64,000 bases of DNA from Streptomonospora alba (GTDB taxonomy: Bacteria; Actinomycetota; Actinomycetes; Streptosporangiales; Streptosporangiaceae). Within the stretch, counting starts at the first letter, position 1, and each line of letters opens with the position of its first letter. The stretch covers positions 1 through 64,000 of the forward strand of contig NZ_JROO01000037.1 of the NCBI RefSeq assembly GCF_000826685.1, in the 5' to 3' direction. The notes under the pieces were generated by a model. It ran no database searches, was not told the DNA's origin, and was given only the letters and a program-made list of their open reading frames with translations. The translations under genes were made by a program, and so were the position numbers. Positions 1-64,000 of the stretch are shown piece after piece.

Positions 1-85
1 GGGCCGCGGGCGCGGGCGCGGGCGGCTTGCGCGGCAAGGGGTGGCCTGGGCCCTGCCGTGGCTCGCCGACTCCGCCCGTCGCCGG

Positions 86-1051
86 TCAGGAGGAGGCCGG
101 CTCGGCGAGCGGGTAGGTGACGCCGGTCAGCTCTTCGGAGACCTGCCACAGGCGCCGCTGCGCAGTGGAGTCGTGGGAGCGGCCGTTGGAGTCGGTGAGC
201 TTCGGCGGGCCGGTGAACTCTCCGAATCCGGCCGGACCGTAGTAGCGGCCGCCGCGGACGTCGGTCTCGGTTGCCGCGTACAGCAGCGGGAGCACGCCGC
301 GCTCGGCGGTCTGGGCGATCCAGAAGTTGACGGGCCGGAGCGCGGATCCCATCGCCGCCCGCACCACGGGAGAGTGGTGCCGGAACAGCCCGGTGCGCGA
401 GACGCCCGGGTGCGCGGCCACGGACACGGCCGTCTCCCCGGCGGCCTGCAGGCGGCGCTGGAGCTCGTAGGCGAACATGAGGTTGGCGAGCTTGGACTGG
501 CCGTAGGCCGCGACGCGGTCGTAGCGGCGGGTGCGCCAGTGCAGGTCGTCGAAGTCGAGGCCGCCCCTGCGGTGCGCGACACTGCTCACCGTCACGATCC
601 GGGGGTCGCCGGCCGCGAGGATGCGGTCCAGCAGCAGGCCGGTGAAGGCGAAGTGGGCCAGATGGTTGACACCGAACTGCTGCTCGAAGCCCTCTGCGGT
701 GCGGCCCAGCGGCGGTGTCATCACTCCCGCGTTGTTGATCAGCAGGTCGATGCGGGACCGGTCGTCCCGCAGCCGCCGGGCGGCGGTACGCACCGAGTCG
801 AGTGAGGCCAGGTCCAGTTCCAGTGTCTCCAGGCGCGCGCCGGGCACCTCCGCGCGGATGGCCCCGGCCGCTTCCTCGCCCTTGGCCGTGTCGCGGCAGG
901 CGATCACGACCTCGGCCCCGCGCGCGGCCAGCGCGCGTGCGGCCTCGCGTCCCAGGCCGTTGTTGGCTCCGGTGATGACGGCGCACCGCCCGCTCTGGTC
1001 GGGCATCCGGTCAGCGGTCCAGTTCCGGTCGGGGGCCACTACGGATGGCAT
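86..1051 (-). CDS. SDR-family NAD(P)-dependent oxidoreductase (retinol dehydrogenase-like)
   Basis: 321 aa short-chain dehydrogenase. The N-terminal cofactor loop reads TGANNGLGREAA, followed by NNAGVM and the catalytic YGQSK (Tyr-x3-Lys); this layout is typical of the retinol dehydrogenase/WWOX-like branch, which reduces or oxidises carbonyl/alcohol groups with NADP(H). The ATG at 1051 is preceded by AGGGAG at good spacing; an upstream in-frame start would add only 14 unlikely residues. It is divergent from the TetR gene at 1307, which is the natural candidate regulator. The substrate cannot be told from the sequence. Confidence 0.9.
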   Translation of the reverse strand: MPSVVAPDRNWTADRMPDQSGRCAVITGANNGLGREAARALAARGAEVVIACRDTAKGEEAAGAIRAEVPGARLETLELDLASLDSVRTAARRLRDDRSRIDLLINNAGVMTPPLGRTAEGFEQQFGVNHLAHFAFTGLLLDRILAAGDPRIVTVSSVAHRRGGLDFDDLHWRTRRYDRVAAYGQSKLANLMFAYELQRRLQAAGETAVSVAAHPGVSRTGLFRHHSPVVRAAMGSALRPVNFWIAQTAERGVLPLLYAATETDVRGGRYYGPAGFGEFTGPPKLTDSNGRSHDSTAQRRLWQVSEELTGVTYPLAEPASS

Positions 1052-1306
1052 CGGCGTCTCCCTGGGCTGTACGTGCGTGCGGGTGCACGGCACGGCGGAC
1101 GGGGGCAGGGGCCGTCGTGCCGCGCATGCCGAACGGGGAACGGACGCCTTGCGCCCCGCCGTTCCCCTACCGCGACGGGATGTCTGTCACGTCCGCTCCG
1201 CGTGGTTTCGCACGAGCGCTTCGAAGGCGGTACTCGGGCACGCTATTCTGACCACTCGCCGACGCTTCCGGCCGCGACACGGGCCCAGCACAGAGCGGAT
1301 CAGCGC

Positions 1307-1912
1307 ATGGGCATCGAGCACGACAGCACCCGCCCGAAGCCGCATGAGGCACGCCCGCTGCGGGCCGACGCGCGGCGCAACCGCGAGCGCGTGCTGCGGG
1401 TGGCTCAGGAGGTGTTCGCCGCCGAGGGGCTGTCGGTGCCCGTGCACGAGATCGCGCGCCGGGCGGGCGTGGGCACCGGGACCGTCAGCCGCCACTTCCC
1501 CACCAAGCAGGCGCTGTTCCAGGCCGTTCTCCTCCAGCGCATGCACAGGTACGTGCGGCGTGCCCGGGCGCTGGGCGACAGCGATGATCCCGGCGGGGCC
1601 TTCTTCTCCTGCTTCGCCCTCCTCGTCGATGAGGGGGCGATGGACCGCGGGCTGGCCGACGCGATCAGCGGCACGGAGTTCGACAAGGCGACGATAGCCT
1701 CCGACCCCGATTACGACATCGTCGGCGCACTGAGCCGGCTGCTGGTGCACGCCCAGCGGGCCGGAGCGGTGCGCGCCGACCTGCAGGCCGCCGACGTCAT
1801 GGCACTGCTCCTGGGCTGCCTGTCGCGCAGCGCTGGCCCCGGCGACGACGCCTCCGCCGCCACACGCCGCCTCGTCACGGTCGCCTGCGCCGGTATGCGC
1901 CCCAGCGCCTGA
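1307..1912 (+). CDS. TetR-family transcriptional regulator
   Basis: 201 aa. The N-terminal helix-turn-helix is clear (VPVHEIARRAGVGTGTVSRHF, then PTKQALF) and is followed by a divergent ligand-binding domain of usual TetR length. ATG at 1307 is chosen because the HTH starts about 30 residues later, as in the family; the frame stays open upstream but lacks family-like sequence. A possible -10 (TATTCT, about 1244-1249) and an 8-bp palindrome CTTCGAAG (1219-1226) lie in the shared intergenic region with the divergent SDR. Probably represses itself and/or the SDR (inference). Confidence 0.88.
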   Translation: MGIEHDSTRPKPHEARPLRADARRNRERVLRVAQEVFAAEGLSVPVHEIARRAGVGTGTVSRHFPTKQALFQAVLLQRMHRYVRRARALGDSDDPGGAFFSCFALLVDEGAMDRGLADAISGTEFDKATIASDPDYDIVGALSRLLVHAQRAGAVRADLQAADVMALLLGCLSRSAGPGDDASAATRRLVTVACAGMRPSA

Positions 1913-2242
1913 GCTCGCCCCGCGCACCGAGCGGACCGGCGAGCGCCGAGGGGCGACCGGCCGGGACGAAACCTAGGGACTACCTCGCCCCACCCCTTGC
2001 GGTGCTTTGCGTGGATTTAGTAACGTCTCTTTCCAAATACGTAGGGTGACAGATCCGTGCATTTCAGTGATGTGCACGTCAGGCCCGCTCCGCGCCGGTT
2101 CGTCGGCTTTTCGACGGGGCGTCTCCCCTATCGGAGCGGGCCGCCAGCCAACCCCCTGTCGACAAGGGCGCAACCGGTCCGTGTCACCCCGCTGCGGTCT
2201 TCGGGCCGCGCGCGGGCCGGTCGGCGTCCGGATCGGTTGAGT
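1913..2242. other. Intergenic region upstream of the GH16 gene
   Basis: 330 bases with no supported gene. A locally AT-richer stretch (about 2010-2060) probably holds the GH16 promoter. No CelR-type operator like the one before the GH9 gene is present. The GH16 frame is open from 2057 but that part has an Arg/Pro-rich composition unlike a secreted protein. Confidence 0.4.
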
Positions 2243-3169
2243 GTGAATACCGCAACCCCCCGCACGAACCGCCGCCGCGGCCCTGTGCTGAGCACCGCGG
2301 CAGCGGTCTGCGCCGCTGCAGCGGCCGCGGCCGGACTGATCGCCGTGAACACCGGCGACGCGACGGGCTCGGCCGCGGCCGAGCCCGTCGCCGCTGCCGA
2401 AGCCGCCTCGGCCTCCGACGCCGGCGCGCTGGTCTGGCGTGACGAGTTCAACGCCGATGCCGGCACCGCCCCCGACCCCGGGAAGTGGAACGTCGAGGTC
2501 AACGGTGACGGCGGCGGCAACGACGAACTGCAGTACTACACCGACAGCCGCGACAACCTCGCCCACGACGGCGACGGCAACATGGTCATCACCGCCCGCG
2601 AGGGCAACCCGGCCGGGCACCAGTGCCACTACGGCCAATGCCAGTACACCTCGGGCCGGATGAACACCGCCGGCAAGTTCGAGCACGCCTACGGCCGGTT
2701 CGAGGCCCGTATCCAGATCCCCACCGGCCAGGGCATCTGGCCGGCGTTCTGGATGCTGGGCGGAGACTTCGACCAGGTCGGCTGGCCCGACAGCGGCGAG
2801 ATCGACATCATGGAGAACATCGGCAGCGAACCCGCCGATGTGCACGGCTCGCTGCACGGGCCCGGCTACTCCGGCGGAAACCCCATCACCGGCTCCTACT
2901 ACCACCCGCAGGGCTGGGCGTTCGCCGACACCTTCCACACCTTCTCGGTGGAGTGGAGCCCGGAGTCCATCACCTGGTTCGTCGACGGAAACGCCTATCA
3001 GACGTTCACCCCCGCCGACACCCGCGGCAACCCGTGGGTCTACGACCACCCGTTCTTCATGATCCTGAACGTGGCGGTCGGCGGCACGTGGCCCGGGGCG
3101 CCCGACGCGAGCACGCAGTTCCCGCAGCAGATGAAGGTCGACTACGTGCGCGTCTACGACCTGGGCTGA
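2243..3169 (+). CDS. Secreted glycoside hydrolase family 16 (endo-beta-1,3-glucanase/laminarinase type)
   Basis: About 308 aa. After a basic N-terminus and an Ala-rich hydrophobic signal segment, the mature part is a GH16 domain starting WRDEFN. The catalytic signature E-I-D-I-M-E sits near residue 185 (nucleophile and acid/base Glu), with further family landmarks GIWPAFWMLG, PFFMILNVAVGG and a C-terminal VDYVRVY. It lacks any carbohydrate-binding module. The bacterial GH16 laminarinase group hydrolyses beta-1,3 (and mixed) glucans. Start is uncertain: GTG 2243 or TTG 2237 best fit the signal peptide; no strong ribosome site is visible. It converges on the homogentisate operon across a shared hairpin. 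Confidence 0.9.
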   Translation: MNTATPRTNRRRGPVLSTAAAVCAAAAAAAGLIAVNTGDATGSAAAEPVAAAEAASASDAGALVWRDEFNADAGTAPDPGKWNVEVNGDGGGNDELQYYTDSRDNLAHDGDGNMVITAREGNPAGHQCHYGQCQYTSGRMNTAGKFEHAYGRFEARIQIPTGQGIWPAFWMLGGDFDQVGWPDSGEIDIMENIGSEPADVHGSLHGPGYSGGNPITGSYYHPQGWAFADTFHTFSVEWSPESITWFVDGNAYQTFTPADTRGNPWVYDHPFFMILNVAVGGTWPGAPDASTQFPQQMKVDYVRVYDLG

Positions 3170-3187
3170 GGCCCGGTCCAGACGTCA

Positions 3188-3234
3188 CCCGGAGCCGGGG
3201 CCGCCCCGCCGCAGGCGGGCGCCCCGGCTCCGGG
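3188..3234. terminator. Bidirectional hairpin between GH16 and fahA
   Basis: A 14-bp perfect stem (3188-3201 with 3221-3234) encloses a second inner 6-bp stem (3205-3210 with 3214-3219), giving an almost continuous hairpin. It lies 18 bp after the GH16 stop and 5 bp after the fahA stop on the other strand, so it can end both convergent transcripts. Confidence 0.85.
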
Positions 3235-3239
3235 CGTGT

Positions 3240-4466
3240 TCAGCCCTGCGCGGGCAGCACGCGGCCCGCCACCTCTCCCAGGCCGATCACCTCGGCCCCC
3301 GGGCCCGAGGTCGTGGCCGTGATGGTGACGGTGTCGCCGTCCTCCAGGAACGTGCGTGTGCTGCCGTCGGGCAGCTCGATGGGCTCCTCTCCGTTCCAGG
3401 ACAGCTCGATCAGCGACCCCCGCTCCTCCTTCTCGGACCCGCTGACCGTGCCCGAGGCGTAGATGTCGCCGGTGCGCAGCGATGCGCCGTTGACCGTCAG
3501 ATGCGCCAGCTGCTGGGCCGGGGTCCAGTACATCCGCGAGAACGGCGGCCGGGCGACGAGGTGGCCGTTGATCCGCACCTCCAGTCGCAGGTCCAGCCCC
3601 CACGGCTCGCCCGGGGCGTCGCGCAGGTACTCCAGCGGTTCCGGGTCGCGCTCGGGCGGGTCGACGCGGGCTTCCTGCAGAGCCTCCAGCGGCACCACCC
3701 ACGGCGACACCGACGTGGCGAAGGACTTGCCCAGAAACGGCCCCAGCGGCATGTTCTCCCAGGCCTGCAGGTCGCGGGCGGACCAGTCGTTGACAAGGAA
3801 CGCGCCGAACACGTGCTCGGTGAAATCGGAGACCGGCACCCTGCCGCCGGGCGCTGGCACGCCCACGACGAATCCGACCTCGGCCTCGATGTCCAGCCGC
3901 GTCGACGGCCCGAACTCCGGTTCCCCGGCGGAGGGCGGCTTGCGCTGGCCCATGGGCCGGACGATCTCAGTACCCGAGACCACCACGGTGCCCGAACGGC
4001 CGTGGTAGCCCAGGGGCAGGTGCTTCCAGTTGGGGCTCAGCGGCGGCTGGCCGGGCCGCAGGATCCGGCCGAGGTTGGTGGCGTGGTGCTCCGAAGAGTA
4101 GAAGTCGACGTAGTCGCCCACCTCGAAGGGCAGATGCATCCGCACGCGCGCACGCTCGAACAGGTACCGGTTGAGCGTGTCCTCATAAGCGGGGTCGGTC
4201 AGCCACGCGGTCAGCGACTCGCGCACCTGGCGCCAGGTCTGCGGGCCCGCTGCCATCAGCGGGTTGAGAACGGGCGCGTCGACGATCTCGGCGAAGGGCG
4301 CGTCCTGGGCGTGGGCGGCCGCGGCCAGGTCCAGCACCCACTCCCCCGCGGCCACGCCGACACGGGGCCGCCCGCCGTCGCCGGTACTGAAAACACCGTA
4401 GGGCAGGGTGGCCGGGCCGAACGGGTCGTCGTCGGCGATGCCCAGCCATGTGTGAGGAATACGCAC
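3240..4466 (-). CDS. fahA: Fumarylacetoacetase
   Basis: 408 aa, full length. Hydrolyses fumarylacetoacetate to fumarate and acetoacetate, the last step of homogentisate breakdown. The catalytic segment DFYSSEHHATN (about residue 124) matches the family His/metal-site motif (DFYSSxxHATN); YHGRSGTVVVSG and the metal-ligand region DIEAEVGFVVG follow. GTG start at 4466 is preceded by GAGAGGA. Last gene of the operon, 40 bp after the upstream 313-aa gene, and followed by a strong terminator. Confidence 0.96.
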   Translation of the reverse strand: MRIPHTWLGIADDDPFGPATLPYGVFSTGDGGRPRVGVAAGEWVLDLAAAAHAQDAPFAEIVDAPVLNPLMAAGPQTWRQVRESLTAWLTDPAYEDTLNRYLFERARVRMHLPFEVGDYVDFYSSEHHATNLGRILRPGQPPLSPNWKHLPLGYHGRSGTVVVSGTEIVRPMGQRKPPSAGEPEFGPSTRLDIEAEVGFVVGVPAPGGRVPVSDFTEHVFGAFLVNDWSARDLQAWENMPLGPFLGKSFATSVSPWVVPLEALQEARVDPPERDPEPLEYLRDAPGEPWGLDLRLEVRINGHLVARPPFSRMYWTPAQQLAHLTVNGASLRTGDIYASGTVSGSEKEERGSLIELSWNGEEPIELPDGSTRTFLEDGDTVTITATTSGPGAEVIGLGEVAGRVLPAQG

Positions 4467-4506
4467 GTGAATCGGGTCCTCTCGGGTCGGGGGGATGGGC
4501 GGGCGG

Positions 4507-5448
4507 TCACTCCAGAACCGCGGGCGAGAGCCGGCCGAGCGCGACCAGGTCCCCCAGCGGCTCCAGCACGCTGCAGGTACCGAACGAGGCGAACAGGGCG
4601 CGGACGGAGCGGGCCGCCTCGCCGCCGAGCGCCGCCGTCTCGGCCGCTACCCGCGCACCGTCGCCGACCGACAGCACACGGGCGACCTCGTCGTTGCCAG
4701 CGCCCTGCAGTGCGGCGTGCACGGCCAGCAGCACGTTGAGGAAGCCGTGGTGCTCGAAGCCGGTGGCGGCGTCGGTGTGGCGCACGGCGTGGTGCAATCC
4801 TGCCGTGCATTTGAGGGCCCGGCCGCGCTCGGCGGCGGCGCGCAGGACGGCGGCCAGCTCGGACGCGCCGGGGAAGGCGTCGGCGCGCGTGCCGCCGGTG
4901 CGCAGTTTGGCCAGCTGGGCGGTACCGGAGAGCGCGTCCAGGACCCGGCGCGGGTCGGCGCCGCGCGGCAGCTCGACGAACCCGGCGGCGTACGCGGGCA
5001 GGTGCGCCTCCAGCGCGGCGGCGGCACGCGACACCTCGGTCGCGGCCTGCGCGTCGTCATCGGAGCCGTGGGCGGCGACCTCCACGGCGACCGCCTCGAT
5101 CGCGGGCTGGGCCGCGGCCGCCTCCAGCGCCGGGCCCACGCCCTCGGGCCCCTCGGGCACCGTCACGCTGACCCGCAGCACGGCGCCGGGCCGGGTGCGC
5201 AGCGCCTCCCCGAGTTCGGGCAGGCGGCGGGCCGGCACCACGAAGGGCCCGGTCAGCGGGTTCTGGGGGCCGGTCCGGTAGCGCAGGTGGGCGTCGACCG
5301 CTTCGCCCATCGGGGCTTCGCCGGGCGGGAACAGGGCGGCGTCGTCCAGCAGCGCGGCATACAGCGCGGGTGTGGCGCTCGGCCCCGGCGCCGCACCCGC
5401 GTCCGGGCCGGCCTCCCCCGCTGCGCGGCCGCCCGGATGCGGGCTCAC
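4507..5448 (-). CDS. Unrecognised protein of the homogentisate operon
   Basis: 313 aa of unknown function. The GTG at 5448 overlaps the hmgA stop as GTGA and has GGAGG five bases upstream inside hmgA, so it is translationally coupled. Sequence features: DDAALFPPG near the N-terminus, LKCTAGLHHAVRH around the middle, a FEHHGFLNVLLA segment and an Ala-rich helical character; conserved-looking His residues and a Lys-Cys pair could form an active site. No membrane segment or signal peptide. Its place between hmgA and fahA makes it a candidate for the missing maleylacetoacetate isomerase step or an accessory role; this is inference only. Confidence 0.85.
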   Translation of the reverse strand: MSPHPGGRAAGEAGPDAGAAPGPSATPALYAALLDDAALFPPGEAPMGEAVDAHLRYRTGPQNPLTGPFVVPARRLPELGEALRTRPGAVLRVSVTVPEGPEGVGPALEAAAAQPAIEAVAVEVAAHGSDDDAQAATEVSRAAAALEAHLPAYAAGFVELPRGADPRRVLDALSGTAQLAKLRTGGTRADAFPGASELAAVLRAAAERGRALKCTAGLHHAVRHTDAATGFEHHGFLNVLLAVHAALQGAGNDEVARVLSVGDGARVAAETAALGGEAARSVRALFASFGTCSVLEPLGDLVALGRLSPAVLE

Positions 5449-6647
5449 TGCGGCCTCCGGCCGCCGGCCCACGTCCAGGCGTAGCCGGGGTCTTCGGCGG
5501 CCCGACCACCCTCACCCAGCTCCAGCGGACGGAAGGTGTCGACCATGACCGCCAGCTCCTCGAAGGCCTGCACACCCACGCTGGCCTCGTATGCGCCGGG
5601 CTGGGGCCCGTGGGAGTGCCCGCCCGGGTGCAGCGAGATCGAGCCCGGTCCGATGCCCGAGCCCTTGCGGGCTTCGTAGTCGCCCCCGCAGTAGAACATG
5701 ACCTCGTCGGAGTCGACGTTGGAGTGGTAGTAGGGCACGGGGATCGACAGCGGGTGGTAGTCGACCTTGCGGGGCACGAAGTTGCAGATCACGAAGTTGT
5801 GCGCCTCGAAGACCTGGTGGACCGGCGGCGGCTGGTGCACCCGCCCGGTGATCGGCTGGAAGTCGGCCACGTTGAACACGTAGGGGTAGAGGCAGCCGTC
5901 CCAGCCCACCACGTCGAAGGGATGGGCCGGGTAGGTGTAGCGGGTGCCGTCCACGCCGCCCGGGCCGCTGCCGCGGTGTTTGATCAGCACGTCGACGTCG
6001 CTGCCCTCGGCCAGCAGCGGCTCGCTCGGCCCGCGCAGGTCGCGCTCGCAGTAGGGCGCGTGTTCCAGGAACTGGCCGAAGCGCGAAAGGTAGCGCTTGG
6101 GCGGCGTGATGTGGCTGTTGGCCTCGACGGCGTAAGCGCGCAGGGGCTCCTCGCCCTCGGGGATCCACCGGTGGGTGGTGGCGCGCGGCAGGATCACGTA
6201 GTCGCCCCCGCCGACCTCCAGCGCCCCGAACACGGTCTCCACCATGGCGCGGCCCGATTCCACGTACACGCACTCGTCGCCGATGGCGTTGCGGTAGAGC
6301 TCGGAGGGCTGCCCGGCGGCGACGTAGCCGATGCGCACGTCGTCGTTGGCGAGGATCAGGCGGCGCCCGGTGACGGCGTCGGCCGCCTTCCACTCCTCGC
6401 CGAAGAGCCCGTGCAGCTTCAGGTGGCGCGGCACGAGCGGCGCGTTGGGCGTGCGGGTCTGGTCGGGCACCTGCCACGGGCGGGCGTCGGCGATGGCCGA
6501 GGGGATGTTGCGGTGGTACAGCAGCGAGGAGTCGGCGGAGAACCCCTCCTCGCCCATCAGTTCCTCGTAGTACAGCCCGCCCTCGGGCGTGCGGTGCTGG
6601 GTGTGCCGCGTGCGCGGGACCTCACCCACGTGCCGGTAGTACGCCAC
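5445..6647 (-). CDS. hmgA: Homogentisate 1,2-dioxygenase
   Basis: 400 aa cupin-fold non-heme Fe(II) enzyme that opens the ring of homogentisate to maleylacetoacetate. The iron-ligand regions are visible: HSNVDSDEVMFY (His about 306, Glu about 312) and HPGGHSHGP (His about 342-344). It is shorter than animal enzymes (about 445 aa), as usual for the actinobacterial form. GTG at 6647 is preceded by AAAGGAG; it starts 26 bp inside the upstream monooxygenase gene, implying coupling. The frame is open far upstream, but that part is antisense or out of frame to the monooxygenase gene. Confidence 0.96.
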   Translation of the reverse strand: MAYYRHVGEVPRTRHTQHRTPEGGLYYEELMGEEGFSADSSLLYHRNIPSAIADARPWQVPDQTRTPNAPLVPRHLKLHGLFGEEWKAADAVTGRRLILANDDVRIGYVAAGQPSELYRNAIGDECVYVESGRAMVETVFGALEVGGGDYVILPRATTHRWIPEGEEPLRAYAVEANSHITPPKRYLSRFGQFLEHAPYCERDLRGPSEPLLAEGSDVDVLIKHRGSGPGGVDGTRYTYPAHPFDVVGWDGCLYPYVFNVADFQPITGRVHQPPPVHQVFEAHNFVICNFVPRKVDYHPLSIPVPYYHSNVDSDEVMFYCGGDYEARKGSGIGPGSISLHPGGHSHGPQPGAYEASVGVQAFEELAVMVDTFRPLELGEGGRAAEDPGYAWTWAGGRRPQ

Positions 6648-8322
6648 CGTCCTGCTCCTTTCCTGGTCGCGGGATCCGCCCGGCGGCGGGTGCGCCGCCC
6701 AGGCAGGTGTCGGCGGCCGCGGTGACGGCCGCCGTGTCGTCCTCGTCGAGGACCGCGGCGATGTGGGCGTCGGGACGCAGCAGCCAGACCTCGCCGGGGC
6801 GGGCGTCCAGAGCCGCGGCCAGCGCCCCGTCGGGGTCGGCCTCCTCCAGCGCGAGCGCGGTGACGGGGGCGGCGGTGGCGCGCTGCGCTGCGGCTCGGGC
6901 GGCTTCGGCGCCGTGCGCGCTCGCGGCGATGACCGTGACCCCCTCGCGCGCCAGCGCGCGCAGCCGCGTGACGCCGGGTCTGTCCTCCACGTGCAGGGGG
7001 ACGTCGGGCACGAGCACGCCGGGGCAGGGCTCGGGCGCCTCGCCGCGCGGCGGACGGCCGGGGAAGGGCCGCTGCGCACACGGGGTGGTCAGCGCCGAGT
7101 CGGTGTACCAGAACGCCTCGAACAGCCGCCCGGAGTCGACTCGTGCGGCCGCGGCCGGATCGGAGCGGGCGCTTTCCAGCACACGCAGGCGGTGGGCGTG
7201 CTCCTCCTCGGTGCGGGGCACCAGGAACCGCATGGTGGCGCCGGTGACCTCGGCGTTGTCGCGGGCCGCGGCCAGTCTCTCGGCGGAGTAGCTCTCGACC
7301 AGGTGCGGGCCGCCCCAGCCGTTGAGGGCGAACGCCAGTTTCCAGGCGGCGTTCTCGGCGTCGTGCACCCCGGAGTTGAGGCCGCGCGCCCCGAAGGGGG
7401 CGACCAGGTGGGCGCAGTCGCCGGCCAGCAGCACCCGCCCGGCGCCCATGGGGTCGGCCACGCGGGTGTGGAAGCGGTAGACCGAGTGCCACACGATCTC
7501 GTAGGGGCGCTCGCCGATGATCTGGCGGATGCGCCGGTCCAGACCGCCCTGCGCCTCCTCGCGCTCCAGGTCGAAGTCGGGCGGCACCTGCCAGTCGATG
7601 CGGTAGACCGAGTCGGGGCAGGGATGGATGAGGATCTGGCGGCCCGGGTTCCACGCGGGGTCGAAGTAGAAGCGCCGCTCGCGCTCCCATCCGGCCAGAT
7701 CGGCGCGGATGTCGCAGATGAGGAACCGGTCGTCGAAGCTGGCGCCGCCGAAGTCGGCGCCGACCGCCTCGCGCGCCACCCGCCCGTGCGGGCCCAGGCA
7801 CGCCACCGCGTAGGAGCCGCGCAGCTCGACCGGGCCCGAGGGGGTCGCGCACCGCACGCGCACCCCGGCGTCGTCCTGGTCGATGGCGGTGACCTCGTGG
7901 TTCCAGTGCACGCGCAGCCCGGCCGCGGCCATGCGCTCGTCGAGGATGCGCTCGGTGCGGGATTGGGAGAGGTTGACGAACGGCGGCAGCGGCGAGGCGC
8001 CGCGGTCGCGCAGCCCGACGCTGAACAGCTCGTGGTCGCGGTAGAAGGTGCGGGCGGTGTCCCAGGTCAGCCCTTCCTCGGCGACGGCGTGGGCGCCCAG
8101 GTCCTCCCAGACGTCGAGCACGTCGCGCTGCTGGACGATGGCCTTGGATCCGACGGCCTCGCGCTCGGGGCGGGCGTCGACGACGGTCACGGGCAGGCCC
8201 CAGCGCGCCAGCAGCAGCGCCGCGGTCTGGCCCACCGGACCGGCGCCCAGCACCAGCACGGGTGCGGCCGCCCCGCCGAGCTCGGCCGACGGGGCGGGGG
8301 GCGGTACTGACTCCTCGGGCAT
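6622..8322 (-). CDS. FAD-dependent aromatic monooxygenase (PheA/TfdB family)
   Basis: 566 aa. N-terminal Rossmann motif VLGAGPVGQTAALLLARWG (GxGxxG), a middle DG-type region, and GRVLLAGDCAHLVAPFGARGLNSG, the FAD ribityl/pyrophosphate GD motif of class A flavin monooxygenases. A C-terminal thioredoxin-like extension is expected from the length. In this operon it most likely ring-hydroxylates a hydroxyphenylacetate-type acid to homogentisate using NAD(P)H and O2 (inference from context). ATG 8322 has GGAGG seven bases upstream. Overlaps hmgA by 26 bp. Confidence 0.93.
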   Translation of the reverse strand: MPEESVPPPAPSAELGGAAAPVLVLGAGPVGQTAALLLARWGLPVTVVDARPEREAVGSKAIVQQRDVLDVWEDLGAHAVAEEGLTWDTARTFYRDHELFSVGLRDRGASPLPPFVNLSQSRTERILDERMAAAGLRVHWNHEVTAIDQDDAGVRVRCATPSGPVELRGSYAVACLGPHGRVAREAVGADFGGASFDDRFLICDIRADLAGWERERRFYFDPAWNPGRQILIHPCPDSVYRIDWQVPPDFDLEREEAQGGLDRRIRQIIGERPYEIVWHSVYRFHTRVADPMGAGRVLLAGDCAHLVAPFGARGLNSGVHDAENAAWKLAFALNGWGGPHLVESYSAERLAAARDNAEVTGATMRFLVPRTEEEHAHRLRVLESARSDPAAAARVDSGRLFEAFWYTDSALTTPCAQRPFPGRPPRGEAPEPCPGVLVPDVPLHVEDRPGVTRLRALAREGVTVIAASAHGAEAARAAAQRATAAPVTALALEEADPDGALAAALDARPGEVWLLRPDAHIAAVLDEDDTAAVTAAADTCLGGAPAAGRIPRPGKEQDGGVLPARG

Positions 8323-8351
8323 GTCGCCTCCGTTCACTCGCGGCAGGGCAC

Positions 8352-9314
8352 TCAGCTCTGCAGCCGGTCCCAGACCTCGCGATCGCGTTCGGCGGTCCAG
8401 ATGACGGGGCGCTCGATCCCCGACAGCTCGTCCCACAGCCGCGACACGTCGAAGGGCAGGCAGTGCTCGAAGATGGGCCAGTGGCCGTAGGTGCCCACCA
8501 GCGCGGCGTGGGCGGCGGTGAAGGCCTCCTTGAGAGTGCCGCCGCGCCCGTGCACCGCGCCGACCTCGGCGATCATGGTGCCCAGGAAGTCGCGGGTCTG
8601 AGCGATGGCGGCGTCCACCGCCGCGCGCCCGTGGGTGACGGGGCCGCGCCCGCCGATGAGCGCCTCGGCGCGCAGCGCGGCGAGGCCGTCGAGGGTGGGG
8701 CCGGCCCAGTCGTAGTGGAAGGCGTCGCCGGTGTAGAGCGCGGCCTCGGCCTCGACCAGGTCGCCGGCGAAGAGGATGCGCTGCTTGGGCAGCCAGGCGA
8801 CGATGTCGCCCTCGGTGTGGCCGCGGCCGAGGTATTGCAGGACGAGCTGCCCGCGGTCGCCGCCCAGGTCGATGGTGGTGCGGTCGGAGAAGGTCAGTGT
8901 GGGCCAGGTCAGCCCGGGCACCGAGTCGGGATCCTTGGCCAGGCGCGGCATGCGGCCGAACTCGCTGGCCCAGTCGGCCTCGCCGCGTTCGGCGATCAGG
9001 TCGCGGGTCTTCTCGTGGGCGACGACGACGTCGGCGCCGAAGGCGCTGGCTCCCAGCACGCGAACCGCGTGGTAGTGCGAGAGCACGAGGTAGCGGATGG
9101 GCTTGTCGGTGTACTCGCGCAGCCGCGCCAGCCACTCGCGGGCGGCCGTGGGGGTGGCCATGGCCTCGAAGCAGACCAGGAAGTCCTCGCCTTCGATCGC
9201 GCCGATGTTGGGGTCGCCCTGGGCGGTAAGCGCGTAGACGCCGTCGGCGACGACCTCGAGCGTCTGCTCCTTCTCGGCGAGGTCGGCCGAAGAGGCGAAG
9301 GGTTTGGCTGCCAT
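8352..9314 (-). CDS. Metallo-beta-lactamase-fold protein with altered metal motif
   Basis: 320 aa. The fold is recognisable from SHYHAVRVLG, GRGHTEGD and LFAGDLVEAE. The usual HxHxDH motif reads HYHAVR: the first two His remain but the Asp-His pair is replaced, while the later GHT His and GD Asp are kept. Metal binding is therefore probably partial (single metal or altered). Gene lies 29 bp upstream of the monooxygenase gene in the homogentisate operon. Possible roles are thioester/lactone hydrolysis or accessory chemistry on a pathway intermediate; not decidable here. Confidence 0.88.
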   Translation of the reverse strand: MAAKPFASSADLAEKEQTLEVVADGVYALTAQGDPNIGAIEGEDFLVCFEAMATPTAAREWLARLREYTDKPIRYLVLSHYHAVRVLGASAFGADVVVAHEKTRDLIAERGEADWASEFGRMPRLAKDPDSVPGLTWPTLTFSDRTTIDLGGDRGQLVLQYLGRGHTEGDIVAWLPKQRILFAGDLVEAEAALYTGDAFHYDWAGPTLDGLAALRAEALIGGRGPVTHGRAAVDAAIAQTRDFLGTMIAEVGAVHGRGGTLKEAFTAAHAALVGTYGHWPIFEHCLPFDVSRLWDELSGIERPVIWTAERDREVWDRLQS

Positions 9315-9404
9315 CGGGATGTCTCCTCTTGCTGGGGTCGGGATCGGGTCGGCGAAGCGGGCGGCGGGCCGGCGGTGTGCTGCCGGTTCCTCGATTGGAG
9401 CCGA

Positions 9405-10715
9405 TCAGTCCCGGGCGGGCTCAGCGGCGCGCCGGGGCATCAGCACCGCCAGGCAGGCGAGGCTGAGCAGGCAGACGGCGAACAGGTAGCCGGTGATGGG
9501 CCAGGAGGACTGCCAGGCGGCGTAGAGGGCGGTGGCGGCGGTGGGCGCCAGGCCGCCGCCCAGGATCGAGCCGACCTGGTAGCCCAGGGAGGCGCCGCTG
9601 TAGCGCACCCTGGCGCTGAAGAGCTCGGAGAACAGCGCGGCCAGCGGGCCGTAGGTGGCGCCGAGGAAGAACGCGGCGCCCGCCATCGCGATCACGATCA
9701 GTCCGGTGTTCGCGGTGTCGATGAGCGGGAAGAACACCAGCACCCAGGCGGCCAGCCCGACCGATCCGCCCAGCAGCACCCGGCGCCGGCCCAGCCTGTC
9801 GCTCAGGGCCGAGGCCCACGGGATGGAGACCAGCCACACGAGCGCGCCCAGGAGGGTGATCCCCAGCATCAGGCTGCGGTCCAGGCCCAGCACGGTGGTG
9901 GTGTAGGACAGCGCGTAGGCCATGAAGATGTAGCCGACGGTGTTGTTGCCGATGAAGGCGCCGGCGGCGAGCAGCACCTGCTTGGGGTTGTGGCGCAGCA
10001 CCGCGGCGATGGGCATGCGGGCCTTGGCGCCGCTGCGGTCGACCGCCACGAAGTCGGGGCTCTCGCTGATGCGGAAGCGGATGAACAGGCCCACCGCCAC
10101 CAGTACCGCGCTGAGCAGGAACGGCACTCGCCATCCCCAGGCCATGAACGCCTCGTCGCTCACCGCCGAGGACATCGACAGGAAGACGATGTTGGCCAGG
10201 ATCAGCCCGCCGGGCACGCCCATCTGCGGGAAGCTGCCGTAGAAGCCGCGGCGGTGGCGCGGGGCGTGCTCGACGGCCATCAGCACGGCGCCGCCCCATT
10301 CGCCGCCCACGCCCAGGCCCTGGATGAAGCGGAGGACGACCAGCAGCACCGGCGCCCACACGCCGATGGTCTGGTAGGTGGGCAGCAGCCCGATGGCGAA
10401 CGTGGCCGCGCCCATCATGATCAGCGAGGTCACCAGCATGGATTTGCGGCCGATGCGGTCGCCGAAGTGGCCCATGACGACACCGCCCACAGGGCGGGCG
10501 AAGAAGCCCACGGAGAACGTGGCGAAGGCGGCCAGGGTGCCGGCCACCGAGGAGAACTCGGGGAAGAACAGCGGGCCGAACACGATCGCGGCGGCGCTGC
10601 CGTAGATGAAGTAGTCGTACCACTCCACGGCGGTGCCGATGAAGCTTGCTGAGGCGACCTTGAACGGGCTGACGGGGGCCGGTGCGGTGGACGCGGCCCG
10701 GGGCGTGGGGGGCAT
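9405..10715 (-). CDS. MFS transporter, metabolite:H+ symporter (MHS) family
   Basis: 436 aa, about 12 membrane segments. Family marks: SFIGTAVEWYDYFIYGSAAA at TM1, GHFGDRIGRKSML between TM2 and TM3, RFIQGLGVGGEWGGA in TM4. MHS members (ShiA, ProP, PcaT type) import organic acids with protons. As first gene of the homogentisate operon, it probably imports the aromatic acid (inference). ATG at 10715 chosen because the conserved TM1 begins about 25 residues later; an upstream open frame extends past the promoter. Confidence 0.93.
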   Translation of the reverse strand: MPPTPRAASTAPAPVSPFKVASASFIGTAVEWYDYFIYGSAAAIVFGPLFFPEFSSVAGTLAAFATFSVGFFARPVGGVVMGHFGDRIGRKSMLVTSLIMMGAATFAIGLLPTYQTIGVWAPVLLVVLRFIQGLGVGGEWGGAVLMAVEHAPRHRRGFYGSFPQMGVPGGLILANIVFLSMSSAVSDEAFMAWGWRVPFLLSAVLVAVGLFIRFRISESPDFVAVDRSGAKARMPIAAVLRHNPKQVLLAAGAFIGNNTVGYIFMAYALSYTTTVLGLDRSLMLGITLLGALVWLVSIPWASALSDRLGRRRVLLGGSVGLAAWVLVFFPLIDTANTGLIVIAMAGAAFFLGATYGPLAALFSELFSARVRYSGASLGYQVGSILGGGLAPTAATALYAAWQSSWPITGYLFAVCLLSLACLAVLMPRRAAEPARD

Positions 10716-10863
10716 GGCGGCACCTCGCAGATGTCGGCGGCGCCGGGCGGGCCGGCGCGGCTGGTCCTCGGGCTGGTGGTCGGTCGTCGCCGCGGTGCTC
10801 ACCGGCGGGACGGACCGGGTGCGCAGGAGCCCGGTGTGGGGTGGGCCACCGCTTCCCTCTAGG

Positions 10864-10877
10864 GTGATCCCGATCAC
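10864..10877. promoter_or_regulatory. Inverted repeat in the LysR/MHS divergent promoter region
   Basis: GTGATC-CC-GATCAC, a perfect 6-bp inverted repeat with a 2-bp centre, followed by a TGC-N9-GCA repeat at 10878-10892. It lies in the 209-bp gap between the divergent transporter and LysR genes, the usual place for LysR regulator binding; binding itself is inference. Confidence 0.5.
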
Positions 10878-10924
10878 TGCATTGGTAAAGCATAGGAAAC
10901 TTGGGAGTGGGATTGGCGGAACTT

Positions 10925-11863
10925 ATGAATCCTGCGCCGCGGTTCTCCCTGCGCCAGCTCGCCTATTTCGTCGCCATCGCCGAGGCCGGCACCATCAGCG
11001 AGGCCGCCCAGCGCCTGCACATCTCCCAGCCCGCGGTCTCGCTCGCGCTCAGCGACCTGGAGCGCGCGCTCAAAGTGCAGTTGTGTGTGCGCCGCAAGTC
11101 CCACGGCATCACGCTGACCCCCACGGGCACCCAGGTGCTGCGCCGCGCCCGCCAGCTGCTGCGCCAGGCCGAGGACCTGGAGGGCGAGGCAAGCGCGGGA
11201 GAGGGATCGCTGACCGGGGTGCTGTCGCTGGGGTGCTTCGTGACGCTGGCGCCCACGGTGCTGCCGCCGCTGCTGCAGGGCTTCTCCGCGCTGCATCCGG
11301 GGTTGACCGTGGACTTCGCCGAAGCCACCCAGGACGTGCTCCAGCGGCGCCTGCTCAGCGGCGAGTTGGATCTGGCGGTCATCTACGACATGGACGTGGT
11401 GCCGGAGATGGAGCGGGCCGAGCTGTTCACGATGCGTCCGCACATCCTGCTGCCGGCCGACCACCCGCTGGCCGATCGTCCCGCGGTGTCGCTGCACGAG
11501 CTGGCCCCCGAGCCCATGGTGCTGCTGGACGCCGCTCCCAGCTCCCACCACGCGCTGGGGCTGTGCCACGGTTTCGGAGTGGTGCCGCGGGTGCGCTACA
11601 GGCCCACCAGCTACGAGGTAGCCCGCGCTCTGGTCGGACGCGGCATGGGCTGGAGTATCCTCGTACAGCGCCCCTCCAACGACCGAACGTACGAGGGGTC
11701 GCGCGTGGTCATCAAGGAAATCGCCGAACCGGTGCGCGCCGAGGCGGTGCTGCTGGCGTGGCCGCGTGCGGTGCGGCTGAACCGCCGCGCCGAAGAGTTC
11801 CTGCGGTACTGCCGCGACGCCGCTCTGCCGACCGGAGCCCGGCCGGAGGCCTCTCAGGCGTAG
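10925..11863 (+). CDS. LysR-family transcriptional regulator of the homogentisate operon
   Basis: 312 aa. N-terminal winged HTH (LRQLAYFVAIAEAGTISEAA, then ISQPAVSLALSDLE) and a C-terminal periplasmic-binding-like effector domain. Divergent from the six-gene operon, so probably activates it in response to the aromatic substrate or an intermediate. Start: ATG 10925 gives the usual short lead before the HTH; GTG 10907 or TTG 10901 are also possible and would add 6-8 residues. Confidence 0.92.
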   Translation: MNPAPRFSLRQLAYFVAIAEAGTISEAAQRLHISQPAVSLALSDLERALKVQLCVRRKSHGITLTPTGTQVLRRARQLLRQAEDLEGEASAGEGSLTGVLSLGCFVTLAPTVLPPLLQGFSALHPGLTVDFAEATQDVLQRRLLSGELDLAVIYDMDVVPEMERAELFTMRPHILLPADHPLADRPAVSLHELAPEPMVLLDAAPSSHHALGLCHGFGVVPRVRYRPTSYEVARALVGRGMGWSILVQRPSNDRTYEGSRVVIKEIAEPVRAEAVLLAWPRAVRLNRRAEEFLRYCRDAALPTGARPEASQA

Positions 11864-12019
11864 CCGGGGCCGCCGCGGGCTGCGGAGCGGTGAGGGCGAT
11901 CGCACGGCCGCGCAGGGCCGTGTTCGGTCCGCACCGCGCCGTGGGAAGTGGGATCATTCCCTGGCGGCGCCTGCCGCCGACACCCGTTCACGCCGTACGC
12001 CCGCACGAGGAGTCCCGTC

Positions 12020-13756
12020 ATGGCCACACCCGCCGCCGCCGATGCCGTCCCCGGCTTCGCCGAACTGCCGCTGCGGGAGGAGCTTCTCGACGCACTCGCC
12101 CGGCTGGGCTACGAGGAGCCTACCCCCATCCAGCGCGAAGCCATTCCGCACGTGATCGAAAGGCGGGACCTGCTGGGCCAGGCGGCCACCGGCACCGGCA
12201 AGACCGCCGCGTTCGCGCTGCCGATCCTGCAGCGCATGGTCGAGCAGGGAGAGCAGCGCGAGGGCTCGGCGCCGATGGCCCTGGTGCTGGTGCCCACCCG
12301 CGAGCTGGCCGTTCAGGTCTGCGAGGCGGTACACCGCTACGGCCGCGACGTCGGCGTGCGGGTCCTGCCGGTCTACGGCGGCCAGCCGATCGGCCGCCAG
12401 ATCCGCAGCCTGGAGCGCGGCGTCGACGTGGTCGTGGCCACCCCGGGCCGGGCGCTGGACCACATGAACCGGGGCACGCTCGCGCTGGACGAGTTGGCGA
12501 TGACGGTGCTCGACGAGGCCGACGAGATGTTCGACATGGGCTTCGCCGAAGACATCGAAACCATCATGGAGGAGATCCCCGAGGGCTGCCAGACCGTGCT
12601 GTTCTCGGCGACGATGCCCCCACGCATCGAGCGGATGGCCAGCGGGAACCTCACCGACCCGGTGCGCATCCAGATCGCCCGGGAGACCAGCGCCGCCGGC
12701 GAGGCGCCGCTGGTGCGCCAGAGCGCCTACGTGGTGCCGCGTGCGCACAAGCCCGCCGCGATCGGGCGCCTGCTGGACGTGGAGTCGCCCACGGCCACCA
12801 TCGTCTTCTGCCGCACCCGCGAGGAGGTCGACCAGCTCTCCGAGGTGCTCAACGGGCGCGGCCACCGCTCCGAGGCGCTGCACGGCGGAATGAGCCAGGA
12901 GCAGCGCGACCGCACCCTGGGTCGGCTGCGCGCCGGCACCATCGACCTGGTCGTGGCCACCGACGTCGCCGCGCGCGGACTCGACATCGAGCACCTGTCG
13001 CACGTGGTCAACTACAACGTGCCCTCGGCGCCGGACTCCTACGTGCACCGCATCGGCCGGGTGGGCCGCGCGGGCCGCGAGGGGGTGGCCATCACGCTGG
13101 TGGAGCCGCGCGAGCACCGCATGCTCAAGGCCATCCGCCGCGCCACCGACTACACGATCACGGTGCAGAAGCTCCCCACGATCGCCGACATCCGCGCCCG
13201 CCGCCTGGAACTGACCACCGCGGCGCTGCGCGAGAGCCTGCTCGACGACGAGGCCGAGGACGACCGCGAGCACTTCCGCGTGGTCGTCGAGACGCTGGCC
13301 GACGAGTTCGACGTGATGGAGGTGGCGCTGGCGGCGGTCAAGCTCGCCCACGAGGCCTCCGGCGGCTCGGTCGACGAGGAGGAGGAGATCCCCGAGGTCA
13401 GCATCAAGCCCGAGCAGAAGGACAAGGGCCGCAAGCAGCGCGACAACGGCAAGCGCGGCCAGCGGTCCGAGGGCGGCGAGCAGCGCGGCGGGCGGGAGTC
13501 CACCGGAGGGATGACGCGCCTGTTCATCGGCGCCGGACGCGGGGCCAAGGTCCGTCCGCAGGACCTGGTGGGCGCGATCACCGGCGAGTCGGAACTGCGC
13601 GGCCGCGACATCGGCCACATCGAGATCGCCGAGCGGTTCTCCCTGGTCGAGGTGCCCGCCGCGTCCGCAGACGAGGTCATCTCGGCGCTGAAGAACACCA
13701 CCATCAAGGGCCGCAAGGCCCCGGTACGCCGCGACGCCAAGGAGTCCGCCAAGTAG
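12020..13756 (+). CDS. deaD: DEAD-box ATP-dependent RNA helicase
   Basis: 578 aa, cytoplasmic. Motifs in order: ATGTGKT (motif I, about residue 55), PTRELA (Ia), VLDEADEMFDMGF (DEAD, about 163), SAT (about 196), ARGLDIEHLSHVVNYNVP (V) and HRIGRVGRAGR (VI). A charged linker rich in Lys/Arg/Glu/Gly leads to a C-terminal DbpA-type RNA-binding domain (about 497-572), the CsdA/DeaD arrangement. Unwinds RNA in ribosome assembly and cold-adapted mRNA handling. ATG 12020 has GAGGAG upstream. Single-gene unit followed by a hairpin. Confidence 0.95.
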   Translation: MATPAAADAVPGFAELPLREELLDALARLGYEEPTPIQREAIPHVIERRDLLGQAATGTGKTAAFALPILQRMVEQGEQREGSAPMALVLVPTRELAVQVCEAVHRYGRDVGVRVLPVYGGQPIGRQIRSLERGVDVVVATPGRALDHMNRGTLALDELAMTVLDEADEMFDMGFAEDIETIMEEIPEGCQTVLFSATMPPRIERMASGNLTDPVRIQIARETSAAGEAPLVRQSAYVVPRAHKPAAIGRLLDVESPTATIVFCRTREEVDQLSEVLNGRGHRSEALHGGMSQEQRDRTLGRLRAGTIDLVVATDVAARGLDIEHLSHVVNYNVPSAPDSYVHRIGRVGRAGREGVAITLVEPREHRMLKAIRRATDYTITVQKLPTIADIRARRLELTTAALRESLLDDEAEDDREHFRVVVETLADEFDVMEVALAAVKLAHEASGGSVDEEEEIPEVSIKPEQKDKGRKQRDNGKRGQRSEGGEQRGGRESTGGMTRLFIGAGRGAKVRPQDLVGAITGESELRGRDIGHIEIAERFSLVEVPAASADEVISALKNTTIKGRKAPVRRDAKESAK

Positions 13757-13819
13757 CTGCGGGCGGGTGGCCGCGCGCCGGGCGGGTGGCCGCGCGCGGT
13801 GCACAACTGCGTGAGGGGC

Positions 13820-13854
13820 GGCCCGCCGGCGGTTCCGTCCCCCGCCGGCGGGCC
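13820..13854 (+). terminator. Hairpin terminator after deaD
   Basis: 13-bp perfect stem (13820-13832 with 13842-13854), 9-base loop, 64 bp after the deaD stop. No U tract, as is common in actinomycetes. Confidence 0.75.
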
Positions 13855-13971
13855 CTGGACCCCGAGCCCGGCCACCGCTGTCGGCCACGCGCCGACCGGA
13901 CGGCACCGACTCTCGCACGCGGGTCGGACATTCCCCGCCGCTCTCCCGCCCCCTTCCCGCGCCCCTTCCCG

Positions 13972-14034
13972 CGTTGATCTTGTACCTACGGACACCGGAA
14001 ATCGATTGCCGTCTCCGCAGGTACAAGATCAACG
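13972..14034. repeat. Long palindromic repeat, copy 1
   Basis: Outer arms of 16 bp are perfect (CGTTGATCTTGTACCT at 13972-13987 and its complement at 14019-14034); inner arms are imperfect (7 of 10) around a spacer AAATCGATTG. The outer arm matches copy 2 at 19945-20009 exactly. It lies between convergent genes, 47 bp past the stop of the minus-strand gene that ends at 14082. No transposase or other gene is attached. Confidence 0.85.
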
Positions 14035-14081
14035 GGCTTGAGGCGCGGGAGGAGGTGGAGGAGCGGAACGGGGGCGGGTCC

Positions 14082-14537
14082 TCAGACGGGCATCTTGCCG
14101 TGGAAGGCGAACGGCGCACCCAGCCCGGAGTCGTAGTCCTCGGAGAGCCGGACGGAGTAGAGGAACCGGTCCTCCTCGGCAGCCATCGCACAGGCCCCGC
14201 GCAAGGTGGTGGCCGTACCGGGCGGAACGTTCACGGCCACCCTGCCCGCCTTGTCGACTGCAGGAACGGTGTCGGCCCGGCGCGGGGGAAGACCCGTCCA
14301 GCACCGCGTCCTCGGGGCCAGGCGGATCGACGATCCGGACCCGTTCAGAATGTTCAGCGACCACGCGGCGTAGGGCGTGCCGTCGTGCCTGCCCCGGTCG
14401 AAGGAGATCAGCTGGACGGATACCCCGTTGGCGAAGCGGTGCGTCCGGTCGGCGGGCGTCAGCACCTTCACCGCCGCGAAGCAGCCGGCGGCCAGGATGA
14501 TGACGAGGGCTGCGCTCACGACTCCCTTCACCCGCAT
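14082..14537 (-). CDS. Small secreted or membrane-anchored protein, unknown function
   Basis: 151 aa. A hydrophobic N-terminal segment (residues about 6-24, ending LAAGC) is followed by a soluble domain with three Cys and Ser/Gly/Pro-rich loops. The LAAGC could be a weak lipobox, but the -3 residue is Ala rather than Leu, so a simple signal anchor is equally likely. The extracytoplasmic part resembles no family I can name. Monocistronic, with its own upstream region. Confidence 0.7.
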   Translation of the reverse strand: MRVKGVVSAALVIILAAGCFAAVKVLTPADRTHRFANGVSVQLISFDRGRHDGTPYAAWSLNILNGSGSSIRLAPRTRCWTGLPPRRADTVPAVDKAGRVAVNVPPGTATTLRGACAMAAEEDRFLYSVRLSEDYDSGLGAPFAFHGKMPV

Positions 14538-14833
14538 AGTCGGGCAAAGCTACCACTGCGCACGAGGCCCTGGAGTTCCGCAAGAAGGCGGCCCGCGCAG
14601 CGGTGGAATCGCGGCGACCGCGCCGCTCAGCCGGAACGGCGCCGCAGCGCCGCGACTCGCGATGCCCAGGCCCGTCGCGGGGCCGACCCTGCAGGTTCCT
14701 CGTTTCGCTCGTGCCAAGCGGACACCGGCCGAACGGATCCTGCCCGCGTATCGCCTGGTAGATGGGGTGCAGACACAGCCGCGTAGCGGCTCGCTTACAC
14801 ACGCATAACACCGCGGTGGATACGGTGAGGACA

Positions 14834-15370
14834 ATGACTACCAATTCCGAGACCGGCCAGGGCACGACAGCGGCTCCCGAGCCCTCCGATGCGTCGACCC
14901 CTGAAATGTCCGAACCCGAGCACAGTCCCGAAACCGTCGGCGACTCCGAAACCGACGGCGGTTTCGACGACGCCGAGGGGCTCGACACCGAATCCGGCGC
15001 GCGAACGCACAGCTTCGCACCGGCCCCGGGCGGGATCCTCTCCGCCGAAACCTTCGCCATCATCGGCCTGATGCTCGTCGGCGGCCTGCTGGCGGGATGG
15101 CGGGCCACCGAGGTGGTACCGAGCCTGCTGGCCCAGAGCCAGGAGGGCGTCATCGGCGGCATGATGATCGCCGAGGGCGCGGTCGCACTCCTGGCCGTCG
15201 TCTCCGGGGGGCTCAGCCTCGCGCTCGCCGACGCCTCCACACGGCCGTGGGCGCGGTGGATCGCGTCCGCGACCATCGCGGTGGGCGCGCTCTTGGTCCT
15301 CGTGGCGGCCGGAGCCTACTTGCAGGTTCCCGAGCCGCAGCCGCAGGTGCCCATGGCGCCGGGCTCCTGA
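14834..15370 (+). CDS. Three-TM membrane protein with acidic N-terminal tail, unknown function
   Basis: 178 aa. The first 60 residues are acidic and rich in Glu, Asp, Ser, Thr and Pro, probably disordered and cytoplasmic. Then three hydrophobic segments (around residues 72-88, 102-128, 138-158) and a short Pro-rich tail. ATG 14834 has GGTGAGG upstream; an earlier in-frame start would precede this site. No family recognised. Confidence 0.75.
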   Translation: MTTNSETGQGTTAAPEPSDASTPEMSEPEHSPETVGDSETDGGFDDAEGLDTESGARTHSFAPAPGGILSAETFAIIGLMLVGGLLAGWRATEVVPSLLAQSQEGVIGGMMIAEGAVALLAVVSGGLSLALADASTRPWARWIASATIAVGALLVLVAAGAYLQVPEPQPQVPMAPGS

Positions 15371-15371
15371 C

Positions 15372-15389
15372 CCGACCGGATGCGGTCGG
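15372..15389 (+). terminator. Short hairpin after the three-TM gene
   Basis: 7-bp stem CCGACCG / CGGTCGG with a GATG loop, starting 2 bp past the stop codon. Short, so only a modest candidate. Confidence 0.45.
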
Positions 15390-15526
15390 AGGTGCGGCCC
15401 GGCGGCCCGCAGTGCCGACAGCAGCGCGAGTCTCCGATCCCTGCGTGACCTCGCGGCACACACCGGCCGGCGGGCGCAGGCGGCAACGCTACGCCCACCG
15501 GCTGACGCGGGGTGCGCACGGGCCGC

Positions 15527-15988
15527 TCACTGAAGAGGCATGTCGACCCCGTGCTCGCTCTCGGGCCGCGGCCCGAAGATCCTCCGGTCGGCTTCGGCGA
15601 TCGCGACGTCGTTGATGCTCGCCTCCCGGCGCCGCATCAGCCCGTTGCCGTCGAACTCCCAGAGTTCGTTGCCGTAGCTGCGCCACCACTGGCCAGCGGT
15701 GTCGTGGCACTCGTACTGGAAGCGGACCGCGATGCGCTCGCCGTGGAAGCTCCACAGGCTCTTGCGGAGCGCGTAGTCCAACTCCCGCTCCCATTTGGCG
15801 GTCAGGAACGCGACGATCTCCTCGCGCCCGGCGAGGAACCGGTCGCGGTTCCGCCACACCGAGTCCGGCGTGTAAGCCAGGGCGACGCGCTCGGGGTCAC
15901 GGGTGTTCCACGCGTCCTCGGCGGCCTGGACCTTTCGCAGCGCGCTCTGCTCGTCGAACGGCGGATAGGGCGGTCGGGACTCGGGCAT
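15527..15988 (-). CDS. DUF1348 (NTF2/SnoaL-like) protein
   Basis: 153 aa, full length for DUF1348. Recognised by [18 protein letters not shown], the WRNRDRF segment and the run of Trp-rich strands ([24 protein letters not shown]). The NTF2-like cone fold suggests binding or turnover of a small hydrophobic molecule; the reaction is not known. ATG 15988 has GGAGG five bases upstream, preferred over the GTG 12 bases earlier. Divergent from a TetR gene whose likely operators lie directly in front of this gene, so it is probably TetR-controlled. Confidence 0.9.
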
Positions 15989-16004
15989 CGCAGCCTCCAC
16001 GGTG

Positions 16005-16020
16005 GAGAACGGTCGTTCTC
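16005..16020. promoter_or_regulatory. TetR operator candidate 1
   Basis: GAGAACG-GT-CGTTCTC, a 7-bp inverted repeat with a 2-bp centre, in the gap between the divergent DUF1348 and TetR genes. Confidence 0.75.
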
Positions 16021-16039
16021 GACAAGTGGGGCTACGCTA

Positions 16040-16055
16040 GAGAACGATCGTTCTC
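16040..16055. promoter_or_regulatory. TetR operator candidate 2
   Basis: GAGAACGATCGTTCTC, a perfect 16-bp palindrome with the same arms as the site 35 bp away (centre to centre). It lies 18 bp before the TetR start, so occupation should block the regulator's own transcription. Confidence 0.8.
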
Positions 16056-16073
16056 GATGTCAAGGAGCCCCCG

Positions 16074-16634
16074 ATGCCGACCCCGATCAGCGCGGAGCAG
16101 CGCCGTCAGGACCGCGATGTCCTGCTGGACGCCGCGGAGTCGCTCTTCTATGAGCGGGGCGTCCGGGCGGTCGGGATGGACGAGATCCGTTCGGCCGCCG
16201 GTCTGCCGCTGAAGCGGATCTACTCCTTGTTCGCCACCAAGGAGGAACTCGTCGTCGCGATGCTCCGGCGGCGCGACCGGCGGTGGCGAGGGAGCCTGGC
16301 CGACTACGTCGAACGGTTCGACGACCCGCGCGCCCGAGTCCTGGCGGTCTTCGACTGGCTCGGCCGGTGGTTCGCCGAGCCGGGGTTCCGCGGTTGCGCC
16401 TGGATCAACGCGCACGGGGAACTGGGGTCCTCCTCTCCGGCGGTCCTCGACGAGGTCCGCTCGCACAAGCGGGCCTTCCACGACCAGATCGCAGCATGGG
16501 TGCGGGAGACCGGAAGTCCGGCGGTCGAGCCGGTGTTCCTGCTCGCCGAAGGGGCCGTCGTCACCGCCGGCATCACCGGGGACCCCGCGCCGGCCGAGGA
16601 AGCGCGCGCCGCGGCCGAGGCCCTCCTCGGATGA
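16074..16634 (+). CDS. TetR-family regulator
   Basis: 186 aa. HTH: VGMDEIRSAAGLPLKRIYSLF, then ATKEELVVAML. The C-terminal domain includes GCAWINAHGEL, a pattern seen in TetR repressors of small-molecule detoxification genes. Good ribosome site (AAGGAG). Two matching palindromes in the divergent promoter support autorepression and control of the DUF1348 gene. Confidence 0.92.
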   Translation: MPTPISAEQRRQDRDVLLDAAESLFYERGVRAVGMDEIRSAAGLPLKRIYSLFATKEELVVAMLRRRDRRWRGSLADYVERFDDPRARVLAVFDWLGRWFAEPGFRGCAWINAHGELGSSSPAVLDEVRSHKRAFHDQIAAWVRETGSPAVEPVFLLAEGAVVTAGITGDPAPAEEARAAAEALLG

Positions 16635-16642
16635 GCTCCGGC

Positions 16643-16682
16643 AGCCGTCCCGGAACCGGCCCCCGCCGGTTCCGGGACGGCT
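16643..16682. terminator. Bidirectional hairpin between TetR and MFS genes
   Basis: 18-bp perfect stem (16643-16660 with 16665-16682) and a CCCC loop, 8 bp after the TetR stop and 20 bp after the stop of the convergent transporter gene. Confidence 0.88.
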
Positions 16683-16702
16683 CGTGCCGCGCGACCGCTC
16701 GC

Positions 16703-17944
16703 TCAGCGGGCGGAGCCGGCCCCGCTTCCGGCGGGGACGCCGGGCTCCACTTCCGGGCGGTCCTGGCGGCCCTGCTCCCCCGCCTCCGCCGCGTGCGGCG
16801 GCCGCGGGCGGTCCAGGTAGCCGGCGACGACGGCCAGGCACACGCCGACCGCCGCCATCGCGGCACCGGCCAGGGCGGGCGCGGTGTAGCCGAAGCCCGC
16901 GCCGATGACCGCACCGCCGATCCACGCGCCGAGCGCGTTGGCCATGTTGAACGCCGCGTGGTTGGAGGCCGAGGTGAGAGTGGGCGCGCGCTCGGCCTTG
17001 GCCATCAGGAAGACCTGGATGACGGTGCAGGTCGCGAAGGTCGCCACGCCGAGGGCGACCACGCCGATCGCCGCGGTCCAGGGGTTGTGTGCGGCGAAGG
17101 AGAACAGCAGCAGCACCACGGCCAGCGAGGTGAGCGAGCCGTAGACCGACGGGCGCAGTGCGCGGTCGGCGATCCTGCCGCCGATGAGTCCTCCCAGCGT
17201 CATACCGACGCCGAAGAGCGCGAGCACGCCGGTTACGCCCGCTTCGGAGAATCCGGCCAGCTCCTTCATCGTCGGCGCGATGTAGGTGTAGACCGCGAAC
17301 ACGCCCGAGCAGCCCAGCACGATCGTCATCAGGCCCAGGACGACCTGCCGGTTGGCCAGACCGGCCAGCTCGTGGCGCAGGCGCACGCCCTGCGGCTTGG
17401 GCAGTCGGGGTACGCACAGCGCGATCCCCGCCATGGCGACGAGCCCGATGACGGCGACGACGCCGAACGTGGCGCGCCAGCCCAGCTCCTGGCCGAGCCA
17501 GGTGCCGGCGGGCACCCCGACCACGTTGGCGATGGTCAGGCCGAGGAACACGCGGGCGACGTTGCGCGCCCGCCGCCCCGGCTCGGCCAGCTGCGCGGCG
17601 GCCACGGCCGCGGCGCCGAAGTAGGCGCCGTGCGGCAGCCCGGTGAGCACGCGGAACCCGAGTACGGCCCCGAACTCCGGGGCCAGGGCCGAGAGCAGGT
17701 TGCCGGCGGCGAAGACGCCCATGAAGAGCACCAGGGCGGTGCGGCGCGGAAGGCGGGTGCTGAGAACCGTCAGCAGCGGCGCGCCGATGACGACGCCGAT
17801 GGCGTAGCCGGCGATGAGGTTGCCGGCCGAGGAGACCGACACGTCCAGATCCGCGGAGACCTCGGGCAGCAGCCCCATGATGACGAACTCGGTGGTTCCG
17901 ATACCGAAGGCTCCGAGGGCCATGGCGAGCAGGGCAAGGCGCAT
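16703..17944 (-). CDS. MFS transporter, DHA1 family (AraJ/CmlA-like efflux)
   Basis: 413 aa, 12 predicted membrane segments. The N-terminus MALGAFGIGTTEFVIMGLLPE in TM1 and the motif-A and motif-C regions (RLPRRTAL; GVPAGTWLGQELGWR) mark the AraJ/CmlA-like drug and sugar efflux group. The C-terminal 35 residues are hydrophilic, Pro/Glu-rich. The exported compound is unknown. Monocistronic; upstream gap of 413 bp to the divergent PPOX gene. Confidence 0.92.
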   Translation of the reverse strand: MRLALLAMALGAFGIGTTEFVIMGLLPEVSADLDVSVSSAGNLIAGYAIGVVIGAPLLTVLSTRLPRRTALVLFMGVFAAGNLLSALAPEFGAVLGFRVLTGLPHGAYFGAAAVAAAQLAEPGRRARNVARVFLGLTIANVVGVPAGTWLGQELGWRATFGVVAVIGLVAMAGIALCVPRLPKPQGVRLRHELAGLANRQVVLGLMTIVLGCSGVFAVYTYIAPTMKELAGFSEAGVTGVLALFGVGMTLGGLIGGRIADRALRPSVYGSLTSLAVVLLLFSFAAHNPWTAAIGVVALGVATFATCTVIQVFLMAKAERAPTLTSASNHAAFNMANALGAWIGGAVIGAGFGYTAPALAGAAMAAVGVCLAVVAGYLDRPRPPHAAEAGEQGRQDRPEVEPGVPAGSGAGSAR

Positions 17945-18357
17945 GGTGGCTCAGCCTTTCGCTGGCGGTGGATTCGCGCGGTACGGACGCCGCCGCCCGC
18001 AGCAGTGCGATGTGCGGGGCGAGGAGCGTCGGGTGCAGGAGGAAACGGTGGCCCCCGGGCAGCCGGCGGTCCGCTCACCGCTGCGGCCCCGGATTCCGAC
18101 GAGGCCTTCCGAAGGGGTCTCTTCCAGACAACCACGGTCACCTAGCACGTGCCAACAGGATCGGCGGGGAGATTGCCGCGGGCGGCGATGATGTCGGTCA
18201 CGAGGGCGTGAGACGTGCTTCGCGCAGGGCGGCCGGAGCAGGGAGCACGGAGCGCGGAGTGATCCGTCCCCCGGCGGCGGAGGGAGGCGAGGCGGCCCAC
18301 CGCGCTCCGCTTCACACGGCAGGGAATAGCCCGCCCCGGCCCGCGATTGGACCTGAT
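17945..18357. other. Intergenic region between divergent MFS and PPOX genes
   Basis: 413 bases. Frames here are short and lack coding-like composition. No inverted repeat beyond chance was noticed. Must hold both promoters. Confidence 0.4.
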
Positions 18358-18792
18358 ATGACGACCGACACCGCATTCAGCCCGCACGCTCTGCTCGCCG
18401 AAAGCCGCCTCGGCGTCCTGGCGACGATCAAGTCGGACGGCCGCCCCCAGCTCTCCCCCGTGACGCCCTTCTACGACCGGTCGGACGAGCTCCTCTACGT
18501 CTCCATGACCGAAGGGCGCGCCAAGACCGCGAACCTCCGCCGCGATCCGCGCGCCGCGCTGGAGGTCACCGCCGCCGACGGCCGGTCGTGGGCCACCGCC
18601 GAGGGCACGGTCTCACTCACCGGCCCGGGTGCCGATCCCCTCGGCCCCGAGGTCGACGCGCTGGTGGAGTACTACCGCAAGGCCGCCGGGGAGCACCCGG
18701 ACTGGGAGGAGTACCGCTCGGTGATGGTCGCCGACCGCAGGGTGCTCATGCGGATGGCGGTCGAACGCGTCGTCGGCGACCGGATCGGCTGA
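18358..18792 (+). CDS. PPOX-class F420-dependent (pyridoxamine 5'-phosphate oxidase-fold) oxidoreductase
   Basis: 144 aa, the usual length. Split-barrel flavin/F420-binding domain: LGVLATIKSDGRPQLSPVTP at the N-terminus and a basic RAKTANLRRDPRAAL strand pair, followed by WATAEGTVSL. Actinobacterial members bind F420 or FMN and carry out redox reactions on small molecules; substrate unknown. The ATG at 18358 has only a weak GGA upstream, but the conserved domain begins within 15 residues. Confidence 0.9.
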   Translation: MTTDTAFSPHALLAESRLGVLATIKSDGRPQLSPVTPFYDRSDELLYVSMTEGRAKTANLRRDPRAALEVTAADGRSWATAEGTVSLTGPGADPLGPEVDALVEYYRKAAGEHPDWEEYRSVMVADRRVLMRMAVERVVGDRIG

Positions 18793-18864
18793 CGGCCGCG
18801 GCCCGGCTCCGCGCCCCTGCTTCCCCGCTGTCCCGCTCCCCGCTCCCCCGCTCCCGGCGGAGCC

Positions 18865-19908
18865 CTACTGTGCGGTGCGTACCGGGCCCGAGGTCCCCCG
18901 CACCGTCAGGGTGGGGGTGATCGCGAACTCCTTGGCGGTGGTGCGCCCCTCGTCGAGGCGTTCGGTCACCGCCTGCACGGCAAGCTCGGCGAGCTGGGCC
19001 GAATCCTGGCGCACCGAGGTGAGGTCGAGGAACGACAGATGGGCCAGCCGGCTGTCGTCATAGCCGATCACCGACACGTCCTCGGGAACGCGTACGCCGG
19101 CGCGTACGAAGACCTCCAGCAGGCCGCGGGCGCAGCGGTCGTTGGCGGTGACCACCGCTGTGGGCAGCACGTCCTGGGCGAGCAGTTCGCGGGCGGCGCG
19201 GGCGCCCGACTCCTCGGTGAAGGCGCCGGGCAGTTCCCGGGCGCGGTCGGCGAGCCCGTGCCGGCGCATCGCGTCGCGGTAGCCGCGCCGGCGCTCCTCG
19301 GCTTCGAGCGCGGCGCCGCCGTCGACGTGGACGATGTCGCGGTGGCCCAGGTCGGCGAGGTAGCCGATCGCCCTGCTCATGCCCGGGGCCTCGGAGCTGC
19401 GTACCAGGTCGGCGCCCGGCACCGTGGCACTGCGGCTCACCTGGACCACGGGCACCTGCTCGGCCACCCTGCTCAGATCGGGCGAGGGGGCGGGTGAGGG
19501 GCCGGTGAGGATGAGGGCCTCGCTGCGCAGCCCCAGCAGCTCCTCGATCGCCTGGCGCTCGTCGCGCGAGGGGACGTTGGCGCTGAGCGCGATGCCGTAG
19601 CCGAGGTCCTGGGCGCAGGCGTAGATGCCCTCGACCAGTTCGACGTTGTGCGGCTGGTCCATGTTGAACAGGACGCCGATCTGCCGGCTGCGGGTGCGGC
19701 GCAGCAGCTGCGCGGCGGTATGCGGGCGGTAGCCGAGCTCGTCGGCAGCCTCGCGCACACGGCGGCGGGTCTCGTCGCTGGGCCCGGCCTGGTCGCGCAT
19801 GACCAGCGACACCAGTTGCCGGGACACGCCCACGCGTTCGGCGACGTCGCCCATCGTGGGGCGCCGCTTCGGCTCGACGGCCCCGGCTGCGCTCTCGGTA
19901 TCCGGCAC
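18865..19908 (-). CDS. LacI-family transcriptional regulator
   Basis: 347 aa. N-terminal HTH with hinge (TMGDVAERVGVSRQLVSLVMR, then DETRRRVREAADELGYRPH) and a full periplasmic-binding-like sensor (IGVLFNMDQPHNVELVEGIY; VIGYDDSRLAHL). The recognition helix SRQLVSLVM differs from the common VSxxTVSxxLN form. GTG 19908 has GGAGGAGG eight bases upstream. No sugar operon is adjacent, so the target genes are unknown. The promoter may lie beyond a long palindromic repeat (19945-20009), which would place that hairpin in the leader. Confidence 0.93.
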   Translation of the reverse strand: MPDTESAAGAVEPKRRPTMGDVAERVGVSRQLVSLVMRDQAGPSDETRRRVREAADELGYRPHTAAQLLRRTRSRQIGVLFNMDQPHNVELVEGIYACAQDLGYGIALSANVPSRDERQAIEELLGLRSEALILTGPSPAPSPDLSRVAEQVPVVQVSRSATVPGADLVRSSEAPGMSRAIGYLADLGHRDIVHVDGGAALEAEERRRGYRDAMRRHGLADRARELPGAFTEESGARAARELLAQDVLPTAVVTANDRCARGLLEVFVRAGVRVPEDVSVIGYDDSRLAHLSFLDLTSVRQDSAQLAELAVQAVTERLDEGRTTAKEFAITPTLTVRGTSGPVRTAQ

Positions 19909-19944
19909 CTGCCTCCTCCACGCCGATTCCGACTCCGCCGAGCC

Positions 19945-20009
19945 CCGTTGATCTTGTACCTACCGTCACGGATAACGATTTCCCGTGACGGTAGGTACAA
20001 GATCAACGG
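19945..20009. repeat. Long palindromic repeat, copy 2
   Basis: 27-bp perfect arms (19945-19971 and 19983-20009; the left one begins CCGTTGATCTTGTACC) separated by 11 bases. The outer 16 bp equals copy 1 at 13972-14034 and the spacers are alike (ATAACGATTTC versus AAATCGATTG). It lies 36 bp before the LacI start and 172 bp after the PP2C stop, both on the minus strand. Confidence 0.9.
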
Positions 20010-20072
20010 TGATACGCCCGACCCGGCCCGGCCGCGTGGCCGCCACGGTACCCAACAGTCTTTCAGGGTAGG

Positions 20073-20085
20073 AACCTCTGAGGTT
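20073..20085. promoter_or_regulatory. Small inverted repeat upstream of LacI gene
   Basis: AACCTC-T-GAGGTT in a locally AT-richer stretch (20070-20100). Possibly part of the LacI promoter/operator; only the symmetry supports this. Confidence 0.3.
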
Positions 20086-20181
20086 AGCACGTTAAAACAC
20101 CCGACTCCGGGCCTCGCCGACCACGGCGCTGCGGACGGAGGCCCGCGGCCCCCGGCAGGCCCCAGCGCCGCGGGCAACGGT

Positions 20182-21471
20182 TCAGGGAGCGCGCAGTGCG
20201 AGGAGGACGATGTCGTCCTCGGAGGACTCCGACATGTGGCTCAGCAGGCCGTCGCAGAGCGCGTCGGGGGACTCCCCGGCGAACTGCGCGGCATGCTGGC
20301 GCAGGCGTATCAGGCCGCGGTCGATCTCCTCGCCGCGGCGCTCCACCAGGCCGTCGGTGTAGAGCAGGAGGGTCGCGCCGCGGGGCAGCTCCACCCGGGC
20401 GTCGGCGCGGTCCCAGTCGCCGCCGACGCCCAGCAGCACGTCGTAGCCCTCCTCCAGGAAGCGGCTCGTACCGTCTTCCAGGACCAGCAGCGGCGGGTAG
20501 TGCCCGGCGTTGGTCCAGTGGAAGGTCAGCGGCTCGCCGCCGCCGCCGTTCAAACGCGCGTAGACGGCGGTGGCCGTGTGCGCCGAGAAGTACTCCAGCA
20601 GCCCGTCGAGGCGGCGCATGATCGCGCTCGGCGGCTCCTGGTGCTCCCAGGCCAGGGTGCGCAGCATGTTCTGCAGCCGGGCCATCTCCACCGCCGCGGT
20701 GAGGTCGTGCCCGCTGACGTCGCCCACGGTCACGGCCGGAGCCCCGTCGGGCAGCACGACCACGTCGTACCAGTCGCCGCCCACCTCGACGTTCTCCTGA
20801 GCGGGCGCGTACCTGGCCGCCAGCTCCACCTGCTTGAGGTCCGGCAGCGCGGGCAGCAGCGCGCGCTGGAAGTTCTGCGCCGCGTCGCGCTGGGCGGAGT
20901 AGAGCCGGGCGTTGTCCAGGGCCAGCCCGGCGCGGTGGGCCAGGTCCTGCAGCAGGACCAGTTCGCTCTCGGTCACGGGGCGGTCGTGGGTGGTGCGCAC
21001 CAGGACCAGCCCGCCCAGCACGCGCCGCCGCGCACGCAGCGGGACGAGGATCTCGGTACCGGTGCCCAGGGTCTCGGTCAGCTCCCGGTGCGCCTGGCCC
21101 AGCGCGCTGGTCGCCTGGGACCGGTCGGTGAACACGAACGGTCCCTCGCCCGCCAGCATCCGTTCGAGAGGACTGGAGGAGGCGGGATCGACGGGTTCCG
21201 GGTCGGGCAGCGTCCCCAGCAGGTCGTCCGGCAGCTCGACGCCGGGGTCCCGGTGCACCACGGCGACCCGGCGCACATGCTCGCCCACGTAGTCGGCCAC
21301 GCACCAGTCGGCCAGTTCGGGCACCGTCAACCGGGCAAGGCGGTGCAGCAGGTCGTCGGGGTCCAAGCTGCTGCCGAGCACCGCACCCGCCTCGGCCAGC
21401 AGCCGCAGTCCCGACAGGGATCGTTCTTCATCCTCGCCAGCGCTTCCCGGCCGCGACTCAGCATCGCTCAT
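20182..21471 (-). CDS. GAF-domain PP2C-type (SpoIIE) protein phosphatase
   Basis: 429 aa. An N-terminal GAF sensor domain (about residues 20-190) precedes a PPM/SpoIIE phosphatase domain (about 210-427). Metal-site motifs are present: GGDWYDV, VGDVSGHDLTAA, YTDGLVERRG and SSEDDIVLLAL. Such proteins dephosphorylate anti-anti-sigma factors in partner-switching stress circuits; no anti-sigma kinase or STAS gene is next to it, and no HATPase domain is fused. ATG start with GAGGAGG upstream. Cytoplasmic, no membrane segment. Confidence 0.93.
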   Translation of the reverse strand: MSDAESRPGSAGEDEERSLSGLRLLAEAGAVLGSSLDPDDLLHRLARLTVPELADWCVADYVGEHVRRVAVVHRDPGVELPDDLLGTLPDPEPVDPASSSPLERMLAGEGPFVFTDRSQATSALGQAHRELTETLGTGTEILVPLRARRRVLGGLVLVRTTHDRPVTESELVLLQDLAHRAGLALDNARLYSAQRDAAQNFQRALLPALPDLKQVELAARYAPAQENVEVGGDWYDVVVLPDGAPAVTVGDVSGHDLTAAVEMARLQNMLRTLAWEHQEPPSAIMRRLDGLLEYFSAHTATAVYARLNGGGGEPLTFHWTNAGHYPPLLVLEDGTSRFLEEGYDVLLGVGGDWDRADARVELPRGATLLLYTDGLVERRGEEIDRGLIRLRQHAAQFAGESPDALCDGLLSHMSESSEDDIVLLALRAP

Positions 21472-21738
21472 CGAGTAGCCCCCTCCTCGCCACAGCGATC
21501 AACCGGCCGTCGGGGCAGAGAATTCCCGACCTGCATCCCGGCCGAATCTACGGCGGACGAGAGGGGGACCTGCGGACACGCCATCACACCAGGGTATGCC
21601 CGTTCGCACCACCCCTCGCCCCCGCCGCGCCATGACGAGCAACCGGTCGGCGCGAACGCGAGCTGGGGCATGGGGGTATTCGCTTTCAGCGGCCGGGCAT
21701 GGGCTGGGCGGGGGTACGCAGGGGCAGGGACAGGGGCG

Positions 21739-22479
21739 TCATGGAACGCCGCCCTGCAACTCGGTCCATTCGGAGTTCTCGAACGCGGCCGTGTGGGGTT
21801 CGGCTTTCTCGGGCGCCTCGATCTTGGGGAAATCGTCGGCCATCATCCAGTCGCCGTCACGTACGTCCTCCATCCAGATGCACCGGGCTTTTGGAGTGAC
21901 GAGGAATTCGGTGCGCCGGGATATCCCGTCGTAGGCGGAGATCCGCACCAGCAACGCGACGTCGATCCTGCGCGCGTCGACCCGCTCGTAGACCGCGCCC
22001 AACGGGAGGGCCGACATCGATGCCTGCGTCGGAAGCTCCTCGAACGTCATGCCGAAGCCGTATGACTCCAGTTCGAGGTCGATGTTGGCGCGCATGCCTT
22101 CGGTCAGCTCTCGCATATCCATGTTCCGCATCTCGTTCATGTAGAGCTGACCGGCGCGCGCCTTAACCGCCGGATCGAGGGTTGTGTAGCTGCTGTTGAA
22201 GGCGGCGAGGGCGGAGACCGCCCCCTCGGGCGTGCGAGCGAACTTGACCGGGTAGCGCCCGTCGACCTGGGCGCTACCTCCGGACAATCGGATCGGCCCC
22301 CCGCTACCGGACGGCGAGGGGGAGGATGAAGGTCGGCTCGCCGCCTCGTCGGTTCCGCCCGAGCCCAGGGCGTAGCCCACCGCCATGGCCAGAGCCAAGG
22401 CCAAGACCATAACCAGAACGACTAAGACGGTGATCAGCCAGCGGGTGCGCTGCGGGGTGGTTCCGTGGGGGGTGGACAC
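21739..22479 (-). CDS. Single-TM protein with extracytoplasmic domain, unknown function
   Basis: 246 aa. Short cytoplasmic tail, one strong membrane helix (residues about 13-38), a Ser/Pro/Gly-rich linker, then a soluble domain of about 180 residues with YPVKFARTPEGAVSALAAFN and a C-terminal DGDWMMADDFP. GTG 22479 with AAGGGA upstream gives the standard signal anchor; the frame remains open upstream but without protein-like sequence. No family recognised. It sits next to the broken XRE/DUF397 unit in a patch with weaker third-position GC bias, so it may be accessory DNA. Confidence 0.75.
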   Translation of the reverse strand: MSTPHGTTPQRTRWLITVLVVLVMVLALALAMAVGYALGSGGTDEAASRPSSSPSPSGSGGPIRLSGGSAQVDGRYPVKFARTPEGAVSALAAFNSSYTTLDPAVKARAGQLYMNEMRNMDMRELTEGMRANIDLELESYGFGMTFEELPTQASMSALPLGAVYERVDARRIDVALLVRISAYDGISRRTEFLVTPKARCIWMEDVRDGDWMMADDFPKIEAPEKAEPHTAAFENSEWTELQGGVP

Positions 22480-22767
22480 CTGCGGTCCCTTCCTACCTGG
22501 TCTGCGATCCGGGGACTCCGGCGGCGGAGGTCGCCGCCGCGTGGCCGGGCCGGTCAGCCGCTCCCCGCGCGGCGGACCGTTCACGGCGGGACAAGGGCCC
22601 GCCGGTGGCGTGCTTGCTATCGCGGGATCTTCGGGTCTATTCGGTCGTATTGGGCTGGACGATGCGGCACTCCTACGGGGGAGCGTGCGCGCGCGTGGAA
22701 GCTTGACTTAACGCCTGTGGAGAACTCGCTGGAGGGGTTGCGGGAGTCGCCGGGATGCGCAAAGAGA

Positions 22768-22798
22768 CACGGCCCTCTCGGGAGGTGAGGAGGCCGTG
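22768..22798 (-). terminator. Hairpin after the DUF397 gene
   Basis: CACGGCC / GGCCGTG outer stem (22768-22774 with 22792-22798) around a partly paired interior, about 30 bp beyond the DUF397 stop. Confidence 0.5.
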
Positions 22799-22828
22799 GG
22801 GACAGGGGATCACTGTGTGAGTCGGGGG

Positions 22829-23080
22829 TCAGAGTCGACGGTCCTTGAGGTCCTTCAGGAAGGACGACCACTCGCAGGCGGGGAAGGCGAGGTGGCCGTG
22901 GTCGCGGTGCTGGGTGTCGCGGACGGCTGCTCCGTATGCGGTGTCCGCCACCTCGACGCAGTTGCCGTTCTGGGAGTTGCTGTAGGTGGATTTGCGCCAG
23001 GTCACAGCCATCTCGACGCAGTTCCCGCCGGTGTCGTTGCTGTAGCTGGACTTACGCCAGGTAAGGCCGCGGGCGGTCAT
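22829..23080 (-). CDS. DUF397 protein with duplicated motif
   Basis: 83 aa. Contains two tandem copies of the DUF397 signature, WRKSSYSNDTGGNCVEMA and WRKSTYSNSQNGNCVEVA, then a single C-terminal DTQHRDHGHLAF part; most family members carry one copy. DUF397 genes in actinomycetes nearly always follow an XRE/DUF5753 regulator and are linked to development or antitoxin-like control. Here the ATG overlaps the stop of the regulator remnant as ATGA, with AGGAG upstream, so the original pairing is kept although the regulator is broken. Confidence 0.9.
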   Translation of the reverse strand: MTARGLTWRKSSYSNDTGGNCVEMAVTWRKSTYSNSQNGNCVEVADTAYGAAVRDTQHRDHGHLAFPACEWSSFLKDLKDRRL

Positions 23081-23357
23081 GAAAGCTCTCCTTGAATCTG
23101 TTCGATCAGCCTTCGAGATGCTTCCGGAGGCAGGGCGATTCCCTGCAGATCCCCGAAGAGACGCATATGGTCTGCCACATTCTCGGGCTCGTCAGTCGCG
23201 GTTCCTGAGCCTCGGGTATCCACGTACAGGATGCTGTCTCTGTCGGGAACCTCATACAGGGTGAAGGCGTTCGACAACCCAGGATGAAGCTCGGTTTGGT
23301 ACGGCACTACCTGGATGGAAATGCCCTGTTCATCCGATGCCTCCAGGAGTCGGCTAC
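23077..23357 (-). pseudogene. 3' remnant of an XRE/DUF5753 regulator
   Basis: Only the C-terminal part of DUF5753 is left: the frame reads RLLEASDEQGISIQVVPYQ, then HPGLSNAFTLYEVPD and ends EQIQGELS, matching the typical DUF5753 tail. The HTH domain and about 200 N-terminal residues are absent, and no proper start is available (a GTG at 23307 would give 76 aa). The homology stops near 23350-23358, where it meets the tail of a plus-strand gene, so this is a deletion junction rather than a point mutation. Confidence 0.8.
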
Positions 23358-23444
23358 AGCTGCCTGCGCACCTATCGCAACCAGTACTTCCACGGCAAGC
23401 TGCGGCGGGACGCGGCCCTGGGCGCGCTGGAGGCGCTGCTGTGA
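23346..23444 (+). pseudogene. 3' tail of an unidentified plus-strand gene
   Basis: The last about 32 codons of a gene are visible (GYSCLRTYRNQYFHGKL, then RRDAALGALEALL, stop TGA 23442-23444). Codon use is strongly GC-rich at third positions, as in real genes here, but no start or ribosome site precedes it and the 5' part is missing. The family is not recognised. It abuts the broken XRE gene at about 23350, and its stop is only 7 bp from the stop of the convergent solute-binding-protein gene. Confidence 0.55.
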
Positions 23445-23451
23445 GACCGGG

Positions 23452-24942
23452 TCAGTGGCCCTGGAGGGCCTCTTTGAGGTTGTTGTCGAGGGTCTTCAGG
23501 TCCTCGTCGGCGAGTTCTTCCTGCGACTGGCGGAACAACCTGTTCAGCTCGCTGTGCAGGACGTGGCTGTAGCGGGCGTAGTAGGGGCTGGTGGGGCGGT
23601 GGTGAGCGTTGCCGACCTCGGCGAGGAGGAGCCGGGAGTACTCCTCGCCGCGGCGGCTCTCCACCGTGGCTTCGGCGGGGGCCTCCTCGGGTGCCAGAGG
23701 CTCGGGGCACTCCCCCTCGATCGGGCCGGTGTAGGCGTCGGCCAGCACCGGCGGGTAGCCGCCGCAGTAGAGGAGGCGGCGCTGCTGGGCGGGGTCCGTG
23801 AGGTAGGAGATCAGGTCCCAGGCGGCGTCCGGGTGCCGGGAGGCGCTGCTGACCGCCAGGCTCTGGCCGCCCAGCACGCTCTCGCTGGGCAGCGGCGCGA
23901 CGCCGAACTCGATGGCGTCGCCGCCGCCGTCCGACTCGCCCGCCTCTTGCGGGGGCTGCTCCCCGCCGCCGGCCGCCGGTTCGACGGCGGGGTCCCGCGC
24001 CAGCTGGTCGTACCAGCCCGGCCAGTTGCGCATGGCCACGACCTCGCCGTCGACGAACTGCCGGAAGCTGTCGTACTCGGTGGCGTCGTCGGCCAGCACA
24101 CCCGGGTGCACAGTGCCGTCGGCCAGCGCCCGGGCCATCACGTCCACGGCGGCGCGGCCGGAATCGGCGGCGAACGCGACCGGCGGTTCGCTGTCTCCTC
24201 CGCTTCCGCGCATGCCGTAGGTGAACTCCAGCGTGTTGACGGTGAGCCCTTCGTAGGGCGCGAACTGGCCGCTGTAGCCGTAGTCGACGCCCTCGGCCTC
24301 GGCGGTCTCGCGCAGCATTTCCAGCGCGTCGGCCCAGCCGCCGACCAGGTCGTCTTCCCCCATCAGGTCGGCGCGGTAGTACAGCAGTCCGACATCGGCG
24401 ATGAAGGGCCTGGCCCAGACCGTGTCCCGGTAGGTGACCGCCTCCACGGAGGGCTCCAGCACGCCGGATGCGCCTACGTCCTCGGGCAGCGGTTCGATCC
24501 AGCCGTTGCGGGCGAACTCGGCCGTCCACTGGTTGTCGATGTTGAGGATGTCGTAGGAGAACCCCTCGGCCTGGGTCCAGCGCAGCAGCTCCGCGCGGAC
24601 CAGGTCGGCGCCGCCGGAGATCTCGATGAGCTCGGCGCGCACCTCGCCGTCCGCGCGGTCGGCGTTCCACTCGTCGACGAGCTGCTGATACAGCCCTGCG
24701 CCCGTGACGTCCTCCCCGGTGACCAGGGTTATGGCGCCCGGCTCGCCGCCGGCGCCCGGGCCGTCGGCGGCCAGGAGCGCCGCGGCCAGTGCGAGCGCGG
24801 TGGTGATCCCGGCCGCCACCGCCGCGCGCTCCCGGCGGCGGCGCAGGAAGAGCCAGCGCAGCGGCCAGGCGGCGCGCTCCGCACGGCGGCCGTCGGTTCG
24901 GCCGCCCGGCCCGCCGCCTGCCGCGTGCGATCGCGCCGCCAT
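23452..24942 (-). CDS. Membrane-tethered extracellular solute-binding protein (family 1 type)
   Basis: 496 aa. An Arg-rich cytoplasmic start and one N-terminal membrane helix (about residues 38-56) precede a family-1 sugar-type solute-binding fold: YQQLVDEWNA, YDILNIDNQW, WARPFIADVGLLYYR, GQSLAVSSASRHPDAAWDLISYLTDP. There is no lipobox, so it is anchored by the helix. ATG overlaps the stop of the upstream vWA gene (ATGA), giving strict coupling. No ABC permease or ATPase gene is nearby, which suggests the pair senses a ligand rather than feeding an importer (inference). Confidence 0.88.
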   Translation of the reverse strand: MAARSHAAGGGPGGRTDGRRAERAAWPLRWLFLRRRRERAAVAAGITTALALAAALLAADGPGAGGEPGAITLVTGEDVTGAGLYQQLVDEWNADRADGEVRAELIEISGGADLVRAELLRWTQAEGFSYDILNIDNQWTAEFARNGWIEPLPEDVGASGVLEPSVEAVTYRDTVWARPFIADVGLLYYRADLMGEDDLVGGWADALEMLRETAEAEGVDYGYSGQFAPYEGLTVNTLEFTYGMRGSGGDSEPPVAFAADSGRAAVDVMARALADGTVHPGVLADDATEYDSFRQFVDGEVVAMRNWPGWYDQLARDPAVEPAAGGGEQPPQEAGESDGGGDAIEFGVAPLPSESVLGGQSLAVSSASRHPDAAWDLISYLTDPAQQRRLLYCGGYPPVLADAYTGPIEGECPEPLAPEEAPAEATVESRRGEEYSRLLLAEVGNAHHRPTSPYYARYSHVLHSELNRLFRQSQEELADEDLKTLDNNLKEALQGH

Positions 24943-27254
24943 CACACCCTCCGCGCTTCGTCCAGCAGGCCCACCGCCGCCTCGCCGGGCCTGTCCGGCT
25001 CGGCGGGCACGCATTCGACGTGCTCGTGCCCGGTCAGCTCGGGGATGCCGCCAACCTCGCACGGGTTTGAACGGCCCCAGCGCCGCGTCTCGTCGCCGAC
25101 GGCCAGCACGCGCACCCGCACGTCGGTGTCGTCGAGGCGGCGCTGCAGCGCCTGTACGCCCAGCCCGCCCTGCTCCGGCTCGCCCACCCCGTCGGTGACC
25201 ACGACGAGCACGGGGGCCGGGCGCTTCCCTCCGCCCGGCGCCGCTGAGACGTCCTGGGACCACCGTTCAAGGGCGTCGGCCCCGTCGGCGACGACGTCCC
25301 GCAGGGGAGTGGACTCCCTGGTCGGCGCGAGACCGGCCAGCGCGTCGGCGAACCGGTCGCCGTCCGCGCCCCGCGTCTCCAGCGGCACGACGGCGGTGGA
25401 GTCCGTGGCCGAGGGGCCCGAATTGCGCGGGAACGCCCACAGCCCCAGTGCGTCCTTGGCGCCCGCGGCTTCGGCCAGCTCGGCGGCCTCCTCCACCGCG
25501 GTGGCGAATTTGCGGTGCGGGATGTCCATCGAGGAGGAGGTGTCGAGGGCGAGCAGGAGGGTACCGCCCTGCGTCTCGGTGTAGAGGGACTCCACGGCCG
25601 CGGCCCGGTCGCTCCAGGTGTGCGGCTCGCCCCGCTCGTTGGGGATGGTCTGGGGCGCGCCCTCCACCCGTGCGGCGACGCGGCCGTTGCCCTGCTCGTC
25701 GCGGTAGCCCTCATAGACGCCGGTGGAGGTCGCGCCGGTGTCGTCGTTGCTGAAGGAGGCGGAGAAGGCGGTCGGCGGGGATTCGCGCAGCGAGGACAGG
25801 AAGCGCTCGAAGCGCTCGACTTCGCGGACGACCGCGGCGGACTCGGTGACCGGCGCGGGCGGGCCGCCCTCCTCGGTGACGCTCACGCCCGAAACCCGCA
25901 CGAACGGGTGGTCGAGCACCGGCAGGTCCGGTGAATAGATCGCGGCGACCTCCTCGCGGGCCTCGTCCTCGCCGGGGCAGGCGGTGCGCCAGCGTCCGGC
26001 CACGAACGTCTCGTAGACGGCGGCTTCGGTGGTCAGCGCCGCGGAGGGGACGTCGCCGTCGGCGTCGCGCGCGACCTGGCAGACGAGGTCGTGCTCGCTG
26101 TCGGCCGCGGTGCCCAACTCCAACTCCGCCTCGACCTCGGCCGCGCGCTGCTCGTCGGCGATGTCGCCGTTGCGGGTGATGGCGCCGCGGCTGTGGTAGA
26201 GGAACGCGGTGTGCAGCATCGAGGCGATGGAGTCGCGCGGATCGGTACGGATCACCCGGATGCCGCCGCGCCCGAACTCCGCGCGCAGTCGGGCGTAGGG
26301 ACGGTCCATCTCCACGTCGTCGGCGTCGCCCCCGGTAAGGCGCTGGGCAACGCCGGTCGGCAGCGCGAGCACGAGCGGGGTGAGGCGGGTCCACTCCCCT
26401 ATCTCGATGTCGGCGACCTGTGCGATCGGGCGCCGGGAGGGGCCGGCGGCCTCCTGCCCGCCGGCCTCCTGGCCTGGCGTACCGGTTGCGCCGTCCGTGT
26501 CGGCCCCGGCAGAGAACCCGGGTGCGGGTTCCTCGCCCTGCCGGTCGAGGGCGCGCTCGACCAGCATCGCCTCGGCCGTGGAGCCGGGGATCCACACGTG
26601 CGGGAGCGGCCCCAGGCCCGGGTCCCACGCGCCCAGCAGCGCGTCGCGCATCCGCTGGCCGTCGGCGACGGCGTAGACGGTTATGCGGACGCTGCGGCAG
26701 CGCTCGCCGTCCTCGCCGCCTTCGGCGCGCCGTTGGGCGAAGGCGGCGGCGGCGCCCTCCACCGCGGGCTCGCCGTCGGGGGTGGTGGCGACGACGAGTT
26801 CGGCGGGCGGGTCGCAGGAGCCGCCGAGCGGCCAGGCCGCGACCGCGAGGAGCAGGACGACGGCGAGCGTGGGGGCGAGGACGTAGCGAAGCACCCGCCG
26901 CCGGGGCGACGACCGGCTCGTCGCGCGGGTGAACGGGAACCGGTCGCGCAGACGCCGGGCGGGGCCCTCGGCCGGTGCGGCGGCCGGGCGCTGCTCCGGA
27001 TCGCCGCTCAGGGCCCAGGCCCACAGCCCCGCCAGCATCCACACCAGGAGGATCCCGGAGCACACGTGCACCAGGAGCTCCCCGTAGCCGCCGAGCCCCG
27101 CGACCGGATCATCGGCCACCAGGTCCAGCAGTCCGCCGCCCAGGAGCAGCAGAACGAAGGCGACGACTTCGTGGATCGCCAGGAAGACCAGCCGCAGGAG
27201 TGCCGCCAGTGCGTCCAGCAGGCTCTGCCCGCCCTGCTGGGGACGCTCCGGCAT
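24942..27254 (-). CDS. Membrane protein with substrate-binding-like and C-terminal von Willebrand factor A domains
   Basis: 770 aa. Two membrane helices near the N-terminus (about residues 12-45 and 57-80), a third at about 120-142, then a long extracytoplasmic part. A periplasmic-binding-like region (starting AELVVATTPDGEPAVEGAAA, reaching about residue 530) is followed by a vWA domain with the MIDAS motif DTSSSMD and VVVTDGVGEP. Resembles actinobacterial substrate-binding/vWA proteins. ATG 27254 has GGAGGG upstream. Co-transcribed with the solute-binding protein; a metal-dependent protein contact between the two is plausible but unproven. Confidence 0.87.
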   Translation of the reverse strand: MPERPQQGGQSLLDALAALLRLVFLAIHEVVAFVLLLLGGGLLDLVADDPVAGLGGYGELLVHVCSGILLVWMLAGLWAWALSGDPEQRPAAAPAEGPARRLRDRFPFTRATSRSSPRRRVLRYVLAPTLAVVLLLAVAAWPLGGSCDPPAELVVATTPDGEPAVEGAAAAFAQRRAEGGEDGERCRSVRITVYAVADGQRMRDALLGAWDPGLGPLPHVWIPGSTAEAMLVERALDRQGEEPAPGFSAGADTDGATGTPGQEAGGQEAAGPSRRPIAQVADIEIGEWTRLTPLVLALPTGVAQRLTGGDADDVEMDRPYARLRAEFGRGGIRVIRTDPRDSIASMLHTAFLYHSRGAITRNGDIADEQRAAEVEAELELGTAADSEHDLVCQVARDADGDVPSAALTTEAAVYETFVAGRWRTACPGEDEAREEVAAIYSPDLPVLDHPFVRVSGVSVTEEGGPPAPVTESAAVVREVERFERFLSSLRESPPTAFSASFSNDDTGATSTGVYEGYRDEQGNGRVAARVEGAPQTIPNERGEPHTWSDRAAAVESLYTETQGGTLLLALDTSSSMDIPHRKFATAVEEAAELAEAAGAKDALGLWAFPRNSGPSATDSTAVVPLETRGADGDRFADALAGLAPTRESTPLRDVVADGADALERWSQDVSAAPGGGKRPAPVLVVVTDGVGEPEQGGLGVQALQRRLDDTDVRVRVLAVGDETRRWGRSNPCEVGGIPELTGHEHVECVPAEPDRPGEAAVGLLDEARRV

Positions 27255-27496
27255 GGCTCGGCCCTCCTGACCGCCACCCGCGGCGTCCACCGATCACGAT
27301 CACCATCCGGATCCCGGACACCGCGGAAGAGTGGTGTGGACCGCAATATACGGGGTGGAGGGCACATATTCGCGATGCCTGAGTAGTCGAATGGCCGGTA
27401 CCGGCCGGAAGGGATCCGACCCCGTACCGGCCCACCCGCCCGTTCGGCGCCCGCGCATGCCGGACACGGAGACGGCGGCGGGCAGCGGGCGGTGGG

Positions 27497-27673
27497 CTAC
27501 GAACGGCGGTGGCGGCCCCGAGGTGCGCGGCGCCCGTTGCAGCGCAGGACCAGCGCGAGCACGAGGAGGGCGGCGGCCGCACCGCCCGCCAGCAGCACGG
27601 GTGCGATGCGCGCGGGCGGGACGGGCTGGTCGAACGGCGAGTGCGCAGGAGCCTGCGACCGCGTGTCGGACAT
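27497..27673 (-). CDS. Small single-TM protein
   Basis: 58 aa: a Ser/Pro-rich start, one hydrophobic helix (about residues 20-43) and a basic tail (RGRHRRS). ATG 27673 is preceded by GAAAGGAAA at acceptable spacing. It is 242 bp upstream of the vWA/solute-binding operon on the same strand and could belong to that unit. Small size limits certainty. Confidence 0.5.
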   Translation of the reverse strand: MSDTRSQAPAHSPFDQPVPPARIAPVLLAGGAAAALLVLALVLRCNGRRAPRGRHRRS

Positions 27674-28031
27674 ACTCGGTTTCCTTTCGGGCTCGGATCC
27701 GCGCGGAGGCGCGGGAGGGTTCGCCGCGCCGGCCCGACGCGAACCGGACCGGACCGGACCGGCTGCATACGCTGCCCTCCACTGGTTCCGCACGCGCATA
27801 TGCACGTGCATATGCTCATGAATTTGCATCCTATCGACACATGCGCGCGAAATCCACAGAACGGTGCAGTCCCGGACAGCGGGACGGCGCTTCCGCGCAG
27901 AAGCGGATCGCGTGGAACAGCGACGATCGAGGCCAGGCGTGAGCAGAGGCGCCGTGGCGTTCATACGCGCTGCTGCGGAACTGCTCGCCCGCGGCGACCG
28001 AGCCGGACGGTGGCCGAGCCTCGCGCCCCGC
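27674..28031. other. Intergenic region with a 20-bp palindrome
   Basis: 358 bases upstream of the small TM gene and downstream of a TetR gene. An AT-rich island around 27790-27845 holds the palindrome listed separately; nothing else recognisable. Confidence 0.5.
27796..27815. promoter_or_regulatory. Perfect 20-bp palindrome
   Basis: GCATATGCACGTGCATATGC, exactly self-complementary, in an AT-rich island 123 bp upstream of the small TM gene. Length and symmetry fit a dimeric repressor site; the binding protein is unknown, with the adjacent TetR gene (28032-28661) one candidate. Confidence 0.6.
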
Positions 28032-28661
28032 CTACCGTCCGCGCAGGGCCAGGCCCTCGAAGGCCAGGCGGGTGACCGCGTCGGCGATCGCGACGGCGTC
28101 GTACCTGCCTTCCGGGCGATACCACTCGACCAGGGAGTTGACCATCCCGAACAGCAGGCGGCTGGTCAGCTCCGGCGGGATGTCGGCGCGCAGCGAGCCC
28201 TCATCGGCCGCGGCGCGGACGAGATCGGCGAGTTTGGCGTCGATGGCGCGGCGGCGGCGCAGGGCGTCCAGTTCGACATCGCTGTTGCCGTGCACGCGCA
28301 GCAGCAGCGTCACCGCCGAGAGGTGGCCGACCAGGACCTCCACCGACTGGCGCACCGCCGACTCCAGGCGTTCGTAGGCGCTCTCCCGTGCTCCGTTCTC
28401 GCTGGCCACCGCCGTGTCGATGACCTCGGTCAGCGCGTCCAGGGCCTCGCTCAGCGCGGCTTGCAGCAGGCAGGACTTGCTCGGGAAGTGGTGGTAGATG
28501 GCCGACTTGGTCAACCCCAGCTCACGGGCGAGGTCGCCGACGCTGGTGCCGTCGTAGCCGCGGCGGTTGAAGAGGTCGATGGCGCACCGCAGCACCGTCT
28601 CCTGGTCGTACCCGGGCCGCCCGCGGCGCGGCGCCTCGCTGGTCGGCGAAGGGCGTGGCAT
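28032..28661 (-). CDS. TetR-family regulator (acyl-CoA/aromatic degradation type)
   Basis: 209 aa. N-terminal GRPGYDQETVLRCAIDLFNRRGYDGTSVGDLAREL and HTH tail LTKSAIYHHFPSK; the C-terminal domain ends in a helical stretch of the type seen in TetR_C regulators of fatty-acid or phenylacetate catabolism. ATG 28661 has no clear ribosome site, so the transcript may be leaderless; an upstream start would add 13 residues. Downstream on the same strand as the MDR oxidoreductase but separated by a terminator. Confidence 0.9.
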   Translation of the reverse strand: MPRPSPTSEAPRRGRPGYDQETVLRCAIDLFNRRGYDGTSVGDLARELGLTKSAIYHHFPSKSCLLQAALSEALDALTEVIDTAVASENGARESAYERLESAVRQSVEVLVGHLSAVTLLLRVHGNSDVELDALRRRRAIDAKLADLVRAAADEGSLRADIPPELTSRLLFGMVNSLVEWYRPEGRYDAVAIADAVTRLAFEGLALRGR

Positions 28662-28756
28662 GGGCCTAGAATCCCACACCGCCGCAGCCAGCGGGAACAC
28701 GGCTGCAAGGACCTCGGGCGAGCGAGGCCGGGCGCTCCGGCCCTTCGAGCGGTGAC

Positions 28757-28792
28757 GCGTCCGGGCCCCGCCGCGTGGGAGGGCCCGGACGC
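28757..28792 (-). terminator. Hairpin terminator after the MDR oxidoreductase gene
   Basis: 12-bp perfect stem GCGTCCGGGCCC (28757-28768) with its complement at 28781-28792, 12-base loop, 20 bp beyond the stop at 28812. Confidence 0.75.
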
Positions 28793-28811
28793 CGCTTTCG
28801 CGTGCGTTCGC

Positions 28812-29765
28812 TCAGAACTCCAGGACGAGCCGTCCCCGGACTCCGCCGGCCTCCAGGAGGCGGTGGGCCTCGGCTGCCTGGTCGGCGGGGAAGGTCCGCG
28901 CGACGCGCAGGCTCAGTACGCCGTCCTCGGCCTGCTTTCGCAGCCCGTCGAGCTTGGCCTGCTCGCGGTGGTAGTCCACGACGAGGACCGGATGGAACAC
29001 CACGCCGCGCTGCAGCGCCTGCTCGTCGCCCTTGAAGCCGCGCACGGTGGCCATCCGGCCGCCGTCGCGAACGGCCGGGCTGACCAGATCGTCGTGCACC
29101 GCCCCGTCGGCGACGGCGTCAACGCCGCCCGGCTCCGCCTCCAGGATGCGCGCGGCGACGTCGTCCCCGCGCCGCACCACCACGTCCGCGCCCAGGTCGC
29201 GGACCAGCTGCTCGTCCTTCTCGGCGGCGTCGGCGATCACCCGCAGCCCTTCGGCCTTGGCCAGTTCGACGACGTAGCCGCCGAACGCGCCCGCGGCACC
29301 GGTCACGGCCAGCGCCGCGCCGGGTTCCAGCGCCGTCCGGTCCAGGGCCAGGCGGGCGGTGAGCCCGTTCATCGGCAGCGTCGAGGCGGCCGCGTAGCCG
29401 GCCCCCGCCGGGATTCGGGCGACCGATTCCGCCGGGACCACCAGGTGCTCGCTGTAGGCGCCGTGCGCCCCGGTGGGCACGACGCTCGCCATGACCGCGT
29501 CCCCGACCGCGAAGTCGCCGACCGTGCTCCCGCCCGGCCCGATCTCGTCGATGTCGCCGGCGGCGTCCATCCCCGGCACCTGCGGCGATCCGGTGTCGCC
29601 GCGGCGCGAGGCGTAGACACCGGTGCGGGCGACGGTGTCGGTCGGGTTCACCGCTGCCGCGCGCACGCGGATGCGCACCTCGCCGGGGCCCGCATGGCGC
29701 TCGTCGACGTCGAACTCCCGCAGCGCCTCGGGACCGCCGAAATCTGATACTCCAATGACACGCAT
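28812..29765 (-). CDS. Quinone-oxidoreductase-like NADP-dependent MDR enzyme
   Basis: 317 aa, zeta-crystallin/QOR type. N-terminal GroES-like domain (VRAAAVNPTDTVARTG, GMDAAGDIDEIGPG) and a Rossmann domain with AVTGAAGAFGGYVVELAK. No zinc-ligand Cys set, so it belongs to the zinc-free branch that reduces quinones or enones with NADPH. Start ATG 29765 with TAGGGA upstream. The neighbouring TetR gene could control it, but the terminator between them argues for separate transcripts. Confidence 0.92.
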   Translation of the reverse strand: MRVIGVSDFGGPEALREFDVDERHAGPGEVRIRVRAAAVNPTDTVARTGVYASRRGDTGSPQVPGMDAAGDIDEIGPGGSTVGDFAVGDAVMASVVPTGAHGAYSEHLVVPAESVARIPAGAGYAAASTLPMNGLTARLALDRTALEPGAALAVTGAAGAFGGYVVELAKAEGLRVIADAAEKDEQLVRDLGADVVVRRGDDVAARILEAEPGGVDAVADGAVHDDLVSPAVRDGGRMATVRGFKGDEQALQRGVVFHPVLVVDYHREQAKLDGLRKQAEDGVLSLRVARTFPADQAAEAHRLLEAGGVRGRLVLEF

Positions 29766-29857
29766 ACGCCGTCCCTACCCGCCGTGACCGCGCCGGATAC
29801 GGCGATCAGGAACACACCGCCCACGCCGTGGGGCCGCTTCCGGCGCGTACGCGACCC

Positions 29858-29874
29858 GCGGCCCAGGGGGCCGC
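29858..29874 (-). terminator. Short hairpin after the export ATPase gene
   Basis: 7-bp stem GCGGCCC / GGGCCGC with a 3-base loop directly beyond the stop at 29876. Confidence 0.5.
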
Positions 29875-29875
29875 A

Positions 29876-30820
29876 TCAGCCGTTCATGAACTCCTCGTAG
29901 GCCTCCAGCACCTCTTCGGTGGGCCCGTCCATGACCAGGCTGCCGGTCTCCAGCCACAGCACCCGGTCGCAGGTGTCGCGAATGGACTTGTTGCTGTGGC
30001 TGACCAGGAAGACGGTGCCCGCCTCGCCCCGCAGTTCGCGGATGCGCTCCTCGGAGCGCCTGCGGAACTTGCGGTCGCCGGTGGCCAGCGCCTCGTCGAT
30101 CATCAGCACGTCGTGGTTCTTGGCCGAAGCGATCGCGAAGCGCAGCCGGGCGGCCATGCCCGAGGAGTAGGCGCGCATCGGCAGCGAGCTGAAGTCGCCC
30201 TTCTCGTTGATGCCCGAGAACCGGATGATCTCCTCGCGCTTGGCGTAGGCCTCCTGCGGCGTCATGCCCATCGCCAGGCAGCCGAGGATGACGTTGCGCT
30301 CGCCGCTGAGGTCGTTCATCAGCGCCGCGTTGACGCCCAGCAGCGAGGGCTGGCCCTCGGTGTAGACGCGGCCGGCCTCAGGCGGCATGAGCCCGGCGAT
30401 GGCGCGCAGGATCGTGGACTTCCCGGAGCCGTTGGAGCCGATCACGCCGATGGCCTCGCCCCGGTAGGCGGTGAAGCTCACGCCCCTGATGGCGTGCACC
30501 TTGCGGCCGCCCTTCTTCGCCTGCTCCGACCTGCCGGTCAGGCGCCGCACCGCCCGGGAGGCGCGCCCTCCGCGGTCCTGCTGCGGCTCCTGGTCCTGCT
30601 GCTCCTTGGCCGCGAGGGCCTGTTCGCGCAGCGCGGCCTTGCCTTTGGCGCCCTTGGCCTTGCCGGGGCCGCCGCCGCGCAGCCGGTAGACGATGTGCAG
30701 ATTGTCCACGATGACGGTGGGCGGCTGGTCCTGTTTCGCCTCGGCCTGCCCGTTCCGGCCGCCCTGCTCGGCCCGTGCAGCCTGGTCGGTCTGTTCGGCC
30801 TGTTCGGACACGTCAGTCAC
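29876..30820 (-). CDS. Polysaccharide/teichoic acid export ABC ATPase (TagH/Wzt-like)
   Basis: 314 aa. Walker A GSNGSGKST (about residue 127), signature YSSGMAARLRFA (about 213) and Walker B VLMIDEALATGD (about 236) with VSHSNKSI as the switch His. The motif spacing and DEALATGD are typical of TagH/Wzt exporters. Unusual: a Gln/Glu-rich N-terminal tail and an insertion of about 60 highly charged residues between the first strand (VDNLHIVYRL) and the second (VHAIRGVSF). No C-terminal substrate-recognition domain of the Wzt kind. Overlaps the permease gene by 8 bp. Confidence 0.93.
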   Translation of the reverse strand: MTDVSEQAEQTDQAARAEQGGRNGQAEAKQDQPPTVIVDNLHIVYRLRGGGPGKAKGAKGKAALREQALAAKEQQDQEPQQDRGGRASRAVRRLTGRSEQAKKGGRKVHAIRGVSFTAYRGEAIGVIGSNGSGKSTILRAIAGLMPPEAGRVYTEGQPSLLGVNAALMNDLSGERNVILGCLAMGMTPQEAYAKREEIIRFSGINEKGDFSSLPMRAYSSGMAARLRFAIASAKNHDVLMIDEALATGDRKFRRRSEERIRELRGEAGTVFLVSHSNKSIRDTCDRVLWLETGSLVMDGPTEEVLEAYEEFMNG

Positions 30821-31727
30821 GGCCGTACTCCTCTTCCGCCCGGTAGAAGTAGACGAACCCCGCGACCAGCGCGAGCAGCGCCCAACCCAGGGCGATCAGC
30901 CAGACGTGCGCGGGCAGGTACTGGGTACCGAAGTTCTCGGGACTCATCAGCGCGTATCGCATGAGGTCGATGTAGACGGCGGCGGGCTGCACGTCGAGCA
31001 CTGTCAGCGCCCATGTGGGCGCGTTGGCGGCGCGCTGCTCCACCATGTACAGCACGCCCGAACCGTACATCCAGGCGCGCAGTACGAACGGCAGCCACTG
31101 CGCGGCGTCGGTTGACTTACTGCCCAGTCGGGCGGCCCAGAACGCAAGCCCGGTGTTGAACATCAGCTGAAGCGCCAGGATGGGCACGATCAGCAGCCAA
31201 CTCCAGTCGGGATAGTTCTGCCGCGCGATGACGATCACCATCAGCACCACCATGGAGATCACGACCTGGCGCGACTTCATGCTGACCTGGGTGAGGGGAA
31301 GCACCGCGCGGGGGAAGTGCAGTGCGCGGATCAGCCCGCGCTCGCCCGAGATGGACTTCACGCCGCTGGTCACCGTGTCGCGGGTGAAGGTGAAGACGAA
31401 GACCCCGGTCACCAGGAAGGAGATGAAGTCCTCCACGCCGCGGCTCGTACCGAGCAGCAGGCCGAAGATCACGTAGTAGACGGCCGCGTTCATCAAGGGG
31501 GTGAGGACGAACCAGAATCCGCCGAGCCGGGCGCGCGTGTACTTGGTGGACGAGCGCGCCCTGGAGAACTCGCCGATGAAGTACCGGTGCTGCCACAGCC
31601 GGCGGATGTACTCGATCATGCCCGGCCGCGCGCCGGTGACCGACAGTCCGTATTTGGACGCCAGTTCCGCGGCGTGGGGATCCGGCCGATCCCTGGTGAC
31701 TCCGTCTAGTGCCACGCGTCTGCTCAC
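30813..31727 (-). CDS. ABC-2 polysaccharide export permease (TagG/Wzm-like)
   Basis: 304 aa with about six membrane helices. Cytoplasmic N-terminus ends RRLWQHRYFIGEFSRA, followed by YTRARLGGFWFVLTPLMNA, a hallmark of TagG/Wzm permeases. With the following ATPase it forms the exporter for a lipid-linked cell-surface glycan. No glycosyltransferases are adjacent, so the substrate is unknown. GTG 31727 is the probable start but has a weak ribosome site; the hydrophilic 40-residue N-terminus leaves the exact start open. Transcribed away from a TetR gene across two operator-like repeats. Confidence 0.92.
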   Translation of the reverse strand: MSRRVALDGVTRDRPDPHAAELASKYGLSVTGARPGMIEYIRRLWQHRYFIGEFSRARSSTKYTRARLGGFWFVLTPLMNAAVYYVIFGLLLGTSRGVEDFISFLVTGVFVFTFTRDTVTSGVKSISGERGLIRALHFPRAVLPLTQVSMKSRQVVISMVVLMVIVIARQNYPDWSWLLIVPILALQLMFNTGLAFWAARLGSKSTDAAQWLPFVLRAWMYGSGVLYMVEQRAANAPTWALTVLDVQPAAVYIDLMRYALMSPENFGTQYLPAHVWLIALGWALLALVAGFVYFYRAEEEYGRD

Positions 31728-31801
31728 TTCGGGTTGCTCTGTAGGACTGAAGGATGGCTGCGCGCCCTCGCCCCGGCGCTCACCTGCGAAATCACGTCGG
31801 A

Positions 31802-31816
31802 ACGAAACCGTTTCGT
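31802..31816. promoter_or_regulatory. Operator-like inverted repeat, site 1
   Basis: ACGAAAC-C-GTTTCGT, 7-bp perfect arms with one central base, in the gap between the divergent export permease and TetR genes. Confidence 0.7.
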
Positions 31817-31848
31817 CGCCCCGATAGCGTAAATCGAACCAGGACAGA

Positions 31849-31863
31849 ACGCAACCGTTTCGT
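31849..31863. promoter_or_regulatory. Operator-like inverted repeat, site 2
   Basis: ACGCAAC-C-GTTTCGT, identical to site 1 except one base, 47 bp away and 19 bp before the TetR start. A repeated site of this kind supports binding by the adjacent TetR protein. Confidence 0.65.
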
Positions 31864-31882
31864 CCTGCGTTAGGATGGCCGT

Positions 31883-32506
31883 GTGTCCGATGCAGAGAAA
31901 CCCCGGCGAGAGCGCCGAGCGCCCGCGGGAGCCGCAGTTCTGCAGAAGGATGTCACGCTGGCGATCCAGGCGGCCGTGTTCACGGAACTGGCCAAGCACG
32001 GCTACGGGCGCCTGTCCATCGAGGCCGTGGCCAGACGGGCGGGCGTCGGCAAAACGGCGATCTACCGCCGCTGGACTTCGAAGCTGCAAATGGTCGTCGA
32101 GGTGGTCTCGGCGGCCGCAGTGAAGGTGATGCCGGTGCCCGACACCGGCACGCTGAGCGGCGATATACGCGAGCTGCTCGACGCGGGTGCACAGGCGATG
32201 CGCCACCCTCTGGCTTCGCAGATCGTACCCGACCTTCTGGCCGAAGCGGCTCGCAACCCCGACATAGCCGAAACTCTGGAGAACGCCCTGCGCGAGACCC
32301 AGCAGGGACTCAGCGCGGTGATGATCAAAAACGCGGTGGAGCGCGGCGACCTGCCGCCCGACACCGACGTCGAGCTTGCCCTGGACATGGTTTTCGGTCC
32401 GCTGTATTGGCGCGTCGCCGTGACCCGCAGCCCGGTGTCCGACGACTACCTCGACCACCTCGCCGAGGGCGCCACCGCCGCCCTGATCGGTGCCCACACG
32501 CCGTAA
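31883..32506 (+). CDS. TetR-family regulator of the export operon
   Basis: 207 aa. HTH LSIEAVARRAGVGKTAIYRRW, then TSKLQMVVEVV, with a C-terminal domain like the TetR_C group that follows YRRW-type HTHs. GTG 31883 with AGGA upstream. Two matching inverted repeats lie in the divergent promoter, so it probably represses itself and the TagGH-like exporter (inference). Confidence 0.92.
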   Translation: MSDAEKPRRERRAPAGAAVLQKDVTLAIQAAVFTELAKHGYGRLSIEAVARRAGVGKTAIYRRWTSKLQMVVEVVSAAAVKVMPVPDTGTLSGDIRELLDAGAQAMRHPLASQIVPDLLAEAARNPDIAETLENALRETQQGLSAVMIKNAVERGDLPPDTDVELALDMVFGPLYWRVAVTRSPVSDDYLDHLAEGATAALIGAHTP

Positions 32507-32929
32507 GAGCGCCCGGTCTGCTGAGCCTCCCGGCGCCCCGGACACGGCAGGGCCGCCGCCCCGATTCGTCGGGACGGCGGACGCTTCCGTGCACGGCGCC
32601 GTTTCCCGCCCGCGCTCCCGGACCCGCGTCAGGCGGGTGCGCGCCGCGGTGCGCCGGCGGCGGCCGTCTCGACGCCGAGCCACACCTGCGATCCAGGCGG
32701 TTTCCGGCGCAGCGCCCGTGTCGATCGCTCATGTCGGTGCCGCCCCTGGACACCCGCCACAGGAGCGGCTCCCGACGAAATGTGTCCATTGACACAGGGG
32801 AATCCGCACTGCCACGATTCCGCTACAGACTGGGAGCGCTCCCAGATATCGATTACCCGCATCCGGACACCATCCCCCATCCCCGTCCCCGTCCTCTCCC
32901 CGAGCCCATCCCCCAACGTGAGGACTCCC
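32507..32929. other. Intergenic region upstream of the GH9 cellulase gene
   Basis: 423 bases. No gene supported; holds the CelR-type operator and the cellulase promoter. A Pro-rich, low-complexity CCC repeat (about 32870-32915) lies just before the start. Confidence 0.6.
32831..32844. promoter_or_regulatory. CelR/CebR-type operator
   Basis: TGGGAGCGCTCCCA, a perfect 14-bp palindrome, 85 bp before the GH9 start. It is the known binding sequence of the LacI-family cellulase repressor CelR in Thermobifida fusca, released by cellobiose. No celR gene is in this window; the LacI gene at 18865-19908 is not next to it. Confidence 0.9.
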
Positions 32930-35830
32930 ATGAGCCCATCCTCATCACGCAGCAGGTTCGCTGCGGGGGCGGTCACAGCCGCCTCCGCGATCGCACTGTC
33001 GATGCTGGCCGGCGCGCCCGGCGCCCACGCCGCCGAGCTGGTGACCAACGGCGGCTTCGACAACGGCACCACCGGCTGGTGGAACACCGAGAACGCCCCC
33101 GCCGAGGTCGCCGACGGCCGGCTGTGCGCCGACGTCGAAGGCGGCACCGCCAACGCCTGGGACGCGATCGTCGGCCAGGACGGCATCGCCCTCACCTCGG
33201 GCGAGTCCTACGAGTTCACCTTCACCGCGAGCGCAAGCGAAGGCACGACGGTCCGTGCGCTGATCCAGGAGCCCACGGAGCCCTACACCGCGTTCCTGAC
33301 GGCGAATCCCGCCCTGACCTCCGAGACCCAGACCTTCAGCCACACGTTCACCGCAGACGCCACGCTGGACGACGCCCAGCTGGTCTTCCAGCTCGGCGGG
33401 GAGGCCGAAGCCTGGACGTTCTGCCTGGACGACGTGTCGCTGCAGGACGGCGCCGAGCCGCCCGTCTACGAGCCCGACACCGGTCCTCCGGTCAAGGTGA
33501 ACCAGGTCGGCTACCTGCCCGACGGCCCCAAGAACGCCACGCTGGTCACCGACGCCACCTCGGCCCAGCCCTGGACACTGCGCGACGCCGACGGCGCGGC
33601 GGTCGCGGAGGGGCAGACGTCGCCGCAGGGCACCGAGCAGAGCTCGGGGCAGAACGTCCACAGCATCGACTTCAGCGACTACACCGAGAAGGGCAGCGGC
33701 TACACGCTCGCCGTCGGCGACGACGTCAGCCACCCCTTCGACATCTCCGGCAGCGCCTACAAGGACCTGCGCACCGACTCGCTGTCGCTGTACTACCCCC
33801 AGCGCAGCGGCATCGAGATCGACGACTCCCTGATGCCCGGATACGGCCGCGCGGCCGGCCACGTCGGCGTGGAGCCCAACCAGGGCGACCTCAGCGTGCC
33901 GTGCGCACCCGACTCGGGCTGCGACTACGAGCTCGACGTCTCCGGCGGCTGGTACGACGCCGGCGACCACGGCAAGTACGTCGTCAACGGCGGCATCTCC
34001 GCCTCCCAGGTCATGAGTGTCTGGGAGCGCACCACCTACGCCGACAGCGCCAGCCCCGACCGGCTCGGCGACGGCACGCTGCCCGTTCCCGAGCAGGGCA
34101 ACGACGTCCCCGACGTGCTGGACGAGGCGCGCTGGGAGATGGACTTCCTGATGAAGATGCAGGTGCCCGAGGGCGAGGAGCTCGCGGGCATGGCGCACCA
34201 CAAGATGCACGACGAGGAGTGGACCGGCCTTCCGCTGATGCCGGCCGACGACCCTCAGCCGCGCTACCTGCAGCCGCCCTCCACCGCGGCCACGCTCAAC
34301 CTCGCCGCGACCGGCGCACAGTGCGCCCGCGTGTTCGAGTCCTACGACTCCGAATTCGCCGACCGGTGCCTTGAGACGGCCGAGAAGGCGTGGCAGGCCG
34401 CCCAGGAGAACCCGGACGTCCTGGCCGATCCCGAGAACGGCGTGGGCGGCGGCGCCTACAGCGACGACGACGTCTCCGACGAGTTCTACTGGGCCGCGGC
34501 CGAACTGTTCATCACCACCGGCGAGCAGTCCTACGAAGACGCCGTGCTCGACCACGAGCTGCACACCGAGGACGTCTTCACCGCCGGCGGGCTCGCCTGG
34601 GGCGCCGTGGCCCCGCTGGGCCGCATGAACCTGGCACTGGTCCCCAACAAGCTCGACGACCGCGACAGGGTCGTCGACTCGGTGGTGGCCGGCGCCGACG
34701 AGTACCTGGACACGTTGCGGAACCACGCCTTCGGGCTGCCTTACGCTCCCCCGGACAACGTGTTCGTCTGGGGCTCCAACAGCCAGGTGCTGAACAACAT
34801 GGTGGTCATGACCGCGGCCTACGACCTCACCGGCGACGGCGCCTACCGCGACGGCGTGCTGGAGGGCATGGACTACATCCTGGGCCGCAACGCCCTGGGC
34901 CAGTCCTACGTCACCGGCTACGGCGAGCAGTTCTCCAAGAACCAGCACAGCCGCTGGTACGCCAACCAGCTCGACGCCGATCTGCCCAACCCGCCCGAGG
35001 GCACGGTTTCGGGCGGTCCCAACTCCCAGACCAGCACCTGGGACCCGGTCGCACAGGACAAGCTGGAGGGCTGCGCTCCCCAGTTCTGCTACATCGACGA
35101 CATCGAGTCCTGGGCGACCAACGAACTGACCGTCAACTGGAACGCGCCGCTGGCGATCGTGTCCTCGTTCATCGCCGACCAGACCGGCGAGGGCGACCCG
35201 CCGGCCGAGGACGAGACGGCTCCCACGGCACCGGGCAAGCCCCAGGTCTCGGGAGTCACGTCGTCGCAGGCCGAGCTCACCTGGGAGGCCTCCACCGACG
35301 AGGGCGGCAGCGGCGTCGAGGGATACGACGTCTATGCGGGTACCGGCGACGGCGCCCAGAAGGTCGGCTCCGCGAGCGGCCCCTCCTTCACCCTGACCGG
35401 CCTGGAGTCCGAAACCGAGTACACCGTCCACGTCGTCGCACGCGACGGCGCGGGCAACCGGTCCGAACCCGGCCCGAACGCCGCCTTCACGACCGAGGCC
35501 GGCGGCACCGGCGGTGAGGCGGCCTGCGAGGTCGACTACAGCACCAACGACTGGAACGGCGGGTTCACCGCCTCGGTGTCCGTCGTCAACACCGGCGACA
35601 CCCCGATCCGCGACTGGGAGCTGGGCTTCGAGTTCGGTGCGGGCCAGGAGATCACCCACGGGTGGAACGCCGAATGGTCCCAGGACGGCAGCGCCGTGAC
35701 GGCCTCGGGACTGTCGTGGAACTCCGACCTCGCGCCGGGGTCCTCGGTCAGCGCCGGGTTCAACGGCACCGCCCAGGACGGCAACCCCGCCCCCGAGGAG
35801 TTCACCGTCAACGGCCAGACCTGCGCCTGA
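32930..35830 (+). CDS. Secreted multidomain GH9 cellulase (CBM4-Ig-GH9-Fn3-CBM2)
   Basis: 966 aa. Signal peptide (basic start, hydrophobic core, cut near AHA-AE at about 33). Then CBM4 (about 35-170), Ig-like domain (about 185-275, starting KVNQVGYLP), GH9 catalytic domain (about 285-755), Fn3 (about 763-853) and a C-terminal CBM2 (about 865-966, from [12 protein letters not shown] to QTCA). Catalytic features: [13 protein letters not shown] with the base Asp pair (about 342), [19 protein letters not shown], and [19 protein letters not shown] with the acid Glu (about 730). This is the layout of T. fusca Cel9B, an endoglucanase. ATG 32930 has GTGAGGA upstream; the promoter carries a CelR site. 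Confidence 0.97.
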
Positions 35831-36303
35831 CGCGCGACGCTCCCCGTTGAGACCGGCCGGCCACCGTGCACGTGCGGTGGCCGGCCGCCGTTTCGCGGGA
35901 AGGGCCCGACCGTCCCCTTGCGGCTCGGCGGTTGAGGTCTCCCCTTCCGCTCCCCTACGAGGTCGATGCCGAACACCTGTCCGCGTTCGAGTCGGCCGCC
36001 GATGAATTCAGCCTTGCGGCCGCGCGGCCGGCCGAAAGGCCGAGCTTGACGGAGCGCCTCGGCCGTCCGCGCGGGCCTTGCCGCAGTCGCCTCGAAGCAC
36101 CCCTGGTCGGGGCGCGCCGTTGCGGGCCGGGATCCCGCCGTCGCGGCCGTACACCCGGTGACTCTCCGGCTCCGCCGGACGCCTGCCACGTCTGCCCCGG
36201 CCGCTTCCGGGGGTGAGCACCGCCACTACGGGGGTGGCGATCGGGACGGCCGGGGTGGGTAGCGGGGGCCGCGGCAAGCGGTGTCGGCAGAAAGCGGGGA
36301 ATC
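35831..36303. other. Intergenic region between GH9 and CaCA exchanger genes
   Basis: 473 bases. Holds the GH9 terminator. The middle (about 35950-36060) contains an open minus-strand frame reading KAEFIGGRLERGQVFGIDLV, which looks protein-like but has no start, ribosome site or recognised family; possibly a decayed gene fragment. Confidence 0.4.
35854..35887 (+). terminator. Hairpin terminator after the GH9 gene
   Basis: 13-bp perfect stem CGGCCGGCCACCG (35854-35866) with its complement at 35875-35887 and an 8-base loop, 24 bp past the stop. Confidence 0.85.
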
Positions 36304-37323
36304 ATGAGCGGCGTGCCCGTATGGGGCGGCGCACTCGTACTGGCCGTCGCCGCGATCGTGCTGCTGGCCGTGGGCGGGCCGTTCACCCGGCTGGTGGACC
36401 GGCTCGCCGATCGCACCGGTATAGGCGAGACGGTGGCCGGCATCGTGTTCGTCGGCGCGGTGACCTCGCTGCCCGGTCTGATCACCAGCATCCTCGGTGC
36501 CGCCCGCGGCGACCCGGCCTTCGCGATGAACAACGCGATGGGCGGCATCGCGGTGCAGACCGCCTTCATCGCCCTGGCCGACCTGTTCTACCGGCGGGCC
36601 AACCTCGAGCACGCCGCCGCCTCGCTGCCCAATCTCCTGGCGCCCATCGGCCTGTCCATCATGCTCGGCACGGTCCTGGTATCGGGTGTGGGACCGCAAT
36701 TCAGCGTGCTGAACGTGCACCCGGCGTCGGCGCTGCTGGTCTTCCTGTACCTGTACTGGCTGGCCATGTCGCGCAGGGTGGGCGCCCGGCCGATGTGGCG
36801 CGTGACCCCCACACACAACACCCGCCACGACGAACCCGACCCCGATTCCCAGCGCCCGGGCGAGTCCATGGCGGCGATGTGGCTGAAGTTCGCGGCGCTG
36901 GCGGCGCTCGTCGCGGCCACCGGCTACGTCGTCGGCGAGACGGGGCTGGGGCTGATCGAGCAGACCGGCATGTCGGGCGGTGTGATCGGCGCCGTGGTCA
37001 CCGGTGTCGTCACCTCGCTGCCCGAGCTCGTCACCGTGCTGTACGCGGTGCGGATCCGCGCGCTGCACCTGGCGCTGGGCGACATCATCGGCGGCAACGC
37101 CTTCGACGTCCTCTTCCTCTCCGCCAGCGACGTGGCCTACCGCGGCGGCCCCATCTACGGCGCGATGACACCGCAGGTGGTGCTGCTCATCGGGCTGGGC
37201 ATCGTGCTCAACCTCCTGGTGGCGGCCGGGCTGATCCGCCGTCAAGAGCACGGCATCGGGTTCGAGGGCATCGCGATTTTCGTCGCCTACATCATCGGCG
37301 TGGTGTTCCTCGTGTCCATCTGA
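36304..37323 (+). CDS. CaCA-family cation exchanger (sodium:calcium antiporter type)
   Basis: 339 aa, about ten membrane helices in two homologous halves. The two alpha-repeats are visible: GAVTSLPGLITSIL in the first half and GVVTSLPELVTVLYAVR with LALGDIIGGNAFDVLF in the second. The first repeat has Gly in place of the Glu found at the transport site (SLPGLITS versus SLPELVT), which may change ion selectivity. A hydrophilic loop of about 40 residues (HNTRHDEPDPDSQR) joins the halves. Monocistronic; ribosome site GCGGGG. Confidence 0.9.
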   Translation: MSGVPVWGGALVLAVAAIVLLAVGGPFTRLVDRLADRTGIGETVAGIVFVGAVTSLPGLITSILGAARGDPAFAMNNAMGGIAVQTAFIALADLFYRRANLEHAAASLPNLLAPIGLSIMLGTVLVSGVGPQFSVLNVHPASALLVFLYLYWLAMSRRVGARPMWRVTPTHNTRHDEPDPDSQRPGESMAAMWLKFAALAALVAATGYVVGETGLGLIEQTGMSGGVIGAVVTGVVTSLPELVTVLYAVRIRALHLALGDIIGGNAFDVLFLSASDVAYRGGPIYGAMTPQVVLLIGLGIVLNLLVAAGLIRRQEHGIGFEGIAIFVAYIIGVVFLVSI

Positions 37324-37370
37324 CCGCCCGCCGGAGCGGCCGCGGCCCGTGCGGCGGGTACCGGGCGGGC

Positions 37371-37766
37371 TCACGACTCCCGCGGCACCGTCCCGGGATC
37401 GGATCCGGCATGCTCGGAACCGCCGCCGCGCACGCCTCCCGGCGCCTGACCGCCCGTCTCGGGGCCGTGTCGCTCCGTACGGCCGATGATGGCGTCCAGG
37501 GCGGCGACGTGCCCCTGGAACGCCGCCTCGCCCTCCTCGGTGATGTCGACCAGGGTGCGCCGCCAGCCGCGGCCGATGCTCTCCTTGTGCACCGTGATGT
37601 AGCCGACTGCTTCCAGCGCGCCCAGGTGCTTGGACAGGACGGAGTCGCTCACGCCGAGTTCGTCGCGGATGAACCGGAACTCGACCCCCTTCCCCGCCGA
37701 GGCCATCGCCATGATCGACAGCCGGGTGGAGGCGTGGATGAGCTCGTCGAACCGCGGTGCGGCCAC
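37371..37766 (-). CDS. Winged-helix transcriptional regulator (MarR/ArsR-like)
   Basis: 131 aa. HASTRLSIMAMA leads into a winged-helix domain: FRFIRDELGVSDSVLSKHLGALEAVGYITVHK, a wing with GRGWRRTLVDITEEG, and a Gly-rich disordered tail. GTG 37766 overlaps the stop of the upstream membrane-protein gene (TAGTG). Such pairs of a winged-helix regulator with a small membrane protein are common in actinomycetes; the regulator often represses its own operon. Two TTTCC-type repeats in front of the operon fit that. Confidence 0.88.
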   Translation of the reverse strand: MAAPRFDELIHASTRLSIMAMASAGKGVEFRFIRDELGVSDSVLSKHLGALEAVGYITVHKESIGRGWRRTLVDITEEGEAAFQGHVAALDAIIGRTERHGPETGGQAPGGVRGGGSEHAGSDPGTVPRES

Positions 37767-38245
37767 TACTCGGCCCTCGCGGCAGGGCGGCCCGGACCGA
37801 AGCCGAGCCGGCCCAACCAGTGCACGAAGAACCACGACAGCACCGCTGCCGGAACCGCGGCCACCACGGGAGCGGCCCACTCCGGCAGGAATCCCTCGGC
37901 CAGCGTTCTCACGGCCCAGAACACCGCGAACATGGCCGCCAGCCAGGCGGCCGCTCCCACCGCGCGGGCCGGCGTCCAGACGCGGCGCGGGCCGCGCACA
38001 CCGCCGCGTGCGGCCCGCAGGATACCCAGCCCGACCGCGAGGAAGAGCATCGCAAAGCCCAGCCCGGCGACCGCCGGCGATATCCACGTACCGAGTTCGA
38101 GACTGGCCAGGACGGTGTAGAAGCCCGCCGCGTAGAGGATGTCCATCCACCACCGCGGCCGGTTGCGGTTGAGCTCCCCCTCCACCGACGTCTGCATGCG
38201 CCGGACGCCGTCCAGCGCGGCGCGTGCCTCCTGCTCGTGTTCCAT
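37766..38245 (-). CDS. Four-TM membrane protein coupled to a winged-helix regulator
   Basis: 159 aa. Charged N-terminus (EHEQEARAALDGVRRM), then four membrane helices (about residues 33-50, 55-77, 90-112, 120-143) and a short basic tail. ATG 38245 has AAGGGG upstream; longer in-frame starts lie in the promoter region. Function unknown; its partner is the downstream winged-helix gene. Confidence 0.8.
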   Translation of the reverse strand: MEHEQEARAALDGVRRMQTSVEGELNRNRPRWWMDILYAAGFYTVLASLELGTWISPAVAGLGFAMLFLAVGLGILRAARGGVRGPRRVWTPARAVGAAAWLAAMFAVFWAVRTLAEGFLPEWAAPVVAAVPAAVLSWFFVHWLGRLGFGPGRPAARAE

Positions 38246-38272
38246 CACGTGCCCCTTACCGCGACCACTTCC

Positions 38273-38314
38273 ACTTTCCATATTAGAAAGTAGCACGACT
38301 TTCCATGACGGAAA
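38273..38314. promoter_or_regulatory. Tandem inverted repeats in front of the membrane-protein/HTH operon
   Basis: ACTTTC-N7-GAAAGT (38273-38291) followed by TTTCC-N5-GGAAA (38300-38314), in a short AT-rich island just upstream of the 38245 start. Spacing and shared TTTC half-sites suggest two operator sites for the operon's winged-helix regulator (inference). Confidence 0.55.
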
Positions 38315-38574
38315 ACGGGTGGGAGGCACCTTCTCGCGATCGGGGCGGGAAGACCCGAATGCCAGGCACCCGCCGGAAGCGCCGGGGCGGGACGGCGGTT
38401 GCGAGTGGTTTCGGGAACGCGGGGGCCGCCGTTTCGCGAGGCACACTCCGCCTGCGGCGAGGCACACGCCGGGGCGGAGCGGTGCGGGAGGTTCCGGAGA
38501 AGGGGCGCTCAGGGCACCGAAGCGGACGGGACCCGCTGCACGCGGCCGCCCGTGCGGACGGGCCGGGCAGTGGA

Positions 38575-38613
38575 GGGCGCGCCGCCGGACGGACGGAATC
38601 CGGCGGCGCGCCC
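38575..38613 (-). terminator. Hairpin terminator after the DUF2236 gene
   Basis: 15-bp perfect stem GGGCGCGCCGCCGGA (38575-38589) with its complement at 38599-38613, 9-base loop, about 108 bp beyond the stop. Confidence 0.75.
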
Positions 38614-38721
38614 CCGCGTCCTGCCCGCTACGCCCGAACGGGCAGAACGGCCTTGCAGCGCAACGCTAGATGACCGCGACGAGCGCCGTCCCCTGCTGGC
38701 CGGAGGCGGCCAGCACGGGTC

Positions 38722-39900
38722 TCAGGCCTCCTCGGCCACCGCGTCGCGGTACTCGGTGCCCGGCAGGTGGGCGAACTCGCCGCGCCGGAACTCGGTGTGC
38801 GCGTGGAGCGCCTGCCGCCAGGTCTCCTCGTTGGCCCGCTCCCAGCGGCGCACCTGGGCGTTGGCCATGGCCAGCAGCGGAGCATAGGGCGCGGGGTCCT
38901 CGGCGCCGAGACCCAGCGCGTCGGCGAGATCGTCGCCCTGGATCAGCCGGGTCAGCGCGTCCAGCAGCCGCCGGACCGACGCGCCCTGCAGGGGCAGGAC
39001 CTGACCCAGCGGGCCGTCCGCCAGCGCATCCAGCAGGGCGTGCACCAGCGCGCTCGCCGTCTCGTCGGGGCTGTCGTTGGCGGTCTCCACCAGCGCGAGC
39101 AGCCGGTCGGCCGAGGCGTGGTCGACCACGTCGGCGCTGAAGCGCGGATCCACGCCCAGCAGCGCGGCGACGGTGCGCCAGTAGCGGTGGAGGTCGCGCT
39201 CCTCCTCCTCGCTCAGCACGATGCCGACCTTCTCCAGGGCCCGGAAGGGCACGATGGTGAAGTCCAGCCAGGTGCGGACGGCGTCGACCTGGTTGATGGG
39301 CACGCCCCAGCGCTCGGCGTCCCAGCCGCGCCGCTGCGTGGCCGCGCGCACGCGCGCGTGCAGCAGGCGGACCTGGACCGTGTCGGCGTAGCCCGGCGCG
39401 CCGCGCAGCAGTCCGCCGGGCAGGATGGCGTTGGTGCGCCACAGCGCGGTCTCGGCGAGCCGCCGCCCGGCTGACTCGGTGAGCTTGCCGGTGCCGAGGA
39501 GGACCCGGGCGATACCGGGGGCGCTGTAGGTGTGCACCAGCGATCCCAGCGCAAGGGCGATGCGGCTCCAGAAGGGGTCGACCGCGATGCTGGCGACGTC
39601 GCCGCGCTCCAGCAACTCGGGGTCGGCGGCGGCGACCGCCTCCTCCGACTCCCGCAGCAGCCGGGCGATCCCCGGCGGGACGTCCTCCAGCGACGCGAGG
39701 CCGTCGCTCAGGCCGGCCGCGAGGGTGCGGCGCGCGGCCCCGCCACCGCCGGCGAGGTCGGCGAAGGCGGCGTCGGCGACCGGATCGCCGGTGTGCAGGC
39801 CCTCGGCCAGCAGTGCGAGCCGCGACTCGCCGTGCTCCCGCGCGATCCGCTCCGGCTCGCGGAGCCGTGGCGGGAGGGTGCGGGCTGATTCGTCGGACAT
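38722..39900 (-). CDS. DUF2236 / MpaB-family oxygenase-like protein
   Basis: 392 aa, matching the family length. Conserved stretches WSRIALALGSLVHTYSAPGIARVL, ETALWRTNAILPGG and VRLLHARVRAATQRRGWD followed by GVPINQVDAVRTWLDFTIV. The superfamily includes heme-containing latex-clearing protein and fungal MpaB; the His in LLHARVR is a possible heme ligand, but I cannot assign it firmly. No signal peptide is visible, unlike secreted latex-clearing enzymes, so it is probably intracellular. ATG 39900 with AAGGGT upstream. Confidence 0.85.
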   Translation of the reverse strand: MSDESARTLPPRLREPERIAREHGESRLALLAEGLHTGDPVADAAFADLAGGGGAARRTLAAGLSDGLASLEDVPPGIARLLRESEEAVAAADPELLERGDVASIAVDPFWSRIALALGSLVHTYSAPGIARVLLGTGKLTESAGRRLAETALWRTNAILPGGLLRGAPGYADTVQVRLLHARVRAATQRRGWDAERWGVPINQVDAVRTWLDFTIVPFRALEKVGIVLSEEEERDLHRYWRTVAALLGVDPRFSADVVDHASADRLLALVETANDSPDETASALVHALLDALADGPLGQVLPLQGASVRRLLDALTRLIQGDDLADALGLGAEDPAPYAPLLAMANAQVRRWERANEETWRQALHAHTEFRRGEFAHLPGTEYRDAVAEEA

Positions 39901-40076
39901 TCGGACCCTTCTGGACGTGCTGCGATGACCGGCGCGGCGGCCCCGGCGGTGCGATCGCCGTGCAGGGCGGGATCGGCGCCCTGCACGGCGCGCATGCGAA
40001 GGCCGCGCCGGAACACTACACACCGTCGGGATCCGCTCTTCGCGCGGTGCCGGGTGCGGGGCACCGCTCAGCGAAC

Positions 40077-40110
40077 GCCCCGCACCGCCGGTCATCGGGC
40101 GGTGCGGGGC
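40077..40110 (-). terminator. Hairpin terminator after the sulfotransferase gene
   Basis: 13-bp perfect stem GCCCCGCACCGCC (40077-40089) with 40098-40110 and an 8-base loop, about 63 bp beyond the stop. Confidence 0.8.
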
Positions 40111-40172
40111 GGGGCGCAAGCGCTGCGCTCTGTTGGCACGGCGTCGGCGCATACGCGGCGCCGACCGACCGG

Positions 40173-41444
40173 TCAGGCGGAGCTGCGGCCCTTGGTGCGG
40201 GGCAGCACACGCCTGCGGACCCGGCGGAGCTTGCGGACACCGCGGTTGGCGAGTTCGCGCGCCAACCGCCGAGCCGTCACGTTGGGCAACCGCTCGGGGT
40301 CGCGGGCCCGGAACCTCTCGGCGGCCTCGGCCGCCTCCTTCGCGGCGGCTTGGGCGGCCTTCTCGGCCGCGGCCTCGCCGGCCTGCTTCACGGCGGCCTC
40401 CGCGTCCCGTCCCGCTGCGACGGCGCCGAAAACGGCATGGCCCGCGGCCTCGGGAGGGACGACCGCGGTGCCGGGCGTGCCCACCCGGTTCTCGGGGAGT
40501 TCGCTGAGCACTCCGAGGTCGCCCATGATCCGCGTGTCGAGCATGGAGATCGTCCCCGCCGATTCCGCGCCGATCTTCGCGGCGCGCTCCATGGCCCACT
40601 CCGGTGTGGGGATGACGGCCTCGTCGCGCGAAGGCCGGTACTCGACCTTCATGTGCCGCACCGCACCGCGGCGGATGTAGCGCCCGTACAGCAGCTCGTC
40701 CCAGTCCTGGTCGCGGAACTCCAGGTTGAAGTTACGCAGGAACTCGGCCTCGCCGTAGGACAGCGACCGGTTGGCCTGGGTGTCGTCGTGGACCAGGAAC
40801 CCTTCCGGCAGGTCCGTGATCTCCTCGAAGCTGCGCAGCAGCATGTTCCGGTCGGAGTCGTCGACGGCGATCACCGTCATGTTCTCCGGGCCGATGATCT
40901 CGGCCCACCGGGCGACGAGCTCTCCCTGGTCGTGGCGGCGCCAGAAGGTGGGGTTGGGCCGCTCCTCCGGCGGCTTGTTGAATACGGCGTCCAGCCACTC
41001 CTCGTAGCCGACCCGCAGTCCGCTCTGCACGTACTGCTGCCACTGGGCGGAGAGGATCTTGGTGAGCGGACGCAGGGTCACGATGAGGTGCACTCGGGAA
41101 CCGCCGAGGTCCGCGACGATCCGGCGGGCCGCGTCGTCGTCGGCCTCGCAGAAGAACTCGCTGCTGATCATCGCCCGCTCGTCGCCCGTCGCCTCGACCT
41201 CGCCGAGCATGCGCTTCCAGTGGGAGCTGCTCCCGTGCTCGGCGCCGAACATGGGCGGGCGCCCCGCTGCCTCTTGAGCGGCCTTCCCAGGCTGGCGGCC
41301 CTTGCCGATGTAGGTCAGCCGATGCTCCGCCAAGCGGGTGCGGGCCATGTTGAAGGCGCCCTGGATCGCGGTCGTGCCGGTCTTGTGCGGACCGATGTGC
41401 AAGAACCGGGTGTCGCTTGGAAGGCCTCCCATGCCTGAAGACAT
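40173..41444 (-). CDS. PAPS-dependent sulfotransferase-like protein with Ala-rich C-terminal tail
   Basis: 423 aa. N-terminal HIGPHKTGTTAIQ is the 5'-phosphosulfate-binding loop, and LRPLTKILSAQWQQYVQSG supplies the Arg/Ser of the 3'-phosphate site. The catalytic domain spans about residues 10-290. The last 130 residues are different: a Gly/Pro linker, an Ala/Glu/Lys-rich helix (about residues 345-385), and a very basic end (RKLRRVRRRVLPRTKGR), which could lie on a membrane or bind nucleic acid or polyanion. Possible acceptor is a surface glycan or lipid, but none is identifiable. ATG 41444 with GGAAG upstream; divergent from gnd. Confidence 0.87.
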   Translation of the reverse strand: MSSGMGGLPSDTRFLHIGPHKTGTTAIQGAFNMARTRLAEHRLTYIGKGRQPGKAAQEAAGRPPMFGAEHGSSSHWKRMLGEVEATGDERAMISSEFFCEADDDAARRIVADLGGSRVHLIVTLRPLTKILSAQWQQYVQSGLRVGYEEWLDAVFNKPPEERPNPTFWRRHDQGELVARWAEIIGPENMTVIAVDDSDRNMLLRSFEEITDLPEGFLVHDDTQANRSLSYGEAEFLRNFNLEFRDQDWDELLYGRYIRRGAVRHMKVEYRPSRDEAVIPTPEWAMERAAKIGAESAGTISMLDTRIMGDLGVLSELPENRVGTPGTAVVPPEAAGHAVFGAVAAGRDAEAAVKQAGEAAAEKAAQAAAKEAAEAAERFRARDPERLPNVTARRLARELANRGVRKLRRVRRRVLPRTKGRSSA

Positions 41445-41766
41445 CGCGCTTCCTTCGCTAAGTACGTTTTCGGGGGAATCGGGCGAAAGTAGCTCAAATC
41501 ACAAGTTTCGGCAAACTGCCGGTTAATCCGCTCGCCCACGGCATCCCGGGCCGGGTGTGAAACCCATCCACGGCATGGCTCCTGCTCCTGCTCCTGCGCG
41601 CCGACAGTGCCGTCCCACCCGCCCGCTGCGGCACGCCGGCGATCCGGGGCGAGCACCGCGCGCATCCCACGCCCGCGTGCGGGCAGCGCCTACGGTGCAC
41701 GCATCGGACGGCTCGGTCTCCGGGGGCGCCGGAGACCGGCGCAGACCTCCACCGGGGAGCAGCAGC
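41445..41766. other. Intergenic region between sulfotransferase and gnd
   Basis: 322 bases, with an AT-rich stretch (about 41455-41525) likely carrying the divergent promoters. No gene or striking repeat seen. Confidence 0.4.
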
Positions 41767-43209
41767 ATGAGCACATCAGCCGACATCGGTGTCACCGGCC
41801 TGGCCGTGATGGGCAGCAACCTCGCCCGCAATCTGGCCCGGAACGGCAATACCGTGGCTGTCCACAACCGCACTCCCGCCAAGACCCGGTCCCTGGTCGA
41901 GGACTTCGGGGACGAGGGCGCCTTCGTGCCCGCCGAGTCGCCGCAGGAGTTGGTCGCCTCACTGAAACGGCCGCGGCGCCTGATCACCATGGTCAAGGCC
42001 GGTGAGGCCACCGACGCCGTCATCGGCGAGTTCGCCCCGCTGCTGGAGGAGGGTGACGTCGTCGTCGACGGCGGCAACGCCCACTTCGCCGACACCCGCC
42101 GCCGCGAGCGCGAACTGCGCGAGCGCGGAATCCACTTCGTGGGCGCGGGAATCTCCGGCGGCGAGGAGGGGGCGCTGCGCGGCCCCAGCATCATGCCCGG
42201 AGGCTCGGCCGAGGCCTACGCCTCGCTCGCGCCGATGCTGGAAAGCATCGCGGCCGAGGCCCCCGACGGCGCGCCCTGCACCACCCACGTGGGCACCGAC
42301 GGCGCCGGCCACTTCGTCAAGATGGTGCACAACGGCATCGAGTACGCCGACATGCAGCTCATCGGCGAGGCCTTCCACCTGCTGCGCGACGTCGCCGGCT
42401 ACACGCCCGAGCAGATCGCCGACGTGTTCGGCACCTGGAACCGCGGGCGGCTGGACTCCTACCTGATGGAGATCTCCGCTCAGGTGCTGACCCACACCGA
42501 CGCCGAGACCGGCGCACCCTTCGTCGACGCGGTCGCCGACAGCGCCGAGCAGAAGGGCACCGGCCGCTGGACGGTGCAGACGGCCCTTGAGCTGGGAGTA
42601 CCGGTCTCGGGCATCGCCGAAGCCGTGTTCGCCCGCTCCCTGTCCGGCCACGGAGTCCTGCGCGCCGCGTCCTCGGGACTGCCGGGGCCGCGGGCCGAGG
42701 CGATGGAGAGCGACGCTGCGGGGCGCTTCGCCGACCAGATCGAGCAGGCGCTCTACGCCTCGAAACTCGTCTCCTACGCCCAGGGTTGGCACATGATGCG
42801 GGCCGGCGCCCAGGAGTACGACTGGGACATCGACCTGGGGGCGGTCGCCGCGATCTGGCGCGGCGGGTGCATCATCCGGGCGGCCTTCCTGGACCGGGTC
42901 CGCGCCGCCTACGCCGCCGACCCGGGCCTGACCACACTGCTCGCCGACGAGGGCTTCTCCCGGGAGCTGGGCCGTGCCCAGGGCGACTGGCGTGCCGTCG
43001 TGGCCACGGCCACCCGCCACGGGGTTCCCGTGCCGGGCTTCTCGGCGGCGCTGTCCTACTACGACACGCTGCGCGCGGGCCGGCTCCCGGCCGCCCTCAC
43101 CCAGGCCCAGCGCGACTTCTTCGGCGCCCACACCTACCGCCGCGTCGACCGCGAAGGCGTCTTCCACACCCGCTGGGGCGGCGACCGCGGCGAGGAGCGC
43201 GCCGACTGA
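41767..43209 (+). CDS. gnd: 6-phosphogluconate dehydrogenase, decarboxylating
   Basis: 480 aa, full-length long-form enzyme. GVTGLAVMGSNLARNLARNG is the NADP-binding start; GAGISGGEEGALRGPSIMPGG is the 6PG-site signature, and DGAGHFVKMVHNGIEYADMQ carries the catalytic Lys/Glu segment; a C-terminal all-helical dimer domain follows. Converts 6-phosphogluconate to ribulose 5-phosphate, CO2 and NADPH in the pentose phosphate pathway. ATG 41767 with GGGGAG upstream. Stands alone; no zwf or tkt next to it. Confidence 0.97.
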   Translation: MSTSADIGVTGLAVMGSNLARNLARNGNTVAVHNRTPAKTRSLVEDFGDEGAFVPAESPQELVASLKRPRRLITMVKAGEATDAVIGEFAPLLEEGDVVVDGGNAHFADTRRRERELRERGIHFVGAGISGGEEGALRGPSIMPGGSAEAYASLAPMLESIAAEAPDGAPCTTHVGTDGAGHFVKMVHNGIEYADMQLIGEAFHLLRDVAGYTPEQIADVFGTWNRGRLDSYLMEISAQVLTHTDAETGAPFVDAVADSAEQKGTGRWTVQTALELGVPVSGIAEAVFARSLSGHGVLRAASSGLPGPRAEAMESDAAGRFADQIEQALYASKLVSYAQGWHMMRAGAQEYDWDIDLGAVAAIWRGGCIIRAAFLDRVRAAYAADPGLTTLLADEGFSRELGRAQGDWRAVVATATRHGVPVPGFSAALSYYDTLRAGRLPAALTQAQRDFFGAHTYRRVDREGVFHTRWGGDRGEERAD

Positions 43210-43244
43210 CCGCCGGCACCGGGGCCGGGGCCGGGGGCCGGCGG
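43210..43244. terminator. Hairpin between convergent gnd and ABC permease genes
   Basis: 8-bp stem CCGCCGGC (43210-43217) with GCCGGCGG (43237-43244) around a G-rich 19-base loop, immediately after the gnd stop and 9 bp from the stop of the convergent gene. Confidence 0.55.
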
Positions 43245-43253
43245 CTCCGGTCC

Positions 43254-44065
43254 CTACCGGGCCCCGCGCCGCATGCGCCGCGTGCCCAGAACCAGCCCCG
43301 CCAGCGCCACCGCGGCGGCGGCCGAGGCGCCGTGCAGGACGGCGGCCTCGGTGAAGCTGCCGGCGAACAGCGCCCGTGCGGCCTCGGCCACGTAGGAGAC
43401 GGGGTTGACCGCCGCGGCCGCCTGCAGCCAGACCGGGCCGTGGTCCAGCGGCAGCAGCACGCCTGACAGCAGAAGCAGCGGGAACAGCAGCATCTGGGTG
43501 ACACCGTAGAACAGCTCGCCGTCGGGCTGGGAGGCCATCGCCAGCACGAACGACAGCGCACCCAGCCCCACGCCGAAGACGGTCAGCAGCGCCGTGCCCG
43601 CCAGCGCCCCCAGCCAGTGCGGTTCGAAGCCCAGCGGCACCGCCAGCGCCACGATCAGCACGGCCTGCACCGCCAGCACCGCCGACTCCTTCAACGTCCG
43701 CCCGATCAGCATGGCCGTGCGGTTGAGCGGGCTGACCAGCATCCGCTCCAGGGAACCGCCGAGCAGTTCGACCAGCAGGGTGTAGCCGGACATCATCGGG
43801 CCGAACAGGCACAGCATCACCAGGATGCCGGGTACGAACCACTGCCAGGGCGACTGCCCGCCGGCGAATCCGCCCGCGCCGCCGAGCAGCGGACCGAACA
43901 GGAACAGGAACAGCAGCGGCTGCACCATCGAGAAGGCGAGGCCCAGCGGCTCGCGCACGACCGGGGTGACCTCCCGCAGGAACACCGTCCAGGTGTCGTG
44001 CAGGAAGGAGCCGCCCGTGGTCGGCCGGGGTTCGGCGGGAGCCGCCCCGCCGTTCGGGGATCCGT

Positions 44066-44069
<4 letters not shown>
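43254..44069 (-). CDS. ABC-2 type efflux permease (DrrB-like)
   Basis: 271 aa, about six membrane helices. FLREVTPVVREPLGLAFSMVQPLLFLFLF at the N-terminus and the ABC-2 motif near NPVSYVAEAARALF are typical of DrrB/daunorubicin-resistance permeases. GTG 44069 overlaps the ATPase stop as GTGA. With the ATPase it forms a drug-type exporter; the substrate is unknown. Confidence 0.92.
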
Positions 44070-45043
<974 letters not shown>

Positions 45044-45507
45044 CGGCCCTCCGTTGATTTCTGCGCCCGCGAATCCGGGCATAGTGAGCAGACCCCGGTA
45101 TGGGGGGGTCGAGGAACGAATCGATTCTCAATCCGAGGACGCGGTGGAGGCAAACGTGAACGTGGTGTTCATGTTTGCTGTGACCTGCGAAAACAAAACC
45201 TCTACAGCAGAGGGCGGAACCTCGGTTTCCGGCCTTTTCTGCGCGCCTGCCTGGAGGTTCGCGAATAAATCGAATGGAAATCCGAATTCACGGCCGCCGT
45301 AGGGACGCAGAGGGGACCTCGCCCTCGACGGCATGCGGGCCGCGCTGGGGTCCTGACCTCGGCGGGAATCCCGGTGCGGGCCGGTGGTTTCGCGTGGCGG
45401 GAGCGCTGGGCCGGCCCTTGGCCTGCCCGCGTCTTCTCCGCATCGCTCCCCCGCGCCTTCGGGACCCGCCGTGACGCGCGGACGTGGACGGTTCCGGACT
45501 CCCGGCC
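45044..45507. other. Intergenic region upstream of the DrrAB operon
   Basis: 464 bases. Contains an AT-rich stretch (about 45140-45300) and a 10-bp palindrome GAATCGATTC (45118-45127), about 75 bp before the ATPase start, which may be regulatory. No gene supported. Confidence 0.45.
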
Positions 45508-45879
45508 CTACCGGCGGCGCTCGGCCTGGTCGAGGTAGGCGGCGATGCGCCGGTTGGTGCGCTTCTCGTCTACCTCGGCTTGCAAGGGGTTGGCGTGGCG
45601 GTTCGGTTGCCAGACGGCGACGCGCCCGTCTTGCATGACCTTGGTGCGCACGGAACAGGACAGGAGGCGTCCGGCGCGGCGCCCGGCTTTGCGGGCCAGG
45701 GTGCGCTGTTGGTCGGTGGAACAGGCGATGACGGCGGCTCCGGCGGCCTTCAGCTCCTCGGCGATGATCCGGGCGCGCTCCTCGTGCTCTTGGGCTTGGG
45801 CGCGTTCGTGGGCCTCGTGGCGGCGCTTGGCTGCGCGGACGCTGGGCGCGGAGTCGATCGGGCGAACCTCGTCGGCCAT
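45508..45879 (-). CDS. Small charged, mostly helical protein, unknown function
   Basis: 123 aa. The first half is a long charged helix (SVRAAKRRHEAHERAQAQEHEER), followed by AACSTDQQRTLARKAGRRAGR, a strand-rich VAVWQPNRHANPLQ part and a basic tail. The ribosome site before ATG 45879 is weak. Composition and length are compatible with a real actinobacterial orphan; no family recognised. Confidence 0.55.
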   Translation of the reverse strand: MADEVRPIDSAPSVRAAKRRHEAHERAQAQEHEERARIIAEELKAAGAAVIACSTDQQRTLARKAGRRAGRLLSCSVRTKVMQDGRVAVWQPNRHANPLQAEVDEKRTNRRIAAYLDQAERRR

Positions 45880-46486
45880 GGCCCGATGCTACCGGGCGGC
45901 CCGGCGCCGGCGGGTGCCGTTCGGTGCCTTCACGTGGCCGGTGGCTGCGCGGGCGGCGCACCCGGCCCGGCCGTAGCGGGCGGGAGGCCGCAAAGGCGCG
46001 GGGAGGGCACCGTGCGAGCACGCGACGGAGTCGCGCCCAGCGCGAGCCGCAGCGGCGGCCGGACGACCGGCGGCTGCGGCTCGCGGCGCGGGCCCGCCCG
46101 CGCGATGCGCGGACGGGCCCGGGAAAGACTCCCGCGCGCGTTGGTAAAGTCTCGGCGCGCACCCGTACGTTTCCAGACCACGCGCCAACCGCGGCCGCCC
46201 GGCGGCTGGTTGGTGCGTCGGTTCCTCGGGCGAACCCAGTGTCAGAGTCCGTCTGCGACCCGGCGCAGTGCGGGGCGACGCGGCTTCCCTAATCGCTTCT
46301 GCCCCTGGTCTGAGGTTTGTATGCGCGGCGTAAAGAGAAAACGGTCCGCCCGCGCGGAACGCGGGCAGACCTGCTTGATCGTTCAGGGGAAGTTGTAACA
46401 GCCTGCTCAGCCCGTGGTGCCTCCTCCTGTTCGGCACGCCCCGATCCCGCGACTCGGACAGGGGGTCGGCGGCGTCGGAGAACCGG
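45880..46486. other. Gene-poor stretch between a small helical gene and a DUF574 methyltransferase
   Basis: 607 bases with no supported gene. A hairpin GCCCGCG-CGGAA-CGCGGGC (46348-46366) could end the methyltransferase transcript. Third-position bias is absent and reading frames are interrupted or of odd composition. Confidence 0.45.
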
Positions 46487-47344
46487 TCAGGGCTTGCGCC
46501 CCACGGCGCAGAACGCGTCGACCTCCGGCGGAGCGGCGCCGTCGGGCCCGGGTTCCGGGCGCCAGCGCGAGGTCGAGACGACGCCGGGCTCCAGCACCTC
46601 CAAGCCGGTGAAGAACCGGGCGATCTGTTCCGGGCTGCGCAGGGTGATCGGCGGCGTGGCGCTCTCGTTCCACCGGCGCACGGCCTCGTCGGAGACCTCG
46701 CCGTGCACGACGTTGGTGTCGTGGGCGAGCACCAGGTAGCTGCCGGAGGGCAGCGCGTCGACCAGGCGGCCGACGACCGCATAGGGGTCGCCGGAGTCGG
46801 GGATGTGCTCGACGACCCCGAGCATGGTCAGCGCGATCGGGCGGTTCAGGTCCAGCGTGCGCGCTGCGGCCTGCAGGACGGCGTCGGCGTCGAGCAGGTC
46901 GCCGTGGATGTAGTCGGTGCCACCCTCGGGGGTGCTCGCCAGCAGCGCGCGGGCGTGGGCGTGGATCAGCGGGTCGTTGTCGACGTAGACGATCCGCGCC
47001 TCGGGCGCGGCCGCCTGCGCCACCTCGTGGGTGTTGTCGGCGGTGGGCAGGCCGCTGCCGACGTCGAGGAACTGGCGGATGCCCGCATCGCGCACAAGGT
47101 GGGTGACGGCCCGGCCGAGGAAGGCGCGATCGGCGCGGGCGAGTTCGACGACCGTCGGCAGGAACTCGCGGATCCTGTCGCCCAGTTCGCGGTCGGCGGC
47201 GAAGTTGTCGGTGCCGCCGAGCCAGTAGTTCCACACGCGACCGGTGTGGGGGACCGTGGTGTCGACGTCGGGTATCACGTCTGGGCCGGAGGACGAAGCG
47301 CTGTCGGGCCGGGGCCGTGTGTCGTCGTCGCCTGGACTGTTCAT
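46487..47344 (-). CDS. DUF574 SAM-dependent methyltransferase
   Basis: 285 aa, family length. Typical start (VPHTGRVWNYWLGGTDNFAADRE), then FLDVGSGLPTADNTHEVAQ as the SAM-binding loop and IVYVDNDPLIHAHARALL for the ribose-binding acidic residue. This family is abundant in actinomycetes; its substrates are mostly unknown. ATG 47344 with AGGGG upstream. No operon partner. Confidence 0.94.
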   Translation of the reverse strand: MNSPGDDDTRPRPDSASSSGPDVIPDVDTTVPHTGRVWNYWLGGTDNFAADRELGDRIREFLPTVVELARADRAFLGRAVTHLVRDAGIRQFLDVGSGLPTADNTHEVAQAAAPEARIVYVDNDPLIHAHARALLASTPEGGTDYIHGDLLDADAVLQAAARTLDLNRPIALTMLGVVEHIPDSGDPYAVVGRLVDALPSGSYLVLAHDTNVVHGEVSDEAVRRWNESATPPITLRSPEQIARFFTGLEVLEPGVVSTSRWRPEPGPDGAAPPEVDAFCAVGRKP

Positions 47345-47537
47345 CGCATAACCCCTGGGGAGGGTGGAGGGCTGCACGTACGCGGCGGTGCGCGGTGCTG
47401 AGGGAGCACCGCCGCCGCGTCCATTTCTAGCAGCAAGGGGCGGGCGGGGGCGGTGCCCTCGCGAACCCCGTCGGCGCGACCGCCCCGCCGCTCCGGACGT
47501 GCGCGAAGCGCGTAGGGGCGGCGGAGCGGTGCGGCGA

Positions 47538-48269
47538 TCAGCCCAGTTCGGGGATGCGCGAGCCGTAGTGCTCCAGCAGCCCGGCGTTGGCCTCGTCGCC
47601 GCCGTGCATGTTGGAGGAGCGCCACAGCGGCAGTCGGCGGCCGCTCGCCGCGGCACGCGCGTGCAGTTCGGCGAGCAGCAGGTTCCACAGGAAGGTGTTG
47701 GCCAGGCTGGACAGCGCGCCCGTCTCGGGGTGCTGGGGCGGGTAGGCGACGTCGCCGGGGCTCACGCAGGTGTCGAGGACGTGGTCGGCTTCCTCGCCGA
47801 GGGTGGTGCCGGCGCGCGCCGGCGCCGCGGCGTTGCACTCGCGCGAGGTGACGGCGACGACGGGGATCCTGCGGTCGGCGGCCGCGCGCGCCATCTCAAC
47901 GGGGTAGAAGTTGACGCCCGAGGTGGAGAAGACGAACAGCACGTCTCCCGGATCGGGCTTGGCGCGGTCCAGCACCTCGGCGGCCAGCCCTTGCCGGCGT
48001 TCGGCGGCGGTGCTGGAGGACGCGCCGTTGACCAGCAGCAGCTGAGGCTCGTGCAGCGGTTTGACGGTGGCCAGCCCGCCGGCGCGGTGGAAGGCCTCGG
48101 TCACGGCGTTGAAGGAGTGGCCGGCCCCGGCGGCGAGGACCAACCCGCCGCCCTCGACCACCCGCTCCATCAGCACGTCGGCGACCTCGGACAGCGCTGC
48201 CGTGTTGCGCTCCTGGACCAGCGCGAGCCGATCGCGCATAAGCTCACCGAAGTCCGCTTCCTGGGTCAT
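47538..48269 (-). CDS. SIS-domain phosphosugar-binding protein (UPF0309 type)
   Basis: 243 aa. SIS fold: VVEGGGLVLAAGAGHSFNAVTEAFHRAGGL near the N-terminus, and VFSTSGVNFYPVEMARAA with the phosphosugar-binding STSG. The C-terminus ends in SSNMHGGDEANAGL, characteristic of the UPF0309 group. Probably isomerises or senses an amino-sugar phosphate. ATG 48269 with AAAGGA upstream, preferred over a start five codons earlier. Divergent from the ECF41 sigma gene. Confidence 0.9.
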   Translation of the reverse strand: MTQEADFGELMRDRLALVQERNTAALSEVADVLMERVVEGGGLVLAAGAGHSFNAVTEAFHRAGGLATVKPLHEPQLLLVNGASSSTAAERRQGLAAEVLDRAKPDPGDVLFVFSTSGVNFYPVEMARAAADRRIPVVAVTSRECNAAAPARAGTTLGEEADHVLDTCVSPGDVAYPPQHPETGALSSLANTFLWNLLLAELHARAAASGRRLPLWRSSNMHGGDEANAGLLEHYGSRIPELG

Positions 48270-48486
48270 GGGATCCTTTCGCATGGGTCTGTTGGCACGC
48301 CCGCGGCGGGCGGCGCAGCCGGAGGCCTCGTGCCGCCGATGCGGTCCCGGCTGGGGTCGGCGGTACGGTCCGGTCTATACCAGCTTCGCCCTTCGGTGAC
48401 GCCGCGTCAACGGACCCCGGGAGAGGAACCCGCGGAAGCCCTCCGCACCGACCGCCGCTCGGCACGCCGCAGGAGGCACCAGGCCG

Positions 48487-49545
48487 ATGTCACACAAGCG
48501 CCCGCTCTCTCGTCCTCACGGCGTGGACAGCGAAACGGAAACCGCCGCCGAGTTCCGCGCCCTGCGGCCGCGCCTGCTCTCGGTCGCCTACTCGCTGCTG
48601 GGCAGCGTGGATGAGGCCGAGGACGTGGTGCAGGAGGCCTGGCTGCGGCTGGACCGGACCCGGCATTGCGGAGAGCACGCCGAGATCGGTGACACCGCCG
48701 CCTGGCTGGTGACCGCCGTCTCCCGGCTGGCCCTGGACATCCTGCGCTCGGCGCGCCGGCGCAGGGAGGAGTACGTCGGCGAATGGCTGCCCGAACCCGT
48801 GGTGACGGGTCCGCCCGCGGCGCACGGCGAGAGGGGCGGCGACCCGGCCGACCGCGTCACCCTGGACGAGTCCATGAGCATGGCGATGCTCGTCGTCCTC
48901 GAGTCCCTCTCCCCCGCCGAACGCACCGCCTTCGTGCTGCATGACGTGTTCGGCCTGGCCTTCGACGAGGTGGGACGGGCCGTGGGACGCACTCCCGCGG
49001 CCTGCCGCCAGCTCGCCGCACGCGCTCGCAAGCACGTCGTCGCTCGTGCGCCGCGCTTCGACGTCGACGACGCCGAGCACCGCAGGGTCGTCGACGCGTT
49101 CCTGGCCGCCGTGCAGGGCGGCGACCTCGACGCCCTGGTAGCGCTGCTCGACCCCGGCGTGGTGCTGCGCTCCGACGGCGGCGGGGTGGTGCGCAGTGCG
49201 CGGCGGCCGATCCTGGGGGCCGGGAAGGTGGCGCGGTTCGTGCTGGGGGTCCGCTCCCGCTTCGGCGCCGGGCGGGAGCTGCGCGTGGCCCCGGTCAACG
49301 GGCGGCCGGGACTGATCGACCGGCACGAGGGACGTACCGAGGGGGTCTTCGCCTTCGCCGTCTCGGGCGGCCGGATCAGCGAAATCGACGTCGTGCTGAA
49401 CCCGCGAAAGCTGAAATGGGCGGAAGAGGCCGGTGGCGGCCGCGGGGCGGGGCTCGGAGCCGTCCGGTCCCCGCCCGATCACACGTCCACGAGCACGCGC
49501 CCCCTGGACGGCGACAGCCCCCGAGAAGCAGAGGAGCTTCCATGA
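48487..49545 (+). CDS. ECF41-family RNA polymerase sigma factor with SnoaL-like C-terminus
   Basis: 352 aa. Sigma region 2 (LRPRLLSVAYSLLGSVDEAED and VVQEAWLRLDR), the ECF41 linker mark YVGEWLPEP, region 4 (LSPAERTAFVLHDVFGLAFDEV), and a SnoaL-like extension (about 200-320) with DGGG and NPRKL, the conserved ECF41 motifs; the usual DGGGK is DGGGV here. In this family the extension controls sigma activity in place of a separate anti-sigma factor. The last 35 residues are extra and low-complexity. Stop overlaps the next start (ATGA). Confidence 0.94.
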   Translation: MSHKRPLSRPHGVDSETETAAEFRALRPRLLSVAYSLLGSVDEAEDVVQEAWLRLDRTRHCGEHAEIGDTAAWLVTAVSRLALDILRSARRRREEYVGEWLPEPVVTGPPAAHGERGGDPADRVTLDESMSMAMLVVLESLSPAERTAFVLHDVFGLAFDEVGRAVGRTPAACRQLAARARKHVVARAPRFDVDDAEHRRVVDAFLAAVQGGDLDALVALLDPGVVLRSDGGGVVRSARRPILGAGKVARFVLGVRSRFGAGRELRVAPVNGRPGLIDRHEGRTEGVFAFAVSGGRISEIDVVLNPRKLKWAEEAGGGRGAGLGAVRSPPDHTSTSTRPLDGDSPREAEELP

Positions 49546-50000
49546 CAGCACGTACGAACGTATTCGAGCAGGCACCGGCCGCCTACGAGGCCATGGTGGG
49601 CCTGGAGCGGTTCCTGGCGCAGAGCCCGCTGCCGCACTCCACCCTCGAACTGGTCAAGCTGTGCGCCAGCCAGATCAACGGCTGCGCCTTCTGCGTCGAC
49701 ATGCACACCAAGAGCGCCCAGAAGTCCGGTGAAAGCACGGACCGCCTGTTCGCCGTGGCTGTGTGGCGCGAGTCGCCGCTGTTCACCGACGCCGAGCGGG
49801 CGGCGCTGGCGCTGACCGAGGAGGCCACCCGCCTGGCCGATCCCGGCGAGTCCGTTCCCGACGCCGTGTGGCAGGAGGCGGCGCGCCACTACGACGAGCC
49901 GACCCTCGCTGCGCTGGTCGTGGCCATCTCGACCATCAACGCCTGGAACCGCATCGCCGTGACCACCCGGATGCCACCGGGCTCGCACACCCCGTCCTGA
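49542..50000 (+). CDS. Carboxymuconolactone decarboxylase-like (AhpD-fold) protein
   Basis: 152 aa. Contains the redox pair in GCAFCVDMHTKSA (CxxC-x3-H) of AhpD-like alkylhydroperoxidases. Start overlaps the ECF41 stop by 4 bp, so the two are coupled. Such genes (carboxymuconolactone decarboxylase, oxidoreductase or epimerase) are the standard partner and main target of ECF41 sigma factors. Likely peroxide or quinone redox role. Confidence 0.95.
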   Translation: MTARTNVFEQAPAAYEAMVGLERFLAQSPLPHSTLELVKLCASQINGCAFCVDMHTKSAQKSGESTDRLFAVAVWRESPLFTDAERAALALTEEATRLADPGESVPDAVWQEAARHYDEPTLAALVVAISTINAWNRIAVTTRMPPGSHTPS

Positions 50001-50421
50001 CACGCCGGTACCGCGGTCCCGCCTCCGGGCGGGGCCGCGGAGGCCGTCCCCGCCCGGAGGCGGCGTGCGCACCGGCGTAGGGCGGACACGTCCGCAGCGG
50101 CGGGGCGGTTCGGTTCGTGAAACGGCTGTCGATAACGGCGATCGTGCTTGTTCAGCCCTCGACCGAGCGGGTTTTCCGTACCCGCGGGTTCCTGGCGGGC
50201 AGTCCGGCACACCGGGTATCGGCACTGCAGCGGTCGATCGCACCCGCCGGGCGTTCTCCCGCCGCCGCGATCTCGCGAGGCCGGCGCATGTCCGGCTCCG
50301 GCCACCGGCCGACCGCTCCCCCGGAACGCGTCGTCCTGGACGGGCGTTGTCCCCGCAAGGGCGGTTCATCGCTGCTGCCGCCGGCAGCAGCCGCCGGCAA
50401 TCCACCGGAACGGATTCGGCC
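50001..50421. other. Intergenic region before the class I methyltransferase
   Basis: 421 bases with the terminator above and probably the methyltransferase promoter; no gene supported. Confidence 0.45.
50019..50063 (+). terminator. Hairpin terminator after the ECF41 operon
   Basis: 16-bp perfect stem (50019-50034 with 50048-50063) and a 13-base loop, 19 bp past the AhpD-like stop. Confidence 0.87.
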
Positions 50422-51093
50422 ATGTCACAATCCAACTCCCGACCCGACCGCCGACCCGGCGATTCCGATCCCGTCCTCGACGCGATGCGCGCCCACTGGG
50501 ACAGCCAGGCCCCCTCCTACGACCGGGCCATGGACCGCGTGGAGCGGCTGTTCGTCGGCGACGGCCGCTCATGGGTGTGCGGGCAGGCCCGCGGACGGAC
50601 CCTGGAAGTGGCCATCGGCACCGGGCGCAACCTGGAGCTCTACGGCGAGGACGTGGAACTGACGGGTATCGACCTGAGCCCGCGGATGCTGGACATCGCC
50701 CGGCGGCGCGCCAGAGGCATGGAGCACGTGGCGGCGCTGCGCGAGGCCGACGCCGAGCACCTGCCCTTCGCCGACGCCCACTTCGACACGGTCGTGGCCA
50801 CACTCTCGCTGTGCTCGGTGCCCGACGTCGGCGCGTCGGTGGCCGAGATGCGCCGGGTCCTGCGGCCGGGCGGCCGCCTGCTGCTGCTCGACCACGTGCG
50901 TCCGACCGTGGCACCGCTGCGCTGGGCGCTGCGCGGCCTGGAGTGGATCACCGCCCGCACCCAGCCCGGCAGCGGCGAGCGCTTCCTGCGCCGCCCGCTG
51001 GTGCAGGTGCGCGAGCAGGGCTTCACCGTCGAGGCCGACGAACGCTCCAAGGCCGGCGCCGTCGAACGGGTGAGCGCCGTGAAACCGGCTTAG
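50422..51093 (+). CDS. Class I SAM-dependent methyltransferase (UbiE-like)
   Basis: 223 aa. Methyltransferase_11 motifs: LEVAIGTGRNLELYG (motif I), LTGIDLSPRMLDIARRRA, LPFADAHFDTVVATLSLCSVPD (post-II) and LRPGGRLLLLDHVRP (III). The C-terminal segment is short, as in quinone or phospholipid methyltransferases of this type. Substrate unknown. Start ATG 50422; the ribosome site is weak (CCGGAACGGA). A FolC-like ligase gene follows 125 bp downstream. Confidence 0.9.
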   Translation: MSQSNSRPDRRPGDSDPVLDAMRAHWDSQAPSYDRAMDRVERLFVGDGRSWVCGQARGRTLEVAIGTGRNLELYGEDVELTGIDLSPRMLDIARRRARGMEHVAALREADAEHLPFADAHFDTVVATLSLCSVPDVGASVAEMRRVLRPGGRLLLLDHVRPTVAPLRWALRGLEWITARTQPGSGERFLRRPLVQVREQGFTVEADERSKAGAVERVSAVKPA

Positions 51094-51218
51094 GGGCCAC
51101 GGCAGGGCCGAAGGCGACCGCCGCCTACAGCGGCGCCGGTGCGGGCGGCCATAATGGCCTGTACCCGGTCGACGCCGTCGTGGCCGGGGCACTGCGGCGC
51201 CGAGAAGGAGTGGTACGT

Positions 51219-52469
51219 GTGGCCCGACCCGCGGGGCACGCGCCCGAGGTGTTCTTCGCGGAGTGGCGGGAGCGCAGGGCGGGCGCGCGCCGCGACGTCG
51301 AGCGCGCCTCGGGTCTGCTGGCCGAGCTGGGCCTGCCGACGCCGGACACGCCCGTGCTCGCGGTGGTCGGCTCCAAAGGCAAAGGCACCTGCGCCACCTA
51401 CGCCTCGGCGACGCTGGCGGCGGCCGGCGCCCGCGTCGTGACGGTGACCAGCCCGGGAGTCCGCGGCGCGCGCGACCGCATCCGGCTCGACGGGACGGCC
51501 GTCGGCGCCGCGGACCTCGCCGGCCTCGCAGCCGAGCTGGAAGCCGCGGTGGAGCGCCTGCCGCCTCCCGAGACCGGCTACCTCTCCCCCAGCGGGCTGT
51601 TCCTGGCCGCGGGCGCGCTCTACGGGCGCCGGTGCGGCGCGGACCTGCTCGTCCTGGAGGCGGGCATGGGCGGTGACAGCGACGAGCTGCGCCTCTTCGA
51701 TCCGGCGGCGGTCGCGCTCACGACGGTCTTCGGCGAGCACCTGGGTGTCCTCGGCGACACCATCGGGGAGATCGCGGCGGAGAAAGCCGGGGTCGCCGGA
51801 CCGGACACGCGCGTCTTCGTGCACGGCCCGCTGGAGGACGTGGCCCAGGAGGCCGCGAACACGACGCTCGCCGCGCGCACGAGCGGGCGGGTGCGCCCCG
51901 AACGCCCGGAACCGGGCGCGGGCGGCATCCCCGACCGCCTGCTGCCCGAAGGGCTCGGGCGCCCCGCGGCAGAGGTCGGATGCACGGCCGCCCGGCGCCT
52001 GCTCTCCGCCACCGCACGGGCCGAACCCGAGCCCGGTCGCCTGCGCAGGGTACTGGCGAGCGTGCGGCTGCCCGGTCGGCTCTCCCATCATGCGCTCGCC
52101 GGCAACGGCACCGAGCTCATCGTCGACTCCGCCGTGGACAGCACCGGCGCGGCCGCCGCACTGGAGTACGCGCGCCGGTACTGGGGCGGCGTCGACCATG
52201 TGCTGGTGTGCCTGCCCGACCACAAGGACGTGGCGGGTGCGGTCGCCGAGCTGCGCGGGCGGCAGGTCACCGCCGCAGCGCTGCCCGACGCCCACCTGTC
52301 GTTCACCTCCGCCCTGCCCGAGGAGTGGGGGCGGATACGCGCGGAGGAGGTGACTCCGCCGCTGCTGGCCGGCCTGGGCAGGCGCGTCCTGGTGCTGGGC
52401 ACCGTGTACTTCACCGGCCTGGTCCTGGAGGCGATCGGCGCCGACACCGAGTCCCTGTTCACCTCCTGA
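51219..52469 (+). CDS. FolC/Mur-ligase-like ATP-dependent ligase
   Basis: 416 aa. The ATP loop reads GSKGKGTCATYASATL, matching the FolC pattern GTNGKGS with Lys for Asn and Thr for Ser; TSPGVRGARDRIRLDG corresponds to the FolC TSPHL/RIRVNG segment, and GEIAAEKAGV to the conserved IA-EKAGI. A Mur-type C-terminal domain follows (LIVDSAVDSTGAAAALEYAR). Dihydrofolate/folylpolyglutamate synthases ligate glutamate to pteroates; the altered loop suggests a paralogue with another acceptor. GTG 51219 has AAGGAG eight bases upstream; no ATG is available. Confidence 0.82.
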   Translation: MARPAGHAPEVFFAEWRERRAGARRDVERASGLLAELGLPTPDTPVLAVVGSKGKGTCATYASATLAAAGARVVTVTSPGVRGARDRIRLDGTAVGAADLAGLAAELEAAVERLPPPETGYLSPSGLFLAAGALYGRRCGADLLVLEAGMGGDSDELRLFDPAAVALTTVFGEHLGVLGDTIGEIAAEKAGVAGPDTRVFVHGPLEDVAQEAANTTLAARTSGRVRPERPEPGAGGIPDRLLPEGLGRPAAEVGCTAARRLLSATARAEPEPGRLRRVLASVRLPGRLSHHALAGNGTELIVDSAVDSTGAAAALEYARRYWGGVDHVLVCLPDHKDVAGAVAELRGRQVTAAALPDAHLSFTSALPEEWGRIRAEEVTPPLLAGLGRRVLVLGTVYFTGLVLEAIGADTESLFTS

Positions 52470-52499
52470 GGAGCCCGTGTCTCCGACGACCGGTTCGGC

Positions 52500-52976
52500 T
52501 CAGGACTCCACCAGCTCTGCCAGCTTCTGCAGGCCCGCGCGGACGCCCTGCTCCATTCCGGCGGCGACGATGCCGTCGCGGTCCTCGACCGACTGGTACA
52601 CCGAAAGGGCCGTGTAGGCGGTCCTGCCGTCGTCGAGCTCCTCAAGAGCGGTGCTCTCCAGGGCGACGTGGCCCGGCACGCCTTCGAACTCGAAGGTCTG
52701 CACCACCCGCTCGGGCGCCTCGACATCGTGGAAGACACCGCTGAACACGTACTCGGCACCCGTCTCGTCGCGGTTGATGTGGCGGTAGGTGCCGCCGCGC
52801 CGGGCCTCGAACTCCGCGATCTCCAGTTCGCCGGGGCCGCCGGCGCCCCACCACTGGGCGACCAGCTTGGGGTCGGTCAGCGCGGCGAACACCTTCTCGC
52901 GCGGGGCGTCGAAGACGCGGGAGACGACGATGTCCTGCCGGCCAGGTTCGACGAGGATCTCGGTGGTGTCGGTCAT
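52500..52976 (-). CDS. SRPBCC/AHSA1-domain protein
   Basis: 158 aa. Activator-of-Hsp90-like START fold: SRVFDAPREKVFAALTDPKLVAQWWG at the N-terminus and EFEGVPGHVALESTALEELDDGRT in the middle; the family binds hydrophobic small molecules. ATG 52976. A TetR gene lies just upstream on the same strand; 149 bp separate them. Confidence 0.92.
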   Translation of the reverse strand: MTDTTEILVEPGRQDIVVSRVFDAPREKVFAALTDPKLVAQWWGAGGPGELEIAEFEARRGGTYRHINRDETGAEYVFSGVFHDVEAPERVVQTFEFEGVPGHVALESTALEELDDGRTAYTALSVYQSVEDRDGIVAAGMEQGVRAGLQKLAELVES

Positions 52977-53125
52977 GGGTCCTGCCCTCTCTGTTCGTGC
53001 CGGCCGCCGGCCGCGGCGCCGCTGCTCTGCTGCAGTGTGTCCCCAGTCTCCTCGCCGCGCGCACGTGCGCGCGGCGCGCCGCGGCGTCCCCCGGTGCCCG
53101 GTTCCCCGGACCCGCCGGCGGGCGG

Positions 53126-53776
53126 TCAGCTCCGCCAGCGCCGGCTCAGCTCCTCCTCGCTCGCGGGACGGCCGGGCAGCTCGGGCCCGTCCGCCGCGGG
53201 GCCCGCGGTGTCCAGACCGTCGAGCTGCAGCGCCAGGTAGCGCCGGCGCAGCAGGCGGGCACGCTCCGGGTCGGGGAACCGCACGGCCGCGCAGCCTTCC
53301 AGGATCAGCACGATGTCGGCCGCGGCGAAGTCGGCGCGCAGCCGCCCCGATTCGTGTGCGCGCCGAGTCACGAGCGCGGCCAGCTCCGAGGCGCGGGCGG
53401 CGTCGGCGGCCATCTCGGGGGTGGGGGCGAACGAGCCCGCCAGGTGCACGGTCAGCGAGTGCAGGTCGGCGTCGACGAGCCGGCGCAGGAACGAGGTGAA
53501 GGCCTGCCAGCCGTCCTCCTCGGCCAGCGACTCCTGGGCCTCGGTGAGGTAGCGGCGCAGCCCGTCGTGGCAGACCTGACGCAGCAGATCCTCCTTGCCG
53601 CCGTAGCGGCGGTAGAGGGCGCTGATCCCCACGCCCGCGCGCGAGGCGACCGCCGACACGGGGGCCTTGGGGTCGTCGAGGAACACCGCCCGGGCGGCGT
53701 CGACGATCGCGGAGTCGTTGCGGGCCGCCTGCGCGCGGCGCCCGGAGCTGCCGGAGGCCTTCGCGGGATTCGGCAT
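53126..53776 (-). CDS. TetR-family regulator
   Basis: 216 aa. HTH APVSAVASRAGVGISALYRRYGGK and a C-terminal domain of the type that follows YRRY-HTHs; long Glu/Arg-rich tail. An inverted repeat 16 bp before the start supports autoregulation. The gene lies downstream of the Bcr-like transporter and upstream of the SRPBCC gene on the same strand; which of these it controls is not certain. Confidence 0.92.
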   Translation of the reverse strand: MPNPAKASGSSGRRAQAARNDSAIVDAARAVFLDDPKAPVSAVASRAGVGISALYRRYGGKEDLLRQVCHDGLRRYLTEAQESLAEEDGWQAFTSFLRRLVDADLHSLTVHLAGSFAPTPEMAADAARASELAALVTRRAHESGRLRADFAAADIVLILEGCAAVRFPDPERARLLRRRYLALQLDGLDTAGPAADGPELPGRPASEEELSRRWRS

Positions 53777-53791
53777 ACGGGCAGCATATCA

Positions 53792-53815
53792 GTGGAACGA
53801 AGCATTCCGTTCCAC
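53792..53815. promoter_or_regulatory. TetR operator candidate
   Basis: GTGGAACG-N8-CGTTCCAC, 8-bp perfect arms, directly upstream of the TetR start (53776). Confidence 0.65.
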
Positions 53816-53960
53816 AGTCGCACGCGACGGCGCACACGAAAGGGCCGGGCGGCGGTGGCCCTTCGGACACCGCCGCCCGGCCGCCCTGCCGGTACGCGCC
53901 CCTGTCAACCGCACCGGCACCAGCCGCGGACCGCCTCATACCCCGGCGGTCCGTGCCCGA

Positions 53961-55247
53961 TCAGGTGCTCGCGGCGGCCGCGCGCTCCGCGCGGCGCGCC
54001 CCCGCCATCAGCACCGACAGCAGCACCAAGGCCACGACGGAGCCGCCGGTCATGATCGTGGCCATCGCCGGCGCGTCGTTGCCGAGCACCCCCACCAGCG
54101 GCGCGATGAGCGCACCCAGCCCGAACTGCCCGGCGCCCAGCAGCGCCGCCGCGGTCCCCGCCGCCTCGCCGTGCCGCGAGAGCGCCATCGCCGGGGCGTT
54201 GGGCATCACGAACCCGACCGCGCCCAGCATGCACCACAGCGGAATCATGAAACCGACGATGCCGCCGGCCCCGGTGAAGGCCACGGCCATCAGCACCGCG
54301 CCGGCGACCACGGCGGTGATCAGCGCGTACAGCACGATCCGGCGGGCGCTGAGGCGGCCCAGCACCAGCACGTTGAGCTGGGAGGCGCCGATGACCGCGA
54401 TCGCTCCGGCGCCGAAGACGATCCCGAACTCCTGCTGGTCGAGCCCGTACTGCTCCTGAAGCACGAAGGACGCGCCCGAGACGTAGGAGAACAGGGCCGA
54501 CATCGCCAGCGCCGCCACCAGCACCATCACCACGAAGTCGCGGTCGGCCAGCAGCGAACCGTAGGTGCGCAGCACCGGCAGCACCTCGCCGGTGCGCCGG
54601 CGCTCGGGCGGCAGGGTCTCGCGCAGCGCCAGCACGGCCACGACGAGCAGCACCGCGCCGAGGACGGCCAGGGCGCCGAACACCCACCGCCAGGAGCCGG
54701 CGATCAGGACGGCGCTGCCCAGGCTCGGCGCGAGCACCGGCGCCGCGCCCATGACCAGCATCAGCCGCGACAGCGTCGTCGCCGCGGCACGGCCGCTGAA
54801 CAGGTCGCGCACCACGGCCAGGGCCACGACCATCGTCGCGGCCGCGCCCACGCCTTGCACGACGCGCAGCCCGCCCAGCACCGCGATGTTGGGCGCCACC
54901 AGGCACAGCAGCGAGGCGGAGATGTGCAGCACGGTCCCCGCGATGAGCGGAGTCCGCCGGCCCACCGTGTCGGCGAGCGGGCCGATGAACAGCTGTCCCA
55001 GGCCCAGGCCCAGGAGCGTGCCGGTGAGGGTCAGCTGCACCGCCGAAGACGACGCGCCGAGGTCGCGGCCGATTTCGGGCAGTGCGGGGAGGTACATGTC
55101 GATGGTCAAGGGGGCGAGCGCGACGAGCGCGCCCAAGACGAGGATCACGCGGAGCCGCTGCCAGCCGGTGGGCTCCGAGGGCGGCGCCGCGGGCGCCCGG
55201 CCTGAGCCTTCGTCGGTCTGGGTGGAGGAGGAGCTGGATACCGCCAC
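53961..55247 (-). CDS. MFS drug exporter, Bcr/CflA family
   Basis: 428 aa, 12 membrane helices. LAPLTIDMYLPALPEIGRDLG in TM1, GQLFIGPLADTVGRRTPLI (motif A) and RVVQGVGAAATMVVALAVVRDLF (TM4) define the Bcr/CflA group, H+-driven multidrug exporters. GTG 55247 after a Ser-rich short tail; a longer in-frame start has no support. Transcribed toward the TetR gene. Confidence 0.93.
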   Translation of the reverse strand: MAVSSSSSTQTDEGSGRAPAAPPSEPTGWQRLRVILVLGALVALAPLTIDMYLPALPEIGRDLGASSSAVQLTLTGTLLGLGLGQLFIGPLADTVGRRTPLIAGTVLHISASLLCLVAPNIAVLGGLRVVQGVGAAATMVVALAVVRDLFSGRAAATTLSRLMLVMGAAPVLAPSLGSAVLIAGSWRWVFGALAVLGAVLLVVAVLALRETLPPERRRTGEVLPVLRTYGSLLADRDFVVMVLVAALAMSALFSYVSGASFVLQEQYGLDQQEFGIVFGAGAIAVIGASQLNVLVLGRLSARRIVLYALITAVVAGAVLMAVAFTGAGGIVGFMIPLWCMLGAVGFVMPNAPAMALSRHGEAAGTAAALLGAGQFGLGALIAPLVGVLGNDAPAMATIMTGGSVVALVLLSVLMAGARRAERAAAAST

Positions 55248-55587
55248 TGTCTCGTTCCGGCCTTCCCGTAGGTCGATCAACGTGCCGCATCGGTTCGTGC
55301 GGAACCGAAGGGGTCGGCTAGCACGCGTTCCCTCGGCGACCCGAGCCGGTCTTCCGGTGAACGCCTGAGCTTCAGCACCCCCGACCGCCGCGGTGTTCCC
55401 GGCTCGTCGCCGATCGCGGTGTGAGCCCCGCAACAGCAGCGCTGAGCGACCGCGCGGATGCGCCGCGCGTCCGGCGGCGGCGCCGGAACGAGGGTCCCGC
55501 GACCGCTGCAGCTGCGCACGGTGCCCTGGCATGGACCCGCTGAACAGGGGTAGCGCGCCCCCTATCCGCAACGGGAAGGAGGCGGCA
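55248..55587. other. Intergenic region between Bcr-like exporter and DUF2795 gene
   Basis: 340 bases; divergent promoters. A GGGGTAG at 55547-55553 resembles a SigB-type -10 (GGGTA), but a matching GTTT at -35 is not seen. No gene supported. Confidence 0.4.
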
Positions 55588-55797
55588 GTGGCACAGCCGA
55601 CGTTCATCGAGGTGCAGAAGGCGCTGTCCGGCGCGGACTATCCGTCCTCGCGCGACGAACTCGTCCAGCACGCCAAGGCCAAGAACGCCGACGAAGGCGT
55701 CGTCGACGCGCTGCAGCGCCTGCCACACCGGCAGTACGGCGGGCCCGACGAGGTCAGCGGCGACATCGCCGGCGTCACAGGGGAATCCGAAGGGTGA
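55588..55797 (+). CDS. DUF2795 protein
   Basis: 69 aa, family length. Pattern ALSGADYPSSRDELVQHAK and LQRLPHRQYGGPDEVSGDI matches DUF2795. GTG 55588 has a strong AAGGAGG five bases upstream; the ORF remains open before it but without such a site. Members are small stress-associated proteins in actinobacteria. First of three plus-strand genes (DUF2795, SDR, hemerythrin). Confidence 0.9.
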   Translation: MAQPTFIEVQKALSGADYPSSRDELVQHAKAKNADEGVVDALQRLPHRQYGGPDEVSGDIAGVTGESEG

Positions 55798-55918
55798 GTG
55801 CGTGCGGGACCGGACGCGGCGCACCCGCCGCGGATCCGGCCCCGCACGCACGACCGCCCGCGCCGCGCCGGCCGGAAGGGCCGCGCAGGCAGCCGACCGA
55901 ACTCGCAGGGAGCCGAGT

Positions 55919-56770
55919 ATGAGCCAGCAGCCACCCGCACAGCAGCAGTCCCATCCCGGCGAGACCGGGCAGATGCAGCCCCGGCCCCGCGACGAGATGG
56001 CCGACTACACCGGCCGCGACCTGCTCGCGGACAAGAAGGCCCTCGTCAGCGGGGGCGACTCCGGCATCGGACGGGCGGTGTGCGCCGCGTTCGCCAAGGA
56101 GGGCGCCGACGTGGCGATCGGCTACCTCAGCGAGGACTCCGACGCCGAGCACACCGCCGAACTCGTCCGCCGCCAGAACCGCCGGAGCCTGCAGATCCGC
56201 GGCGACGTCGCCGACGAGCAGCACTGCCACGACATGGTCGACAAGACCGTGCGGGAGTTCGGCCGCATCGACGTGCTTGTCGTGCACGCGGCCACCCAGG
56301 AGCCGGTGTCGGACTTCACCGAGCTCAGCACCGAGCAGTTGCGCCGCACCTACGAGGTGAACGTCTTCGGCGCGTTCTGGACGGTGCGCGCGGCGGCGCC
56401 CCATCTCGCGCCGGACGCGTCGATCGTCATCACGGGATCGGTCAACGGATTGCGCGGCAACAAGACGCTCATCGACTACGCGACGAGCAAGGCCGCGGTG
56501 CACAACCTCACCTACTCGCTGGCGCAGCACTACATGCAGGACGGCATCCGGGTGAACTGCGTGGCGCCGGGACCGGTGTGGACGCCGCTGATCCCCTCGA
56601 CGCTGGGCGAGGAGAAGGTCGAGGGCTTCGGCGAGCAGGCCCCCATGGGCCGTGCGGCCGACCCCGACGAGATCGCTCCCTCCTACGTCTTCTTCGCCAG
56701 CAACCGGCTGTCGTCCTACTACACCGGCGAGGTGCTGGCCCCCACCGGAGGCGAGATCCAGGCCGGGTGA
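55919..56770 (+). CDS. SDR-family oxidoreductase, YghA/YhdF-like stress group
   Basis: 283 aa. The N-terminal extension (Gln/Pro-rich, then MADYTGRDLLADKKALVSGG) and GGDSGIGRAVCAAFA cofactor loop are typical of the general-stress SDRs (YghA, YhdF, glucose/aldehyde dehydrogenase-like). Catalytic YATSK and VAPGPVWTPLIPST follow. ATG 55919 with AGGGAG upstream. Groups with DUF2795 and hemerythrin genes on the same strand, which together look like an oxidative or general stress unit. Confidence 0.93.
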   Translation: MSQQPPAQQQSHPGETGQMQPRPRDEMADYTGRDLLADKKALVSGGDSGIGRAVCAAFAKEGADVAIGYLSEDSDAEHTAELVRRQNRRSLQIRGDVADEQHCHDMVDKTVREFGRIDVLVVHAATQEPVSDFTELSTEQLRRTYEVNVFGAFWTVRAAAPHLAPDASIVITGSVNGLRGNKTLIDYATSKAAVHNLTYSLAQHYMQDGIRVNCVAPGPVWTPLIPSTLGEEKVEGFGEQAPMGRAADPDEIAPSYVFFASNRLSSYYTGEVLAPTGGEIQAG

Positions 56771-56899
56771 GCGCGGGCGCCGGGGCGCCGTCGACGGCCT
56801 TCGCGGGCCGGGCCGGCGGAGGGCCGGACCGATTCAAGCCCCGCCGTGGGGGCAGTCGCCCCGTAGCGCAGACCGAAGCCGATCCACAAAGGAGTGACG

Positions 56900-57469
56900 A
56901 TGGCAGACGACGCGCAGCAGAACACCGACCTCATCGAGGTGATCGTTTCCGATCACCGCGCCGTGGAGGGCGTCTTCAGCCAGCTGGAGCAGGGGCAGGG
57001 CGACCCCGCGCAGCGCAAGGGCATGGTCGACCACGTGATCACCGAGCTCGTGCGCCACTCGGTGGCCGAGGAGCAGTACATGTACCCGGCGGCGCGCAAG
57101 GCGCTGCCCGACGGCGACCGGATCGCCGACCACGAGATCGAGGAGCACGCCGAGGCCGAGCGGGTGATGAAGGAGCTCTCCGGGCTCCAGCCCGAGGACC
57201 CGCGGTTCGAGGAGCTTCTCGGCACGCTGATGTCGGACATCCGCCACCACGTCGAGGACGAGGAGAACGACCTGCTCCCGCGGCTGCGCGAGTCGTGCGG
57301 CAAGGACGAGCTGCAGCAGCTCGGCAGCAAGGTCCTCAGGGCCAAGGAGTCGGCCCCTACCCGTCCGCACCCGACCGCTCCCGACACCCCTCCGGCCAAC
57401 CGCATCCTCGACCCCGGCGCGGGACTCGTCGACCGGATGCGCGACTCCCTGGCCGGAAGCGGCCGCTGA
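56900..57469 (+). CDS. Hemerythrin-domain protein
   Basis: 189 aa. Four-helix hemerythrin pattern with metal-ligand groups: SDHRAVE, HSVAEEQYMYP, DHEIEEHAE and HHVEDEENDLLPRL. Likely binds a non-heme di-iron centre, used in O2/NO sensing or redox stress. A disordered Pro-rich tail of about 45 residues follows. ATG 56900 has AAGGAG six bases upstream (a GTG at 56894 is less likely). Confidence 0.93.
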   Translation: MADDAQQNTDLIEVIVSDHRAVEGVFSQLEQGQGDPAQRKGMVDHVITELVRHSVAEEQYMYPAARKALPDGDRIADHEIEEHAEAERVMKELSGLQPEDPRFEELLGTLMSDIRHHVEDEENDLLPRLRESCGKDELQQLGSKVLRAKESAPTRPHPTAPDTPPANRILDPGAGLVDRMRDSLAGSGR

Positions 57470-57497
57470 AGCGTCTGTAGGGAGATCCCCGCCGTCG

Positions 57498-57535
57498 CGG
57501 GCCGGGTACGCGGAACGCCCTGTGTACCCGGCCCG
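57498..57535. terminator. Bidirectional hairpin after the hemerythrin gene
   Basis: 12-bp perfect stem CGGGCCGGGTAC (57498-57509) with 57524-57535, 14-base loop, between convergent hemerythrin and SDR genes. Confidence 0.75.
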
Positions 57536-57558
57536 TGTTCGGGCTGAGGGCGCTGCCC

Positions 57559-58797
57559 CTACTCCTCCCCCACGGCGCCGTGGCCGCGCTCTCCCGGAAT
57601 CTGGTTGAAACGGCGGGCCGCCCTGTCGTTGAGGCGTGTCAGCGTGTCCAGTAGGGCGCCGGTCCTGTCGCGGGCGCGGCCTCCCGTGCGAGCGGTGCCG
57701 CTCTCGTCGTGCGGCAGCAGCCGCGCGGTGACGCGCATGGCCGCCTGCACGAGTCCGGGGCTGAGGCCGTCGGCGATCACCGCGGCGCGGGCGGCGGGGG
57801 TCAGGACCAGGTGCCGCCGCCCGCTGAGTGCTCCCCGCACGATCGTGCGCGCTGCGCGCTCGGCGTCCATCGACAGCAGGTGAAGGCTCGCCGCCGTGGC
57901 GAACCAGGCGTACTCCGAACCCGGGGCGCCGGCGAACTCGGCGCCGACGTGGGAGCCGGTGCGCATGAGGCCCGGCACCACGGTGGTCACGTGCACGCCG
58001 CTGCCCGCAGTCTCGGCGTCCAGGCCGCGCGAGAAGGCGACCTCGGCGAACTTGGCGCAGGAGTAGGGCAGCAGGTGGGGCACACTGACCCTGCCCCCGA
58101 TCGAGGTGACGGTCACGACGTGCCCGCCGCGTTCCCGCAGCTCGGGCAGCAGGGCCCGGGTGAGGCGGAACGGCCCCCAGAACATGGTGGCCGCGGCCTG
58201 GGCGAAGTCGTCCTCGGACATGGCCGCGGCGGGCCCGACGCGGATGACGCCCGCGTTGTTGACCAGGATGTCGACCCCGCCGTACTCGCTGTACACCCGT
58301 GCCGACAGGGCCGCCGTGTCCGACTCCAGGGCGAGGTCGCAGGCCAGGCCGGAGGCGTCGATCCCCTCGCCGCGCAGGTCGGCCACCGCGGCGTCGAGCG
58401 CGTCCTCGTCGCGTCCCACGATCAGCACGCGGGCGCCGCACCTGCCCAGTTCTCGGGCGATGAGCAGCCCCAGGCCCCGCGATCCCCCGGTGACCAGCGC
58501 CGTTCGTCCGGTGATGTCGGCGGGTCGGCGCATCCGGCGCCGAGCGGCCTCCCCCGCCGCGACGGCCGCCGCACCGGCCGCGACCGCGGCTCCGCGGCGG
58601 ATCCCCGTGCGTGTCGCGGCCCGGCCCGCGTTCCACGCCGCCTCACGGCTCGCGGTGCCCGCTGCGTTGCGGACCGCGTTTCCCGCCTTCTTCCGAACGG
58701 CGCCCCGAGCCTTCCGCCCAGCCGCGCCCCAGGCTTTCCTCCGGGCCGCTGCCGCGGCCGTCGTGTGCCCCCCGCCGGGGCCGTCGGTCCAGCGCAT
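57559..58797 (-). CDS. SDR-family oxidoreductase with long Ala/Arg-rich N-terminal extension
   Basis: 412 aa; an SDR core of about 265 residues (from ADITGRTALVTGGSRGLGL, with YSCAKFAE as the Tyr-Lys site and NNAGV) follows a 90-residue N-terminal part made of repeated Ala/Arg blocks (RKARGAVRKKAGNAVRNAAG) and a short hydrophobic segment (GAAVAAGAAAVAAGEAA). ATG 58797 has GGGGAGG upstream, so the extension is translated. The tail may attach the enzyme to membrane or acidic partners. Substrate unknown. Confidence 0.9.
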   Translation of the reverse strand: MRWTDGPGGGHTTAAAAARRKAWGAAGRKARGAVRKKAGNAVRNAAGTASREAAWNAGRAATRTGIRRGAAVAAGAAAVAAGEAARRRMRRPADITGRTALVTGGSRGLGLLIARELGRCGARVLIVGRDEDALDAAVADLRGEGIDASGLACDLALESDTAALSARVYSEYGGVDILVNNAGVIRVGPAAAMSEDDFAQAAATMFWGPFRLTRALLPELRERGGHVVTVTSIGGRVSVPHLLPYSCAKFAEVAFSRGLDAETAGSGVHVTTVVPGLMRTGSHVGAEFAGAPGSEYAWFATAASLHLLSMDAERAARTIVRGALSGRRHLVLTPAARAAVIADGLSPGLVQAAMRVTARLLPHDESGTARTGGRARDRTGALLDTLTRLNDRAARRFNQIPGERGHGAVGEE

Positions 58798-58828
58798 ACT
58801 CGCCTCCCCGTGTCGGAGCGCCCGCGTC

Positions 58829-60028
58829 TCAGGCGCTCCCGTCGGGCCGCAGCACCATCTTGATCGCGCCGTCGCGCTTGTGCTGGAACTTCTCGTACGC
58901 CTCAGGCGCCCGCTCCAGCCCGACGCGGTGGGTGACGAGGTCGTCCACGCCCAGCGGGTCGGAGTCGGCGTCGGTCAGCAGCGGCAGGATGTCGTCGGTC
59001 CACCGCCGCACATGGGCCTGGCCCATCCGGATCTGCACGCCCTTGTCGAAGAGGTCCATCATCGGGACGGGGTCGGCCTGGCCGCCGTAGACGCCGCTGA
59101 TGGACACCGTCCCGCTGCGCCGCACAAGGTCGAAGGCCAGGTGCAGCGCCGCCATCCGGTCCACGCCGGCCCGTTGGACCAGCTTCTCGGCCACGCCGTC
59201 GGGCAGCAGCGAGGCCAGTGTCTGCGCGGCGCTGCCCAGCGGAGCGCCGTGCGCCTCCATGCCCACCGCGTCGATCACCGAGTCGGGCCCGCGCCCCTCG
59301 GTGCGGTCGCGCACCAGCCCGGCCGGGTCGTCCTCGGCAGCGGTGTCGACGGGGATGACGCCGTTCCGCTCGGCCATGGCCAGCCGCTCCGGCACCGAGT
59401 CCAGGCCGAAGACCTGTTCGGCGCCCCGGTAGCGGGCGATGCGCGCGGCCATCTGGCCGATCGGGCCCAGCCCCACCACCGCGACCGAGCCGCCGGGCGG
59501 GACGTCGGCCCAGGCCACCGCCTGCCAGGCGGTGGGCAGCACGTCCGACAGGAACAGGAACCGCTCGTCGGGCGGCCCCTCGGGCACGCGGATCGGACCG
59601 AAGTGCGCCTGGGGCACGCGCAGGTACTGGGCCTGGCCGCCGGGCACGTGCCCGTAGAGCTTGGTGTAACCGAACAGCGCCGCGCCCTTGCCGTGCTCGC
59701 GGACCTGGGTGGTCTCGCACTGGGCGTAGCAGCCGTTGCCGCACATGTGGCAGTGCCCGCAGGAGATGTTGAACGGCATGACCACCCGGTCGCCGGGCCG
59801 CAGGCCGCCGGCCTCCGAGCCGACTTCGCGGACCGTGCCCATGGCCTCGTGGCCGAGGATGTCGCCGGCCTCCATGAACATGCCCAGGGGGGAGTACAGG
59901 TGCAGGTCCGAGCCGCAGATGGCGGTGGAGCTCACCTCGACGACCGCGTCGGTGGGCCGCTCGATCGCGGGATCGGGCACGTCCTGCACCCGTACGTCCT
60001 CGACACCCTGCCATGTCACCGCTCGCAT
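58829..60028 (-). CDS. Zinc-dependent alcohol dehydrogenase (formaldehyde dehydrogenase-like)
   Basis: 399 aa. Zinc-type MDR: catalytic zinc ligands in AICGSDLHLY and GHEAMGTV, structural zinc Cys in FNISCGHCHMCGNGCYAQCE, and a Rossmann GLGPIGQMAARIA. The sequence resembles the glutathione-independent formaldehyde dehydrogenase group; aldehyde or alcohol substrate not determined. ATG 60028 with GGGGGAGG upstream. 31 bp after it the SDR starts on the same strand, so they form an operon. Confidence 0.94.
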   Translation of the reverse strand: MRAVTWQGVEDVRVQDVPDPAIERPTDAVVEVSSTAICGSDLHLYSPLGMFMEAGDILGHEAMGTVREVGSEAGGLRPGDRVVMPFNISCGHCHMCGNGCYAQCETTQVREHGKGAALFGYTKLYGHVPGGQAQYLRVPQAHFGPIRVPEGPPDERFLFLSDVLPTAWQAVAWADVPPGGSVAVVGLGPIGQMAARIARYRGAEQVFGLDSVPERLAMAERNGVIPVDTAAEDDPAGLVRDRTEGRGPDSVIDAVGMEAHGAPLGSAAQTLASLLPDGVAEKLVQRAGVDRMAALHLAFDLVRRSGTVSISGVYGGQADPVPMMDLFDKGVQIRMGQAHVRRWTDDILPLLTDADSDPLGVDDLVTHRVGLERAPEAYEKFQHKRDGAIKMVLRPDGSA

Positions 60029-60155
60029 GGGCCTCCCCCTTCGCGTCCTCGCGTTCGCGCTCCCCAGCCCACTGGCCCGATCGGGAGTTGTGAAACGCGA
60101 AAGCACAGGCGTACGGGAGACGGCGAGCGGCACGCCGGCCCGACCGCGAGGCGGG

Positions 60156-60749
60156 TCAGGGCAGCGGCGGGGTCCAGTCGGGGTGCCGGCCGCTCAGCCC
60201 CAGCACCTTGTCGAGCAGCGGGGCGTCGTCGGGCACCGCCACCACCGGCCCGAACAGGCCGTCGCGCGCGTTGACGTCGTCGGCGGGGATCTCGGAGACG
60301 AAGGCGTAGCTGGTCTCCACGCTCGCCGGGTCGCCGATGTAGGCCTGGTCGGTGGCCCGCGCCAGGTCCCAGCCGTGCAGGAGCAGCTCGTTGAGCGCGA
60401 CGACGCCCGCCACCTCGCCGCTGAGCTCGACGCCGCCCGCGGCGGTGCCGCCCTGCCATGCGGCGGGATCGCGCCAGGCCGCCACGAGGGCGTCCAGGCG
60501 CCGGTCGAGCTCGGCGCGCCAATCCTCGGGCAGGTTCTGCGCCGAGGGCTCGGGCGGGGTCTCGGCGGTGGTGGAGGTCTTGTCCGCGGCGCGGCGGAAC
60601 GCCTCGCACAGCCCGAGTATGTGGTCGAGCAGGTCGCCGACCGACATCCGCTCGCAGGGGGTGGGCGCGTCGAGTTCACTGTCCCGTACGCCCTGGGCCG
60701 CCTCCCTCATCCGGTTCGCCACGGGTTCCAGGTCGGGCATGGTGCTCAT
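60156..60749 (-). CDS. DinB/MDMPI-like (TIGR03086 family) protein
   Basis: 197 aa. Begins with EPVANRMREAAQGVRDSELDAPTPCE, then MSVGDLLDHILGLCEAF and ALNELLLHGWDLARAT, the helical mycothiol-dependent maleylpyruvate isomerase/DinB pattern with the His ligands (DHIL, LHGWDLA). ATG 60749 with GAGGAG upstream. Related proteins act as mycothiol- or bacillithiol-dependent enzymes; a link to the homogentisate operon 50 kb away is only speculative. Confidence 0.9.
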   Translation of the reverse strand: MSTMPDLEPVANRMREAAQGVRDSELDAPTPCERMSVGDLLDHILGLCEAFRRAADKTSTTAETPPEPSAQNLPEDWRAELDRRLDALVAAWRDPAAWQGGTAAGGVELSGEVAGVVALNELLLHGWDLARATDQAYIGDPASVETSYAFVSEIPADDVNARDGLFGPVVAVPDDAPLLDKVLGLSGRHPDWTPPLP

Positions 60750-61117
60750 CGCGTCTCCTCCCGCGGCGCGCGGGCGCCGCCGTCGCTTTCCTGCCGGTCG
60801 TCCCCGGCTGCCGTCGTCCTGTGCCGTCCGCGGCGCGCCGCTCCCGCGCCCGGCGCGGGGCCGGGAAAGGCCGGGGCGCCGCGGCACCACGCACGCATGC
60901 TAGGTGCCGACGGTGACACGTCCATGCGATCGACACCCGGTCGGAGTCCGGGCACCCGCGCGCCCCCGTGCCGTCCAGGCGCCGCCCTGCCGCCGCCCGC
61001 TCCGCGGAACAACATTCCGTCTCGCACTGTTTGTCTGGAACGAAACGAGGCGACCGGTCGCCTCGGCCCGACGTATGCCGCCGGGTGCCTCGACGTCCCG
61101 ATGAAAGGCCGCCGCCC
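60750..61117. other. Intergenic region between divergent DinB-like and LLM genes
   Basis: 368 bases, no gene. Contains CGGAA-N5-TTCCG at 61005-61019 and an AT-richer stretch (61005-61050), probably the LLM promoter. Confidence 0.45.
61005..61019. promoter_or_regulatory. Inverted repeat before the LLM oxidoreductase gene
   Basis: CGGAA-CAACA-TTCCG, 5-bp arms, about 100 bp upstream of the start. Similar bases occur in the TetR site at 53792-53815, but the spacing differs. Confidence 0.35.
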
Positions 61118-62101
<984 letters not shown>

Positions 62102-62156
62102 TCCCCGCCGCGCCGGTCCGTCGGCGGACCGCCCGGGCGCCGGCCCGAGTCCGCCG

Positions 62157-62187
62157 CCCGGGTGCGGGCCGCCGGCCCGCACCCGGG
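62157..62187 (+). terminator. Hairpin after the LLM gene, in front of the SelT/W/H gene
   Basis: 14-bp perfect stem CCCGGGTGCGGGCC (62157-62170) with 62174-62187 and a GCC loop, 56 bp past the LLM stop and 8 bp before the next start codon. Confidence 0.8.
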
Positions 62188-62195
62188 TTGGCACC

Positions 62196-62495
62196 ATGGT
62201 CGCCATGACGACGAAGACGCCCCGCCTGGAGATCGAGTACTGCACGCAGTGCCGCTGGCTGCTGCGCAGCGCGTGGACCGCACAGGAACTGCTGACGACC
62301 TTCCACGAGGAACTGGGCGAGGTCGCTCTCGTTCCGGGGACGGGCGGGGTTTTCGAGATCCGGCTCGACGGGGAGCCGCTGTACTCGCGCGCCGAGAGCA
62401 AGGGCTTCCCCGAACTCGCCGACCTCAAGCGGCTGGTACGCGACCGGATCGCGCCGCACCGGACCCTGGGCCACTCCGAGAAGCGCTCCGAATAG
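62196..62495 (+). CDS. SelT/SelW/SelH-type thioredoxin-fold protein (Rdx family)
   Basis: 99 aa (96 if ATG 62205 is used). CTQCRW with the CxxC redox pair at residue about 16-19, FHEELGEVALVPGTGGVFEI and GFPELADLKRLVRD match the Rdx family; the Sec of eukaryotic SelW is Cys here. Acts in thiol redox; partners unknown. No ribosome site is visible because the LLM terminator hairpin ends 8 bp before the ATG, so the mRNA may be leaderless from an internal promoter. Confidence 0.9.
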   Translation: MVAMTTKTPRLEIEYCTQCRWLLRSAWTAQELLTTFHEELGEVALVPGTGGVFEIRLDGEPLYSRAESKGFPELADLKRLVRDRIAPHRTLGHSEKRSE

Positions 62496-62763
62496 CCCCG
62501 CCGCGGCGCAGGCCGCGCGGGCGAGTGCGAAGCGGCGCCGACCCGGTCGCCTGCGGTGCCCACATGCTCCCCGACCACCGCCGCCCCTTCCGCGTCGCGG
62601 CGTTGCCGGGCGTGCCCCCGATCGTCCGGTGTGTTTCAATCGCGGCAGCGCACGTCCGAGTCCGCGATCCGCTGATACCCCTGACAACGCTCGACCCGGA
62701 TCCTCGCGCGGTCCCACGGCCGGGCCGTGCCCGAGGAGGCAACGGCCCGACCCGAGGGGCACC

Positions 62764-63084
62764 ATGATCCGAAGCACGGCCCGACGGCTCTTCGCGGCGC
62801 TGATACTCCTATGCCTGGCCTGGACGGTGGGCGCCACAGCGCTCGGTGCGGGCGGCCTGCTGAGCTACTTCACCCTGGAGGTGCTTCCGCTGGGCTGCAC
62901 GCGCGCCTTCGCCAGTTACCCGCCCGACTACGACTGCGCGAACGCGGGGCTGCTGGGCGTCTTCGCGGCGTGGGGACTGGTGGCCTCCTGGCTGACCATG
63001 GCCGTCTACTGCGTGGCCTCCTGGCGCGTGGCCACCCGCCGCCCCGCGGAGCACGACCGCGACGGGTCGGAAACCGAGGACTGA
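62764..63084 (+). CDS. Two-TM small membrane protein
   Basis: 106 aa: N-terminal helix (about residues 9-33), an exoplasmic loop with two Cys (GCTRAFASYPPDYDC) that may form a disulfide, and a second helix (about 61-86), then a charged tail. ATG 62764 with GAGGGG upstream. Function unknown; next to the penicillin acylase gene on the same strand. Confidence 0.7.
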   Translation: MIRSTARRLFAALILLCLAWTVGATALGAGGLLSYFTLEVLPLGCTRAFASYPPDYDCANAGLLGVFAAWGLVASWLTMAVYCVASWRVATRRPAEHDRDGSETED

Positions 63085-63139
63085 CCGATTCCCGGGCCCG
63101 GCGCCGACCGCGCGGATTCCCCGGGGCTACAGTCGGCGC

Positions 63140-64000
63140 ATGGCGGTACCGAGAACACGTTTCAGGCGGTGGACGCTGATCGCCCTCTCCGTGGTGGCAT
63201 GCCTCGTGCTCGCCGCCGCGGGAACCGGTCTCTGGGCGGTGCAGCGGGCCTTCCCGGACACCGGCGGCGAGATCGCGCTGCCCGCGCTGGAGGGCGAGGC
63301 CACCGTCTACCGCGACGCCCACGGCATCCCCCAGATCTACGCCGACACCGCCGAGGACCTGTTCCGCGCCCAGGGCTTCGTCGACGCCCAGGACCGCTTC
63401 TGGCAGATGCACTTCAACCGGCTGACCACCGCCGGGCGGCTGGCCGAGGTGTTCGGCGAGGAGCAGGCCCAGACCGACGTCTACCTGCGCACCATGGGCT
63501 GGCGGCGCGTCGCCGAGCGGGAGTACGAGCTGCTGCGGCCCGACACCCGCGCCTACCTCGACTCCTACGCCGAGGGCGTCAACACCTACCTCGACCGCCG
63601 CGACGGCGGCGAGCGCGGGCTGGAGTTCACCGTCCTGGCGGCGCTGGCTCCCGACCACGAGGTCGAGGAGTGGACCGCCGTGGACAGCCTGGCCTGGCTC
63701 AAGGCCATGGCCTGGGACCTGCGCGGCAACATGCAGCACGAGACCGAGCGCGCCGCGCTGCTGGCTTCGGGGATCGACCGCGAGCGTATCGAGGAGCTGT
63801 ACCCCGCTTATCCCGAGCAGGAGCACCGGCCGATCGTCGACGGCGGCGGCATCGGCGGCGGGCGGTTCCGCGCCGACGAGGGCGCGGCCGCCGGCGGCGA
63901 CGCCGCACTGCCCCCGCAGGAGGCCGCCGGGGTGCTGGCCGGGGTCGACGCCGGCCTGGAGGAGATCCCGCCGATGCTGGGCCCCGACTCGGCCGGGCTG
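63140..64000 (+). CDS. Penicillin acylase family protein (3' end outside the window)
   Basis: The first 287 codons are present; the frame stays open to the window end. One N-terminal membrane anchor (about residues 12-34), then the alpha-chain part of a penicillin acylase: ATVYRDAHGIPQIYADTAEDLFRAQGFVDAQDRFWQMHFNR, here split as VYRDAHGIPQIYA and GFVDAQDRFWQM, and TAGRLAEVFG; AWLKAMAWDLRGNM precedes the spacer. The catalytic Ser of the beta chain lies beyond the window. Ntn hydrolases of this family cleave amides such as acyl-homoserine lactones or beta-lactam side chains. The start ATG has no strong ribosome site. Confidence 0.93.
   Translation, partial: MAVPRTRFRRWTLIALSVVACLVLAAAGTGLWAVQRAFPDTGGEIALPALEGEATVYRDAHGIPQIYADTAEDLFRAQGFVDAQDRFWQMHFNRLTTAGRLAEVFGEEQAQTDVYLRTMGWRRVAEREYELLRPDTRAYLDSYAEGVNTYLDRRDGGERGLEFTVLAALAPDHEVEEWTAVDSLAWLKAMAWDLRGNMQHETERAALLASGIDRERIEELYPAYPEQEHRPIVDGGGIGGGRFRADEGAAAGGDAALPPQEAAGVLAGVDAGLEEIPPMLGPDSAGL

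Follow-up and report, generated by a model that had tools for sequence, protein, structure and literature searches.

Two adjacent genes, here called A and B, in a stretch of 64,000 nucleotides of Streptomonospora alba DNA (the window, analysed as a whole) probably encode a solute-binding-protein-gated transmembrane receptor of Actinobacteria. We give this reading, in which we infer the signalling, the ligand and the contact between the A and B proteins, a probability of roughly 0.6; a role in surface sensing is most likely for the pair, rather than one in nutrient import. The observations concern the pairing of the genes, the architecture of their domains, the swapping of the cytosolic end of A, the conservation of the B pocket and of the MIDAS of A, and the absence of importer genes.

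Homologues of A were taken from the genus of the window, its order, the phylum and one Streptomyces-like genus, and the gene neighbourhood of each was read over 10-20 kb with a simple codon-usage gene caller. All locus counts are thus drawn from a sample of genomes, read with an ad hoc gene caller, and close relatives are counted individually.

Architecture of gene A

Gene A starts at the ATG at position 27254, which has AGGAGG upstream, and its product was modelled with AlphaFold2 from 79 sequences (pLDDT 82.6, pTM 0.76). Its features are the following (window positions):

24942..27254, minus strand: gene A, putative membrane receptor of 770 aa with three transmembrane (TM) helices, a type II periplasmic-binding-protein (PBP) ectodomain and a vWA domain
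27120..27227, minus strand: TM helix 1, residues 10-45 (AlphaFold2 model, hydropathy)
27006..27095, minus strand: TM helix 2, residues 54-83 (AlphaFold2 model, hydropathy)
26835..26906, minus strand: TM helix 3, residues 117-140, abutting the ectodomain (AlphaFold2 model, hydropathy)
25635..26816, minus strand: PBP domain, SBP_bac_11-like, with conserved Cys147, Cys186, Cys392 and Cys426 (Z to 5um2; SBP_bac_11 matches in relatives)
24945..25571, minus strand: vWA domain, running to residue 770 (Z to 4fx5; VWA_2 matches)
25527..25544, minus strand: MIDAS motif 1, DTSSSM, residues 571-576, the site being completed by T649 and D688

The initial annotation had proposed a 770-aa membrane protein that combines a substrate-binding-like region with a MIDAS-bearing vWA domain, and the AlphaFold2 model, the fold comparisons with VIA-align and a complete MIDAS all bear this out. 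The type II PBP domain begins at about residue 147 of the model; its closest counterparts among solved structures are sulfate- and iron-binding proteins (Z = 21.0 over 288 residues, rmsd 3.6, to the sulfate-binding 5um2), and the SBP_bac_11 profile matches relatives of A. The vWA part superposes on the vWA protein 4fx5 with Z = 19.7 over 178 residues (rmsd 2.7), while the VWA_2 profile is weak on window A (0.049) and reaches 4e-7 on one relative. Every residue of the metal site (DxSxS + T + D) is present in the window protein, namely D571, S573, S575, T649 and D688; the third MIDAS residue is missing in the caspase-type A proteins described below, which retain their pairing with B nonetheless. 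Six ectodomain cysteines (147, 186, 392, 426, 732, 748) are each kept in 60-62 of 62 proteins and, together with an Arg-rich loop ahead of helix 3, suggest, as far as topology can be read from the sequence, that the PBP-vWA part is extracytoplasmic. Pfam gave no match for residues 1-143 of window A.

Gene B and its pocket

23452..24942, minus strand: gene B, membrane-anchored family-1 solute-binding protein of 496 aa (profiles, fold match)
24769..24864, minus strand: N-terminal signal-anchor helix of B, residues 27-58, without lipobox
23455..24741, minus strand: solute-binding domain of B, with a trehalose/maltose-type pocket formed by D136, D183, E231, E289, W307, G359 and R449 (alignment to LpqY, PMC7949145)

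The description of B as a helix-anchored family-1 solute-binding protein (SBP) likewise stands, given its matches to the SBP_bac_8 (8e-21) and SBP_bac_1 (5e-17) profiles and the single helix at its N-terminus; a lipobox-like motif occurs in 40 of 63 B proteins. The fold matches that of maltose-bound MalE3 (Z = 39.0), and trehalose/maltose-binding proteins of the LpqY type (7ape, 1eu8, 6dtq) resemble B both in fold (Z 35-39) and in pocket residues. A phmmer search of the PDB with the B sequence alone found no match at E 1e-20; the B profile did match. In LpqY of Mycobacterium thermoresistibile, alanine mutants of E241, W259 and R404 lose trehalose binding (PMC7949145). These residues correspond to E289, W307 and R449 of B, and are kept in 62, 62 and 61 of 62 B proteins, respectively; D80 of LpqY corresponds to D136, kept in all 62, and N134 to D183, which is Asp in 60 of the 62, as it is in the trehalose/maltose-binding protein 1eu8. 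Since the pocket residues are retained, sugar binding of the alpha-glucoside type is still expected of B, and the ligand, judged from these residues, is most likely an alpha-glucoside-like sugar. The same residues are common to ordinary importer SBPs, so that pocket conservation alone is no proof of signalling.

Linkage of the two genes

24940..24944, minus strand: TGATG, in which the stop of A overlaps the start of B, predicted translational coupling

The ATG of B is preceded by a correctly spaced GGAGG and overlaps the stop of A by 1 bp. An overlap had indeed been annotated, at 4 bp, but this length applies only if B starts at the GTG at 24945; otherwise it is the 1 bp of the TGATG. From the genus of the window to Streptomyces-like genomes, all 63 loci carrying both genes have a B-type gene directly 3' of A and in the same orientation, and none of the 63 shows the EAA motif of permeases at a distance of up to five genes from A. 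The survey of neighbours suggested initially has thus returned a pair that is conserved without transporters. These two counts and the joint presence or absence of the genes in the genus favor the sensor or receptor proposed at the outset over an importer. Among control loci of ABC-type relatives, the EAA motif was present in 13 of 18, in smaller windows.

The converse search gave the same picture: all opened matches to the B profile of at least 340 bits adjoin A. Three B-profile matches have no adjoining A, one being a split reading of B (locus L050) and the others SBPs (L153, L158) that cluster with the ABC-type set. A-like genes without B comprise a distant standalone group, one protein fused to a PNP domain (L094) and one short gene (L180). 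In the tree, 62 A-linked B proteins are split from 21 ABC-type/LpqY proteins with support of 0.905, which under midpoint rooting is a split and not a proven clade. No separate inheritance of A and B was seen in the relatives surveyed.

The pair had also been described as having no ABC permease or ATPase nearby. This holds for importers, and no sugar permease accompanies the pair in the loci surveyed, but not for ABC genes in general:

30813-31727 and 29876-30820: ABC-2 permease and ATPase, of exporter type, 2.6 kb upstream of the pair

This exporter-type pair also occurs in congeneric genomes that lack A-B. A sugar ABC importer of the LpqY-SugABC type was considered for A-B and rejected: the SBP fold and pocket are present in B, but there is no linked importer permease or ATPase, and the B proteins form a separate group.

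Distribution and neighbouring genes

Within the genus of the window, A is present in four of six genomes and a strong B in the same four, neither gene being found in the other two. One member of this set is Streptomonospora sp. PA3, the only genome recovered when related loci were searched with the single window A protein. In a pairless congeneric genome (L141) both flanks show collinearity with the window and A-B is missing; other genes (6505-9536 of that locus) occupy the site, which makes it a variable spot. Farther afield, at least 40 of 201 sampled genomes of the order were confirmed to carry the pair, as were at least 21 of 150 genomes of the Streptomyces-like group. Searches for plasmid carriage by tblastn, with window A and with a caspase-type A, gave no match, and PADLOC returned nothing for window A or B.

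27497-27673, minus strand: small ORF of 58 aa upstream of A, with a single TM helix and a conserved GRHRR-type basic tail

This ORF, which had been suggested as a third part of the system, is present in all six genomes of the genus, where it separates a TetR gene from the A-B site. It is retained in both genomes that lack the pair (G001 and G004), and is therefore independent of A-B and rejected as a component. On the other side of the pair, 22829-23080 (minus strand) encodes a DUF397 protein in which two stretches, WRKSSYSN and WRKSTYSN, match its 55-aa domain and mark a tandem duplication of the start of that domain.

The exchangeable cytosolic end of A

A cytosolic output is fused to A in 33 of the 63 loci, a feature of the relatives that had escaped the initial annotation. 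The most frequent is a caspase-like domain ahead of the ectodomain (23 loci), with caspase His and Cys motifs recognizable by pattern in 21 of the 23. In three caspase types that were scanned, all from Streptomyces-like relatives, Peptidase_C14 passes its cut-off (1e-8 to 1e-6), while the model for EACC1-associated caspases, NF047832, scores 112-116 bits, below its cut-off of 140. A small EACC1-like gene lies upstream of caspase-type A, the EACC1 profile scoring 21-23.5 bits, under its cut-off of 23.6 (E = 3e-4 and 5e-5; no match in a third). A trypsin-like domain (Trypsin_2) is found on A in six loci, five of which (L043, L044, L045, L047, L048) have a Trypco2 gene upstream, with E-values of 1e-22 in L045 and 2.6e-17 in L043, the two that were scanned. 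The trypsin-like domain of L042 (9959-12379, minus strand) has GFLG in place of GxSG, and with the Ser motif lost is likely a pseudoprotease. A Ser/Thr protein kinase (Pkinase, 9e-40) with HRD and DFG intact occurs in one locus. The cyclase-like domain of three further loci is a weak assignment, made from motifs and a PDB profile match to 5d0g (E = 0.004), and has no match in Pfam.

The remaining 30 loci, including the window, have only two or three TM helices and no enzyme. By hydropathy alone, a fused enzyme goes with a single TM helix directly before the ectodomain and its absence with two or three; some of the exceptions stem from gene starts that are truncated. The ectodomain tree places the trypsin type within a clade of TM-only proteins (0.998) and the kinase type among others of this kind, from which it follows that the cytosolic part has been switched several times. 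No conserved separate effector gene was found beside the window-type A, and none of the six congeneric genomes has Trypco2. The idea that the window type depends on an EACC1 caspase acting in trans is not supported, since two genomes that carry the pair (G002, G003) lack such a caspase. The window genome itself encodes, elsewhere (contig C100, 118268-118948; locus L201), an EACC1-type caspase with a C-terminal hydrophobic membrane region.

Comparison with known systems

Among the closest known systems is GlnH-GlnX-PknG of Corynebacterium, in which an anchored SBP acts through a multi-TM protein on a separate kinase (PMC9769921). Stimulation of receptors by SBPs is moreover general (PMC9602780), and the two together provide a precedent for an SBP-gated receptor. 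Like A-B, the GlnH-GlnX systems of Corynebacterium and Mycobacterium are actinobacterial and combine an anchored SBP with a transmembrane protein that has extracytoplasmic domains; in A-B, the SBP gene always stands beside a transmembrane protein (63/63) and not a permease (0/63). The differences are that GlnH binds Asp/Glu, that GlnX, with four TM segments and a model that is largely helical, contains neither PBP nor vWA (PMC9769921), and that it has no types with a fused caspase, trypsin or kinase. LpqY-type proteins, in turn, differ from B in that B has no SugABC-like permease or ATPase and its partner is A.

For the cytosolic end, the available part of Kaur et al. 2020 (PMC7159879) lists vWA and TM-plus-PBP as variable domains behind EACC1 caspases. 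Its EACC1-caspase 'System 4' resembles our Streptomyces-like relatives, with an EACC1-like gene and a caspase fused to TM, PBP and vWA, and its Trypco/trypsin systems resemble those relatives that have Trypco2 and trypsin. Window A has none of caspase, EACC1, trypsin or Trypco2 and, because these defining domains are absent, cannot be assigned to either system. Relatives of A are therefore known to some extent, while the same part of that paper mentions neither a separate SBP gene as constant partner nor outputs being exchanged on a single ectodomain pair. A literature search of incomplete coverage found no paper joining solute-binding, von Willebrand and caspase domains in a transmembrane Streptomyces protein.

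Standalone SBP_bac_11-vWA lipoproteins of Actinobacteria share the PBP and vWA ectodomain of A, but have no B and no fused cytosolic domain, with the exception of L094 (6977-10069, plus strand), where a PNP_UDP_1 nucleoside phosphorylase domain is fused to the PBP-vWA protein. This ectodomain is common in the class, with a profile match in 141 of 297 genomes when all types are pooled. Several of the standalone genes (L090-L105) have PspA/IM30, small TM genes and an AAA ATPase resembling CbbX/EccA as neighbours; they make up a separate, widespread set of genes with a possible role in the envelope.

Proposed mechanism and alternative explanations

According to the receptor reading, B, anchored outside the membrane, would close on a sugar of the alpha-glucoside type, and ligand-loaded B would dock on the PBP-vWA ectodomain of A, whose membrane helices would relay the change to an output in the cytosol. 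About half of the relatives would have this output as a domain of A itself, either a caspase (with EACC1), a trypsin (with Trypco2), a kinase or a cyclase-like domain; in the genus of the window, with three TM helices and no fused enzyme, A would have to act on a separate partner or by way of its membrane helices. The docking, the class of ligand, and the direction and result of the signal are the putative elements of this scheme.

Through the exchangeable ends of its relatives the pair is connected with signalling systems of the conflict type in Actinobacteria, and in these relatives it is best read as the sensor part of caspase/trypsin systems of this type, the window copy having no enzyme in cis. 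A narrower form of the receptor reading, whose likelihood overlaps with that of the latter, makes the pair the extracellular half of a conflict system (immunity or programmed death) that would respond to a damaged envelope or to a glycan set free by an invader, and would trigger cytosolic proteases, with the helices or an unlinked protease as the effector in the case of the window. We regard it as possible, with the odds somewhat against it. The caspase/EACC1 and trypsin/Trypco2 combinations seen in the relatives are hallmarks of the systems described in PMC7159879, presence among congeneric genomes is patchy (4/6), and swapped outputs are typical of conflict systems; kinase and cyclase-like outputs, however, suit ordinary sensing equally well, PADLOC had no match for A or B, no neighbours indicative of a defence island were noticed, and the effector is absent from the window. 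Equally tentative is an actinobacterial death-receptor-like device, in which a sugar-sensing pair would switch a cytosolic caspase, trypsin, kinase or cyclase via one helix, enzyme-less versions working on separate partners or as decoys.

A role of A and B as a surface adhesin or in envelope maintenance is improbable; in such a complex the MIDAS would bind a wall or matrix protein and B a wall glycan, and the TM-only types would not signal. The complete MIDAS of the window type is consistent with such a role, and the standalone relatives near PspA and an AAA ATPase point to envelope work, but the cytosolic enzymes fused in other relatives imply transmembrane signalling, and the caspase group has lost a MIDAS residue and still keeps its pairing. 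Least probable is that B is an orphan importer SBP serving an unlinked sugar permease, with A an accessory surface protein: B is related to importer SBPs of the LpqY/MalE3 type and keeps the sugar pocket, but it is linked to A in every locus (63/63), never to a permease, and has its own group in the tree.

Significance

To our knowledge, no extracellular trigger has been established for the caspase and trypsin conflict systems of bacteria. A dedicated SBP that constantly accompanies a caspase or trypsin spanning the membrane would provide such a trigger, and one whose ligand class, alpha-glucosides such as trehalose or maltose, can be put to the test. SBP-gated signalling, known from GlnH-GlnX, would thereby extend to proteases, and the widespread A-B pair would gain a testable function.
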